Source: Chlorella sorokiniana (taxonomy: Eukaryota > Chlorophyta > Trebouxiophyceae > Chlorellales > Chlorellaceae). Taken from it: a stretch of 64,000 nt of DNA. The stretch lies in contig CP084608.1 in the NCBI GenBank assembly GCA_025917655.1, forward strand, positions 1,674,001-1,738,000, in the 5' to 3' direction. The notes under the pieces were generated by a model that saw nothing but the letters and a program-made list of their open reading frames with translations, was not told the origin of the DNA and did no database searches. This document shows positions 1 through 64,000 of this stretch, in pieces; position 1 is the stretch's first letter, and every line of letters starts with the position of its first letter. The position numbers and the translations under genes are program-made.

Positions 1-460
1 ACCAGAGCCTTCTTTGCGTCGTAGATGCTCTGACACCCTGAGGACGCGATCTCTACCTGCAGCCGGGCTCACAGACGCTCAAACGGCGAAATGCGGCAGC
101 TGCCAGGCTGGCGTTGCGGGACAGTTGCGGGAATCAGTCGCTCGTCCGCTGAAACAAGCATCTCATGTGGAAGGTTTGATAATTTCGAACACTGCGACTG
201 TCTGGTGATTCATCCTGGCTTTTCACCATCTGTTCTTCTTGCACGTTGCTTTGTTGCACGCTTGCCGCTCCCATTACTAAGATCGTCATTGTCACATAGT
301 TTTGAACGCCTCATTGCGCCATGGCGGCAATACAGAGGATGCCGACCGCACCATATCAAACAACGAGCGTGAATTCATTTTAAAGGTACAGCTGAGCATA
401 CGAGTATCGGTGCCTGGGTATAATGCATACAGCCACCTCGCAGCCCCGCACTTCCCAGCG
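1..460. other. Upstream flank, no gene recognised
   Basis: Short open frames are present on both strands, but none resembles a known protein or shows a convincing exon. The stretch just before 461 probably holds the promoter and 5' UTR of the exosome gene that follows. No RNA gene or repeat was seen. Confidence 0.4.
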
Positions 461-2815
461 ATGCATGCTGCCACCGCCGCCACTGCCGTCGACGGGTTGG
501 CTCCTTCGCCCCTGCAGGCTCTGCAGGAGGGGCAGCGCATCGACGGGCGCGCGCCCTTTGAATCGCGCCCGCTGCGCCTCCACTTCTCGCTGGACGACAG
601 CTCCTGCACGGTGCAGCTGGGGCGCACGCGCGTGCTGGCGGTGGTGAGCGCCGCCCTGGACGCGCCCTACGCCGACCGGCACTCAGAGGGCTCGCTGCGC
701 TTCAACGTGGAGTTCTCGCCCATGGCCTCCCCCGCCTTTGAGGCAGGCAAGCCGGCAGGATCGCGGCGGCTGTCGCAGCACAGGCGCCAGCAGGCGGTCT
801 CGCCGGGATGCATCGCAGCATGCTGCCCTGTCGCCCTGCTCATGGGCCTGCCCCCCGCTCTGCCGACGCGGCTGTTGCTGCAGGCAGGCCCGGGAGGATG
901 CCATCGAGGTGGCGCGCCTGATTGAGCGGGGGCTGCGCGAGAGCCGGGCAGTGGACCTGGAGGCGCTGGTGGTGCTGGCAGGTGGGGGCGGCACAGCGGG
1001 ACTCTTCCGTTTTTCGAGGGGAGGGGGAACGCCGCGCAGCAGCAACCAGCGAAGCATGCCGGCCAAAGAGCGCTGCCCCGTCGCAAGCCAACAAACGGAG
1101 TGCGGCCGCGTGGCCGCTGCCCTCCTGCGCCCTCGCATGATGCGGGCCGCTGTGCCCGCCGCACGCCCAGCTGCGCCCTGCCCCAACCACCCTGCCAACC
1201 CCCTCCCATCTCACCCCCAGGCCGCAAGGTGTGGCACCTTCGCGTGGATGTGCATGTGCTGGACCACGGGGGCAACCTGACGGGCGCCTGCGGCCTCGCC
1301 TCGCTGGCGGCCCTCATGGCCTTCCGCCGCCCTGACGCCACCCTGGGCGGGGACGACGGCCAGGTGTGGGCGGGCACCTGGGGGGAAAGGGGGGTCAGGC
1401 TGCCGGAGGGGCTCTGCTGGCTGGAGGCCGCACGCCGAGCCGACCTCTGCAGGACGCAGGCGCCGGTGTGCTGGGGCGCAGGCGGGCAGCCGCCGGCCAG
1501 GCATGCTGTGCCATGCCGAAAGACCCTCCCACCCCCTTGCTCCCTCCCGCCTGCTGCTGCGCGCTGAGCAGACGGTGACGGTGCATCCCCGGAGCTGCGG
1601 GAGCCGGTGCCGCTGTCGCTGCACCACCTGCCGCTGCCCGTCAGCTTTGCGGTGTTTGGGGAGGAGGGGGAGCTGCTGGTGGTGGACCCCAGCCTGAAGG
1701 AGGAGGCGGCGGCGGCCGGCACCTTTGTAGGTGGGCCCGCAGCGGCGCACGCCTCCCCACCAGCTCGCTGCCCCCATGCCGCTGCTTGAGCGGTGCCGGC
1801 GGCGGCCTTGGGGGCGGCGCGAGTGCCCGGCGCGTGCCACGTTGGCAACCTGTTGCATGCGGGCTGCCTGCTGGCCTGCTGGCCTGGACCACCAACCCCT
1901 TTCACCACCCCCGCCTGCCTTCTCATCCGCTGCAGTGACCCAAAACGCGTTTGGCGAGCTGTGTGCGCTGCAGAAGGTGGACGGCTTCGGCCTGACACCG
2001 CCCCAGATCCTGAACTGCATCCGTCTGGCCGCGCAGCAGGTGGGGCCGCTGGCGCGCGCACTGGCCCTCCCTAGGCGGGACGGCACCGCTCCGGTTGCAC
2101 GCTGCAGTGGTGTGGTGAAGGCCCCAAGATGCGCGCGTCACGCTGCTGCCTGGACCCCCCGCTCCCTCTTGGCAGGTTGAGGAGCTGACTGGGCAGATCA
2201 AGAAGGCGCTGGAGGCGCACGCCGTCGCCCGGGTGCAGGCCCGCGTGCGCCGCCAGCCTGGCGCAGCAGCCGCCCCGGGCGGCGCGCCCCGCCCGTGGCG
2301 TCACCGTGCTGCGGGCAGACCAGCTGCTGCCCCAGGCGGGCGGCCGGGGGCGGCGGCGGCGGGCGGCGGGGGCGGCCAGGGGGCGCTGTGGCCCTGGACT
2401 GGGACTCGCTGCCCGACAACGTGCGCACCATCCTGCAGCAGGCGGAGCAGGGGGCTGACGGCGAGGACGACAGCATGGGCAGCGACAGCGAGACGGACAC
2501 CAGCGGAAGCGAGGAGGAGGAGGAGGGGGAGGGGGAGGAGCAGCAGCAGCAGGAAGTGGACACGCCAGAGCAGCGGGGGGGGCGAGCCCTGCTGCGGCAC
2601 CGCCCGCGCCCACGCAGCAGCAGGGCTCGGCGGCGGGGCAGCAGCAGGCGGCGCCCAAGAGGCGGCGCAGCGTGCCCGCCAGCAGGGAGGAGCAGCGCGA
2701 CGAGCTGGCCGCCATTGCTGCCATGATAGCCAGCGCCGGCGGGGCCAGCGGGCCGCCTGACCTTGCTGCCGCCGTCAAGAAGAAGCAGAAGGGGAGGGAG
2801 AGGCAGCGGCGCTGA
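461..2815 (+). CDS. RRP45: Exosome complex exonuclease-like subunit RRP45 (EXOSC9)
   Basis: Core ring subunit of the nuclear/cytoplasmic RNA exosome, RNase PH fold, used in 3' processing and decay of rRNA and other RNAs. Recognisable blocks in order: RIDGRAPFESRPLRL, FNVEFSPMASPAFEAG, AIEVARLIERGLRESR, KVWHLRVDVHVLDHGGN, PVPLSLHHLPLPVSFA, LLVVDPSLKEE, and QNAFGELCALQKVDG. A long acidic/basic C-terminal tail (about 2396-2815) ends in KKKQKGRERQRR, as in other EXOSC9 proteins. I chose the ATG at 461 because it lies a short distance before the conserved RIDGR block. At least four introns interrupt it. The first appears to be GC-AG (donor near 747, acceptor near 887), and the phases across it agree only if one G is missing near 891-896. 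Exon limits are approximate, but the family call is secure. Confidence 0.9.
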
Positions 2816-4004
2816 GCCCCCGCCCCAGCCTCTACCCGCCTCCCTGCTGCGCCCCTCGCTTGCAGCGCAAATTAGCTCCTCCTCTTGGCACATCTTCTCG
2901 ACATTACACTCGACAGAGTGGCAAGTAAAGAGGCAAAGAATGGGCGTAGGGGATGGACAAGGGGACAGCAGCGGTTGAAACAGGGCCAGAGGTGAAGCAG
3001 GCATTGCGCACCACCAGCATAATGTCAGGCTGAGGCTGGCGGTCGCAAAGCAGTTCTCTATCAAGCAGCGTAAGCAAAGGGTAGGTGGCGATGGAGGGTG
3101 GCGGGGTGGGGTGGGGGCGGGGACGCATCGTCAAATCGGAAACAGGGCATTGATCAGCATCGGCAGGGTCACACTGGAAAGGCAAGGCTTGAACAGGAAA
3201 GGGTCGCATCGTATCAACAGCATCGTATCAGCAACAACAGCATCGTATCAACAGGCACAGGGATCAACAGTGAACAGCATCGGGCTCGTGGTCACACGGG
3301 AAGGGTTCGTTTGGCGTCCGGGGTGGCTGGCGGGCGCACCAGCGGCGGGGGCAGAGGGCTGGGCGCCGTGGCGGTCATGGCGTGAGGGTGGGGGGGGAGG
3401 TGGGGGATCTGGGCAGACTGGGCCAGGGAGCAGCAGAGAGCTAGTCAAAGGACGTCCGCTATCAGCTGTGCAGGGAAGGTGCCTCTCTGGGCACACGGCG
3501 GCCTAAGCGTTGCGGCGGCCTGGCTGGGGCATGGGAAGGAACAGGGACGACCAGACTGGGAGTGACGGGGGGGGATTCAAACGGCAGCCGGCGGGGGGGG
3601 TACAGGCAGGGGGCGGCCACGCCCTGCGCTTTGGCATGCAAGCGGGGTGCTGCCCGCGGTTGGGCCGGGAGGTCGCCGTGGGCAGCAGGGGCCGCGGCTG
3701 GGTGCTGAGGGCCAAGCGATGGCGCTGCCGCCATCGCACAAATCAAATGGAGGGTCCAAGTGGAGAAAAGAAGTGGGGGAAGGGAGGAGGGAAGGACGCG
3801 GGGCGGGGGAGGCACAGCCTTCGCCAGGGGGAGAGAGGTGCACCTGGGGTGTAGTGTTCAACGGCAAAAACAGAGAGGAGGGAGGCTACAGTTAGAGCGA
3901 GAGAAGGTGTAAGAAACGGTATGAGTGGCAGCGGGGCCCGCCAAGGCGCTCCGGCATGCCTTTGCGTCATGCATCTGCTTTGCTGGCGGACATAAAAGCG
4001 CCGC
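2816..4004. other. Gene-free spacer between RRP45 and the MYB gene
   Basis: Tail-to-tail spacer holding the 3' ends of two converging genes. The plus strand is purine-rich (many GGGGAGG stretches) and open frames here are low-complexity. Apart from the short CATCGTATCA repeat at 3207-3255 I see no gene, RNA or element. Confidence 0.5.
3207..3255. repeat. Short tandem CATCGTATCA repeat
   Basis: Three copies of CATCGTATCA, each followed by a variable (CAA)CAG-type spacer, lie head to tail. Related AACAG and CATCGGG pieces continue to about 3290. It sits in the 3' spacer and has no coding reading that I can support. Confidence 0.7.
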
Positions 4005-5477
4005 TCACTGTCCGCGGAGGGGCAGCCTCGCCAAGCTGCCCCACAACAATCGGCACATGGGCCGTTGATCGCGCTCGTATCGCATGGAAGGGAGGGTTGC
4101 GTTGGGTTGGGCAGGGATGCTGCTGCGGCTCGTTTCTGAGCCGGGCCCTTGGCCGGGTGTCAGCAGGCGCTCACAAGCGGCGCCCGGGCGGGGTGAGGTG
4201 CCGCCGCAGCCGGAAACTGGCCCGGCTGCTGCGCGGCGGCGGCGATGGCGCCGCGCTGCCTGCGCGTGCCTCCTCGTCGCTCTGCGCCTCAGCCTCGGCC
4301 AGGAGGCCAAGGCATCCAGGGCCGCGGTGGCGGAGCGCACGCGGCGCACGGGCGGCCAGCCGGGGGCCGACGAGGCGCAGGGCTGCGTGTGGGCGGCGGC
4401 CGCCGCGCTGCCGCTGCTGGCACGGTCCGCCGCCATCTGCTCGTTCAGCTCCAGCAGCTGCAGCAGCTTGCGGGAGCGGCCGCTGGGGCCCGAGTAGGGC
4501 GGCGGCGGCGGCGCTGCCAGGGGCAGCACGCCGGGCAGCGAGGGCGACGGCGGCCCGCTGACGGGCATTGGGTCGCCGCCGCTGCTGTCCGCGCTGTAGC
4601 TGGAGGTGGGGGCGGGGGCGGCGGGGGCGAGCGGCCCTGCAGAGGCGACCATCGCGTTGATGCGGCCCGGCATGACGGGCAGGATGGGCAGCTCAGTGCC
4701 GCCTGCAGCCAGGCAGGCAAGTGAAAGCGGCAGGTCAGAGCAGGCACAATGGGCGGGCAAAACAGGGTCGGCACCGGCCGCACTCTGCTGTTGAGCGACG
4801 GCTGACGGCTCAGGCGCGGCACACTCTGCGGTGGCGGCTCACTTGCGGTGGTGATGGAAGGAAGGGGAGGGAGCACCCCGATGGGCAGCCCCATGACCAC
4901 TTTCACCGCGCCTGTCGCCTGCAGCAGTGGCGTCGCCACGGGCAGCCGCGCATGCTGCAGCATGCTGAAGGTGTGCTGCGCAGCGGCCACGGCAGCAGCC
5001 GGCAACGGTGCGCCAGCGGCGGCGCCCGGCACGTGGCCAAACATGCCGGGCAGGCTGACGGCGGGGGCGGCAGCGGCGCCGAGTGCTGCAAGGCTGCTAG
5101 CGCGGGGGGCACGGGTGCCGCGGCCGCCGCCATGGCGGCCTCCTCCACGGCGCTGAAGCGGGAGCGACGCTTCTGGGCGCCGCTCTGGCGCAGGAAGTGC
5201 TTCTGCGCATGGCTGGCCACCTGGGTGGGCGTGCGGCTGGGCACGTAGTAGCGAGATATCTGCTTCCACTGGCCCTGCGGCATGGGAGTCCCCAAAGAAG
5301 GCAGCCAGTCAAGAGCGCGGCGGGGCAGAGAGGGCGGGTGGAGGCGCGCGTCAAGGCGCCGAACAGTCTGCGGCAAGAGAGCAGCTGTTGCCTCACCCTG
5401 CCATACACTTTGAGCCCATGAAGGAAGGCCTTGTGTTCCTCATCTGACCAGGGAGCGCCTGCACGGGGAGGCAACAT
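4005..5477 (-). CDS. One-repeat MYB transcription factor (SHAQKYF class)
   Basis: Probable DNA-binding regulator in the nucleus. The first exon, from the ATG at 5477, encodes APWSDEEHKAFLHGLKVYGR, the first helix of a single MYB repeat. After an intron the repeat continues with QGQWKQISRYYVPSRTPTQV and ASHAQKHFLRQSG, a variant (H for Y) of the SHAQKYF signature of plant one-repeat MYBs. The repeat has three helices with the usual tryptophan/aromatic spacing. The remainder is long, Ala/Pro/Gly-rich and probably disordered. Near the C-terminus is a Leu-rich patch, RKLLQLLELNEQMAADR, followed by Arg-rich sequence to the stop at 4005. Family members regulate clock, sugar or light genes, but nothing here tells which. 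The exon structure after the repeat is uncertain. Confidence 0.8.
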
Positions 5478-5521
5478 GGCAGCCAGCGGCACATGAGGAC
5501 AGGACTGTTCGGCGCCCTTCG

Positions 5522-5921
5522 TCAGGCGCAGACCACCCAGCCTTGACTGGCCCAGGGCTGGCTCGCCCGCGCTAAAGAGCAGTGGGAAGGACAGTTGGTC
5601 GCTGCATGCAGCCCATAGGACACTGCCGGTGGCCCCGGGTTGGTGTTATGTACAAGGTCGAGCCGACTGTCGCTGGGCAGGTAGGCGGCAGCCACACACA
5701 AGGCAGCTGTGCCTATAAAGAGCAGCTTAGGGGCCCCGGACGCCTGCCGAGAGTGGGACCCTGCCAAGCGCCGCCACTGCCCGCGCCCAAGAGCTCAACT
5801 CACCTTTCTTGGCCGGCTGGACGTGATGCTTAGCGCCAGCCCTGCCAGCAACCTGCTGCCTGTATATGAGGTCCAGCGCGGGAGGCAGGGAGAAGGGCCC
5901 GCCGATGGGGGCAGCAGCCAT
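5522..5921 (-). CDS. Small putative single-span membrane protein, unknown
   Basis: I do not recognise this gene. From the ATG at 5921 it reads MAAAPIGGPFSLPPALDLIY and continues to QPAKKG. A good donor follows (AAAG|GTGAGT near 5800), with an acceptor near 5763 that restores frame into SGAPKLLFIGTAALCVAAAY, a probable membrane span, followed by LPSDSRLDLVHNTNP. The implied intron is only about 43 nt, unusually short for this window, so another splice may be used. The product would be about 118 residues with a short N-terminal soluble part, one helix and a short tail. It is divergent from the UPF0426 gene across 246 bp. It could be a small mitochondrial or plastid membrane subunit, which is inference only. 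Confidence 0.4.
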
Positions 5922-6167
5922 TTCTGGGCAGCGTAGACTGGCCAAAGCTGTATGACATATGCTTGCCACGAGGCCGAAGCCCCCAGCGTGAAAGACGGGC
6001 CAGAGAGGCTGCGTCTGCGGACTTTGGGGCGCCTGTGCATGAGGGCACAGCGCGCGGAAATTTGATTAGAACGACACCTTCTCCTGTGCGTCATCGCCAC
6101 CATTCCACTTCAACTGCAGTGTGTACAGCTTGGTTTACAGCGCTTCTAAGGGCTCAGCGTGCCCCAC
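5922..6167. promoter_or_regulatory. Shared divergent promoter region
   Basis: A 246-bp interval separates the start codons of the small minus-strand membrane-protein gene and the plus-strand UPF0426 gene. It must hold the promoters and 5' UTRs of both. I saw no clear TATA box or named element. Confidence 0.4.
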
Positions 6168-6616
6168 ATGTCCTCTCTTCGACTATTGTCCTCGCACACA
6201 CCAGCGTGTTTATCTGGACGGCAGCATAGATCGCATATCAAGCGAATGGCGGCCCGTCCCCCACGGTCAATTGTGGTGGCTGCCGCCAGTGGCGACCCCT
6301 CCGCCAGCGGCAACCTCGTTGACAGACGCCTGGTGGAGGCTGCAATCAAAGAACCCATCAGCTTTTGGGGAGGCGTGTTTGCAGGATTCCTGGCTCTAGA
6401 TCTACAGCAAGGCAAGTTCCTCTTCCTGCGCATGAACTGCGCGCTGAAAATCACGCTGGTTGTTCTCTTATTGATTGTGCGATTGCTGTCTCCCTTTGCC
6501 CTTCTTCAGACCCGCTCCGCAGCTGGGTGCAGCAAACGACAGCAGACGCGGGGTTGCAATACCAAGCAACAGTTGAACGGCTTGAACGTGAGAGGCGGAG
6601 CTCGACAAGCTCTTGA
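6168..6616 (+). CDS. UPF0426 family chloroplast protein (At1g28150-like)
   Basis: Conserved plastid protein of unknown function found across plants and green algae. The start at 6168 gives a Ser/Arg/His-rich transit peptide, MSSLRLLSSHTPACLSGRQH, running to about residue 45. The core follows: VEAAIKEPISFWGGVFAGFL, ALDLQQDPLRSWVQQT, and a Glu/Arg-rich end. Two exons, 6168-6411 and 6510-6616, join in phase (G|AC makes Asp) across a 98-nt GC-AG intron with a strong G|GCAAGT donor. The product is 116 aa, about the usual family length. A TGTAA motif 40 nt after the stop fits a poly(A) signal. It converges on the Acinus gene, with stops 184 bp apart. Confidence 0.85.
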
Positions 6617-6656
6617 CGACTTTTGCGGTTCTGCCCGCGAGTTGCTCTCCTGCCTT

Positions 6657-6661
6657 TGTAA
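6657..6661 (+). promoter_or_regulatory. TGTAA poly(A) signal of the UPF0426 gene
   Basis: TGTAA lies 40 nt past the TGA stop. TGTAA is the established poly(A) motif of green algae; use at this site is inferred from its position. Confidence 0.5.
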
Positions 6662-6799
6662 ATCACACTCGCAGTTGCCAACACTTTTTGGAGGTTGCAG
6701 ACCCACGTTGGAAGACCAGCGCGGACAGCTGCTGTCAGAGTGGTGGTGGGAGTGTCAGCAGGAGATGCAACAGTGGGCACCCCATCAGCCCTTGAAAGC

Positions 6800-9437
6800 T
6801 CAGGTCGCAGCAGCAGTGCCGTTTTCAGCGGCGGCTGCCGCTGCGGCCGACGCCGCTGCGGCAGCTTCCTGCACCGCCTTTTGCTTCTTCTCCTCCACCT
6901 GAGCGTCTGCAGCCGGACGAGAGCCACACAGTTAGCAGCGTTGCACGAGGATCCAAGGGGTGGCATGCGGGCACCTCCCAAAGGCACGCGCCGCGAGCCA
7001 CCCCGCCCCTCACCCGTCAGCGGCAGCCAGTAGATCCACGGCTTGTTGGTAGTCTTCTTGAACAAGTCGTCCAGGGTCAGCACGCGCTCCTCCTGCCGTG
7101 GCTCGCGAGAGCTGCAGCGAGGCACAAGCAGAGGTGACGGCCATCAACGCGATCCACAGCGAAACCAACACTCGTTGCAGGAGGCGCTGGCTGCTCGCTG
7201 GCCAGCTGCAGGTTCAGCTTCAACCCTCGCAGAACAAGTCTACACGCACCGACGCTCGCGCTCGCTGCGGCCAATGCCCGGGGCAGGTCCCGGTCGGCGG
7301 GGGCGCCTGCTGAGGCGGCCGCAGCGGCTGCGGCAGCTGCGGCACCGGCGGCCGCGCCTGCGGCTGCGGCATCCGCCCGCGCCCGCTGGCCCGCCGGCTG
7401 AGCATCTCCCGCAGGTCCTTCACCCCCTCCAGCGGCGGTGACGGGCTGCGCCGGTTCTTGTTCCACTCACGCTGGCTGCGGGGGCAGACGGAGGCACAAA
7501 AACAGGCATGGAAAAGGGGGCGGTGCGGTTGGTAGTGATGGTGACCAAAGATAAGCATGGCAGCACAGCCAAAGCAGCAAGGCCTCACCTGCGGTCAGGC
7601 ACGCGCTCAGGCTTTGGGTCGGACGCGGGGCGGCCTCCTGCGGCGGCGCCGCCTCCTCGCCGTCCTCCTCCACCCGCTTCAGCCGGAAGTCGGGGTTGCC
7701 GGCGCCATTGCCAATGGCTGCGGGGGGAGCACGGGCGCGCCATCACGCATGCCAGCGGGGGAGGGAACCCGCCAGCACAGCCAGGCACGGGCCAAGCAGG
7801 TGCTGCGACCCGGCCAGCTGTGCTGCTGGGTGGCTGCCAAGCGCAGCAGCTCACCAGCCTCGGCTTCCGACAGCGACACGTAGCGGGGGCCAAGCGCTTG
7901 GGGTTGGTCACCGGCCACTGCAGCTGGTAGGTGGCCTGCGGGAAGGGGCAGCACGACGGGTCGAACAGGTGGCAAACTGCCGGGCCGGGAAACGTGAGTG
8001 GCAACCATGCGTTGTCCGCGATCCACAGTACCAGCGTAAGAAAAGCGTAGGACCCCCGCGGCCCCAACTCGTCGCCGCTGCCCCCCCCAACCCTGCCTCC
8101 ACCCACCCTGCGCGTCGCCTCCGCCTGCGCCTTGCTCTCAAACACGGCATAGCAGTGCGTCTTGATGGTGGGCATCCACAGCGCCAGCACCTGCCCCGTC
8201 TCGCTCAGCAGCTCGCGCACCTGGGCGGGCAGACGGGTCGGGGGCAGGCAGCGTGGCCTGTGAGGACGACGGCTGCCGCGGTGCTCGAAATCGACAGCCT
8301 GGTCGACATCCCAGCACAGCCGTCCTGCAACCGCGCGTCCCCACCTCCACCCGCCTCACCTGGCGTTCGACAAACGGCCGCACAAACCCGTCGATGCGCA
8401 GCGCGCGTGTGGCGGGCTCCTCTGCTTCAGGCACATCCTCGGGGTTGGGCGCCGCCCCTTCTCCACCCCGCCTGCCAGGCTGCCGCCGGAGCGGCCAACG
8501 CCACCGGAGCTGCGCGGCACCTTGCTGGGCCGATCGGCAGAACCAGCAATGCCCAGCCTGCCAGACAGCGGGGTGCGGCCATCCTCCTCGCGCTTGCGCT
8601 TGCCGCCCTCCGCCTCTGTCTGCTGCGCCGCCGCTGGCGTTGCTGCCGGCGCAGCAGCGCCGTCGCCGTCGCTCTCCTCTCCATAATCCAGGTCCACATC
8701 AGCCGCCGCAGCTGGTGCCGGGGCCAGCGCCGCAAGCTGCTCCCCCTTCTCTGCAGCAAGCTCAGCCGGCGCTGCTGTGCTGGCTGGTGCGGCTACATCC
8801 TCTTCCATGGCAGCAGCTGGCTCCTGAGGCTCCGCCTCTGCCGATCCTTCAAGCTGGGGTGCTGCAGGCTGAGCGTCATCAATGGGGGCCTCTGCCTCCA
8901 CGGCAGCAGCCTTCGCCTCTTCCTCCTTTTCTGGATCCTTGTCCTCTGCCACACCCTCTTCTGATCCCCGCTCCTCGGTTGCTGTGGCCTCACCCTCCTT
9001 TTGCTCCTCCTTGTCCACCGATGCGGGAGTTTCATCAGTCGGCTGGTCACCAGCTGGGGTCTTCTGCACCGGGCAGCAACCATTGCGGCTTCAGCGGATG
9101 ATGCAAGCTGTATACTGCTCGTAAGACATGCAGACACAAGACTTCCCATGCACCAACGGCCCAGCCCCACTCAGCACACCTCGTTCTCTTGAATGAATGC
9201 CTCCAGCCGCTCAGCCAGCTCGGCCTTCTTGCCGCCCACGGGCTGGCCCCGTTTCTTCAACTCATCCTTCAAATCTGCCACCTGAGCCATAGAAAACCAG
9301 GTTCTGTCTTAGGCAAGCGTTGGCCCGTGGGCACGTGGCAGGCAGCAGGCTGGGCGCCATCTGCGCAGGAGCGGCAGCGTGAGGCGGCGGACGCCAACGC
9401 TCACCTTCAGGTCGTGCACCCAGTCCGTCTGCACCAT
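6800..9437 (-). CDS. Acinus-like splicing regulator (SAP, RRM, RSB motif)
   Basis: Nuclear RNA-binding protein of the ASAP/PSAP complexes, which bridge RNPS1/SR45 and SAP18 to spliceosomes. Exon 1 (ATG at 9437) encodes MVQTDWVHDLK and splices into VADLKDELKKRGQPVGGKKA, a SAP domain. A long acidic Glu/Ala/Pro-rich middle follows (about 8440-9070). Next comes an RRM-like region with VRELLSETGQVLALWMPTIK, THCYAVFESKAQAEATR, and ATYQLQWPVTNPKRL. The C-terminus has REWNKNRRSPSPPLEGVKDL and then the diagnostic RNPS1-SAP18 binding motif LDDLFKKTTNKPWIYWLPLT. An Ala-rich tail ends at 6800. This domain order is the Acinus order. It is divergent from the ubiquitin-eS31 gene across 294 bp. About eight exons, edges approximate. 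Confidence 0.88.
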
Positions 9438-9731
9438 ACTGTGAGTATGTTCGTTCAACGCTTGATGACGACGCACGAGAGGGCTTTCACTCCGCGATCA
9501 GAGGTGGCCGAGGATGGCGAGCAGCAGCAGGGGTAAAGCAGCGGCGATTTGTAAACAAAATAATCACAGGACGACGATGCAAGTGCACAGAGCGGCAAGG
9601 GCCGCGCCTGACTTGGCCATGGGCCTGGGTAGAAGGTCCGGCATGGGGACCTAAGAGACGGGGAGCAGCCTGCTTGGGCCTCTTCGCTTGAGGAAGGCAC
9701 TGGGTCAGTGCCGAGAGCGAGACAAGCAACC
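9438..9731. promoter_or_regulatory. Shared divergent promoter, Acinus / ubiquitin-eS31
   Basis: The 294 bp between the two start codons must contain both promoters. An essential ribosomal gene and a splicing-factor gene sharing a spacer suggests constitutive expression. No specific box was identified. Confidence 0.4.
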
Positions 9732-10810
9732 ATGGTGTTCGTGCGCACTGGTGAGCGGACGGCTGCAGCATGACATGCGCAAAGACTGGCGGCAAACGCC
9801 AGCCATTGGATGTGACAGCGGGAGTGTCTGTTGACGCCATGTAGTGCGTGTGGGCGGTGCGTCGCACCTATCATGCAACGTGCCCAGCCCAAAGACATCC
9901 CTTCGCCGCTGCACTGTCTGCAGACCGCACCCATGTGCTGGAGCTGGGCTCCGCGGCCACTGTGGCCGATGTGAAGGCCGCCATCGAGGCCCGCCAGGGT
10001 GAGCGGCGGCGAGTCGTCACAGTGCGGTCCCCAGCCACGCCTGGCTGGCCTCTGTTCCGGAATTGAAAGGAGGCTCGTGTGAAGCAAAAATGTCGTTTGT
10101 CTCCTGCAGGCATCCCCGCTGAGGAGCAGCGCGTGATGTTTGCCGGGCGCCAGCTTGAGGACGAGATGCGCCTGGAGGCGGCCGGCGTGTCGGACGACTC
10201 CCAGATGTACATCCTCATGCGTCTGCTGGGTGGTGCCAGAAGCGCAAGAAGAAGACCTACACCAAGCCCAAGAAGCAGAAGCACAAGTGCGTGGGGAGAT
10301 GAGGAGGATTTGGCTGCTTCTCAGCTGTCTCGGCCCAGCACGGAGCGCTGCTCGCCGCCTTCCACGCGCTGCTGGCTTGGCTGCCCTTCTTCCGCCCGAA
10401 CCCCCTCTCCCTCCCTCCCCCGCAGGCACAAGAAGATCAAGCTGCGGGTGCTGAAGTTCTACAAGGTGGACGACTCGGGCAAGGTGCAGCGCCTGCGCAA
10501 GGTGTGCCCCCAGTGCGGCCCCGGCATCTTCATGGCGACCCACTTCAACCGCGTGTACTGCGGCAAGTGCCACCTGACGTGAGTAATGTGTACGGCTGGG
10601 GGGCTGGGGGGACGCTTGTGTGGCCCTACTGCCGTGGAAGGGCTGGCCAGGCGGAGCTGCCATTTGCTGCTGGGCAGGCTGGCCTGGCGGGGAGTGTGGC
10701 CAGCCCACGTCGCCAGCGCCCCCTGTTCTTGCCTCTCAGCACTGAAGCGCTGCTTGTCGCCCCTCCCCCTCTGCAGGTACGTGTACGACAAGGAGGGCCA
10801 GACTGCCTGA
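9732..10810 (+). CDS. RPS27A: Divergent ubiquitin fused to ribosomal protein eS31
   Basis: Precursor of the small-subunit ribosomal protein eS31, whose N-terminal ubiquitin normally acts as a folding chaperone and is cleaved off. Exons: 9732-9750, 9924-9998, 10110-10286, 10436-10578 and 10777-10810, all phase-consistent. The ubiquitin part is about 73 residues, from [15 protein letters not shown] to [18 protein letters not shown] and [12 protein letters not shown]. By alignment only K27 survives: K6, K11, K33 and K48 read Arg, K29 Ala and K63 Asp. Position 44 is Met and the end is LLGG, not LRGG. eS31 follows with [36 protein letters not shown], and a compact zinc site (CPQC...CGKC). One base appears to be missing between LLGG and KRKKK near 10236-10241, which breaks the frame as read; assembly error is the likely cause. 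Confidence 0.9.
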
Positions 10811-10894
10811 TGAAGACGAGCCAGCTGCTGCGGACATTCGCCCGCTCCAGAACCCTGTGCCTGCGCTGGCATACCTTCAGCTTGCTGATCGCTG

Positions 10895-10899
10895 TGTAA
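10895..10899 (+). promoter_or_regulatory. TGTAA poly(A) signal of the eS31 gene
   Basis: TGTAA lies 85 nt after the stop of the ubiquitin-eS31 gene, a normal distance for a green-algal poly(A) signal. Confidence 0.5.
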
Positions 10900-11082
10900 A
10901 GCGTTGCCAGGGCTGCACTTGCTACTGAGAGCGACAGTAATGTAGGAGTCGGGGCTCGTTGATTGCACATCTATAGCATGTTCCATCCAGTAGTGCCTCG
11001 CTCTCAGGCCAGGGTGGCCCCCTGCACTAGGTTGTCTTCTGGTCTCGGTTTCTGCATACTCTACTGTTCCATCCGTAAGTGA

Positions 11083-12638
11083 ATGGTCACCATGGCTCTG
11101 GAGGCGCTGGGGGCCGCCATCTGGGCGATTCCCACATCAACCCTCGCCTGGGGCATGATAGTTGCGGCGGTGGCGACGTTCTTCACACTTTTGTGGGGTC
11201 CTGTCATGTTCAGGGTGGCTCCTTACGGCAGGTGCGCGACACTGTGCCCCAAGTTCCTCGTGCTGGGGCTCGCACCTCTTGTTGCTGCTGCACCCTGATC
11301 AGCATGTTTACCACACGTGCAGTTGAGGATTTCCCGGCACAGGCACATCGAAAGCGTGCGTGCCGACCAGCAAAGCCTCTGTCGGGTCGTTGCCGCCACC
11401 TGCCACTGCCTGCCCTGCCACCTGCAGGTATTCGCGCCATGGCTGGGGCGTCATGATCCCGTCCAAGCTGGCATGGGTGGTAAGCGCTGCATGTGCCCGA
11501 GAGTGGGCTACAGTTCAGTTGTGGTTCTGATGCTTTTGTGTGCTTTGCTTGCACAGACCCAGGAGATGTGGAGTTTCCTGGTGCCCTCGGCCTGGCTGCT
11601 GCTCTTCGCCACAGACGAGCAGTGGGAGCGCGCCAAGGAGCCCGCCAACGCCCTGCTGCTCATCATGTTCCTGCTGCACTACTTCAACCGGTGAGGAAAG
11701 CCTGCCGAGCGCTGCTCGCCTCCCCAGCTGGCTGCCGTTCATTGCCAGCTGCTCTGCTCGACACAGATCTCCCCTACCCGCCCTCCACCCCCTCACCCCC
11801 AAACACACCCAGGGACTTCATCTACCCGCTGCGCATGCGCGGCGGCAAGCCCACCCCACTCACCGTGTGGGCCATGGCTGCCGTGTTTTGCCTCTACAAC
11901 GGCTACATGCAGACGCGGTTCATCCTGACAGAGGCGCCCATCCCCGCGCCCATCACCGACCGCACGCTGGCGGGGGCGCTGATGTGGCTGGCGGGCCTGG
12001 GCATCAACTGGGAGGCAGACCACATCCTCATCAACCTGCGCAAGCCGGGGAAACGGGTGCGTTGAACTGCGGGCCAGCTCGGTGGGGCTGCCCAGGCACA
12101 GCTTGAGCATGCTCACGCTCACACGCCTACCATGGCTGCCCTCAGCTTGGCAGCGTGCTTGGCTGCAAACCCATGGGCCCAAGGTCCGCCGCTTCATGTT
12201 GCTGAGGCTGATGCAGGCTACAAGATCCCGCGGGCGGCGCCTTTGAGGTCGTTTCGGCGGCAAACTACTTTGGGAGATCCTGGAGTGGGCCGGCTTTGCC
12301 CTGGCTGCCTACCCCAGCCTGCCCGCGGGTGCGCCCTGCTGCCCGTGAGACGCGCCCTCGCTATCACCGTGCTGCGCGTGCGTGGCTGCTGATGTGGCCC
12401 CCTCCCGCAGCCGCATTTGCCCTCTTCACGTTCGCCAACTTGGCACCCCGCGGCTGGAGGCACCACCTCTGGTGGGTTGGCTGCTGCCCCGCAGCTCCGT
12501 GGCTTGGCAGTTTGTTTCTGGCGCAGAGAAGGTTCCTTGCAGGTGCCTAAGCCATCAGCTGCCTGTTCCTGTAGGTACAAAGCCAAGTTCCCGCGATACC
12601 CGCATGACCGCTATGCAGTCATCCCCTACATTTGGTGA
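11083..12638 (+). CDS. DET2: Steroid 5-alpha-reductase (DET2/SRD5A family)
   Basis: Integral ER membrane enzyme that reduces the delta-4 bond of 3-oxo-steroids with NADPH. In plants DET2 serves brassinosteroid synthesis; in an alga the substrate is unknown. The N-terminus (MVTMALEALGAAIWAIPTST) leads into hydrophobic spans. Then come MIPSKLAWV, EMWSFLVPSAWLLLFA, ALLLIMFLLHYFNR, DFIYPLRMRGGKPTPLTVWA, and LGINWEADHILINLRKPG. The cofactor-region motif GYKIPRGGAFEVVSAANYFG is followed by ILEWAGFALAAYPSLPA, and the C-terminal KAKFPRYPHDRYAVIPYIW is typical of the family. About seven exons; exon 1 (11083-11231) and exon 2 (from 11427) join in phase. Two single G losses relative to the expected reading lie in the motif exon, near 12232 and 12272. 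The protein is close to the usual 260 residues. Confidence 0.9.
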
Positions 12639-13002
12639 CTTGCCCAGGCAGCATATCCTGTCCACATTGGCGCCCCATGTGCTGCTGCTCTTACAAGTAG
12701 ACTGACATTGGCTGATAGGGTTTGGGAATCATATTCTTAAAGCAAGCCACGAAGGGTATCACAGCAGCGGTGCATGGCATGGAGCTTGCAGCAATGCTGG
12801 CCGCAGTGCCGATGCCCAGTGCTGGAGAAGGAGGCAGGAATGAAAGGGGGCAGGCAGGGGGAGGTACATGCAGGGGAAAGGGAGGGATAATCTCGTACGG
12901 GAGCTAAAGGGGAGGTATGGGTACAAGGAACCTGCAGCTCACAACAAGTGCATGAGGTGTTCATTGTGTCTCGAGGCTCGTCACCGCCCGGCTTTGTGTA
13001 CA
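12639..13002. other. Convergent 3' spacer
   Basis: 364 bp between the stops of the 5-alpha-reductase and expansin genes. It should hold both 3' UTRs. I found no TGTAA in either direction close to the stops and no other feature. Confidence 0.4.
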
Positions 13003-15574
13003 TCAGGCTGAGGATGCCTGACCCTGTGGCAGCAGGCGGATGCCATCCAGGCACACGCTTTTCTTGCTCCCGCCGAGGTTCTTAAACTCCAGGGTGATCA
13101 GGTCGTACCAGCCGGCCCCGCCGCAGCCGTTGAACTTGTCATAACTGCAAGCGATGGGGCGACGCTTCATGATCAGCAGCCGCAATTTGCAGGTGAAGGC
13201 CGAGAGATTCTGAGTATAGCCTGCAAGGGCTGGCCAGCACCTGCCGCCAAAGTCGCCCAGGCTGACGGCGAAGCGGGACCACTTGCCACTGGTGCCAAGC
13301 GCCTTGATGGATGACAGCGCCAATGCAGAGCAGTACTTCTGCACGCAGGGCACAACATGTCACAGCCCTGCTAGCGCGGCCATCCGGGGACAGCGGCACC
13401 TACGCCAGGCACCCACCGAGCCAGCTCCCAGGTTGATGGACAGGGCTGGCTTGCCGCCATCCGTCTTCACCCACCACTCCAGCACTTGGGCGTTCTCAAA
13501 ACCGCCAGGAGCATGCCGCACTGCGGGCACGGGTTCAGGTGAGTTGGAGACCCTGCTTCCACGCAGCAACAGCAGCTGAGCCAGGAATGGCGGCCACAGC
13601 AGCGCACCAGCCAGCGCTCCGCCCTTGGAGATGTCGGCGCAGACTGCGTTCCCGCCCATGGCGCCGAAATTGCCGGCCTTCCAGTTGACTTTGGAGCCGT
13701 AGCTAGCATCCTGCCAGCCATTCTACTCATGGGGGCGTGGGGGCACAGCAGGGGCGGAGCAGGAGGTCAGTGTCACGACATTCGCTCATGCATGCCCCTG
13801 CTGTGCTCCAGCCAGCACACCGATCAGCGGGCAACAGCACACAACACTCGTCGCACCTGCAGCTTGTCTGTGAAGATCACACTCCGTGAAGCGGAGGAAG
13901 GCGGTGAAGGAGAGGAGAAGGAGGAGGGAGGTGGGGAGGCAGGGGCGGCATCCGCCTTGCTGCCCTGGTTGTCGTTGGGATCGGGCTCGCCATTGAAGCT
14001 GTGCACGCTCATGCCGCCGGTGCTGGAGCTGGAGGCCCAAGCGGAGGCGCTGGCCTGGGAGGAGCTGCTCGCAGCGCTGGCTGAGGCATGTGCCGAGCCC
14101 CCAGCAGAGGAGGAGGAGGAGGAAGAGGTGGAGGCTCTGGAAAATGAGCCGCCAGAGGAGGAGGCCGATGAGGTGGCAGATGCGTAGCTGCTGCTTCCTG
14201 TGGGGTCACCAAACTGCCAGCCATGCACCATTTTCTGGCTCTGCTGGTTGTTCCAAATCTGAAGCGGCAGGGAGAGAAGACCATGGCAAGGTGAGCAGCT
14301 GGCATCGGCGGACACCTGGTGGAATTCACAGCGTGAGCACCATCAGCCTGCACAGAAAAGGGACTGCAGAACGGCCCAGGTTGCCGGCACCCCCACTCCT
14401 GCGTCGGCAGCCAGTCAGGATGCGGTTGTACTCGCCTTTGGGGTGGAAAGGTCGCCGGTGTCCATGAAGTTGGGCTGGTTCTGCCAGTACTGCCCAGGGG
14501 TGGGCTTGCCAGGCTTGGGCGCCGGGTTGCTGGGCACGTAGTTGCAGGGCACCGGGCGATACTGCAGCGGTGCATGACATTGAGGGAGCATGCAGGCATG
14601 CATGTCACGCTGCTAGCCATGGCAAGCAGGCTAATTGTGGCTTCCGGCTGCATGCCGCTGACGCTGGGATCTGCGGCAAAGCGGCGCCTTCACCTGGAGG
14701 CCGATCACGCCCCACTTCTTGTCGGCCAGCTTTTCAAAGGCCCACACGCTGAGGTCCATGTGGTCCATATCGCCGCAGCACCAGCGCTTGTTGGAGTACC
14801 TGTGGCGCAAAGGTGCTTGGCGGGGTCAAGGATGAGCCTGCTGCGTGCCAGCGTGGCACGGCAAGGGCAGCAAGGAGCAAGTGCGGTTCGGGCTCACCAG
14901 TTGGCTGGGTAGGAGCAGGGGCAGGAGTCCACCACGCGCACCAGCAGTGTCTGGTCAGGGTTATAACACACCTCTTTGCGGTCAAAGGTCTTGCCATACC
15001 TGGATGGATGGCAAGAAGAGCTGTAAGGGCCAGGCTGGGCCAACAGCACCCGCAGCAAGCCCCACATCATGCCAGCACCCGCAAGCAGCAGTGCCAACCC
15101 ATCCTTGACGACTGCGGGGTTGCAGCGGATCTCGTAGCAGCGCCCACAGCTGGCTGTGTAGGATGGGAAGCGGTCTGAGAGGGCAACCACGTCCCAGCCC
15201 TGCAGCCACGGAAGCAGAGCAGGACGGCGCAATGTTCGCAAGCCCTTGTTCTGTGCCTCGACTCAGCACAACCAGGCAACTCACGGCAGGCTGATCCTCG
15301 CTGATGTAGCCAAAGCCACAGTTGCCCTTGTGAATGCTCCAGCTGCACGCAGGTGAACTGGGTGTTGGGCACAAGCGCTCGCATGCTGGGGAGGGCGGCG
15401 GGCAACAGATGCTCATGGCGCTCTGGCGGCGCTGACTCCCACACTGTGCTGTTCAAACTTACGCATCGTTGCCGTAATAGCTCCCCGGCCGGTGCGCCAA
15501 TCGGAGGCCGACACCACGCGAATCAAGAGGAAGAGCACCGCCGTAGCGGCGCGTGACAACCGTTGCATGGCCAT
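13003..15574 (-). CDS. Secreted expansin-like protein with C-terminal beta-rich domain
   Basis: Cell-wall-loosening family protein. The ATG at 15574 starts a signal peptide, MAMQRLSRAATAVLFLLIRV ending VSA, and SDWRTGRG opens the mature chain. The double-psi beta-barrel follows: HKGNCGFGYISEDQPA, GWDVVALSDRFPSYTASCGR, CYEIRCN, LLVRVVDSCPC, MDHMDLSVWAFEKLADKKWG, and VIGLQYRPVPC. HMD stands where plant expansins have HFD. The GH45 endoglucanase signature is absent. After a short Pro/Lys linker comes a Ser/Ala-rich stretch (about 13870-14210) and then a C-terminal region: NGWQDASYGSKVNWKAGNFG, LEWWVKTDGGKPALSINLGA, SRFAVSLGDFGG, GWYDLITLEFKNLGGSKKS. I cannot assign this region to a named binding-module family. 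One base seems to be missing in exon 1 near 15483. About nine exons. Confidence 0.82.
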
Positions 15575-16472
15575 GATCCAGTTCTACAGTGACGAAAATG
15601 CACGAAATGCGCAAGACAGTGCCAATGGACTCGCGAGGCACAGTCAAAGTGGCCGCCAGCCTGTTAGGCTTGTTGAGACTGCAAGAGGGCTGGGACGATT
15701 GTGTATGGGGCTCCTTGTAAGCTAACTATACATTTGCGGGGACAAAATATTGAATGACCACCAGGCGGCCTGTTGTGGACCAGCTCATCACTGGCAGGAT
15801 TTGAGGAGCTGCCGCTGGTTGACAGACAGCCGTAACCGGCAGCATTGGCAACTTGGCAGATGCCCAGCAGACGTATTGCTCTTAATGGTTCAAGAATGGC
15901 TCATTATGGCCAGGGGCCGCCATCCTGCAAGCGCGCAACACGCTGCGTGCGCCGCCTGACTGGCAGGCGCATGTCGCTCACAACCGCCTGCGACATGTCG
16001 GCTCGGCAGATCCAGCATAGAGCCCTTCACAATCCCTGGCGCGCCTCAAAACTGAACAATCTGGGCAGTGCGCGCATCCTTGTCAGTCCAAGGCGGGGAG
16101 AGTGAACATGAACACTGGTTGTTGAATTGCAACCTGCTCTTCACTTCATTTTGCTGCGTTCCATCCATGCCATTCCCATTGGGTGCTTAACTGACAGCCA
16201 GGATGTCCAGCCTGCGACATCAACAACGCTGCAAAGCCCTGCCAAATACCAAGGCCTGCTGACCCTGCTCTGTGCCGCAGCGGACCGGGTGGCGCCGCCG
16301 GTGCGTGCACATATGATAGCGGCGCCTGAGAGCGCCTTTCCTCACGTCTTACACATTTGTTTAAGCCACTTTGAGCAGCATCGAAGCGTCAACCCAGCAG
16401 CCAGTAAACACAGAAGTGTACAGTTGCGGCAGGAAGACTCTTTGAACAATATAACAGCCTAACAGCTGCACA
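15575..16472. promoter_or_regulatory. Long divergent spacer, expansin / RPF2
   Basis: Nearly 900 bp separate the two divergent start codons, the longest such spacer in the window. It is less GC-rich than its neighbours. I see short open frames but no exon-like sequence, RNA gene or repeat. It probably holds both promoters. Confidence 0.4.
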
Positions 16473-18410
16473 ATGGTGAAAACTACGGAGCCGCAAACAA
16501 AGCTCGTGAAGCCAAAAAGCAAAGCTGGCAAGAGGGCGCTAGAGAAGCGCGCGCCTAAGCTGGTGCGTATGCCACCTTGAATTTATGCAGTTATCTGTTG
16601 CCGTGTAGCAGCCTATCGCACACAGTCGCCTCTGCCGCTCGCGCACATGCATGCTGCCGTTGCCGCCAGCCGCCGCCCGCTCACTGGTGCGCACTTGGGA
16701 GCGTCTACGTGCCCCCAATGCTGCAGGTGGAGGACCCCAGGCGGTCCCTGCTGGTACACGGCAACAGGACCAGCCAAGTCATCAAGGATGTGCTGGTGGA
16801 CCTGCACAAGATGAAGGGGGTGGGTGCCGCTCATCAAACCCCTCCTGCCCTCCTTCGTGCCTCTGGTGTTCGCCTGCCCCTTTGCAGGCCCTGGCCACCT
16901 CGAACGTGTTGCATCACCGACGATGGCCTTCCCCTTCTTGCGCAGGTTGACTCTGTCAAGTTTTCCCGGAACAACCCCGACATGCGGCCATTCGAGGCGG
17001 GCGGCGAGGCCTCCCTCGAGCTGCAGTGCTCGCGCAACAACTGCTCGCTGTTTGCGCTGGGCAGCCACCAGAAGAAGCGGCCGCACAACCTGATTCTGGG
17101 GCGCCTGTATGACTTCCGCCTGTACGACGCGGTGGAGTTTGGGGTGCGGCAGTACCGCTCTGTGCAGTCCTTTGGCGGCGGTGCGGCGCAGGCGCAGCTG
17201 GGTAACAAGGTGGGCGTTGGCAGGAGCCGAGTGGCAAGTATCCACAGTAGTGGGGCGGCCCCTTGTTGCTGCTGTGCGCAAGGAGCAGCTTCTGCATGGG
17301 GTGGCAGGTGACGCTATGCCTGTCGCTGTCCTTCCAGCAATGTCGCGATGCAGGGCTCATGGGTACCTGCCTGCTTTCTGGTCCACCCACCCTCCCGCCC
17401 TGCAGCCATCCTTTGTGTTTGTGGGCGACGTGTTTGAGGCGGACCCCACCATGCGGCAAGTCAAGAGCCTGCTGCTGGACTTCTTCCGCGGCCGCCAGGT
17501 GGAGAGCATAAACCTGAAAGGCCTGGACCGGGTCATCTTTGTGACGCAGCACCCCGAGAGCAAGCTGGTGCTGTTTCGGCAGTACAGCGTGCGGTACAAG
17601 AGGAGCGGTGAGGCGCTGGCGCTGCTGATCGCTGCTGCGATGTCCGCCTGGCAGAGAGGCGTCTGCTGTCTGGGTGGCAGCCTTGCCAGCTGCCACAGGG
17701 CTGATGCCCAACAGCCCAGGAGGTGCTGCTTGTTTACGGCGGCATTCGCTGGTTTGTTGTCCTACGGGTGGCAATTGGTGCCCCTTTCCAACGTGGTCCC
17801 TGCTTGGTGCAGGTACTCGCGTACCGCGCATGGAGCTGAGTGACATGGGTCCCTCCTTGGACCTGGAGGTGCGGCGCAGCCAGCAGCCACCGGTTGACTT
17901 GGAGAAGGAGGCCACTAAGCAGCCCAAGCTGGACAAGAAGAAGGTGCGGAGAGGCACCCGGGTGGGGCGTGTGGGGGCTGCGCGGCAGATGGCGGCAAGC
18001 CGGGCCGTGTATCAACGGTGGCAGCCGCCACCGTATTGCTGGCTGTGAACGCCTGTGCGCCCAAATTCCCACGTGCTTTGCATTGATGCTCAAGAAGACA
18101 CACCCTGTATTGCTTTCCTGCTCATCACCCGTCCATTTGTCCGCAGGAGAAGAACGTTGGCAGCGATGTGCTGGACGGCAAGGTGGGCCACATCTACATG
18201 CCCAAGCAGGATGTGGACAATATCGCGCTTGCAAAGCCGAAGGGCGTGAAGCGCGAGCGGCGGCAGGCAGCAGCAGACGCGGCGACAGCGAAAAACAGCG
18301 AACAGCAGCGGCGGCAGACGGTGACGGCGGCGACAGCGAGTAAGAGTCTGCACCCAACCTGTACCCGCGACGCGCTTGTAACCACCCTTTCGAAATTTGT
18401 GGGAATATAG
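16473..18410 (+). CDS. RPF2: Ribosome production factor 2 (RPF2, Brix domain)
   Basis: Nucleolar assembly factor; RPF2 with RRS1 loads the 5S RNP into the pre-60S particle. Exon 1 begins MVKTTEPQTKLVKPKSKAGK and ends at KRAPKL. Later exons give EDPRRSLLVHGNRTSQVIKD and VDSVKFSRNNPDMRPFEAGG. The Brix core follows: CSLFALGSHQKKRPHNLILG, RLYDFRLYDAVEFGV, PSFVFVGDVFEADPTMRQVK, LLLDFFRGRQVESINLKGLD, VPRMELSDMGPSLDLEVRR, and DGKVGHIYMPKQDVDNI. A Lys/Arg/Ala/Gln-rich tail finishes the protein. The order matches eukaryotic RPF2 throughout. Splice sites such as AAGCTG|GTGCGT and GCTGCAG|GTGGAG are clear. The exact C-terminus is less sure because two frames stay open after 18300; I chose the one continuous with the last conserved exon. 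Confidence 0.9.
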
Positions 18411-18590
18411 AGGCCGCTTACTTCCTTCAGCGCAAACTGCGGTGGGAGCGTCCCACGGGGTGGGGCCGAGGTACCATAGGAGGCTTGCACCGTGCGGCAC
18501 ACTTTCATTCCCAGAGATCGACCACACTCTTCCAAAGCGGCAAGTGGTGGCCAGTTTGCCCTGTGATAGCGCAGGAATTCTTACTGCACA

Positions 18591-21500
18591 ATGGGGAAGC
18601 CTGTTCAGCCCACAAGTTTTATCGCTGAAGTGGCACCGGCCGCCGGCAACCGTGGCCCAGAGTACAGGTGCGAAGCGCGCGCTGGGCTGCGATCGGCAAA
18701 CTTCTGTGCCTCGGTGCCCCTTGGGGAGCCTTCCCAGGCGGTGGGGAGCGCCCCGTGGCATCAATTCAACAACCTCGCATGATCGGCGCGCTCAGTAAGG
18801 CTGCACGGCCTCGTGCACCAGCCCCAGCCGCTGGCGGTGGCGGCAGCGCACGTCACCCTCGCGTCCAACCCGCCGTTGCCCCCCCTGCAGGCCCACCATC
18901 GCCAAGGATGGCCCGCCCGCCATCCCTTATGCCTCGCTGTACGAGATGTTCATGGCCAGCGTGGAGAAGTTTCCCAGCAACAACTGTCTGGGCCACCGGG
19001 AGGGCGACGGGTACTCGTGGCTGACCTACAAGGAGACCGCGGAGCGCGCTGCCGCAGTCGGATCCGCCCTCGTCAAGGTCGGCCTCGCGCCCCATGGCCG
19101 CGTTGGCGTGTACGGCGCCAACAGCCCGGAGTGGATGATCGCCATGCAGGTAGGGAAGCATTTGTTGCAGCGGCCTACCAGATGTGCAACATGCAAGCGG
19201 GTGCTGCACGCCACGCGGTGCCCGTGGTCTGCCCACGTGCGGCCGAGCAGCAACCATCAACAGGCTGTGCACCAAGATGTTGCCCCTGCGTAGCTTGCCC
19301 AACCATGTGTGGCCCGCAGCCAGCTGTGTCGTGGGGGCAGCTTTGCTGCTCCTGAACACCGCTGCTGTGCACATGCCGCAGTCCATCCCCCACCCTTGTG
19401 CACTTGGTTGCCCGCCACTGCAGGCCTGCAACCGCCAGAACCTGTACTGCGTGCCCCTGTACGATTCCCTGGGCGAGAACGCCATCGAATACATCATCAA
19501 GCACGCCGAGGCCACCGCCGTCTTCGCGCAGAGCGAGAAGCTGGGCACGCTGGCCAAGTCGCTGCCGCACGTGAGCTGCGGCAGCCTGAGCCTCGCCCAG
19601 CTGGCGCTGCCTGCTGCTGCCTGCCGCAGGCTCGCAGCTCCGCCCGCTGGCCTTGCCGCCAATGCTGGCCCCTTCAGCGTGCGGCTGGGGGCTTTTCATC
19701 CCTGTCTGCTGACATTGCGTCGCCCCCACCGCACCCCTGACCCACACAGGTGGACGGCCTGGTGAAGACGGTGGTGTACTGGGGCAAGAGCGACGCGGCG
19801 GCGAACCAGGTGCGAGGCGCGCGCCCCGCTGGGCTGGGGGGCCGCGCTTCTATGCACTGGGCTGTGGGAAGGCATGCCGTGCCGCCGTCCATGAATGCTG
19901 CCCATTCTGTTCTTTGCTTTGCTGCAGGCGGTGGAGGCTGCGGGCGTGGCGGTCTACTCCTTCGACGATTTCCTCAAACTCGGCCGGGAGAACCCCGCTG
20001 AGCCGGGTGGGTGCAACAGGAGGGCAGCAGCTGCCCCTCGCCCGCTGCTCCGCACGCTGCGGCCGCGCCCGCAACGTGCTCGCCTGGCCCCTGATCACCC
20101 GGAGGCGGCTGCCAGCCCTCTGACCCCCGCCCCCGCCCCCCCCGCCCCGCCCTGCAGTGCCGCCCAAGCCAGAGGACCTGTGCACCATCATGTGTGAGTG
20201 GGGCTGAGCAGTGGCGCCTGGCCGCCTTGCCCGACATGCTTCCCTGCTTGCCCGGCCCTTCCTCAACAGCCTGTGCATTGAATTGCATGGTGGCGTCTCA
20301 CGGCTCTGCTGCCCGCCACACGCTCCCCCATGCAGACACCAGTGGCACCACCGGCGACCCCAAGGTGAGTCAGGCGGGGTGGTTGGGCAGGGGCCGGGCA
20401 GTGGAGCAGGGGGTGTTGCGGCCAGCCAGAGAGCACCCAGCCCTCCGAAATCAGCTGACAGCTGTCCCGGGCAGCATCGTCCCGCCACCACTCCCTCGCT
20501 GCCTTCACTGCCAAGCTGCAGCCCGCCCACGGCTTGCTGCTTGCCCACCCGCCGCCGCCTGCGTGCTGCTGCCCCCCCCGGCCCACCACCGACTGCCCAC
20601 AGGGTGTGATGCTGAGCCACACCAACGTGATGGCCGCCATCCTGACTCTGGAGCAGTTTGTGGCTGCGCACGACGTGCGGCTGGGCCCCGAGGACGTGTA
20701 CCTCTCGTACCTCCCCTGGCCCACATCTTCGACAGGTCCAGCCCCGCCGCCGCCGCCCACCTGCCGCCTGTGCTGCGCTGCCTGCCCCGCCCCGCCCGGG
20801 GGCGCCTGCAGGGCGTGATGCTGGGCCACCGCAGCGTGCTGGCCGCCGTCGCCGCCATGCGGGCCTTCCTCGCCTCTCTGGCCCCGTACGCGCACTCCTG
20901 GCTGGGGCCCGGCGACGTTTTCCTCTCCTACCTGCCCCTGGCCCACATCTACGACCGGTAGCCGGGCCCAGCCGTCGTGCTGCCCCGGGCTTCCGCCTGC
21001 AGCACAGAGCTGCATCTTACTTTTCTTCTAGCTGCGCATCCTACTGTCCTCTTTGCCCACCGATGCTCTGCATGCCCACATGCTGTCTTCGTCCACCCAG
21101 CTGACGCCTCATGGCGCGACCCTGCCCACTTCTACCCCCCCCGCCATTCCTTCCCGCCTCTTCGGCAGCCGCTCCTTTTCTCTCCCGGCCGCCACCCCGG
21201 CTGCCCCGGCCACGGTTCAGCGCCCGCTCCAGCAGCTCGGCAACCAGCCTGCCAGCATGCGCGGCTCTGGCTGGGCACTCGCCACGCTTGCTGAGCACCC
21301 TCTTGCCGACTGGCCCGGCGGCAGGGCGTGGAGCTGTCGCACCGCGCGGTGCTGGCCACGCTTTCCTCCCTGGCGGCGTTCCTGGAGGCGCACCGCGTGC
21401 ACCTGGGGCAGAGCGACGTCTACCTCGGCTACCTGCCGCTGGCCCACATCTATGACAGGCGCTTGCCGTTAACCCTTCCCAGCCCCCCTCCCCCTAGCGT

Positions 21501-24406
21501 GCCTCCTGTTCTTTGGGCCGTCTCCCACTGCCTGCCAGCCCCGCCCCTTCGAGCTCTCTGCCTCTGGCCATGTGTTGTCCTTTTTCATCCATACCTCTGG
21601 GCTGCCCGGGCAGGGCAGTCGTGTTGCGCTGCCCACTGCGCCCCTCGCGGCTTTTCCCTCTGCGCCTTTTGCCACCCTCGTCCATCCCACCTGACGCCTC
21701 CCCTTTGCCCTCCCTCTGCGCCCCCGGCCAATGATCTGCTGCTCCGCTTGACGGGTCATCCCTGCTCTCGTTTCACCCGCTTGTTCCCCTCCGCACCGCC
21801 CGTACCGCAGGACCTCCGAGGAGCTGTACCTCTACCTGGGCGCCTCCATCGGCTACTGGCGGGGCGACATCAAGGGGCTGATGGAGGACATCGGTGCCCC
21901 CGGGGCTGCGCAGCGCTCTGCGCCCTGCATGGCTTGCCCATGTGGATCCCCTTGCCTAGCCCCAAAGCACCCCTGTGTTTGACACACACACACACACCCC
22001 TTCTCCTCCTCCCCGCAGGCGCGCTGCGCCCACCCTGTTCTGCGGCGTGCCCCGCGTCTTTGACCGCATCTACGCCGGCGTGATGGCCAAGGTGGCGGAG
22101 GGCTCCTTCCTGAAGAAGACCCTCTTCAACTGGGGCTTCTCCCGCAAGCTGCACTTCCTGCAGAAGGGCCTGCCCCACGACAAGGTGGGCGTCGCCATGT
22201 GGCGCAGGCGCTCGGGTGCCCTGAGCACAGGAATGTGCGGCGAGCCTCTGGACTGGTTGGTTGCTCTCCAGCACCCTTCCTCGGCTTCAATCCTGCTCCC
22301 TGCCCGTTCCTCCGCCCTTCCCGTGCTTCCAGGCCGCCCCCATCTTCGACAAGGTGGTGTTCTCCAAGATCAAGGAGAAGCTGGGCGGGCGTGTGAAGCT
22401 GGTGGTGTCGGGTGCGGCGCGCCCCCGCCTGCTTCCTGTTGCACCTGCCTTGCTGGAAAGCCGCACAGCGTCGACAAGCGACCCAGGAGCCTGAGCTTGT
22501 CACTTTTCAGAGTGCATACATCCCCCTCCCCCACCGCCACCACCACACACACATTCCATTATTCGCGCACACACCCTCATCCCCTGCAGGCGGCGCCCCC
22601 TGGCGCGCCACGTCGAGGACTTCCTCAAGGTCACCATGTGCTGCCGCGTGGTGCAGGTGGGCCGCCCGCCAGTGGGGCAGCTGGGGGGGGGCGGGGCTGT
22701 CGGCCACGCCAGGCGCTGCACCAAAGCACTTGACGCCTCGGGTCGCAGTGCTCTGCCCCCATCTGCCCAGCTGCCACCCACCCACCACGACGTCGTGTGT
22801 TGCCCTGCAGGGCTACGGCCTCACCGAAACCTGCGCTGCCTCCTTCATCGCGGTGCCTGATGTGCCGGTGAGGGGAGCGACGGAGGCAGTGCATGCATGC
22901 CGGCGGGGCTCGGCCCTGGGTGCCTTCCTGGCCCCCGCCCTGGCACAGCTGCGCGGGCCTCCTCTGCCCGCCTTCCTCTGCGCCCGCCCTGCCCGCCTTC
23001 CTCTGCGCCCGCCCTGCCCGCCTTGTGCGCCCGTGCACCTCGGGACCCCGCCCCCTGCGCCCCCAGGACCACTCGGGCACCGTGGGCCCCCGCTGCCGGT
23101 GCTGTCCTTCCGCCTGGAGGCGGTGCCCGAGATGAACTACGACCCGCTGGCCAGCCCGCCGCGGTGAGGCTGTGTGCTTGTGGGTGCTTGTGGGTGGGGG
23201 TGGGTGGTGGGGGTTGTATGGGGGAAGGGGGCGCTCAGGGGCAGGAAGGGTCGGTGAAGGAGTTGGGTGTCGGTCACACTTTCGCTCGCCGTCACGTGAG
23301 ATGAGCCTCAGCAGTTCTGCGGCGAGGGCGGTGCAGCAGTGGCCCGCAGGGCCCTCGTCATCCAGCCTGCTCCTGCCACTCATCCCCCACGATGCCCCTG
23401 CCCTGTTTGCTCGCACCAACACCCCCTCTGCCTCCACGCAGCGGCGAGGTGATTGTGAGGGGCCCCTCCGTCTTCACCGGCTACTACAAGGCGGAGGACA
23501 AGACGGAGGAGGTGCTGGAGGCGGACGGCTGGTTCCACACCGGCGACATCGGCGAGCTGACCCCCACCGGCGCGCTGCGCATCATCGACCGCAAGAAGAA
23601 CATCTTCAAGCTGTCCCAGGGTGCGGCGTGGCATTGGGGGGGGGGGGGGGGCCTGTGTGTTAGGACGGCATCTCGGATTTGCCGTGCTCCTCCTGGTGTT
23701 GACAGCCGGGGTGCAGGGGTGGGCGGCGGGCCCTCGCTGCGGCGCCTTGCTGCCCACCTTTTGGCTGAGGAGTGTGTCCCCTGCTGCCCCCCCGCCCTGC
23801 TGCCCCCAGGCGAGTACATTGCCGTGGAGAAGGTGGAGGGCATCTACAAGATGAACCCCGCGGTGGAGCAGATCTGGGTGTACGGCAACTCGTTTGAGAG
23901 CCAGCTGGTGGCGGTGGTGGTGCCTGTGGCGGCGCGCCTGGAGGCCATCGGCGCCGCGGTGGGGGCCAGGGGCCCCGCCGAGGAGCTGGCCAAGGACGAG
24001 CGGGTGAAGAAGGAGCTGCTGGCGCAGCTGACCGCCACCGCCAAGGAGGGCAAGCTCAAGGTGGGGCGGCGGCGCCGCGCCTTCACGCCCTCGCTCGCAC
24101 CCGCGCTGCTTCGCTGCGCCACCCAGCTCACGCCATGCCAGGGAACCACCCCTCCCTCCTGCTTCGCGCACTTGCCAGCGCCGCACGCCCTCCTTGCCCA
24201 CCCAGCACGTCTCTGCGCCCCCCGGCCCCCGCCGCTTCCCGCAGGGCTTTGAGCAGGTGCGGGCGGTGTATGTGGAGTCCCCCTCCGCCCTCTTCTCCGT
24301 GGAGAACGACCTGCTCACCCCCACCTTCAAGCTGAAGCGCGCGCCGCTCCAGAAGAAGTACCAGGGCGAGGTGGACGCCATGTACGCGGCGCTGAAGAAG
24401 GCGTGA
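18591..24406 (+). CDS. Long-chain acyl-CoA synthetase with triplicated exon
   Basis: Activates long-chain fatty acids to acyl-CoA through an acyl-adenylate (ANL superfamily). The ATG at 18591 begins MGKPVQPTSFIAEVAPAAGN. Blocks in order: IPYASLYEMFMASVEKFPSN, YGANSPEWMIAMQ, CNRQNLYCVPLYDSLGENAI, the P-loop YTSGTTGDPK, YLPLAHIYDR, LFCGVPRVFDRIYAGVMAKV, VKLVVSGA, GYGLTETCAAS, GWFHTGDIGELTPTGALRII, DRKKNIFKLSQ, GEYIAVEKVEGIY and DLLTPTFKLKRAPLQKKY. This is the plant LACS1/2/4-like layout, without an obvious peroxisomal signal at the Ala-rich C-terminus. About fifteen exons with short introns. The exon after the P-loop exists in three alternative copies (20603-20735, 20812-20957, 21325-21458); only one at a time keeps the frame. 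A poly-G run lies in a late intron. Confidence 0.92.
20603..21458 (+). repeat. Three tandem alternative copies of one LACS exon
   Basis: Copy A (20603-20735) reads GVMLSHTNVMAAILTLEQFV to DVYLSYLP and AHIFDR. Copy B (20812-20957) reads GVMLGHRSVLAAVAAMRAFL to DVFLSYLPLAHIYDR. Copy C (21325-21458) reads GVELSHRAVLATLSSLAAFL to DVYLGYLPLAHIYDR. Each follows a CAG acceptor, starts at phase 0 and ends at phase 2. Lengths are 133 (one base short in a C run), 146 and 134 nt, so any single copy fits between the exon ending DPK and the exon starting TSEELYLYLG, while two or three in series shift frame. Joining A to B puts a stop at once. The copies are clearly diverged, so the duplication is not recent. 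Confidence 0.85.
23636..23651 (+). repeat. Poly-G run in a LACS intron
   Basis: Sixteen consecutive G lie a short distance after the exon ending KNIFKLSQ. It is the longest homopolymer in the window and likely to be miscounted. Confidence 0.8.
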
Positions 24407-24893
24407 GCGCGCAGCATGTGCGCAGCCGTGCAGGCGCCGGTGCAGGCGGCCTCGGCCAGCCAGGGCGGCGCGCAGCCACCCCCCTTTGCCTTGCTCTTTT
24501 GATGAGAATGCCTCAAGTGCTGAAGGCAGTGCAAGTTGCGGCCCCAGCGCTGCTGGCGGCCCTCCATGCGTGCCTGAGCGATCGAGACGACTGGCTGTGA
24601 AGCAGCCTTGTCTAGCTTTCCCTTTGCACTCCCCTTTCAGCCCCCACCCAACCTTCCCATCGATCCCCAATCTGCTCGGAAACTGCTTTGCTTGAACGCA
24701 CCGACAAAGCCGGCAACAGCCCTCCGGCCTTCCTGGACATCCCCAGGCCTGTTCAGGGCGGGCGCCGCTCGCGAGTCGTGCGCACAGTCACCTGTACCCT
24801 AACCCCCTTTCATCCCCTTTCATCGCTCATTTTGAAAGCGGTGTCGTCGTCATGCCACATTGTTGTGGCACTCCAGAAGCGTGTGACATTGCT
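24407..24893. other. Convergent 3' spacer, LACS / PUS1
   Basis: 487 bp between two converging stops. No open frame here looks conserved and no repeat or RNA gene was seen. Confidence 0.4.
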
Positions 24894-27800
24894 TCAGGGT
24901 GCTGCCAAGGGATCAGTCCGAGTACTCAGCAGCAGGCACATCGACCGCCGGCTTGCCGCCGCCACCGCGGCCCCGCTGTCCGGGCGGCGGCAGCACGCGC
25001 CCGATCGCCCGCCAAAGCTGCTGCAGCGCCGCTTGCCGCCCTGGCCGCCGTCCCTGCCGCCGCCCCTGCCGCCGCTGTGTGGCCGCTTCTGTCCATACGA
25101 CTCCATGCCGCCCACCAGGGACGCCGCTCCGGCGCCCTTGAGCGGCGGCGGGCGGCGGCCGCCGCCCTGGCGGATGCTGGCCACGTATTCCTTCCACTGG
25201 CTGCAGCGTGGGGGGTGCCCGGCGAAAGGATGTTGAGAAGCCCAGCAGGGAAACCAGCAGGGCTGGCCACAGCGGCATGGGTGCACCGGTCACTGAGACC
25301 GCGCCATGCTGGCGTCCAGCGCCCATGTGCAAGCCAAGCCTGTGTTCCCCCCCGCTTCCCACCTGAAGCGATAGTTTGCGTCGTTGATCGTCTTGAGCCA
25401 GGCCGCGTTGACGCACTCCTCGCCGTCCCGCTGCGCAATGTGCGGGTACAGGCGGCTGGCCTGCGGGCGGACAAAGGCACACAGACCCAGGCTGAGCCCA
25501 CCAGTAGAGGCTGGCCGCCACGGAGCCCCCTCGCCCGCCAGCAACGCCATGCGCGGGCAGGCACACATGCAGGCGGGCGGCTCGTGCTTTGTTCGCAGTT
25601 TCCGCGCCCATCCCTTGCGCCGCGCCTTGAACTCGTCCACCGCGGCCTGGAAGTCTGCCAGCGAGAGGCGGGCGTGCAGCGCGCCCCACTGCTCGTTGTA
25701 CGCGTCGAAGAAACACTCGTCCAGGAACAGGCCCAGCTCCGGGGCCATGGGGGTGTTGAGATCTGGGGTGGGGGTGGGTGGGTGGGGGTGGGGCGGCAGG
25801 GACGGGGACAGGGAAGGTGGGTGGGTGGGCGCCGCAAAGTTTGGCGAGCGCGGAGAGGCAGCGTAAGGCGGAAGGCCGGCAGTGCCCAGGCCTGAACGAC
25901 AAGAGCCAGCAAAGCGCCGCGCCAGAGGCGCTTGCTGCGGGCCAGGAGGCGCGGGCCACGCCTGCGTGCCTCCTGGCACAAGGCCTGGTCCCTGCTCGGC
26001 ATACAGGGAGGCTCAACGAGCGCCCCCACCCCAGCCCCCGCCCCCTCTTTCCTCCACCCCTGAACCCACCGGCGCTGGACTTGATCGCCAGCTGCAGGCA
26101 GGCCAGCGGGCGTCGCCGCGCGCCACCGCAACCGCCATGCCCACCATCTTGCGGATCTGGTGCAGCATGAAGCTCTGGCCCACCACCACCAGCCTCACCC
26201 AACGCTGCCCGCTGATCTCCATGATGCCCGGGCACCTGCAACAAAACAAAAAAGGGGGTGGCTGGGTGGGTGTTGCGGGGGCTTGATGCCCCTCCCGCTG
26301 CTGTTGAACAAAAGAAAGCCTGCATCAATGTGGAAGAACTGCGGGCTCTCCGCGATGAACGTAGAGCTGCCGGCGCCGAGCGGCCGCTGCTCAGCCGGGC
26401 TGACCTGAAGGACAGGATGTAGCGCTTGACGTCGGGCGCCGTGGCTGGCTTGCGCACGGTGAAGTTGTGGTAGTTGTGGGTGCCCTCGTACTGCACGGTT
26501 GGGCGGTACAATGGAGGCACGACGGGCGAGGGTGGCTGTAGGTGCAGCGAGAAAGGTGGGTGGCTGTTTTGGTGCACCACCTCCCGGGGTGGGGAGGGGG
26601 ATTGGAAGGCAGCTTGTGCTGACGGCACTTGGCAGCATGGCAGGAGGAAAGCGGTGCGCTGGCGGCCTACGTGCGACAGTATGCGGGTCAGCTGCTCCGC
26701 GCATGCCGCATCAAACACGAACGGAGCGTCGCCCTCAGGGGCGGGCAGTGCGGCCGAGGCCACTGCAGCGGAGCTGACGCCGTTGCGGCTGGCGGCTGCG
26801 CCATCGCTGGGCGTGTCGCCCGGCGGAGCTGCATCACCCGCCTGCGCTGCATCGCCTGCCTGCGCTGCATCACCCCCTGCGCTACCGCCAGCGGAGCCGG
26901 CCCTGCAGCCTCGCCGCCCGTCGCCTGCGGCGTGGCCTCTGCAGGCTCGGCCGGCGCAGGCGCCGCTCCTGCGTCCACCGCTGGCTGCACCTGCTGCTGC
27001 TCCCCGTTCTGCTCCTGCTTCTGCTCCCCGTCCTGCTCCTGCTGCTGCACCTGCTGCTGCTCCTGCTGGCTTGCCGCCGCATCAGCCATGGCTGCCGCTG
27101 CGCGGTGCGCACGTCCGCGGCCCTGCCGCGGGTCGAAGGCCCACTCCGGCAGGACATACTCGTACCTGCAGGGGGCACACAGCAGGCACAGCAGCGCCTG
27201 GCACAGCAAAGCCAGCCTGACGACAGGGAGCGGCCGACTCCTCGGCTGCATGTGCTCTCGCGGAGGGCTGTGCGGCCCGCTGCCGCCCGCACCTGCGCTT
27301 GTCGCAGTGCTTGCGCGAGTCGAAGCCGTTGGTGGCGCGCTCGTAGCCAAAGACGCGGATCTGGTGCGGGGCAAGAGGCGGCGGTTGGCTCCAGCGCAAG
27401 CCTGGCGAGTGTGCTGTCGTGGAGCGGGGCGCTGCCCATGCCGCACACGTGTGTTTAGGGTAAGTTGCGGCTGCGGCCCCCACTCTCCACCTGCCTTGCG
27501 GGCCCACCTGGTCGGGCAGCGCTGCGTTGATGCGCTCCACCACACCCGCGGGCTCCAGCACCATCTTCAGGCTCACCACCTGACCCACCGCGCTGACGCC
27601 CTTGTCCGTGCGCGCCGCCCGCATCCAGTGGATCTGCGGGGGTGGGGAAAGGGAAAGGGGCATGGCCGGGGCGGGGCTGTGGCGGGGACGCGCTGCCCGG
27701 CACACTGGCAGCGTGTGGCCGGCGCTGCATGTTTCCCTTCACCCATCAACAGGAATCAACAGGCACTTGCTGCGCCACAGCCGCGCACCTTCATGAAGCC

Positions 27801-28308
27801 GTGGTCGTCGTTGTTGGCGTCTGAGATGGCGCCAGCGGCGTGCAGCGCGCGGAACAGCTCGTCCTCAATCGTGCGCGCCCCCGGGTTGCGCTGCATGCCC
27901 TGGTAGCCGTGCCCCACGTAGGCCAGGAACAGAGCCACCTTGCGCTTCTTGGCGGGGTTGGTTGCGGGCTGCAGGGCGGGGCCCTGCAGGGCAAGGCAGC
28001 CGAGGCGAGGCGAGCCCTGTGGTGTGGGCGGCGGCGGCAGCACAAGCCCACAGGCAGGAATGTCGCCGCACGTCTGCATACATATTCAGACGTTCATGCG
28101 CCTGTTGTGAAGCACACCTGGCCGTGCTTTTCAATTCCGACCGCACCTTGGTGGGCTTCGGCTTGTCGCCGGCACGCTCCGTCTCCTTCTTGCCCTCGCT
28201 ACCAAGCTTTTTGTCGGCAATATCGTCTTCCCCTGCATCTTGCGAGGACTCGGCGGCAACATGACGCTCCACTGCCACTGCTTGGGAGGCTGGCTGCTCT
28301 TGTTCCAT
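24894..28308 (-). CDS. PUS1: tRNA pseudouridine synthase, TruA/PUS1 family
   Basis: Isomerises uridines in tRNA (PUS1 type, nuclear and often also mitochondrial). The ATG at 28308 opens an acidic/Lys-rich leader, MEQEQPASQAVAVERHVAAE. Catalytic core: KRKVALFLAYVGHGYQGMQR, TIEDELFRALHAAGAI, MRAARTDKGVSAVGQVVSLK (Asp of RTDKGV is the nucleophile), INAALPDQIRVFGYERATNG, FDSRKHCDKR, YEYVLPEWAFDP, YEGTHNYHNFTVRK, PGIMEISGQRWVRLVVVGQS, FMLHQIRKMVGMAVAVARGD. An Ala/Gln-rich insert (about 26760-27110) lies between the YEYVLPEWAFDP and YEGTHNYHNF blocks. The C-terminal part has APELGLFLDECFFDAYNEQW and SQWKEYVASIRQ, followed by a Gly/Arg-rich tail. The end is uncertain: one frame stops at 24894, another at 24913. 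The family call is secure. Confidence 0.88.
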
Positions 28309-28548
28309 CGTTGCCGCTTGGGCACGTGCAGATAGGCTGGCAGTGCAACTCGAACTACACGCCACATAAACGGCATGCACTGGTTGTCGACTTCATGTCG
28401 CGGCAGTCGCCCAGCGGCGCAAAGCGCCGGCGCCCACCCCGAGCATCTCGTGTTGCACGGAAAGGGGCCCCGCTGCTGCCCGCTTGGGCTGTCTCACCGT
28501 TGAGGGCACTATTACAGACCGCTGGGTTCAGGCTACGGGGAAACGACC

Positions 28549-29436
28549 GCAAGGATGTGAATGGGGGCCAATGCAAAGGGCACAGGGGCAGAGAACGGAC
28601 GCTGAGTATGAACAGCAGTGCCGCTGCAACACTGCGCCCGAAATGGGGTCAGCCCACTTGTGACAGTGCACCCACATACCGCATTACCACCAGATTGCTA
28701 CTAGCTCCGCCGTCTAGATTCTTGAAGAAGGCCACCCAGGGCTCGCCAGTGGTTGGGTCCACCGCCAGAGCTGGCGGCGACAGGGGTGCCTGGGCTCCTG
28801 TCCTGGTGCTGCCACCGCCAGCTGGCTGTGTCGCCAGCTTCAGCGTGCTCTGGTGGTGCCTGGCCAGCAAGCCAGCCCACCTGGCTTGCGTTTGCAGCCT
28901 CCTACGGTAGGCAGGTTAAGGTCGGCGCAGGGTGCAGATCATAAATGGGAGAGGCATGAAGGGGCAGTGGCAGCTCATGTCGCAGCAGGCGCCCATCGGC
29001 GGTGGGAAGGTTGGGGGCGCCAGCGGCGCTGCATTTGTGAACATCGAAGCAATAGATATAGAAGAAAAGGTGTGAAGCATACTGGCGGCCAACCACAGCG
29101 ACAATGTGGGGCAATGAAGAGCTGGCTGAGCAGCTTTATCAGGCCTTTGAAGGGGTTGTGAGGAAAGACAGCACGGATGGTGAATGGGGGCCAATGCAAG
29201 GGGGATGAGCAGGGAAAGAACGGAGGCAGAGCATGCTCAGCATAGCACAGCGGCCACTGCAACACCACGCCCAACATCGTGTACGCCCGCTTGCGAGAGT
29301 GGACGGTTTGAACCTATCATGCAACCCCATACCGCATCAGCACCAAAATAGTGAGTGACCCAAAGCCTTGTTTCCTCAGGAAGGCCACCCACGGCTCGCC
29401 AGTGGCTGGGTCCACCGCCAGAGCGGGCGGCGACAG
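28549..29436 (-). repeat. Tandem duplication of the glycoprotein 3' end
   Basis: Sequence around 28549-28800 is repeated at about 29172-29436, some 620-650 bp apart. Shared stretches include GTGAATGGGGGCCAATGCAA (28557 and 29178) and GGCTCGCCAGTGG...TGGGTCCACCGCCAGAG. On the minus strand both copies encode ALAVDPxTGEPWVAF followed by a different last stretch (LRKQGFGSLTILVLMRYGV or FKNLDGGASSNLVVMRYVG) and a stop. They are therefore two versions of the terminal exon with its flank. The copies have diverged by many substitutions and small gaps. Confidence 0.75.
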
Positions 29437-32400
29437 GCCAGGCAGCCCAAAGGCGCTCTCCACGAAGAACGGGTCGCCCACCGGGCCCAGGTGGTTAAGA
29501 GGGCGTACTTGAACACGGTGAGAGTGCTGGTGGAGGCGTCAAAGGGTTGGGTGCCAGACGCGCGCATGACCACGGCGTACAACTCGCCACTGGGTCCAAA
29601 CGCCAGCTTGGGGGCCATCGAGTCTGGTGCGGTTGAGCCTTGTGGATTGCCTGCAGGAACAACAAGATAGGCGGCTTGTGTGGAAGATGCACACGTGTCA
29701 CCTGCATGGCCCCCAGCGGCAGGTGTCGCAACGCAAGCTTGCATGTCAGTGACGTACCTCTGATCAATCCTAAAGAGGTTGGAATGAGGGTTTGGGGGTC
29801 GTATCTAAAGCAAAAGGAAAGATACGTGACTGCCGTTGTTGTGATGGTTTGCGTGGCGGCAACGTGTGGCACACCGTCCGGGCGCAGCGCAATGCTGACT
29901 GCGCTGGCAGCCAAGGGGAGCGTTGCGGCAACCCGGACAAAGCCGGCATCCACTTTTCTGGCACCATCTTCAGAGCACGCCCAGGGGCCTCTGGACACAG
30001 AGGAGCAGAGCACCACCCGCCGCAGAAAGAAAGGCTCCGGCGTCGACGGGAATGAGAGCAGAGCGACGGACTCGGCAGCGACCGCCACAAACACGCGCCT
30101 GGTGGCGGCGTCAACCGCGAGGTCGACGCCACGCCCGGCCTGCGCCACGCCGTTGTTCAATGGCAGCGGGGCTGGCCGCCGCCGGTTGCGTAAGCCACCC
30201 AGCAGCCGGGGCCATCGCGTTTGTAAACAAAGGCGCCGGTGGAGTCGGTGAAGGCCACCAGCGGCACGCCGTCCACGTCCACGGCCACCGCGACGTCGTT
30301 GGCTGCCGCCGACGCCACGACCTCCTGGACGACAGTCACTTCGCCGCTCTGTGCGGACAGGTCGAACGTGCTGTGGATTGGCGTGCCTGTGGTGGCGCCA
30401 CCGCCCAGGGAAAGGTATGCAGCGTGGGCCAGGCCTGTTGCGGGGTTGATCGCCAAGTCGGCCTGCGGAACTCCAGCGTTGAAGCTGCTGTTAAACTGAA
30501 TCGCCCAGCCAGCCGCCAGGGGCCTGTACACTATCAATGGGTAGAAGTTGGCCGGAGGCTCGAAGCTGCTCAGCGCCGAGGCGGGATGGCCTGCCTCGCC
30601 GCGCGCTGCCAGAAACCCAAGGTGGCGCGGACTGGCAACTGGGGGCCAACATCCTGGCTGCTTAAAGAGTTGTATTCGAACACCCATTGGCTTGACTGCA
30701 CATGGAGGGGCGACAGGAAGGGTTCAGGGAGGAGAAAGACATGCGTGGGTTGCCAGCGAACCATTTACCGCTGGAAGACACAGGCATGCCTCACAGCTGG
30801 ACACTTACCGGTGGGCTGGGTGGTGGGCTGGGTGGGGGCTAGGCGGCGGCGGGCTGGGTGGTGGTGCAGGAGGCGGTGGGCTGGGTGGTGGGCTGGGTGG
30901 CGGCGGGCTGGGAGGTGGGCTGGGTGGCGGCGGGCTGGGAGGTGGGCTGGGCGGCGGCGGGCTGGGTGGTGGGCTGGGTGGTGGGCTGGGCGGCGGGCTT
31001 GGTGGTGGGCTGGGCGTCGGCGGGCTGGGTGGGGGGCTGGGTGGCGGCGGGCTGGGTGGTGGGCTGGGGGCGGCGGCGGCCGGGGTGGTGGGCTGGGCGG
31101 TGGCGGCCGGGGTGGTGGGCTGGGCGGCGGCGGGCTGGGTGGCGACGGGCTGGGTGGGGGCTGGGTGGAGGGCTGGGTGGTGGCGGATTGGGTGGCGGTT
31201 TTGGAGGTGGGGGCTGAGGCTTTGGCTTGGGAGGTGGAGGGCGTGGCTTTGGCTTAGGAGGAGGAGGGCGCGGCTTGGGCTTGGGGGAGGCGGGGATGGC
31301 TTGGGCCTGGGGGAGGCGGGCGCGGCTTTGGCCTGGGAGGAGGGGGCCGTGGCTTGGGCTTGGGGGAGGAGGGCGTGGCTTGGGCCTGGGAGGAGGCGGG
31401 CGCGGCTTGGGCCTTGGAGGAGGCGGGCGCGGCTTGGGCTTGGGAGGAGGCGGGCGCGGCTTGGGCTTGGGAGGAGGAGGGCGTGGCTTGGGCTTGGGGG
31501 AGGCGGGCGTGGCTTAGGCTTGGGAGGGGGGTGGCTTGGGCTTGGGAGGAGGTGGGCGCGGCGTCGGCGTTGGTGGTGGCGGCGGCGGTTGTGGATAATC
31601 CACTGTCCAGTGAAGCAACGCTGAAGGGCTGCCGTTGTTTGGGTACAAGCGCAACCCTGCAAGCAACGGAAGGCACCACACCAACAATGTCCATGGGCGG
31701 CAGGCGGCGGTGCAATGAGAAGGCACGCCTGCTGAGGAGCATCGCCTCCCCCATCAGGCAGGCAGCGGCGGCTTCTCGCATGCGCATCAGCTGAACATGC
31801 CTGGGTCGCCGCATGCGGGTGGCGGCGCGCGGGTGCCGCGGCGCCGAGGAAGCGAGCGGGGCAGCCGGCGCGAGCCTGCATGCAGCAAGAGCAGGGTGTT
31901 TCATGGCAGGGGAGAGCAGGGGCGAGGATGGCAGCGCCGACCGTAAGCAAGAAGAACCTCCAAGGCGCTGAATGGGGCTGCGGAGCTAGCTGGGGCCTCA
32001 CCTCAAACCGGATGAGGAAGGCGCCCGGCACGGTGCGGCTGCGCTGCAGCACCCAGCGTGCCCCTGGGCCGCCCCATGCTGAGGCTGGCGTTGGCGCACA
32101 CAGACGAGGCGGTGAGGAAGCTGCGGCTGGGGCACCCGCCAGCTCTCGCCCCACCAGCTGCAGGTTGGTCGGGAACCGAGCCTTGGTACGACAGCGCAAT
32201 CAGGGCCACAGCAACACACGCTTGTCAACCTCCCAGGGACGGCGGCACTCAACCACGCTGCATCAAAATAGCGAGGCTATGCGGCAGCCAGAGCCCCGTT
32301 GGAGGGAGGCCTTGCCGCTGCACCTGGAACGTCAGCGGTATGCCCTGCAGCTCATCTGGCGGGGAGACAGCCAGGGGTGCCTCCACAGCCCACGTCGACC

Positions 32401-33101
32401 GTTCCCCGCCAGCGTTTGCCCAAAGCACCAGCCCCTCGCTGGGCCTGGACAAAGGGCATCAAAAGCTGAGGGGTCAGGGCAACAACCTTCTTGAAGGATC
32501 ACATGCCGACCGCTCAACAGCTTCGGCGACGGCCAGGGTGCATGCAGCCTGCACAGCATACGCCACACAGCCAGGCAGCACAACTGGGCGGCAACTGCAG
32601 CATTCTCACTGCTGGCACAAAAGGCTCCCGAGCCAGCCTGCACAGAGCGGCCAACAGGAGCGACTCAAAGCGTGCTCACGGATCTGGCTTGGACAGCCTA
32701 AACAACTGCCTGCACCAGGCACACACTCAAGCCCGGGCACGCATGCTCCAGGCAGGCTCACCGCTGAAGGAGCAGCCCTGACGCCCCACCAGACGGATCC
32801 ACTTGGGGCCGACGTCAGCCTGCGCTGCTGCCCCTGCGGTACAGAGCGGGACAAGAGCAGCGTGCACGACAGCGTGCGGTTGACGTGGGTTACATGCAAC
32901 GCTAGTAATGGATTTTTCGGGATGGTGGTCCTCCGCCGCTCGGCTGAGGGCCACTGGGCTGGGTGAGCAACTGCTGCTCAGCGTGGATCCGGCAGGTGCA
33001 GCCTGCAGCTGCTGGTGGCGCTGTGGTCGAGGCATCCCATACCACCGCTCACCAGTCAAGCACACTGCAAGCACGGCACACTGCACCAGCGCCCTGATCA
33101 T
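29317..33101 (-). CDS. Secreted Ser/Pro-rich cell-wall glycoprotein with beta-propeller-like region
   Basis: Probable extracellular matrix glycoprotein. Exon 1 (ATG at 33101) and exon 2 join in phase to give a signal peptide, MIRALVQCAVLAVCLTGAAA, and a mature start near QADVGPKWIRLVGRQGC. Next come LVLWANAGGERSTWAVEAPL and LTFQVQRQGLPPTGLWLP, then SVPTNLQLVGRELAG and a region ending NNGSPSALLHWTVDYP. A long hinge of PPSPPP and PPRPPPPKPKPRP repeats (about 30805-31600) is typical of hydroxyproline-rich green-algal wall proteins. After the hinge are repeats resembling propeller blades: ADLAINPATGLAHAAYLSLG, NDVAVAVDVDGVPLVAFTDS, RGVDLAVDAATRRVFVAVAA, PKLAFGPSGELYAVVMRA and ALAVDPATGEPWVAFLRKQG. 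The last exon stops at 29317. A second, diverged last exon lies downstream to about 28649. No named family recognised for the globular parts. Confidence 0.7.
30805..31600 (-). repeat. Proline-rich hinge repeats
   Basis: Low-complexity coding repeats of two kinds. PPSPPP(P) units lie toward 30805-31190. Units of 30-36 nt encoding PPRPPPPKPKPRP-like sequence lie at about 31200-31550. Frame slips between the two are likely as read. Such hinges are normally O-glycosylated at hydroxyproline. Confidence 0.8.
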
Positions 33102-33489
33102 GCTGAAGCCACGCAAGGACCTTCAGAGGAAGAAGCATAAAAAGATTCCCAGTGAAGGCCGGCAGCGCGGTTCCGCCGCCGCCAGCTGCCGCGAGGAAGC
33201 CCAGCCGCCCGGCGCCATCCAGGCGTTCGCTGAACAAAGATCGAGTAGAACCTCACCTCGGCGACGTCATTTGCACGCGAAAAGGAGCCAGGCCTGGTCG
33301 AACGGAAAGCTGCTGAGCACACTTCTGGCCCCGCGGCGTTGTTATGGAGCAGCAGCAGGGCAGCGCCCCGCAACTCTGGTTTGGCCCCTGGCCGATTTGC
33401 GAGCCCGGAGGACTTGCTCGACCATGTTACCATGGCGCTGACAAACGTGGCAAGTGCCTCATTCCTGAGAAGCTGCCTGCCGCTTGACC

Positions 33490-33985
33490 TAGCTGTTGAT
33501 GGCCTCGGTCACAAAATACTCAGGGAGATACGCGTTGAGAGCTGGGATGCACAGCAGTCGACGCACGACGGTGCCTCCCAGCCTGGGCTCCTGTCCTGCA
33601 TGCATGCTTGCTGCCGGCGCCAGCGACGCCGGCGCCAGCAACGCCATCAGCCTGCTCTGTTGGCTGGCCAGCAACATGCCCAGCCGACCTGGGTTGCTTC
33701 TGCTGCATAAATCGACAGCTGGAAGTCGGCACATGGTGCAGATCACAACTGAGAGCGGTATGAAGAGCATCAACTCATTGTCAGCTGATGTAGCCGCAGG
33801 CGCCCGTCGGCGGTGTGACGGCTTTGGGAGGGCGGCGCTGCAACTGTGAAAAATGAGGCAGAAGATATCGATGAAAAGGTGTAAAGGTCATCGGTGGCCA
33901 GCCACAGCGAGAATTTGGGGCAGGGAAGCGCTGGCTGAGCAGCTTGACTACGCCCTTGAAGGGGTTGTGGGCACATCAAAGGGAA
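33490..33985. repeat. Diverged copy of the glycoprotein 3' flank
   Basis: This gene-free stretch matches about 28780-29160, on the far side of the glycoprotein gene, in the same orientation. Shared pieces include CCTGGGCTCCTGTCCTG, GCAGGCGCCC-TCGGCGGTG, GAAAAGGTGT, GCTGGCTGAGCAGCTT and TTGAAGGGGTTGTG, in the same order and with similar spacing. It looks like the remnant of a segmental duplication that once carried another gene copy. No intact coding exon remains that I can support. The interval 33102-33489 upstream of it shows nothing recognisable. Confidence 0.65.
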
Positions 33986-34078
33986 TGGCGAAAAACGAAA
34001 TGCTAGGGCTACAGCTGCTTCTGTGCAGGCTGCGAGTGCCTTTATTGCGCCTGCCTGGCCCCCGATCACCGCTGCACC

Positions 34079-37000
34079 TCAGCGGAACTGCACGCCCAGG
34101 TCCCGAGCCTTGGAGAAGTCGGCGACGGTGACGGTGAGGGAGCGGCCGCTGTCGGCGGTGAGAGTCAGGCTGTGGGGCTTGCCCATGTCCACGGGGAGGA
34201 GCCGGCGTCGTTGACCCAGAAGCCCCACCTGCGGCGCGGGCGCAGGCACGGCATGGCTGGTCACTGGCCTGGGAAGCCGACCGGCGCTGCGGCGAGCGGT
34301 TGGTGGTGCCGCCCGGCGGCGCCAGCACAGCCCCCCTTGTGCCCTGCGTCTTGCGCTCACGTGTTGAGCTTCAGCGCCTTCCCGTTGATGGCCACCTTTA
34401 CGATGGGCTCCGCCGTGTTGTGCACGAAGAACTCCTGCCACCTGCGGGACAGCACGGGTGCCGTAACGCCTTAGAAGGGCACAAAGCTGGCCCCGCAGCA
34501 GGCCTGCCCAGCACCCTGCTCCCATCCATCGGAAGCACCTGCAGGCCACGAGCTTGCAGCCCGGGTGGACGCTGTCCAGCATGCCAAGCTGCCATGGCAT
34601 GCCAGGCTGCCAGGCTGCCCAGCCCCACCAGCGGTTGTAGGACTTGGGGTCCAGCCGGATGTTGCCTTGGATGTAGGGGGCGCAGCTGGTCCACTGCCAC
34701 TCGATCTGGACGCGGTCGGGGGCAGCCCCGTCAGCTCCAGGAACGCCGGGTTGCTGAAGTCGAGGTTGCCGTGCTTGCAGTCAGAGGTGGCACATCTGAA
34801 GGGCGGGGGCGCGCAAGGAAGTAATGGGCAGCGCGCACCGGCAGCATCAGCAGGCTGCGGTTCACATGTGCAGGAAAGGGCTGGCTGAGCTGACAGCCGA
34901 GCCGCCCTCCGCGCCTGGGCTGCCGCGCTAGAGCAGTGCCACTTGCGGTAGTGCGGCTGCTGACATCATGACGCTTGCCCTCAGGGCTGGAGCTGCCCCT
35001 TGTGGAATGCAGGCAGCAGCCACTCAGCCGCCCGCAGCAGCTCACTGGTCGATGATGTGCACCACGACGTACTTGTTGCGCACTCTGCACCTGCTGTCCA
35101 CGCATTTAGCCATGACACAGCGACCACACTGGCGCCCACCGTCCCACTGTTGCCAGGCGGGGCGGTGGGAGGGTGGGGGTTGGGGGGTTGGAAGCTGTTT
35201 CATGACAAGCAGCGCCAGCGGGCGGCTGCCAAAAACGAGCAGGTGCCCCTGCAGCTTGCAGCCAGGGTCGTCTTGAATGCACCGAGACCAGGCACCCACC
35301 CCGCCCCAGCCTCACACAGGCGCTGGAACGCAGGCGCCTGGATGCCCCCTCCCCCACCTCGCACCTGGTGGGAGTTGATGGCGGCAAAGTAGACTCGCTG
35401 CCAGGCGCTGAGCACGGGGTAGGCGCAGCTGAAGCCCCTGCCGCTGGTGACGGCGCCCGAGTAGGCTGTGGCCTGCCCGCTGACCACTGGGCCTATGGGC
35501 AGCGGCCCGCTGGCCTGCTTGGGCGGCGGCGGCGACGGGCGAGGCGACGGGGGCTTGGGGAAGGGAGGGGGTGGGCGTGGGGGCGGCGGGGATGGACGCG
35601 GCGAGGGAGGCTGCAGGCGTGGCGGCGGCGGCGAGGGGCGGGGCGAGGGTGGCCTGGGGGATGGCGGCTTGGGCGATGGCGGTGGCGGCGGCTTGGGCGA
35701 GGGCGGGGCCGGCGACGGTGGCCGCGGGGACGGCGGGGTGGGGAGGGGGTTGCCAGGGAGGGCGGGGAGGGCGGCGACAGCGGCGGGGGAGGGCTCCACT
35801 GCGGCAGCGGCCCGCCGCCGCCCACCTGCCCCAGCTGCACCCCCAGCTCCTTGGGCCTGCCCAGGTCGGTGAACACGGCGGTGACCTGGCCTCCCAGCTG
35901 GCCGCCCAGGCGCAGCGTGTGCTGGCTGGCGGGGTCGGCAGGGCTGGCCGACGTGTCGCTCACCCAGTAGCCGCTGCAGGCACCACGGAGCCGCAGTGGG
36001 GGAACCAGCTCAGGCCGGGGGAGAGACACGCGCCACCTTTTGATGCAGGCGAGCGCAGTCGGCAGCCGGGAAGGCGGGCGGGCACGGCTGGCAGGCGCGC
36101 ACCGCCGCGTGTCGGCGGCGCTCACCCCCGGCGAAAGAGCGGCTTGCCGTCCAGCTCCGCCCAGGCAATCGGCTCGCCGCTGTTGGTGATGTACAGATGC
36201 TGCATCCAGGGGTTGACGTCCCTGGGGTCCAGCTGCAGACCAAGTGGGTGGGTGGGGGTGGGGGTGGGGGGTGGGGGTGGGGGGGCGGCTTGAAACGTCG
36301 GCCGGTGGAGCCGCACGAGCGGAGCAGAGTGGGATGCAGCCCCGGAAACGGGCGGGCACCCTTGACGCAGACTGAGACCATGCACGCAGCCCAAGCATGC
36401 CGCCCGTCTGGGCAGGGCTCCTTCGCCCACCGCCTCGCAACTGCAGTCAACCCTGCAAGCCCAGCTCACCCGGATGCTGCCCTGGGTGTAAGGGGCGCAG
36501 GAGGTCCAGTTCCACTCCACCGCCAGCCGGTCAGCCACCAGCAGCCCCCGCTGACAGCCAGGAAGGCTTCGTCGCTCAGGTTGACGTCACCCGGGCGGCA
36601 GTCGCCGGTGGGGCACCTGTGGCGGGGGGGGTGCAGACATGTTGGTGGATGTCAAGGGCTGGCATCACCACATGCGGACGTCTGCCACAACCATCGTACA
36701 GCAGGCATAACAAGAGCGGTGGATGGGGGAGCAGGCGGCAGCGCGCCCCACCGGTCCAACACCATCACGGAGGTCCAGCCGGGGCTGTGCAGCGCGCATC
36801 GATGCACCGCACGGCCGCGCAGCGCCCACAGCTGAAGCCGTCTTCCCACTGCGCGGGAAGGGTGCGGTGCCGCTCAGGCAGGCGTGCATCGTGCCCGGCA
36901 GGGAGCGAGCGGCTGCAGGGATGCGCGGCAAGCCCGCGTGCTGGCTGGAGCAAGCTGCTCACCTGGCTCTGGGCGACGGCGGCGAAGAAGGTGCCCTGCC

Positions 37001-37363
37001 AGGCGCTGAGGACAGGGAAGCCGCAAGTCAGCCTTGCGCCGCTGGTCAGGAAAGACGAGTACGCAGCTGCTGTGCCTGTGAAAACGGATGCGGTTGCCAT
37101 GCCTGCAGGAGCCGAGCGTGCGGCGGCAGCGGCGGGGGCGGTGACCACTTAGCCCCTACTTGCAACCAGGGGTTCGCTCATGGACTGCTCGCCCTCTTAA
37201 AGCACATGCAATCAAGGAGCGGCGGCGTGCAGCCGGCGATTGCAAGGGCGTGGGGCAGATCTTTGAATCCGTGGGACACATGTCATCTATTCTCACATGG
37301 CTGCTCGAGCACCGCGGCGAGTAACAGAAGTAAGTGCCACCAGTGTAATCGGGCGGACTGCAT
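34079..37363 (-). CDS. Secreted expansin-like protein with two tandem modules
   Basis: Cell-wall protein with two expansin modules joined by a Pro-rich linker. The first exon, ATG at 37363, gives MQSARLHWWHLLLLLAAVLE, a strong signal peptide. It splices (CCAT|GTGAGA to CTGCAG|GCATGG) into TASVFTGTAAAYSSFLTSGA. Module 1: LTCGFPVLSAWQGTFFAAVA, CRPGDVNLSDEAFLAVSGG, VEWNWTSCAPYTQGSIR, LDPRDVNPWMQHLYITNSGE and TAVFTDLGRPKELGVQLG. Linker: PPSPRP repeats, about 35530-35790. Module 2: AYSGAVTSGRGFSCAYPVLS, CKHGNLDFSNPAFLELTG, IEWQWTSCAPYIQGNIRLDP, EFFVHNTAEPIVKVAINGKA and LTADSGRSLTVTVADFSKAR, ending DLGVQFR. Each module pairs a double-psi barrel with a beta-sandwich, the bacterial/plant expansin plan. 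Module 1 has Asn where module 2 has Asp in the GDVNLS/GNLDFS motif. Confidence 0.8.
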
Positions 37364-37715
37364 GGCTGCGCAAAGTTTCACCCGCAATTGCCGGAGAGGA
37401 TGATTGCAAGTGCGGCACTTCGCCTACACTGCTGGTCGATGCCTTAACTACAAGTTAAACTGAGGAAGGTCATCACGAGTTCGAACACAATATTTCTTCT
37501 GGAAGCCGGAGGGTTTCGTTCGGAGTTTGGCAGCAGTACAGACGGCGGCTGTCCCTCAAGCAGCATGTACCAACACAGCAGCCCACCACCAGGATTCACA
37601 GCGCAGGGAAGAGCCTTTTAGCAGAGCTATAAAACCTGCTCAAAGTTTAAGCACCTCTCCATGCGCTGTGTCGGCCAGGCTTCGGCAACGCAGCAGCAGA
37701 GCCCAGCGCACCGCC
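37364..37715. other. Spacer between expansin start and lumenal protein stop
   Basis: 352 bp, less GC-rich, that should hold the expansin promoter and the 3' UTR of the pentapeptide gene. No gene or element seen. Confidence 0.4.
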
Positions 37716-39136
37716 TCATCGACGCGACCCGCGGCAGCCCAGCTCCGCCTTGCGCGTGTACTCGTCCAGGGTGGGGTTCTCGCAGATGCGGCCCACATCC
37801 GAGCTGCTCAACAGCGCGCCTTCAAAGTGCGCTGCAGCACGGCGCAGGCGGGGAGGCATGTCATGGCAGCATCACAGCGGGTGCCTGGCCGCACATGCGC
37901 AGCCGCCGCTCTCAAAGTGATGCCGCGCAGGACTGCCAGATGCAAGGTTGGCAGGAACCCCAGCCCACCTCCTTTCAAGTTGGCCCACCTGCAGCAGCAC
38001 GGAGGAGCGTCAGCGAGTGAAGGCATGGATCGGGTACCCCGGGTCGGGCTGGTTCAGATGGTGTTGCACACAGAGACGAGGCTGCGCAGCGGCCCACTCA
38101 CTTGCCCTCGTACTGCCCAAAGGTCGCGTTGCTGAGCACCGCATTCTCGAACTGGGCACCCTGCGGGCGCAGCACAGCAGGGCCGTCGTCTGCCTGTGCA
38201 CAGACGGCGCCAGCACACACCAGCAACCCGTCCCGGACAGCACTGAGCCCAAGGACCCCGGCCCCAGCTCACCTCCAGGTCCGCGCCGTCAAAGGCGGTG
38301 CTGAAGGCGTTGACGTCGGTGAGGTCGGCGCCCGCAGGCTGGCGCCCTGCGCCTGCGCCCGCGCAAACTGCACCCCCACCAGCTTCGTCCCCGAGAAGTC
38401 GCTGCCCTGCGGGCCAGGAGCCACAGCGGTGTGGGTCACACTCCCCTCCATGCACTCCTTTGCAACACGTGAGGGCCCCTCGTCCTGGCTGCTGTGTGCC
38501 GCCTTGAAGCCAGCGGGACGCAGCCACCACAGGTGCAGCCAGCCTGGCTGCCCCCCTTCGCCCCCTGAAAGGCCCCCTCCAAAAGGCAGCTGCAGCGCCG
38601 TGCCTGCATGCGCACGCCGCTGAGGACCTTGCGGGTGAGGTCCAGGCTGGAGAAGTCGCAGCCCCGGATGTCCACAATCGCCTCAACCATGTTGCCGCCG
38701 CTGGCCTCCAGCGAGAAGGTGGCGCGCGTGTCTGCGGCCGCAGGCAGCACAGCCAGGGGCGTCAACGCAGCTGACGGCCCTGGGGGCGCCTGGCCCGAAA
38801 CAGGCATTCGACGACAGCCCCCAGCAGCGGCTCGACGGCGGGCTGAGGGCGTCCCCGGCACTCAGCGCGGCGCAGCTCACCTGCAAACTTGTCAAGAGCC
38901 TGCAGGGAGCAGCGGCCAGCCTCATCCTGGATGGGAGGCTGGCGTGCTTCTGCGGGAGCCCCGCTGCCGAGGAGCAGCAGGGACGCAATGCCGGCCGCCA
39001 TGGCCTTGCTGCACAGCTGCTCCCGGCCGCACGCAGAGGGGGCGGCAGCGCGGCGGGCGGCGGCAGGTGGTGACGCCCGTTGCGTGGGCCGGGCGGCCAC
39101 GGGCACCGGATTGCGGGCTATCAATGAGTTCTGCAT
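37716..39136 (-). CDS. Thylakoid-lumen pentapeptide-repeat protein
   Basis: Related to the plant lumenal 15/17 kDa pentapeptide proteins, whose function is not settled. The ATG at 39136 gives a two-part transit sequence: a basic stromal part (MQNSLIARNPVPVAARPTQR) and then a hydrophobic lumen signal, MAAGIASLLLLGSGAPAEA, with a likely cut after AEA. The mature part holds LQALDKFA, ATFSLEASGGNMVEAIVDIR, and right-handed helix repeats with the A(D/N)LXX pattern: CDFSSLDLTRKVLSGVRMQA, GSDFSGTKLVGVQFARAQAQ, GADLTDVNAFSTAFDGADLE and AQFENAVLSNATFGQYEGK. The end, DVGRICENPTLDEYTRKAEL followed by GCRGSRR, matches the family's conserved Cys-containing C-terminus. About six exons. Confidence 0.85.
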
Positions 39137-39358
39137 GATGCTAGGGCGATGGGGCCTGCCGCGTCTCGGTCAGTGCCTTCGATGCGATGGTGAGGCGACA
39201 CCACACAGCCTGGTCTTAGCAGTCACTGATACAGTCTGCCTTATGAAATTGATCACTTGGAGAGCAAGCGCAAGTGCGTGCTGAGCACGAGCACAGCGGG
39301 CACGCTGTCGGGCGCAGCCCGCCGCTCGATTATTAATCAAGTAATGAGAATGGCAGGG

Positions 39359-41570
39359 TCACGACGCAACCAGCTGCTCCTCCTGCTGGTGAAGCCGCTG
39401 CTGCTCTTCTTGGTGCCGCAGGGCCAGCTCCAGCTCGTCGCAGTGGCAGACCAGCTGGCGCATGCCCCTGTCCTGGGGGCTGGGCTCCTGGTACGCTTTG
39501 GTGCCGTCCTCCTGGCGGATCCACGTCCCACTGCAGCAAGCCAGTCCCGGCCAAAGAGAAGCAGGTGAGGTGTAGGGGGCTGTGACGGGTGCGCCAGGCC
39601 ACGGCTGGGTAGGCCAGGCGACGCAGCCGCAGAGCCGCATCTGGGCCGCGCACCTCTCCGCCGTGTCCTGCCCCGCCCGCAGCTCGATGACGCGCGCGCC
39701 GCGCAGCCACCCGCTCGGGGGCCGTAGCTGCCGTAGCCGCTCTTCCTGCCGTAGCCCAGCCTGCGCCACGGGATCAGGTTTCAGGCACCCTCCCTCCACC
39801 CAGCCCCCAGCAAGGTGGCCCAGCAAGGCGGCCCAGGCTCCCACCATCCACGCCCACCTCACTCCCTGCAGCGTCCCAACGTAGTCGTTGTCGTGGTCGT
39901 GGCCGCTGTAGATGGCGTGGATGCCCACCTCCCTGCACAAGCCGTGAGCGCAGCGACACAGCGTTGGAGCCCAGCAGGGCAGGGGCATGCTGCCACACCC
40001 GGCCGCCCTCCCCACCTTGCCAGGTCAAAGAGGCCGGTGTCCCGGACTGAGCAGGCCACATCCTCCTGCCTGCTGCCCGCGGTGGTGGGTTCATGCCACA
40101 CGTCACGGAACTGCATCGGGAGAGGGGGAGGGGGCACACTACTCACCGGAAGGAGCTATGCGGCTGGCAGCTTGCAGCAGGTGTGCCTGGCGCGGCACCA
40201 AAAGGCCAGCCCCCTCCAGCCTGCCCCCCAGCCAGCTCGCCTGAGGGATCGGGATGTGCACAAAGGCCAGGCTGGGCACCCGTGACAGCCCCGCAGCCGT
40301 GCTGTTCACCCACGCCAGAGTGTCCTCGCCTACACAGCCCCTGCACATGGGGGTGGGATCATCACGTCATACGCGGCGCAGCACAGGGCTCGCCACGTCG
40401 CAGCGATGCAGGACGGGGCTCAGCACGTTGCATGCAACGCAGCACAGGGTTCACACGTCCCAGCGATGCAGGACGGGGCAGTGTGGAGTGGGACAGGTGC
40501 AACAGGGAAGGGAGGCAGCACGGAGCTTGGGTGGCCGCGCCGCAAGGCCGCCCACCATCCAAACATGAGGGGCGGGCAGGTGCGGTCGCCGCTGTCCAGC
40601 AGCCAAATGCGGGCCGCCGGGCCGCCGCCGCCACTGCCGTCCTCGGCCTGCCGGCCAGGGGTCAGTGGCGGGTGCACGTCCAGCCAGTAGTTGGATGCGC
40701 CGGAAACTCCCGCTGGGCCCTGCTGCGTCAGGCTTAGCGGGCTGCCAGTGCGGAGGTCCAAACCCACTACCTGCTGCCGACTAAGCTCCGCCTCTGCACT
40801 GCAAAGTAGAGGCGGCAGGCAGGATTGTTGTGCCACAACTGCCCAGCCCACGGCATGCAACACAAGCAGCAGGGCTGGGGAGCGATGGCCCGACAGGCCA
40901 GCCAGCGAGGCGCACCGCGCATAAGCTGCCCGCCCCCTTTGACCCCGGCCCAGCCAGCTCACTCATGGTTGCCGAGGATGATGGCATACGGCAGGCCGGC
41001 AGCATGCACGGGAGACATCAGCTGGCTCCAGCGCTCGGCAAACCAGCTGGGACCGCAGTCGGGCTTGCGCAGCCCCCAGGCTTGCACTCCCACCCGCTGA
41101 CCATGTCGCCGCTGAACACCACCAAGTCAGGCTGCTCAGCCTCCAGCACAGCTTTCTGCACCTGCACGCGTCACAGGACAGGGTGGCAGGCTGCACGTGC
41201 AACCCGGCCAGCGATGCTCGTCACGGTTTAGGACCGCCGCCGCCGAGTGCCGGCGATGACCCAGACCATTCTGCCGCCTCACCTCATCGCTCTTGGCATC
41301 CTTCTCAGCGTCTTCGCCGTAGTGCAAGTCTGTGATCTGCAGGATCTTGAATGTGCCATCGGGCCTGAAGCGCAGCTTGCCCCTGCCCGGAGCGCCGGCT
41401 TGAGACAGAAGCTTGCCGCCGGCGCCTCCCCGCGGAGTTGCGGCGGCACTGCCGCCAGCGCGCAGGGGCGCTGCCGCGCTGAGATCTAAACCATTGTCCC
41501 GTAACGCTACCACCAGAAAGGCCAGCAGCGGCACGGAGCACGTGAGCAGCAGAACAAGTTTGGTCTGCAT
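39359..41570 (-). CDS. Purple acid phosphatase-like metallophosphoesterase (PAP28/29 type)
   Basis: Predicted secreted or membrane-anchored dinuclear metal phosphatase. The ATG at 41570 opens MQTKLVLLLTCSVPLLAFLV, a signal peptide or anchor. Metal-site motifs in order: FKILQITDLHYGEDAEKDAK (DxH), DLVVFSGDMVSG (GD), YAIILGNHD (GNHD; last residue split by an intron), LAFVHIPIPQ (histidine) and AIYSGHDHDNDYVG (GHxH). Between these lie NYWLDVHPPLTP and ARIWLLDSGDRTC, as in the PAP28 group, where the residue after GNH and the substrate loop are typical. After the core come GYGRKSGYGSYGPPSGWLRG and ARVIELRAGQD. The C-terminus is Gln/Glu-rich (QEEQQRLHQQEEQLVAS). About eight exons. Likely role is phosphate scavenging at the cell surface, by analogy. 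Confidence 0.88.
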
Positions 41571-41769
41571 TGCAGGGCGCGTTACCGCTGCCCTGAACAA
41601 TCGATCCGATTGATCCGAGTGATGAAAGTCCACAAAATTTGAACAAGGACGAAAACCCTCGCCGGTTAGCTGGGCCAGGTGGCACTTCCCGAGATTTATG
41701 ATGGGCCCTGGCCTGCCTTGCACGCCATAGCGTGAAGCGTCAAAGCATGGTGCTCGGGAGGTTGTGAAA
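41571..41769. promoter_or_regulatory. Short divergent promoter, phosphatase / kelch gene
   Basis: Only 199 bp separate the two divergent start codons, so the promoters must overlap or be very compact. No TATA-like box stands out. Confidence 0.45.
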
Positions 41770-44585
41770 ATGAGCACGGACAGCCGGTGTTCGAGCCTCA
41801 ACCTAGCTTTGGAGCTGGAACGCTCCTCTGGCCTCTATCAGCTATGGCTTGAAGGCACGCTGACTGACTGCGAACTAGTGGCCAACGATGGCACTTGCTG
41901 GCAGGCGCACAAGTGAGCGGACGCCTTCTGGCGCTAGCGCTAGCGCACATTCGACCGTCTCTTGCCCCTGCGGCTGCGGCGCATGCTCTTGCGCCCTGCT
42001 CACCACCACATGGCCTTCCGTTCGCTTGCAGGATCGTACTGGCCGCCTGCTCACGCTTCTTTAGGGCCCTGTTTGCGGGTGCCTGGCACAGCAGCGGCCC
42101 TTCGCAGCCCGCGCCCGCGGCGGCCTGCCGCGCTGGTCGCTCAGCGGCGTTGACGGCGCCAGCCTGCAGCTGCTCCTGCACGCCGTCTACTCCAAGCGCC
42201 TGCCGCTCACGGGAGATGACGGCGCGGGGGAGGTGGCGCTGCTGCTGGCGGCGGCCAATTACTTGGAGGTACTGCCGGTGAAGGAGGCGTGCTGCCAGCT
42301 GCTGCGCAGTCGCCTGTCGCTGGCCAGCGTGGCGGAGACGCTCGCCCTGGCGGCTGCCCACGACTGCGCGGAGCTCGCGGAGGAGGCGGTGGGTGGCTGT
42401 GCAGCTGCGAGGGGCGGTGGGCGGAGCGGCGTACATCAGATGAGCGGAAGCTGGACGCCCCCACCCTGCTGGCCCTCCCGAAGGGGGAGGCCCCTCTGCT
42501 GGATGCTGCGAACGCCAAAGCACCCCATGCTGCTGCCCGCCCCCTCCCCCTCTCCCAACAGTCGCGTTTCTTTGAGGGCCACTTCTCGCAGCTGCTCAAG
42601 TCGGAGGCGGCCGCCAGCCTGGCGGTGCTCCCGCCCGACCTGCTGCGCCAGCTGCTGGCCAGCGACGGCCTGCACATCGGCAGCGAGGTGGACGTGGCGC
42701 GCGCCGCGCTGCTGTGGGCGGCCCCCGACCCCGAGCAGCGCAGCCCGCTGTTGGCAGACCTGCTGCCCGCGGCGCGCATGATGGTGGGCCCGCAAGCTCC
42801 CCGTGACCGCTGCCTGCTCATGCTTTTGCCCTGATGCAACCTGTGGAGGTCGCCCTCTGGCGGCTTCCCCGAACGCTTCAGCGCTGTTGAGCGCTCAACG
42901 CTCTGAAACCGGCCCCTCCTCTCCGGCCCCCCATGTGCAGCCGGCGGTGTTGGCGGAGGAGGCTGCACGCTGCGGCCTGCTGCACCCCAGCGGCGGCGTC
43001 TGCTTGGAAGCGCCGGCGGCAGGCCCTGCTGAGCCCAGCACTCCGCAGTGCAGCCCGCCGCCCAGCATGTCCTGGCAGCGGGCAGAGCAGCAGCAGCAGC
43101 AGCAGCAGGACCCGTGGCCGGAGCCTGAGTGCGCGGCGCTGGGCCGCGCCTTCCTGGATGCCTGCCAGCAGCTGCAGCGCGGCTGCCGCACCTCGCTGCC
43201 CATCGACGGCGGCGGGGCCCCGGCCTTCCGCCCGCGCTTGAGCTGCCCCACAGGGCTCATCCTGGCCGGGGGCTGGACGACGGCTGGCGGCCGCTGCGGT
43301 GAGCGACCGACGCTTGGCTGCCCATGCTGCCTCGTGGCGCCGCGGGCTCGGCATGCATTTGCTGCCCTGCTGGTTTTAAGCACCACCTCAACCGCATCAA
43401 CGCTGTTTTACATATGCCTGCACGCTGCCTCCCTTCTCGCTGCAGTACCGTCGAGCTGTACAACCCGCAGCGGGACTGCTGGGAGGCGGGGCCCCTCATG
43501 CCCGCGGCATGCTCCTTTGCCGCGGGTGCCATGCTGGGGCGCGACTGCCTGGTAGTAGAGGGTACCGCCCATGCCCCGCGGTCCTGGCCCTGGACCGCCA
43601 CGCGCGGCGCTGGCGCCACTGCCGCGGCCTGGCCACGCCCGGGTGAACATGGCGGTAGCGGCCCTGGAGGAGAAGCTGTTTGTGCTGGTGCGGAGGCGGG
43701 CTGCTGGTTGCACGCGTGCGCGAGGGTGGGGTGTGACGTGCAGGGTGCACGCCACCAGTCCCTGCTGGGGCCACGCAGGCAGCACAGCGCCAGGGCTGCC
43801 CGCCGGATACGCTGCTTGCCAACCGGCCCAACCAATCTGCAAGATTGCCGGGCGCGGCTGCCGCTCTCTGCCGCGCAGGGCGGGCGCGCCGGCATCGGCA
43901 AGGGTGCCGCCGTGCTGCGGGAGGTGGAGATCTTCTGCCCCGCCACCAACACCTGGCACGCCGCGCCCGGCATGGCCCCCCCGCGCGCCTCGCTGGCCGC
44001 CGCGGCGCTGGGCGGCCGCCTGTACGCGGTGGGGGCCAGGACGGGCGCGCCACGCACGCCAGCGCGGGAGGTGTTTGACCCGGGGCGGGGCGCTGGCTGG
44101 CGCTGGGCGCCCCCTGCACCACCCCGCAAGTACCTGGGCCTGGCGGCGGCGGGCGGCCGCCTGGTGGCGGTGGGCGGCATGAGCGGCGCCCGCCTGCGGC
44201 TGGGGGGCCGAGGCGCTGGACCCGCGTGAGGGGCGCTGGCAGGCGCTGCCGCCCATGGCGTGCCCGCGCGCTCCTCGGCGGGCGTGGCGGCGCTGCACGG
44301 CTGCGTGTACGTGGTGGGGGCAACGTTGGGGAGGACATCATGCAGGCGTGTGGCGGCGGGGGGCTTGCCAGGGTGCCCGCTATCCTGGCCGCGGCTTTGC
44401 AGGATGCCGGCAGCGGCTTGCGCAGCCCTTGCCCTCGCCGGGCGGAGTTCCCTCACGTGCCTCGCGAGCCCTGCCCTGCCGCAGAACCACGCCGGCGTGG
44501 AGGTGTGGGTGCCTGCGGCGGGACGCTGGCGGGCCTGCGCCCGATCAGCCACGGCCGCAGCGGCATGGCTGTGGCCCCCATCTGA
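41770..44585 (+). CDS. BTB-BACK-kelch protein, probable cullin-3 adaptor
   Basis: Likely substrate adaptor for CUL3 ubiquitin ligases. The ATG at 41770 gives MSTDSRCSSLNLALELERSS, then the BTB start YQLWLEGTLTDCELVANDGT and CWQAHKIVLAACSRFFRALF. BTB continues with GASLQLLLHAVYSKRLPL and VALLLAAANYLEVLPVKEAC. The BACK part has LASVAETLALAAAHDC, FFEGHFSQLLKSEAAASLAV and VARAALLWAAPDPEQRSPLL. Kelch blades follow: LILAGGWTTAGGRC, STVELYNPQRDCWEAGPLMP, MAVAALEEKLFVL, VEIFCPATNTWHAAPGMAPP, RASLAAAALGGRLYAVGA, RKYLGLAAAGGRLVAVGGMS, and a final blade ending PISHGRSGMAVAPI. A Gln/Pro-rich spacer lies between BACK and kelch. Several blades change frame as read, which suggests base-count errors in GC runs. 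Exon edges are uncertain in 43500-44400. Confidence 0.82.
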
Positions 44586-44805
44586 GCCGCAGGCACGTGG
44601 TGCGCTGGTGGATGTTTTCAGTTGTTGCATGCCTTGCTGCCCGCTTCCCTGTGTGTACTAAGAGCACTAGTGTGCTGTGATCGACTGAAAGGTTTTCTTG
44701 CCAGGTCTGCTATCTCAACCCCCGCGCTGTTGTATCTCACCTGTCTTGGCTGGCAGTCCTGTAATCATGGCCCCTGCAGCGGGGTGCTCAACTGAAATCC
44801 ACCAA

Positions 44806-44842
44806 GTTTTCGCTGATTCAGTTTTCGCTGATTCGCTGATTC
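44806..44842. repeat. Short direct repeat in the HU upstream region
   Basis: GTTTTCGCTGATTC occurs twice in a row (44806 and 44821), followed by a third partial copy, GCTGATTC. It lies about 150 bp before the HU start. It could be a regulatory cluster or chance; the rest of the 44586-44989 spacer shows nothing else. Confidence 0.6.
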
Positions 44843-44989
44843 TGGCACTGGCCAAGGGGGTGGCAGCGCGCCACACCTGACTCTGCTTCAAGATGTCCGT
44901 TGTCACCGCTGGCCCGCCAGGTGGAAAGCGGCTCATTATTTGAGCTGCTAGGCGGCGGCACAAAATACAAACATTCGATCTCACTTGCC

Positions 44990-45813
44990 ATGTCTGCACT
45001 GCTGAAGACCATGGCGGCCCGCCTGTCTTTCGCCTCCCGGCTGGGTGCCAACCCGCTGGTGATGGTCGCTCCCGCCGCCCGACCGGCTTCTCCGCGTGCC
45101 ATGGCCACTCGGGCGCAGATCACCAAGAAGGAACTGGTCAGCGAGGTCATGAAGAGGGCTTCCCTGACGAACACGCAGGCCGAGGCAGCGGTGCGGGCGG
45201 TGGTGGACACCATTGTAGTCAACGTGGCCTTGGGTGAGCGGTATGGGGTGCCTGTGCCGCACAGATGGCGGGCGGAAGTCTGCAACCTGCCCATTCAAAG
45301 GGTGATCAGTCTCGGAAACAGCTTGCCTTTCTTGACGCTGTTCGTTGGCAATTGAGCACGTGCCGAACGGCCAGAGGAGCTGCTTTGAACTTGCCGCGAA
45401 GCATTTGGCCTGCCGCTGGCACCGCCTGCAACTGGCGGCTTGCCACGTGCCTTCGTCGTGCAGGCCATCGGGTTGCCATCCCTGGCTTTGGCATCTTTGA
45501 GCAGAGGACCCGTGCTGCTCGCAAGGGTCGCAACCCCAAGACTGGAGAGGAATTGGACATCGCGGAGAAGAAGGCGCCGGCGTTCACTGCAGGTGCGGAA
45601 GCACACGTTGCGGTCCGCCTGCGGCAGGTTCTACGATTCATGCAGAGCGGCGTGCGAGTGGCAATCTTGTCTGCATGCACCGAACATAGCTCTGTATGTG
45701 TGCAGTAAGGTTGATTTTGAGCAAGCCAACCGTCGTCACACCTTCCTCGTGGTTTTGCAGGCAAGGCGTTTAAGGAGACTGTTGCCAAGGGACTCTTTGA
45801 TGAGGGGCTCTGA
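44990..45813 (+). CDS. Bacterial-type HU DNA-binding protein, organelle-targeted
   Basis: Histone-like HU protein that bends and compacts DNA; in algae it serves the plastid nucleoid. The ATG at 44990 yields a basic, Ala/Ser-rich transit peptide, [20 protein letters not shown] to about RAMATRA. The HU fold follows: [38 protein letters not shown], then, after an intron, [40 protein letters not shown] and [22 protein letters not shown] carries the arm-tip proline (with RNP) that intercalates DNA in bacterial HU. Three exons; the mature part is about the bacterial length (90 aa). A bacterial family in a nuclear, intron-containing gene implies endosymbiotic transfer, most likely to plastid use. 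Confidence 0.9.
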
Positions 45814-46446
45814 ACCCACAGAGCAGAGCCCTGAGCGTGCTGGCAGTGGTCATGGCATCCAGTCAGCCCTGCAATTGTTGTGCCTGGAGTGGCTTGCCCA
45901 CGAATGCCACCTGTTTGCCGCTGCCTTTGGTACCGCACCTGCTGCCCAGCATGCCCCCAGCATGCACCTGCCATGCCTGCCGCTGTACTTTGAGCCCTCC
46001 ACCGCTCACGCCCCAATGCATGAGGCAGCATCCCCGCTGTGCAGTGGCGGCACCCAACACGCTCTCCTCCAATCCCTGCATGCTTGTCACCCACACTTAT
46101 TTTTTCCTCTCGTTGCCACAACCCCAGCAGCTACTCCCTCCATGTTGCGCCAGCACTGAAGGGCTTTTCTCTATGTGAGATTGGGTTTTCCAGAATACTC
46201 CCATAGCACGCTGGAAATGCCAGAAAACCGACAGCGGTGCATGGGGCGGATTTACTTCCCCATCGCCAGCCAACCCACAGAAGAAACATGCCACCCTGCT
46301 TCGTTGCCCGCTGTTGCTGTGCCAAAAGCTTTGCCAGCCCGCCGCAGGTCACTGCAAAAATACCACCCCTGCATTCCAAGGGTTACATATGTGCGCATAC
46401 TGACGCTCGCCACCAGCTCAACTCCCATGCACCGAGCACCGCCAGC
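45814..46446. other. Convergent 3' spacer, HU / RbfA
   Basis: 633 bp between converging stops. Besides the minus-strand TGTAA near 46383 nothing is recognisable; the sequence is C/T- and A-rich as expected for UTRs. Confidence 0.45.
46383..46387 (-). promoter_or_regulatory. TGTAA poly(A) signal of the RbfA gene
   Basis: TTACA on the plus strand reads TGTAA on the minus strand, 60 nt past the RbfA stop. Confidence 0.5.
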
Positions 46447-48066
46447 CTACGACTTGCTCCAGCCCCGCTGCTCCGCCTGCTGCTTGAACACGGCCAGCAT
46501 GTTGTCCACATCCTCGTCACTCTGCTCCTCCTCCTTGCCGCTGCTGCTGCTCCTGCGTGCTGCCTGCCGTGCCTGTTGCTGCCTGCCCGGCGCCGCTGCT
46601 GCTGCCGCACCTGGCTGCCGCTGCTTGCTGCCGCCGCGTGCCTGCGTGCTGTGCTCATCGTCGAAGAAGCCCAGGTCCACAATCTGGAAGCTGTCTGCAC
46701 AGTGAGCAAAGGAGGAGACCATGTTCGAGGGCAGGAGCAGCGCCGTCTTGCTTGGAACAGCACAGCGCCAACAAGCCCAGCACCTCCTGCAACCCGGCGC
46801 TCACCCTCGTCATCTGCCTCCACCTCCTCCTCCTCCCACTCCTCCTCCGCCTCGCCGTAGAACGCCAGGGGCGGCGGCTCTGCCTCGCCGCGCTCAATCT
46901 TCTTCACCTGTGGCAGTAGCAGCGCACAGCACCGCACGCAGGTCGTTGGCTTGTGACAGCCTGGGCAACAACTTGTGTGGCCCTGGGCGTCGCGAGCGGC
47001 GGCACGTCCCGGCATCTGCAGCACCCGCTGCGCTGGTTCGCAGGCAGCAAGCTGCGTGGGACTTCGCACGCCCGACCCCCCACCTGATCCAGCAGCTTGA
47101 AGATGCGCTCAGAGCGCTCGATGGAATCGTCCCGCACGAAACGGATTTCGGGGTCAACCGCAGGCGGACCTGCGACGATGGTGTGGAGCCGTCAGCGTTG
47201 GGGGCCAGCAGCACGGGCGTGGCAGGACCCGGTCCACACAGCTGCCGCTGGAAGCAGCGCTGGGCTCTGCATCATGCTGTCAAGGGAGAGGCTGCGCTGC
47301 GCCATCTGCCCTTTGGCCTGCAACATGCTTGCCAACATGCTTGCCAACCTGCTTGCCAACATGCTTGCGCACGTAGCCCTCCAGCCTCTGCAGGCCCTGC
47401 ATGGCCGCTGCCTTGCCAACCTCGTCGCTGCGCGGCGAAAGAGGGCATGTGCGGCGGCTTCTCAGCCACAGGACGTGGGCAGCCTGCCCCCAGCCTGGTG
47501 CCGTGCCCCACCGGCCGGGCTGCGACGGCTGCCTGCCTGCTGGCTCTGGCGGGCACTGGCTTGCCCTGCGGCCGGCTGCGTGGGTGCTGCTTCCTGCATA
47601 CAGCCTCGCACACCGCTGCTTTGCCCGCATGCACGCTCCATAACTGTTGTGGCCGCGCCCCCCCGCGCCTGCATGCTCTTCCTTAGCGGCGGCCCCACCT
47701 GTAGATGGAGAGGTAGACCTTGGCAACCTGCAGGTCGTTGCTGACCTGGACCTCCGTCACGCTGGCCAGCGCAGACAGCGCTCCGTCGTAGCCGCGCCGC
47801 CGCTCCGGGCACACTGCCGCCTGCAGCGCCTTGTCGCTGATCAGCAGCTGCCCCACCTCGCGCTCAATCTGCTTGGCCACTTTGGCCACGCGGCGCGGGT
47901 GTGCCTGCGCCCAGGGCGGCAGGGGGCGACGTGTGGGGGCGGTTGACGCGCTGCAGCAACCTTTGATACAAAGACAGCCAGGTAGGTCAGCCGCAACGCT
48001 ACACAGCTGCCGCCACCGCCGCCTGCTCACCATGCAGACAACACTGTTGGCTCGCCGAGCCACCAT
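46447..48066 (-). CDS. RBFA: Ribosome-binding factor A (RbfA), probably plastid
   Basis: Assembly factor for the 30S subunit in bacteria and organelles. The KH-like core reads HPRRVAKVAKQIEREVGQLL, SVTEVQVSNDLQVAKVYLSI, AAAMQGLQRLEGYVRKHVGK, then, after an intron, VRLRLTPEIRFVRDDSIERS and ERIFKLLDQ. A C-terminal extension absent from bacterial RbfA has PPPLAFYGEAEEEWEEEE, DSFQIVDLGFFDDEHS and EDVDNMLAVFKQQAEQRGWS. The start is the weak point: the ATG at 48066 (MVARRANSVVCM) or one at 48115 (MHRLLTPNLLCCSPA) could head the targeting peptide. One C is missing near 47150 in the LTPEIR block as read. A 12-nt repeat at 47326-47372 spans the splice donor after RKHVGKQ. It is divergent from the CRAL-TRIO gene. 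Confidence 0.85.
47326..47372 (-). repeat. 12-nt tandem repeat across an RbfA splice donor
   Basis: On the minus strand AAGCATGTTGGC repeats about 3.5 times (one unit AAGCAGGTTGGC). In frame it encodes KHVG or KQVG units. The best match to the RbfA family ends the exon at AAGCAG|GTTGGC, but each unit carries a similar potential donor. Confidence 0.75.
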
Positions 48067-48665
48067 GCCGCGCTGGGCTGCAGCACAGAAGGTTCGGCGT
48101 CAACAAGCGGTGCATGCAGGCTTGCAAAGCAAGGCACCCTGACAAGCGGTGTCGGCCGCACCTGCTGGCGCCCGCAGGGCAGCCTGCACTCGTTGATGTG
48201 ACATTAAGAAGCAACAACACAAGCGACAACGAACGCTACTCTGGTAATGGGTGGCCACAAACGCTGGAGCGAAACGGTGTTGCGTCAAGCAGCGTTCTTA
48301 TACAGTGGATCGTGGGCTGTTTTGTTGAAAAGACTATTAGATTCGCCACGGCAGGCATGTGACACCTTGCAGTCCGCCGAGAGCACAACCGTACCTCCTC
48401 GCAATACCCCTTCGCCCCTTTAAGGGGCGCCTCGCAGTCATTGTGCATGCTGTCCAGTGGTGGATATAAACGAGAGGGGGTTCACCGGGCTGCCGCATGT
48501 CCAGTCCCGCGTTTCCAACGGCTTCAGCCGTGTGTATCGAGGGTCGGCGCACGCTGATAACGTGTTGACTTGCAAGAAAATAGAGAATCTGACCTCTTCA
48601 AGGCTGCCACTGCCCCTGGTGGTTGTGACTCCGCGTGATCAGCGTCTGTGTGCCCTACTGGCAAC
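48067..48665. promoter_or_regulatory. Divergent promoter region, RbfA / CRAL-TRIO
   Basis: About 600 bp between the divergent starts, AT-richer than the flanking genes. The start of the RbfA transit peptide may extend into it. No named regulatory site was recognised. Confidence 0.4.
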
Positions 48666-51600
48666 ATGGATTATCGAAACGCAGACAATATCACCAGCTG
48701 GTGCGATGGGCGTGTTGCGGGCCCCCGATCGCAGAGATGCAGCGGGATGTGTGCCGCCCGCTGGTGGCGGCGTAGGCAGCACCGGCTGCTCACCCCTGTT
48801 TTTCGCTGCCTTGTGCAGGTTTGTGCGCCGCAGTGTGCAATCCGAGCCTGCGGATGAGGTTAAGAACCACAAAGGACGGCATAAGCAGCAGCAGCAGCAG
48901 CAGCAGCAGGATGGCGGGCAGCGTCGGCGGCAGAGCCTTGACAAGGACAGAGCGCAAAACCCCAAGCAGCAGAAGGAAGGCGCCAGTGGTGTGGCAGCCG
49001 CCGTCAAAAAGCCCGGAAACCTGGTGGTGGCCGCAGCAGCGGCTGTGGCTGCAGCTGCTGCAGAAAAGAAAGCCGCAGCCGCGGAGAAGAAGGCCGCAGC
49101 CATCGAGAAGAAAGCAGCTTCCGCCGCGGCGGACAGGAAGGCAGCTGCTGCATCGGCCGACAAGAAAGCAGCCCCTGCACCGGCCGACAAGAAGGCAGCG
49201 CCTGCTGATAAAAAGCCTAGCTCAGCAGCCTCTCCTGCCGCTAAGGGCTGCGCGCCTTCGGCGGCGGGCGGGGACAAGAAGGCCGCCGCTGCGCCATCGC
49301 CTTCACCCGAAGACAGGAAGGCCAAGCCCGCCCCTGCCGCCGCTGCCAGCCGCGCCGGCGCCGCCTCTTCCAGCAGCAGCGACAGCGACAGCGGCGACGA
49401 CCTCCCGCCTGCCAGGAGCGCCCGCGAGCAGCAGCAGGTGGAGCAGCAGCGGGCTGCGCGGGAGGAGGATGAGGAGGCTGAGTACCGGCCGCGCGTGGTG
49501 GCCTACTCCGACAGCGACTCTGGTGGGTGGCCCCGCGGCTGGTCCGATGGCCCATTCAACGGCACAGTCCCTTGGGCTTGTGTTGCCGTCTGCAGAGGCA
49601 TGCAAGCTGCGTTTCAGTTTGATTTGCATGTGCAGCGGTGAGGGGTGTTTGTTTGCCAGCCTGATGACTTCAGCCTGATGTGGGGCTGCAGATGTGGAGT
49701 CGCACTTCAAGCGCGTAAAGACGCACCTCCTGCCGCCCAGCGAGGCCGACACGGCGGGCGCGCGGCGGCAGAGGCGGCAGCCGCCGACGCGGCGGCGGCC
49801 GAGGAGGCGGCGGCAGCGGAGGCGGCGCGGCAGCAGACGCGGCTGCGGCGGGCGGGCCGTGCGCGCGGGGGGCGCGGGTGCGCTGGCGCCCCACCTCACC
49901 CCTGGGCTGGCGGCCCGCTCCGCCGCGCTGCTCCTGCTGGAGCGGCGGCACCCGGCCGTGGCGCGAGCGGCCTCCCTGCTGGCTGCCGCTGCGCCGCTGG
50001 TGGGCGTCGCGGCCGCCAGGGCTGGCTTGAACCTGTCGGCCGCGCTGCCCGGGCCGCTGCTGGCAGCGGGCGGCGAGCTGGGAGAGCTGGGCACGGCCGC
50101 CGCCGCTCTGTCGGCTGCCCGCTGGATCCAATCCGGCCTGCGGCGGCGGCGCCGCCGGGCGGCAGGAGCGCGCAGCTCGGCGCAGCCAGCGCGCGGCAGA
50201 AGAAGCCGCGGCGCCGACCCCGGCCGCCGCCGCCGCCGCCGAGGGCGGGCTGGCCGCCACGCCGGGCCGCCTGCTGCGCCGCAAGTCCTCCGTCAACCGT
50301 GAGCGCCCTGCTGCTGCTGCTGCTGCCAAGCAGGCTGCCGCCGGGCCGGCAGCAGCAGAAGCGCTGGGCTACTGGCAGTCGCCCGGCCTCTGCTCGCCGC
50401 CCTGGCATCGGATCGTGCGTCCTCACCGCCTCCATGCTCCCACTCCCGGCCTGCTTGTAGTGGCCGCCCTGCGCGACGGCGCCGACCTGGGCTTGGCCAT
50501 TGAGGCGCGGCAGCCGCAGTGCGCGACCGAGTGGGCGGCGGTGTTCAGCGCGGAGATGCGGGAGATGCGGCGCATGCTGGAGGTGTGTGGGTGGGGGCGC
50601 GTTTGCATGATACGTGTGGTGAAGGGGTGGGGTGGGTGGGCGGGGAGAGGATGCGCTGGGATGTTCCCAGGGCCTTGCAGGGCTGACTGTTGAGCTGAGC
50701 TGGCCAGGGATGGGACCCCTGCTCACTCCAGGGCAGGAAGACAGCTGCTGCCGAGTGCCAGGCACAGCACTCGGCCCTGAGCTCCCCCTCCTCACCCTCC
50801 TTCCTTGCCCCCACCAACTCCCCACCCTTTACCCCCAACCCCACGCAGGAGATGGAGGTTGAGCTGCCCCCGACCGCTTTGACGCCACCAACGCCGAGCT
50901 GCTGCGCTTCGCCAAGGCCTGCGGCCTGCTCACGGTGTGTGTGTGTGTGGGGGCGGACCCGGAGCACGCTGCCCGTGATCAGCGGCGCCCTGCAATTGGC
51001 TGACTGCCTGCTGGCAGAGCTTGGTGCAGCCCTTGCCAGCCGCGGCTGGTCCCTATGCTGCCATATCCATGCCAAAAGCCCAGGCCCATGGTTGGGCCCC
51101 CGGCCCAGCGCGCTCACCACGCTTTGCCCCCTGGCAGGCCAAGTCCGCCGAGCAGCGTGCCGCCGCGCTGGAGGCGGGGGTGGGGCGCGTGGCGCACACC
51201 GCCGACTGGGCCTCCCGCCAGCGCTTCTTCTCGGACCGGGAGCTGCGCCGCTGGGATCGGCTGGTGGGGGAAAGCACGCGACGCGGGTGCGCCTGGCTGG
51301 GATTCGGCCTCCGCGCGACGCCTTCCCTGTCCGCTGCTGCTGCCGTTGCTGCCGCCCTGCACGCTTCGCTGCGCGGCGCTGCAGCCCGCAGCTTGCCAAC
51401 AGCTAGCCCGCATCGCTTGGCTGCCTGTCGCCCAGCGGGGCTGGGGTTTGCGTGGCTCCACAGGCGCCCCCACCCCACCCCACCCCACACACACACGGCC
51501 CACACGCTCACCCTCTTTCTATGTGCCTTGGCCGCGCCGCTGTGTGGTGCAGGGGGCGCCCCATCCTGCTGGCGCGTGTGGGCCGCGCGCAGCAGCTGGT

Positions 51601-54023
51601 GAAGCCGGAGCGGTACGAGGACTTTGCCGCCGCGCTGCTCACCCTGGTCCATCGCGGCCTCACCGCCCGCCTCAGCAACGCGCCCGGCGCCGCGGAGCAG
51701 GTGTGCGGCGGCGGCGGCGGCAGCCGAACGAGGGAGGGCCCTTTGTGTGTCTGCCTGTGTGTGTGGTGGTGGGGGTGGTGGCAGCGAGCTGCCGTTGCCT
51801 GCCTGCCCTGGCACGCCAGCCAGCCAGCCAGCCTGCCTGCCCAGCCGCTGCCGAGCGGGTCCCTCCGGCAGCCACTGCTGCTCATCCTGCTGCTGGCCCC
51901 TCTCTCGCCTCCCCCTCCCTGCCCGAAAAACAAAAACACAAAAACGAAAACCTCTCCACAAACGCAGATGGTGGTGGTGCTGGACTGTCGTGGCGGCTCC
52001 TCCGTGGGCCTCACCCGCCACACCTCCCTGCTCAAGCGCCTGGCGGTGGCCCTGAACCAGCACTACCCCGACCGCCTGTACCGCCTGCACCTGCTGGAGC
52101 TGCCCCTGCTGCTGCGCTGGGCCCTGCACGCCGTCACCCCCTGCTGCACCCCACCACCCGCGCCAAGCTGGTGCTCAGCAGCATCAACGACCCGGGCCTG
52201 CCCGCCACCCTGGCGCACCTGTCCAAGCGGTGCGTGTGCAGCGCTGTCGCCGCCGTGCTGGCGCAGCAGCACGCCTGTTGCTGGGGAGGCGCCACCTGGG
52301 GTGGGGCGGTTGCTCTGTGCAGCGAGCTGCACCAAGGTGTGCACGGCTGTACATTACATAAGCCTGTACACCAACGCTGATTGCATTTTCGCCCCTCCCG
52401 CCCCCTTGCAGGCGCTCGGCCGCCAAGCTGGGCTTGCTGCGGCGCAGCGGCAGCAGCTGCTCCTTTCCCAGCAGCGGTGACGCCACGCCCGCGCTGCTGT
52501 CCCCGCAGACTACCCCTGCGCCCGGGGTGCTAGCCAGCCTGGCGGCGGCGGCCGAGGCGCCAGGCGCGGTGCAGCGCGGCGGAGCGTCGGCTGGGCGGGC
52601 GCAGCATGGCGAGGCGCCGCTGGGGGAGGAGGACTGCCCAGCCACCCCGCCGCCCACTCTCAAGGCGCCGCAGTCGCCGCGCGACCCCCAGCCCCCGCCG
52701 CCAGCAGCTGCAGCCGCAGCAGCTGCACCGGCGGTTCGAGGCGCAGGAGGCGCGCGCCCCCAGCCAGCCGTTCGCCGCGCCCGCCTCGCCGTTTGGCGGC
52801 AGCCACGTGGCCCCCTTGCGCAGCAGGCGCTGCTGCCGCGGTCTGGGCAGCAGCCGGCGGCGCAGCTGGCGGCGCAGCTGCGGCAGGCCTCTGCACCGGC
52901 ACACGGAGTGGAGCAGCCGCCGCAGGCCAGCCGCGCCCCCGAGCGAGCAGCGCACCGGCGGCGGCGCCGCCGCTGCCCGCCGCTGCGTCGGCGTCGGCTG
53001 GCCTCACCAGCCACGCGGTGCCCTGGTCCCCGGGCATGCAGACGGCCAGCGGCATCCTCAGCCGCGATTCGTCGTTGGGGGAGGAGGAGGTGGAGGCGGC
53101 GGCGCGGGCCTCAGCGTCGGCAGACGAGGGCGGCGCCAGGCAGCAGTGGGGGCGACGCCGGGGCTGCCTGCCCGCGGTGCGAGCGCCGCCCAGAGGGGAA
53201 GCGCAGCAGCGCAGCAGCAGCTGCGTCTGCAAAGCGCCGGCTCCTCCCTGAGCCTGCCCTCCCCCGCCGCGCCTGACCGCCCCGCCACAGCCAACGGCGC
53301 CGCCGGCAGGCTGGCCGCCTGGCTTGGGGCGCTGTGGGCCGGAAGCAGCGGCGACAAGGGCGCAGCGGCGGCGCAGCCACGCCCGGCCCCTGTCCCCCGC
53401 CTGCCGCGCATTGGGGCTCTGGTCGGCGGCGGCGCAGCGCTGGGCTCGCCGCGGACGCCGCAGGGGGCGCCTGCGCAGGGCTGGTGGGCTGATGGACCTT
53501 CCGGAGCGCCCGCCCCGCCCAGCCGCCGGCCACACGCCGCGGCGCAGCAGCCTGCGCCGCTCTGAGTCGGCCGACTCGCTGCACGTCCCGCGCGCCAAGC
53601 TGGGCAGCCACCCGCTGCGCCGCCAGTCGTCGGGTGCGTCCGTCTGGGGGAGCCATGTTGCCGCTCGCCGGCAGCTGGCCTGCCTGGTGCAGCTTGCAGC
53701 ACGCTGCTGCCTTTCACAAGCGGTTGGCATGCACCCACCGAGGCCTGCTCTCGCCCGCTCCGCGCTCCGCTCCCGCCTCGCTCCTGCTTATGGGCCCCCT
53801 GCCCTCCCCCTTGCCACGAGCCGCAGTGTCTTGGGCCGAGGAGCTGGAAAGCGTCAAGGAGATCAGGCCCCGCGGCTCGGCCTCGCCCTTTGCAGCCTCC
53901 GCCCGCGTGTCCGCCGCCGTGGCGAGCGCCCCACCGCACCTGCTGGTGCTGGCCTGCCTGCTGGTGCTGCTGCTGGCGGCGCTGCTGCCGGGCGGCCTGC
54001 AGGGGCTGGTGGCAGCCGCGTGA
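48666..54023 (+). CDS. CRAL-TRIO (SEC14-like) protein with Lys/Ala-rich N-terminus and C-terminal membrane anchor
   Basis: Probable lipid-binding/transfer protein. Exon 1 (48666-48700) gives MDYRNADNITSW and joins in phase to FVRRSVQSEPADEVKNHKGR. A poly-Gln run follows, then EKKAAAxEKKAA repeats (about 48980-49320) and an acidic SSSSDSDSGDD stretch. Arg/Ala-rich sequence leads to GRLLRRKSSVN, where a good donor (C|GTGAGC at 50301) splices to 50461, LAALRDGADLGLAIEARQ. SEC14 sequence follows: DRFDATNAELLRFAKACGLL, HTADWASRQRFFSDRELRRW, GRPILLARVGRAQQLVKPER, MVVVLDCRGGSSVGLTRHTS, ALNQHYPDRLYRLHLLEL, RAKLVLSSINDPGLPATLAH. A long disordered Pro/Ala/Ser region ends in HLLVLACLLVLLLAALLPGG, a tail anchor. 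It could instead be two genes split near 49.9-50.3 kb, but the in-phase splice at 50301-50460 and the lack of an intervening stop favour one. Confidence 0.6.
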
Positions 54024-54244
54024 GGCAGCCCTCAAACGAATGCTGAAGAGCGGTGCGGAAGAGACAGCGTATTGCCCGTGTACCCATCTTTTGAGAATGT
54101 GTCATTCATTGCTCCATGATTCGCCCTGCTGTGAGATTTATTCCTTGCGCGCTGCCATTGCTAGTGCCTGTATCTGCCCCCTGCCCTTGCAACTCCATCT
54201 GAGCCGGTCTTGGTTCCTGCTGTCCCTTTGCCCTGTCCGCTGCC

Positions 54245-54249
54245 TGTAA
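54245..54249 (+). promoter_or_regulatory. TGTAA poly(A) signal after the CRAL-TRIO gene
   Basis: TGTAA lies 222 nt past the stop, in a spacer (54024-54471) with no other recognisable feature. Confidence 0.4.
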
Positions 54250-54471
54250 TCGGCATTTCCAATGCCATGCATTGAAACCTTCGAAGCTACATTGATCTGT
54301 AAGAAGACTGATTGATGGACGCCTGAGAGCTGCAGCTGTGACGCACAGTCGGCGCTGTGCTGCGCCCTGGAAACTGGGATTGGTTCGAAATCAAATCCGG
54401 GCAGACAGGCGCGTCTTGCTCCGACTTTCATCATCGCCATACCAGGCATTGTTTCGTCACCCCCAGCCTCG

Positions 54472-55336
54472 ATGCGCTCTTCTCGTGGCGGCTTGCGGAT
54501 GTCTTCTGCGTCCGAGGGAGACTCGCCCGACGCGCTGCCGGCATTAGGTACATGGGCTGCTCGTGGGGCTGCATCACGCGCGGCAGGCGGTCGGGACGAG
54601 CAGGGCAGCGGCTGGCGGGAGGGGCGAGTGTCGCCCGACAGCGAGGCGCCAGCCGGCGGCAGCTCTGCTTCACTTGAAGACTGGGAGGAGGCGGAGCTGG
54701 CGCTGTTGTCACCCGAGAGTCAGAAGAGGGAACGGCGACGCATTGCCAACCGCGACTGCGCAAGGCGCATCCGGCAGCGCAAGACGGAGCTACTGGCGGA
54801 GCTGACGGCGAGCGTGGAGCAGCTCAAGCGGAGAGCACGCGCATCCTTGCCGCGCTCACAGGTGCCAGCATGTTGGTGTGGTGTGGATGCAGCTGAGCCA
54901 GCTGCACTTGTGCACCGTTGTTCGAGCAGCTGAGGGCGCTGTGCACTTACAGTTCGTCTGGCTGCCGCTGCAGAGGTGACACGCGTGTGGCGAGATGCGA
55001 CGCTCGACAACTGCGACTTGCGCAGCCAGATCGTGCTGCTGCAAGGGGGCTCGAGCAGTGCCAGCGGCGGCAGCAGCGGCAGCGGCAGCGGCAGGGGCAG
55101 CGAGCGACGGGGCTGCTGTCCAGCCCGGCGGCTTTGGAGCAAGCGCTGCTGTCGCCGGGAGGCTGGCCGTCGCCCATGCTCCTCTGATGAACGCGACAGA
55201 TGTTTGCGTTGATTATATATCAGTGAATAGTAGTCGACTATCCCCTGCTGAGTGCAATGGTGAAGGGCATGCAGACGATTTGCGCGGGCTGCATGCCGCG
55301 GCACGGCGTGTGGTGGCTCTGCTTGCAGGCGGCTGA
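54472..55336 (+). CDS. bZIP transcription factor
   Basis: Nuclear DNA-binding regulator. The ATG at 54472 begins MRSSRGGLRMSSASEGDSPD; an acidic Ser/Glu-rich part follows. The basic region is KRERRRIANRDCARRIRQRK, with the N-x7-R spacing (NRDCARRIR) that defines bZIPs. The zipper starts TELLAELTASVEQLK. Reading on in the homologous frame as ESTRILAALT and, after an intron (54860-54974), EVTRVWRDATLDNCDLRSQI and VLLQ needs one more G near 54830; as written the frame slips there. The zipper is long, with Leu or other hydrophobics at heptad spacing. The C-terminus is Ala/Gly-rich and open in two frames, so the stop may be 55212 or 55336. Confidence 0.75.
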
Positions 55337-55413
55337 TGTCAATGTTGGGCATCCCGTTTTGACAGCCTTTCGCCCGTTCAATTGAATTTTCGGTGTCGCA
55401 CATTAGCCAAAGG

Positions 55414-58400
55414 ATGGCTGGGGAACCAGGAGGTGATCAGCAGGAGCAGGGAGGCTGGCTCTCGGGAGCGTGGAGCCTGGGGCAGTCTGTATACAATGCT
55501 GCCGCCAGTGCAGTCAACAGGTGGGTAAGAGAGGCACCTCACAAGCCACCCGCGCTTCGAACTGCATTAGAGGCGCTGCAGTTGAACCAGCCGAGGGCAC
55601 GAAAGGGCGGTCTCGGCTTTTCAATTGCATGGATGCATCGATTTCAATCTGTCAACAGCTTGTCGGGCTGGGATAGCTCGGTCCCTGAACGGCGGCATGC
55701 TGTTTGGGGGCCCACGCTTTTCGTGATGACTGATGGTGCAGCGTGATGGGTTATGACGATCTGAGCGTCGTCGACCCCACGGCGGGCGAGGCGACATCGG
55801 GGAAGGAGGCGGCTATCAGCGAGGTGAGCGCCGCCGCTGCCGCCGCCTGCTCGTGTTCGCTCTCGCATGCCCTTGGAACTCTTCCCTGGGCCATGCCTTA
55901 GGCCGCTGTGGAACCTGACATGCGTTGCGTGCCATGCCTTGTGCTGAGATGGACACATGCGGTGGCTGCGGCCTGCGCCAGCTTGCTCGGCGCCGCAGCT
56001 GCCCCACCTGCCTGCCGCTGCCGCCGCCCGCCTGCCCGCCCGCCAGGAGCGCGCCAAGGCCTTCAGCTCCTACCGCGACTACCTGGGCAAGGACATCACC
56101 TCCCTGGTCATCCTGCCGGTGTGGATCATGCAGCCCTTCACCATGCTCCAGGTGGGTGCGGCGGCGGCAGCGGAGGCCACCGGCGCCTGCCCTCCCTCCC
56201 TGCGCTGCGCTGCCTAACGCGCTTGCTGGCCGCCGCCGCTCCCCGTGCCCCTACCCTCTAACAGCACACACACACGCACACACACACACACACACACACA
56301 CCGTGCATGCCCCCCCCGCAGTGCATGGGCGAGCTGATGGAGTACACCGACTTGCTGGACAAGGCCGCCGCCACCGAGGACCCGTACGAGCGGTGGGTGT
56401 GGCTGTATGGTGTGTGTGTGTGGAGGGTAGGGGTCGCACGCGACCTGCGTTCATGTGCTTGTGCTGGCAGCTTGATGGATGAGCGTTAAGGGGGCTGCGT
56501 GCTCTGTTCAAGGGGAGGGGTGGCGGGCAGTTGAGCGCAGGCCAGGCGGGGGCGTGGGCCCAGCGCTCGCCCCGCTGCGGCGGCTGGGCGCTGCGGGGCC
56601 TGCGCAGGCCGGCCGGGCCGGGCGCCCATGCAGGCGCAGCTCTCCCCCTCCCGCCAAGGGCCCCACCGCGTGCGCCGCCTCACCCTCCCCGCAGGCTGGC
56701 GTGGGTGGTGGGGTTCACCATGGGGCCCTTTGGCACCATCGAGCGCCCCTGGAAGCCCTTCAACCCCATCCTGGGGAGACCTTCGAGTACGGCAAGGCCG
56801 ACCGCAGCCTCAAGTACATCGCGGAGCAGGTGGGGAGGGGCGCAGGGCGGGGGCGCCCGCCGGCTCCTTGGAGCGGCGGCGCCTGTGCTGCAAAGATGCG
56901 GGGAGGGAGGCCGGCCTGGCGCGTGTTCTTTTGGCCCGTACGCGACCCGCAGGCGCTCCGCTCAGCCTCTTGCCCTCAACCCCCGCCAGCTCCTCCGACC
57001 GCCCCCTCCCTCTGCCCCCCCCAACATCCCCCACCCACCCACCCACGCAGGTGAGCCACCACCCCCCATCGGGGCGGGGCACGGCGAGACGGAGCTGTGG
57101 ACCTACGACCTGGTGTCCGCCCCCAAGACCAAGTTCCTGGGCAACTCGGTGGAGGTGTACCCCATCGGTGGGGGGGAGGGGGGACTGGGGGCTGGGTGGG
57201 TGCCTGTGGGTGCGGCTGTGTGTGGTGGTGTCTGGGTGTGCCTGTTTGTGTCTATGGGGGGATTGACGTTCACGTGTGGGGTGGGGAGCTTCCATTATTG
57301 CATGCGGCGGTGAGTTGGGGGCAGGCTGGCCTCCTGCTCTGCTGAGGTCCCACAGGGCAGAGTTAGAAGCCCGTTGCTGTGCTGGAGTGGTTCCTTGTGG
57401 ATGGCACCCCCTGGGATCAACAACCTCCCCCGTCCCCACACGCCGCTGCGCGCAGGGCGCACCCGCATCCGGCTGAAGACCACGGGGAGGTGTTCAGCCT
57501 GGTGCCGCCCACCTCCAAGGCCAACAACGTCATCCTGGGTGCGGGGGAGGGGGTGGGAAGGGAGGGGAGGGAGGCAGCCAGGGTTCCCACCATTTTCTGT
57601 AGCGGCAATGGAGGCACGGGCAGGGCACCCGCGTGCCTGGCCGCCGTGCATGCCCTCCCGCTGCCGCGGCTGGCGCTCCGCGCAGAGGCGCCGCCCTGCC
57701 TCCCGGCTGCTGCCTGCCTCCGCTGACACCCCACCTGGGTGCCCTCCGCCCCGCCCAGGCAAGACGTGGATCGACACCTACGGCGACTACACGCTGCTCA
57801 ACGCCACCACCGGGGCCAAGGCCTACATGTACTTCCAGCCCTGCGGCTGGTTTGGGGCAGGGCGGTATGAGGTGGGGGACGGTATGAGGGGCGGGGCGGG
57901 GCGAGGGGCGGGGCCGCCATCCCCACCTCCCTTCCACCCCCTGCCAGCCCGCACGCTCGCGTCGGCGTCGCCGCTGCTCGCTGCACGCTGCATGCCAGCT
58001 GCCTTTTGTGCAAGGCACGGGGCTCCCAGGCACTGTCTCACTGTTGTCATCCGCGCCGGCTGTGTGTGCTGCCCCTGCCCCCGCCCTCCACCGCAGATCA
58101 GCGGCACCATCAGCAAGGAGGACGGCACCCCGGTGTACAAGCTGCAGGGCAAGTGGAACTCGCACCTGGATGCGTTCAAGTGCGACGCCGACGGCGAGCC
58201 GCTGGAGGGGGAGGAGCCGCTGCGGCTGTGGACGGTGAGGGGCCAGCCAGCGGGGCCAGGGGAGGGCAGCGGGCACACAAACTGGGGGTTACGCCAGCAG
58301 GGAAGGGGGAGGCGGGGGGGGAACAGCAGCGCGTGGGCAGGCTGCCCAGCCGTTGCAGCTGAACTGCAGGAGTTGCGACACAGAGGCACCCATCTTTGCG

Positions 58401-59761
58401 GCCCCACGGCGTCTGCCTGCAGCGGCTCAGCCGCCGGGCTGCCCTCCCAACTGCTTGCCCGCCGCCCCGCTGCCTGCAGTGCACCGAGAAGCCGGCGGAC
58501 GACCCGTACGGCTTCACCCACTTTGCCCACACCCTCAACTCCTGCGGCGGCGGCATCAACCCGCTGCCCTCCGACTCGCGGCGCCGCCCCGACCGCGCGC
58601 TGCTGGAGCTGGGCAGCTCCTCGGGTGGGGCAGGGGGCGGCGGGGGCGGGCGGCTGTGTTTGGGTGCGAGGATGACGCCCCTTGGGGCAGAAGGCTTTGT
58701 GTGCGCATGCTGCCCTGCCCCCGGCGTGAAGGTCCTGCTGCTGCGCCTTGCCTGCGTGCCTGTGCCGCCCCAGAGGCGGCTGTGGCCAAGTACAACCTTG
58801 AGGAGATGCAGCGGGCGGAGCGCAAGGTGCGGGCCGCTGAGCATGTCGTGCAGGGCTTCCTGCGGGAAATGCGCACTCCCCTGGTGGCAGCGCTCCTTGT
58901 GATGGGGGTGACTGCGGTGGTGGGCGGCGCCATCTCGTGCTGGGTAATCCAGGCTTCCCAATTTTGGTATCCAAGTCTGCAATGCCCTTCCATCTTGGCA
59001 TCCAGGCTCCCAATCATGGTATCCAGGTCTTTAACGCTCTTCGCAATCTTGGTATCCAAGTCTGCAATGCTCTTCGCAATCCTGGTATCCAAGTCTGCAA
59101 TGCTCTTCTGCCTATCTTCAGTGCAAAGGACAAGCTTGACCAGCTTGACCCAGCACGAGAGAGGCAGAAAAGCATTGAAGACTAAAATACCAGGATTGCG
59201 AAGAGCATTGCAGACTTGGATACCAAGAAGTCTTGGGCAGAGCGTTGCAGACCTCGGTAATCAGATTGGGAGCCTGGTTGCCAGGATTAGAATGGCTGCT
59301 CCCGGCTGACGGTGCCTTGCGCGGCCCCCAGAAAACAAGGCTCCCGCGACTTGTTCCCTCGTTTTGCGTTGTCCAACGCACCCGCCCTGCCCCGCTCACG
59401 CTGCCTGCCGCAGGAGCGCGAGAAGCGCGGCGAGGAGTGGAAGCCGCGGTGGTTCAAGCCGCTGCCCGCCGATGCGGGTGCGCTCGGGCGCTGCTCCCCT
59501 GGCCCCTGCTTGGTCTGCCGCCCATGCACACCGTCATTCCAATCTTGGCTGGGCAGCGGTGTGCGGTGCCCTGCACCCCTCTGTTCTTTCCTCTCTGCTT
59601 CTTCGCAACTGGTCGGTTGCTGTTTGACGTACCAGCCCCCGACCGCCTTCCCTCCCCCACACCCCCACACCGCCCCCACCCCCGCTGCAGAGTTGCTGCC
59701 GGGAGAGTACAGCAACGAGGAGTGCCCCCAGTTTGAGTTCACCGGGAGTACCTGCAGATGA
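55414..59761 (+). CDS. Oxysterol-binding protein-related protein (short ORP, no PH domain)
   Basis: Lipid-transfer protein of the OSBP/ORP family (plant ORP3-like, lacking a PH domain). The ATG at 55414 gives [20 protein letters not shown], then [20 protein letters not shown]. The ORD follows: [80 protein letters not shown] (family fingerprint), [94 protein letters not shown] and [17 protein letters not shown]. The end has [12 protein letters not shown] and [17 protein letters not shown], then [12 protein letters not shown]. About twelve exons. One base is missing in each of GETFEYG (near 56773) and SHHPP (near 57063). The intron at about 58828-59413 contains an inverted repeat. The last few residues are uncertain. 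Confidence 0.9.
56265..56302 (+). repeat. CA microsatellite in an ORP intron
   Basis: A (CA)n tract with one G interruption, in the intron before the [14 protein letters not shown] exon. Smaller GT-rich tracts occur in neighbouring introns. Confidence 0.85.
58950..59290. repeat. Imperfect palindrome of 33-nt repeats in an ORP intron
   Basis: Units beginning GGTATCCAAGTCTGCAATGC recur every 33 nt at 59018, 59051 and 59084, with diverged units before. A perfect 37-nt inverted repeat pairs 59049-59085 with 59190-59226, and outer parts also match in inverted orientation. On the minus strand the left arm encodes 11-residue repeats, such as [11 protein letters not shown] and [11 protein letters not shown], a coiled-coil-like pattern. 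The right arm encodes the same on the plus strand. The centre (59110-59185) is not repeated. It lies wholly within the intron before [13 protein letters not shown]. It may be a foldback-type element or a captured piece of a repeat-protein gene. Confidence 0.75.
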
Positions 59762-60387
59762 GGCGCGCGCCCGCCCTCCAAGTCGGAAGGTGGGCGGGCC
59801 GGTGTTTCCTTTACGCACTGTGTCATGACGGCGCCAGCCGCGTGCACGTAGCGCAGAACTGCACCAGCCCTGCGATCCTTGCATGCGCTTCCCCCTTGCA
59901 CTGTGCAGAGGAGGTGCAGGGCGCGGGTTTCGCCCCTTGGAGCTTCCCGGACATGCACTCGAAACTTGGGCGGGAGTCGGAGCGCTGAGGTGCGACAGTC
60001 GCGGCACACCCGGCCGCATGATTCCCCTTGTATCCATTCTTGAGAGTGCGGAACGCGGTTAGGTTACAGTGATGCCGGGGATCAGAAGTACAAAGAATGA
60101 AGGGCATGGATGCAGTGATTTGTCGGCATGAAAAGCGGGGATGCGTGTGCGCATCCTGAATGAAAGCCTGGAATCAAATGCTGAAGGAATGGGAGATGAA
60201 ACCAAACAGAGGAGAGTCCCAAAAAACACGTGCTGCAAAGCTTGCTGTTTGTTGGAACAGGGCTTGTATCAGGAGGAGGAAGGAAAAGCTCGGCTGCTGA
60301 GCTCCTCTGAGCAGCTGGAAGACAGGGCTGCCCGCCCGTCCTCAGCGCAGGTGGAGCAGGCCGGAGCAGCCAGTACTGCCGACTGGC

Positions 60388-60941
60388 TCAAGCAGACTCG
60401 TCTGCTGCCTGCTGCTGCACGGTATCCGCTCCAGCAGCCTGGCCCCACATGTGCCAGGACTCTGCGTGCCAGCCGTCAATGACATTGTGGTCGCCCACGG
60501 CGTCGTCCCAGCCAATGTTGTGCTGCGGCAGCCGAGGGCGCAGGGCCATAGCGCGCAGGAACGCCATATCGGCGACTGTGAGACCCCCGCTGTTGGAGTG
60601 TGGGGCTTCACTGCAGGAGATATGCAGGGAAGGACATGCAAGTTTGTCCCTAAGGCCTGATTGGGCCAAACTCACGCACACCACGAGTGCGCGGGCGCTT
60701 GGGCGCCGGCGCTTGACAAGATAACGGTTGAGGGCGGGCTGCTTGCAGCCGCAGCATGGTACACTGTGCCATTTAGGTTGTCCGGCAGCTGGAGAAAAGT
60801 GCACCTGGAGTTGTTGCTGACGACGTCGTCAGCGCTTGCAGCCACTACCACTGCCCTCCGCATTGGCCGCTCCGGGACTCCTTTGCGCGTTTTAATGCTC
60901 AGACAAGGCCTCGCAGATGAGGCGAGAAGCGTTGCGCCCAT
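60388..60941 (-). CDS. Small putative plastid protein, unknown
   Basis: I do not recognise the family. The ATG at 60941 gives MGATLLASSARPCLSIKTRK to about RRAVVVAASA, which looks like a chloroplast transit peptide ending at an AxA site. The mature start is DDVVSNNSRCTFLQLPDNLN. After an intron (acceptor near 60612) comes EAPHSNSGGLTVADMAFLRA, MALRPRLPQHNIGWDDAVGD, HNVIDGWHAESWHMWGQAAG and a Gln/Ala tail. The W/H/N-rich final part looks like a structured, conserved domain. The splice phase is not fully resolved, so residues at the junction are uncertain. It converges on the ORP gene, with more than 600 bp of unassigned 3' sequence between (59762-60387). Confidence 0.5.
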
Positions 60942-61898
60942 GATGCGGATGGCTCAAAGTGTCGGGAGTTGCTGTTGAGCAAAAAAGGGATGAGGATGAT
61001 GAAACAAGGCTTCTAAAGCGTTGAAATGTCCACGAAAACCGTGGCACGTGATTCATGGCGGTTGCTCTGCGCTGCAGGCTGCATGCTAGCACACGCCGCG
61101 AGCGCCCGAACCATGCGCAGCGGGTGCCCCTGGCCCGCAAATCCTGCAGCCAGCCTTATTTCTGTGATACCTGGTCTATTGATAACTCGTTGTTGACTGG
61201 GTGATTCCTCGAGTTTAAGTCCTGCACGTGAAAGAGGAGCGCATCAAGGCGACAGCCACGGCTCGACACCCAGGAGCCTGCTGCCGCCAAGACGCATAGT
61301 GTTGCTGTTGGCTGGGCGCATTCACAGGAAGCAAGAGCCACCTGCCGTGCTATGATGAAATGCAATATTGGCAGTAATGCCGATGCACATGTTGGCACCT
61401 TGCCCTGCAGCGCTCGTGCAGCGTCTGCATCCGTGGAAATCCACAGATTCCTCGCCACAGGCGCACTAAGCAGCTGATGTATGCTTGGAAACGTGCAGCC
61501 GGCAAAAGGCAACCGCCCTTGCAGAGTTCCATCCGCCAGCAAGGTCCCCAGGTTCGCGTTGTTGGTGGGATGGTGTCCCGACCATCAACCGTCATCTGCC
61601 ACGGCAAGATGCCTGCTTTGACTTGCTTGTCCCATGGGCAGACCTGGAGCCGGTGCCGCGAGCCGTCGCTGCCTTGCAGGCCAGCACCGGAGCGGAGGGC
61701 GACGACGGCAACGGCAGCGGCCAGGCCGCTGGGTGCCGGCGGCGGTACGTGCAGCAGCAGAGGCAACAACTGAACCGATGCCAGCGGTGTTGGGGGACAT
61801 AGCCGGGCAGTGCCAGCTGGACATACATCACTGGTGCTGTCTGCAGTCGACATCCGTGGCGCCAGCAGCAAGTGCTTACAGCAGAGGGGCAGCAGGGC
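60942..61898. other. Unassigned stretch with a possible minus-strand exon
   Basis: 957 bp between two minus-strand genes. On the minus strand about 61370-61540 reads LADGTLQGRLPFAGCTFPSI followed by HQLLSAPVARNLWISTDADA, which has protein-like composition. I could not link it to a family or to flanking exons. The remainder shows nothing but low-complexity frames. Confidence 0.3.
61876..61880 (-). promoter_or_regulatory. TGTAA poly(A) signal of the TMEM208 gene
   Basis: TTACA on the plus strand (TGTAA on the minus) lies 19 nt beyond the TMEM208 stop. Confidence 0.45.
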
Positions 61899-63008
61899 TC
61901 ATCGGCGTGCCGCGAACTTGGCGCTCCTCGCCGCCTGCCGCTCCTTCTTCTCGCGGCGCTTGCGGTCAGCCTCCGATTCCGGCAGGTCGGCAAGCTTCGG
62001 CTGGTTCTGATGGGGGCAGCAGCAGGCATGGCAGCCAGGCCGTCAGGTGGAGGAGAGCATTTCGTGTCAGCTCCACGCGTGGTGGCACTGATTGCAGCGG
62101 GCAAACACTGGCAGGCCTGCCAGACTTACCCAGTATGGGATCAGAACCTTGGTGGCGAGCATGTAGAGGGCGTAAGCCGGGATCTGCAGCAGGACCTCGA
62201 CAAACCGCCATGAACTGGCTGCCCATGTGCCCCCCGCCGAACTGGTGGTTCAAAGAATGCCGCCAGCTGCCGTGACGCAGCGGCACAGCAGCAGCACGCT
62301 TTGCCGCTACACAGGCAGGGACCGCATCAGCGACGCAGCCGGCGCTTGTGTGAGTGTGGAGCGGTGGCGGCGGCGGCCGCGGGCTGCCCGGCGCACCAGC
62401 AGGAAGGCGAGCCATGCGTAGTCGGTGGCGCAGCCCGCCAGCTGCACAAAGGCGGCAATGTAGAGGACGTCGTGGAAGTAGGACAGCACGCCGCCCACGC
62501 TGAGGTCCTGCCCGCTGAACACCAGCTCGCCGCCCGCGCCGTACACACGGGGCTGCGCAGAGAGCGCGTTGGGAGGTGGAGGGAGAGGGCACACGGTATC
62601 GTTCAGCCTTGTGCTGCTGCGAGAGTGTGGCCAGCGCAAGGTCAGCCAGGATCGCGACGAATGCAAGCAGGGCGTTCGCTCACAGAGCGCTTGGCTGATG
62701 AAGTGGTAGCAGGCGCCGTAGACGGCGGCGTCAGCAGCCAGCCTGTCCAGAGCAGCTTGCCGGCGCTGCTACCTCGGAGCAGCAGTCGGATCACTAAAAA
62801 GGATACCTGTAGGTGCCAGGAGCAGGCCAGGGCGCAGGCAGGCAGCTGTGACCATCACCACTCCGGCACCATCAAACGGTTGCTCTTTGAAGCAGCCTTG
62901 ACTGCATGGATCATTTGTCGCTCACATTCGCTACCACAATCAGCAACTGAAGCCTCTGCAAGTGCTTCCTGTTCTCTTCAAGACGTCTCTTGTCCCCCCT
63001 TTCGCCAT
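61899..63008 (-). CDS. TMEM208: TMEM208 / SND2 family ER-targeting protein
   Basis: ER membrane protein of the SRP-independent (SND) targeting pathway. The ATG at 63008 gives MAKG, then DKRRLEENRKHLQRLQLLIV and VAN up to a donor. The next exon has FLVIRLLLRGSSAGKLLWTG and AADAAVYGACYHFISQAL. Next: GGELVFSGQDLSVGGVLSYF, HDVLYIAAFVQLAGCATDYA and WLAFLL, then VEVLLQIPAYALYMLATKVL with IPYW. The last exon gives NQPKLADLPESEADRKRREK, KERQAARRAKFAARR and a stop at 61899. Four hydrophobic spans and the basic C-terminus match human TMEM208. As read, the frame slips by one base in the six-C run at 62994-62999 and again within the second exon near 62740-62750. Confidence 0.85.
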
Positions 63009-63381
63009 TTCGTTCTCTTGGGTAGTGATATTGTGCCCCGCAAGCTGCAACAAGTGGAGCCGCCCTTTGGTGCCGAGCTGGCACGAGCCTGTCGGGTGGT
63101 CGCAACATCTGTTCGTCGTGCATTACAGCATGGATCAACTGCAATGTCATCCATTAAATTACATACAATTGAATGTTTCTCCGTGCATTGATTGTTATTG
63201 TAGCTCTCCTTTGAGGAACAAGTTGGCTTGAGCCGCCGCTAGCGGGTGCAAAGGCATCAATCTGCTCGCTCTGAAGCAATTTCTGCTGCCTGGGCGCAGC
63301 AAACCACGCCTGCAGGCTGCCTGCGCACCCGCATGGGGAGCCGCCGACGCCCGGCGGCGGCAGCAGCAGCAGCACGGCGCC
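63009..63381. promoter_or_regulatory. Divergent promoter, TMEM208 / RNA pseudouridine synthase
   Basis: 373 bp between divergent starts, with an AT-rich centre (63130-63200) that may hold both core promoters. No specific box named. Confidence 0.35.
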
Positions 63382-64000
63382 ATGGCGGGCCCCCCGCGAG
63401 CCAAGGCCCTGTCAGAGGATGAGGGTCGGATCCTGATGCAGGCGCTGGCAGTGCCGCCCATCCCTGGCTTCCAAGGCCCGGGTGCTAGAGTGGAGCATGT
63501 GCTGGCGCCGCGGGACGGCCAGCTGTCGGAGGTGGTGACCGAGGCGTTGGGCCTCCCACAGGCAAGCCCCGTTCTCCCCGCCCTCTCCCTGTTGCCCCTG
63601 TCTTCTTTGCGGCGCGCACACTGCATGGGTGAAACAAAGGGTAAAGGCAAGGGATTGCCAGCGCAGATCAAAAGGAAAGGGGCCACATGCCGCCGCTCTG
63701 AAGCCCCTCCCTGCCCCCACCCCCTGCTCAGGGCGCCGCCGAGCTGCTGCTGCGGTTCGGCGCCATCCACACCTGCCCCGTGCCACCTGCGCTGCCCCCG
63801 CCATCCTGGCCGGCATGAGCCCCGAGGCGGCGGTGCGGGTGCAGCAGACGCGTGAGGAGGCGCTGCGCCGGGCGGGCACCAGCGTGAGCGCGCGCGGCTG
63901 CAGGCGCCTGCGTGCACTGCCGGCCCTGCCATGCATCAGCCGCTCCTCCCTCACAGAGTCGTGCGTGGCCAGAACCACTGGCGGCACCCTTCCTCCCTCT
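63382..64000 (+). CDS. Probable RNA pseudouridine synthase, 5' part only
   Basis: The gene runs off the window. The ATG at 63382 gives MAGPPRAKALSEDEGRILMQ, ALAVPPIPGFQGPGARVEHV and QLSEVVTEALGLPQ. After an intron of about 170 nt comes GAAELLLRFGAIHTCPVPPA, then ILAGMSPEAAVRVQQTREEA and LRRAG. The FGAIHxCPVPP block followed by an Arg/Gln-rich helix resembles the start of plant RluA-type RNA pseudouridine synthases (At4g21770 group). The catalytic RLD motif would lie beyond the edge, so this rests on the N-terminal part alone. One base appears to be out of frame near 63780-63800. The alternative is an unrelated plastid protein. Confidence 0.4.

Follow-up and report, generated by a model that had tools for sequence, protein, structure and literature searches.

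Two mutually exclusive gate exons of 26 residues each occur in the human genes ACSL6 and ACSL1, and forms lacking both exons exist; in plants the gate versions are carried by separate genes (PMC1543647, accessible part of the text). The same part of that source gives the gate consensus of long-chain acyl-CoA synthetases (ACS) as D-x4-(Y/F)-LPLAH-x2-E. With oleate, the F-gate form of ACSL6 is about ten times as active as the Y-gate form, and the gate-less form has no measurable activity; residue 319, which is the gate, and residue 316 both matter in human ACSL6 (PMC2868784, partial text). Two further systems are relevant. The cyn23 gene of the green alga Volvox carteri contains a pair of homologous mutually exclusive exons, 106 nt each, verified by RT-PCR (PMC4378016, partial text). 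Tyr-236 of Populus tomentosa 4CL1 (PDB 3a9u) is a substrate-binding residue, and Phe occupies this place in two poplar relatives (PMC4916118, partial text).

A long-chain acyl-CoA synthetase (LACS) gene in the window, which is the whole stretch of 64,000 nucleotides analysed here, resembles ACSL1 and ACSL6, as they are described in the accessible text of PMC1543647, in its enzyme class, in the segment behind the P-loop that carries the D-x4-(Y/F)-LPLAH gate, and in its tandem candidate alternative exons. The differences from the human genes, as far as the same text describes them, are considerable. The exons here number three, have 44-48 codons and begin directly behind the P-loop, compared to two exons of 26 residues in human. 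The exon lengths are not a multiple of three, and skipping breaks the frame, whereas skipped forms occur in human. The human swap exchanges Phe and Tyr at the gate, whereas Tyr is present in all three exons of this gene. The homologous exons of Volvox cyn23 are likewise of a length that is not a multiple of three (PMC4378016, partial text), but that gene is cyclophilin-related, has two copies and was studied by RT-PCR, whereas the present one encodes an acyl-CoA synthetase, has three copies, and their alternative use is predicted from the sequence. The Y/F variation seen here lies at the place matching residue 236 of 4CL1; in the accessible text of PMC4916118 it is found between separate genes, and here it is found between exons of one gene.

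An earlier, sequence-only reading of this DNA stated that no green-algal LACS with such a layout was known to have been described. This stands to the extent that the literature matches listed, which comprise titles and abstract openings and cover few subscription papers, include no LACS from algae or plants whose gate exons are mutually exclusive. The principle, nevertheless, has a precedent in the gate-exon swap of human ACSL1 and ACSL6 (PMC1543647 and PMC2868784, partial texts). What is new relative to the known swap is the number of copies (three), the larger exons, the frame lock and the fixed gate residue.

The gene and its exon map

The gene extends from about 18892 to 24406 on the + strand, in a model derived from splice sites and reading frames. 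It has 15 constitutive exons (e1-e6 and e8-e16) and three alternatives, A, B and C, for the seventh exon. The features are:

18892..20193, +, upstream LACS exons e1-e5, from splice sites, open frame and the PF00501 match of the spliced forms
ending at 19149, +, e1 (start not settled)
19424-19570, +, e2
19750-19809, +, e3
19928-20006, +, e4
20158-20193, +, e5
20336..20364, +, constitutive exon e6, which completes the P-loop YTSGTTGDPK and ends DPK, phase 0; donor GTGAGT
20603..20735, +, gate exon copy A, 133 nt as printed; GVMLSHTNVMAAILTLEQFVAAHDVRLGPEDVYLSYLP-x-AHIFD
20736..20811, +, A-B intron, 76 nt
20812..20957, +, gate exon copy B, 146 nt; GVMLGHRSVLAAVAAMRAFLASLAPYAHSWLGPGDVFLSYLPLAHIYD
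21325..21458, +, gate exon copy C, 134 nt, GC donor; GVELSHRAVLATLSSLAAFLEAHRVHLGQSDVYLGYLPLAHIYD
21811..21893, +, constitutive exon e8, (R)TSEELYLYLGASIGYWRGDIK..., which takes phase 2 from a copy
22019..24406, +, downstream LACS exons e9-e16 to the stop codon, from splice sites and open frame

The spliced forms containing A, B and C match the Pfam AMP-binding profile PF00501 with 287.2, 282.9 and 281.4 bits, respectively, the curated cut-off being 29.9. By this match the gene product belongs to the AMP-binding (ANL) family and would be a long-chain acyl-CoA synthetase, with a predicted enzymatic activity. Each copy alone matches profile positions 179-218, with 30.0 (A), 25.7 (B) and 24.4 (C) bits; the cut-off is set for the whole protein and the copies were scored alone. 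The D-x4-Y-LPLAH part of the gate consensus is present in B, in C, and in A outside the broken codon described below, and all three have D in place of the final E. Form C matched 180 distinct sequences among the solved structures. In the best 60 of these 180 matches an oxidoreductase-named entry and carboxylic acid reductases come first, followed by 4-coumarate-CoA ligases and luciferases. Form C also matched two bacterial loci in a search of genome contigs, and no relatives were found in viral contigs.

Anatomy of the three copies and the frame lock

The sequence-only reading placed three homologous tandem exons directly after the P-loop exon, and they are indeed there, between e6 and the phase-2-requiring exon at 21811-21893. 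All three have CAG acceptors and start in phase 0, as that reading had it. The proposed phase 2 end and length of 3n+2 apply to B and C, whereas A as printed is 3n+1, its C run being one base short. The four extra codons ascribed to B are present. The family core, SH/GH and YLPLAHI, is found in the copies, with the frame of A breaking between YLP and AHI. When the four extra codons of B are left aside, the amino acid identity is 24/43 for A/B, 25/43 for A/C and 25/44 for B/C. Thus B and C are homologous tandem exons with matching phases, and so is A if its C run is a sequence error.

The earlier proposal that exactly one copy can be used agrees with the sum of the lengths. With A taken as 134 nt, inclusion of none, of any two or of all three copies breaks the frame, and both skipping and double inclusion would be nonproductive. 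The accompanying statement that A joined to B stops at once does not hold for the printed sequence: it needs one more base in A, and the printed A+B has no stop at the junction. Reading through past B, in turn, meets a TAG at once. If A has 134 nt and the 76-nt intron is retained, the length sum puts A, the intron and B in one frame, and no stop interrupts the intron or the start of B. No intron of the gene is shorter than the A-B intron (those away from the copies, 13 in number, measure 118-278 nt), and splicing from A to B may be hindered by the small size of this intron.

The missing base in copy A

Exons e9, e11 and e13 of the LACS gene are each one base short of the family frame, at C runs. 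One-base frame breaks are also present in two neighbour genes, which we take by eye to be exosome RRP45-like and ubiquitin-S27a-like, namely in the exon at 1565-1735 and, outside a C run, in the ubiquitin-S27a-like gene near 10230 (10228-10262). Four of these five breaks are thus located at C runs. Since single-base losses recur in this sequence, the frameshift of A is weak evidence that the copy is dead, and it was rejected as proof of this: e9, e11, e13 and the two neighbour genes break frame in the same manner. Judged from frames, not reads, the one-base loss in A is probably a sequence error. The sequence as a whole seems prone to one-base losses in conserved-looking coding exons.

Splice sites

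The donors of the copies are GTCCAG (A), GTAGCC (B) and GCGCTT (C, a GC donor). All are weak; neither this nor the GC donor of C figures in the earlier reading. Their scores are -0.09, 2.02 and -1.17, compared to -0.45 to 11.89 for the 14 constitutive donors, each of which was left out of its own matrix, whereas A, B and C were scored with the full matrix. The A and B donors are therefore at the low end of the constitutive range and the C donor is below it; across the 254 GT of the gene the median score is -1.03. A G at position +5 is present in 13 of the 14 constitutive donors and in none of the three copies. The acceptors score 7.38 (A), 10.14 (B) and -0.04 (C), the constitutive range being -0.97 to 15.78. 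A search for alternative donors from 45 bases upstream to 90 bases downstream of the copies gave no other in-phase GT for A and B, and for C a single one, nine bases on, that scores -7.42. Overall, C looks like the least sound copy.

Weak donors suit regulated exons and decay equally. Nevertheless, at least one of the weak copy donors should work if the gene is live, because ACSL6 without a gate is inactive (PMC2868784, partial text).

RNA pairing as the selector of splice sites was considered and set aside: among 28 pairs of splice-site windows compared with shuffles, the best two gave P values of 0.005 and 0.01, which is unconvincing for 28 tests. An inverted repeat, 20948-20968 / 21312-21332 (21 nt, 76%), links the B donor with the C acceptor; it does not exceed shuffles (P 0.16).

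Tests for constraint on the copies

The copies are coding-like in composition, unlike every intron beside them. At codon positions one, two and three, A (first 111 nt) has a GC content of 0.70/0.32/0.89, B of 0.73/0.48/0.96 and C of 0.77/0.39/0.95; the upstream constitutive exons have 0.62/0.46/0.91. The highest and the lowest position differ by 0.48-0.57 in the copies, by 0.45 in the upstream constitutive exons and by 0.03-0.24 in the four adjoining introns.

Conservation was assessed with a profile of 33 bacterial LACS rows (35 were aligned, and two were dropped as pieces of a protein already present), 32 of which came from genomes searched as one phylum. Matches were obtained in 149 of 149 genomes of one bacterial phylum, which served only as an outside profile. 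With the broken codon of A counted as a match, residues identical in all three copies occupy 13 of the 16 conserved columns and 7 of the 28 others (33 rows; Fisher P 4e-4), and the pairwise Fisher P values are 1.5e-4 for A/B, 0.024 for A/C and 0.014 for B/C. When 23 non-redundant rows were used and the broken codon was excluded, P over four cut-offs was 0.0006-0.0504 for A/B, 0.046-0.10 for B/C and 0.065-0.19 for A/C, the B/C and A/C tests with these rows being mostly not significant. Rank tests with the 23 rows gave 7e-5 (A/B), 0.0099 (B/C) and 0.021 (A/C). These comparisons suggest that the differences between copies tend to avoid family-conserved columns, strongly so for A/B and modestly for the pairs with C. 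C carries non-family residues at columns 3, 8 and 35, and B does so at column 8; in addition, there are three columns where all copies depart alike. Of the three conserved columns affected in C, there is one at which all three copies differ, and at the others the family residue is retained in A or B.

The plain Ka/Ks ratio is 0.67 for A/B, 0.66 for A/C and 0.99 for B/C. Synonymous codons differ at 7 of 24 (A/B), 7 of 25 (A/C) and 5 of 25 (B/C) shared residues, where about 9 are expected at full randomisation, and synonymous change is near saturation for A/B and A/C. The flanking 76 bases of the copies, upstream and downstream, resemble one another no more than shuffled sequences do (P 0.11 or more). 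The copies are therefore old, yet open. Intron remnants of the duplication were considered as well: an A/B likeness extended some 60 bases into the upstream introns, which are C-rich, but over the 76 bases upstream of A and B it did not exceed shuffles (P 0.13), and the eight other comparisons were also null.

Neutral evolution was simulated from a proxy ancestor: 0 of 5000 runs attained the family score of B while staying open in frame, and 1 of 5000 attained that of C; the number of conserved residues was matched in 0.18% (B) and 1.8% (C) of the runs. The simulation is uninformative on A (7 changes, P 0.31), to which the proxy ancestor leans. The GC3-GC2 contrast of C is larger than neutral decay would leave (P 0.006), whereas that of B is not (P 0.18).

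What a swap would alter

The mutually exclusive layout and the placement of this segment beside the acyl pocket, which the sequence-only reading gave for ANL enzymes, are supported by the anatomy, the frame arithmetic, the family matches and the conservation. Most of the differences between the copies are located between the P-loop and the gate. The gate residue itself is Tyr in all three, and the place equivalent to human residue 316 is occupied by Y in A, F in B and Y in C. The gate-motif histidine is followed by different residues, the sequences being HIF in A and HIY in B and C. An F/Y gate switch of the kind found in human ACSL6 was thus rejected, the F/Y difference being two places after the histidine with Tyr at the gate throughout. 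In the alignment with the 4CL chain 3a9u, the place two after the histidine corresponds to residue 236.

Interpretation and competing explanations

We consider, with a probability of roughly 0.6, that A, B and C are mutually exclusive fatty-acid gate exons of one LACS gene, C being the least certain of them. Tandem duplication would have given one long-chain acyl-CoA synthetase three interchangeable versions of its fatty-acid gate segment. A mature message would contain exactly one copy, spliced between the P-loop exon and the exon at 21811; skipped or double products would be out of frame and lost. The copy chosen would determine the stretch from the P-loop to the gate, as well as the residue just past the histidine of the gate motif, and would thereby tune the fatty acids accepted or the speed of the enzyme. 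Such a regulated choice and the differing substrate handling are inferred. From the sequence it appears probable that at least two copies are used, and use of all three has somewhat less than an even chance. Three LACS forms with different chain preference, as proposed in the sequence-only reading, would be a tentative extension, the donors being weak and C the least sound copy.

The copies could alternatively be what is left of an old tandem duplication, with a single one (A or B) in use and the others slowly decaying and skipped in splicing. We regard this as rather unlikely, although several observations fit it well: the donors of all copies are weak and that of C is GC, the Ka/Ks of B/C is about 1, C has the lowest family scores, and the conservation tests with non-redundant rows are weak for the pairs with C. 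Relics of this kind are difficult to reconcile with open frames and coding composition that were kept while the flanking introns lost detectable likeness, with differences that tend to avoid family-conserved columns, and with the neutral simulation for B and C. Another explanation takes the array as a set of poison exons, in which double inclusion shifts the frame and leads to decay of the message, so that the amount of the enzyme is regulated and not its type. Poison exons have no need of a well-formed gate segment, yet all three copies match the family; moreover, with A at 134 nt and the 76-nt intron kept, A, the intron and B share a frame. This explanation is improbable, even though every combination except exactly one copy breaks the frame, a stop follows at once on reading past B, and the donors are weak. 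Finally, copies from paralogous LACS genes or from haplotypes might have been joined in one contig by the assembly. The several single-base losses in coding exons indicate that the sequence is not of high quality, but the flanking exons are present as a single set, the introns between the copies are unlike, and the copies are too diverged for haplotypes. Such an artefact is very improbable.

The reading as mutually exclusive gate exons can be extended to a broader and distinctly tentative proposal, namely that one gene yields three acyl-CoA synthetases through three frame-locked gate exons, that this arrangement arose apart from the vertebrate two-exon switch, and that the stretch between the P-loop and the gate together with the post-histidine residue tunes the substrate while the Tyr stays fixed. 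If this is true, two distant lineages vary fatty-acid activation by exon choice at the same enzyme site, and the gate would be a favoured evolutionary tuning point of lipid metabolism. The gene would be a non-animal case of mutually exclusive splicing with three options, in a pathway relevant to oil production. Its three gate variants in one protein background would also form a compact natural set for probing substrate choice.

Other repeats in the window

Eight families of direct repeats (minimum length 55 nt, copies no more than 2500 bases apart) occur in the window. Two of them are the LACS exon copies, four are low-complexity arrays, one is a triple and one is a pair. The long arrays at 30806-31588 and 35519-35772 are G-rich and of low complexity, with many copies spaced 12-27 bases apart. 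The triple is a 74-nt unit at 43975-44333, whose copies are 70-72% identical to the reference copy and are spaced by 141 and 144 bases; these are perhaps protein repeats. The pair consists of diverged 71-nt units at 28714-28784 and 29367-29437, which are 89% identical and lie 653 bases apart, start to start. On the minus strand both translate to LSPPALAVDP(T/A)TGEPWVAF, and the pair may be another duplicated exon.
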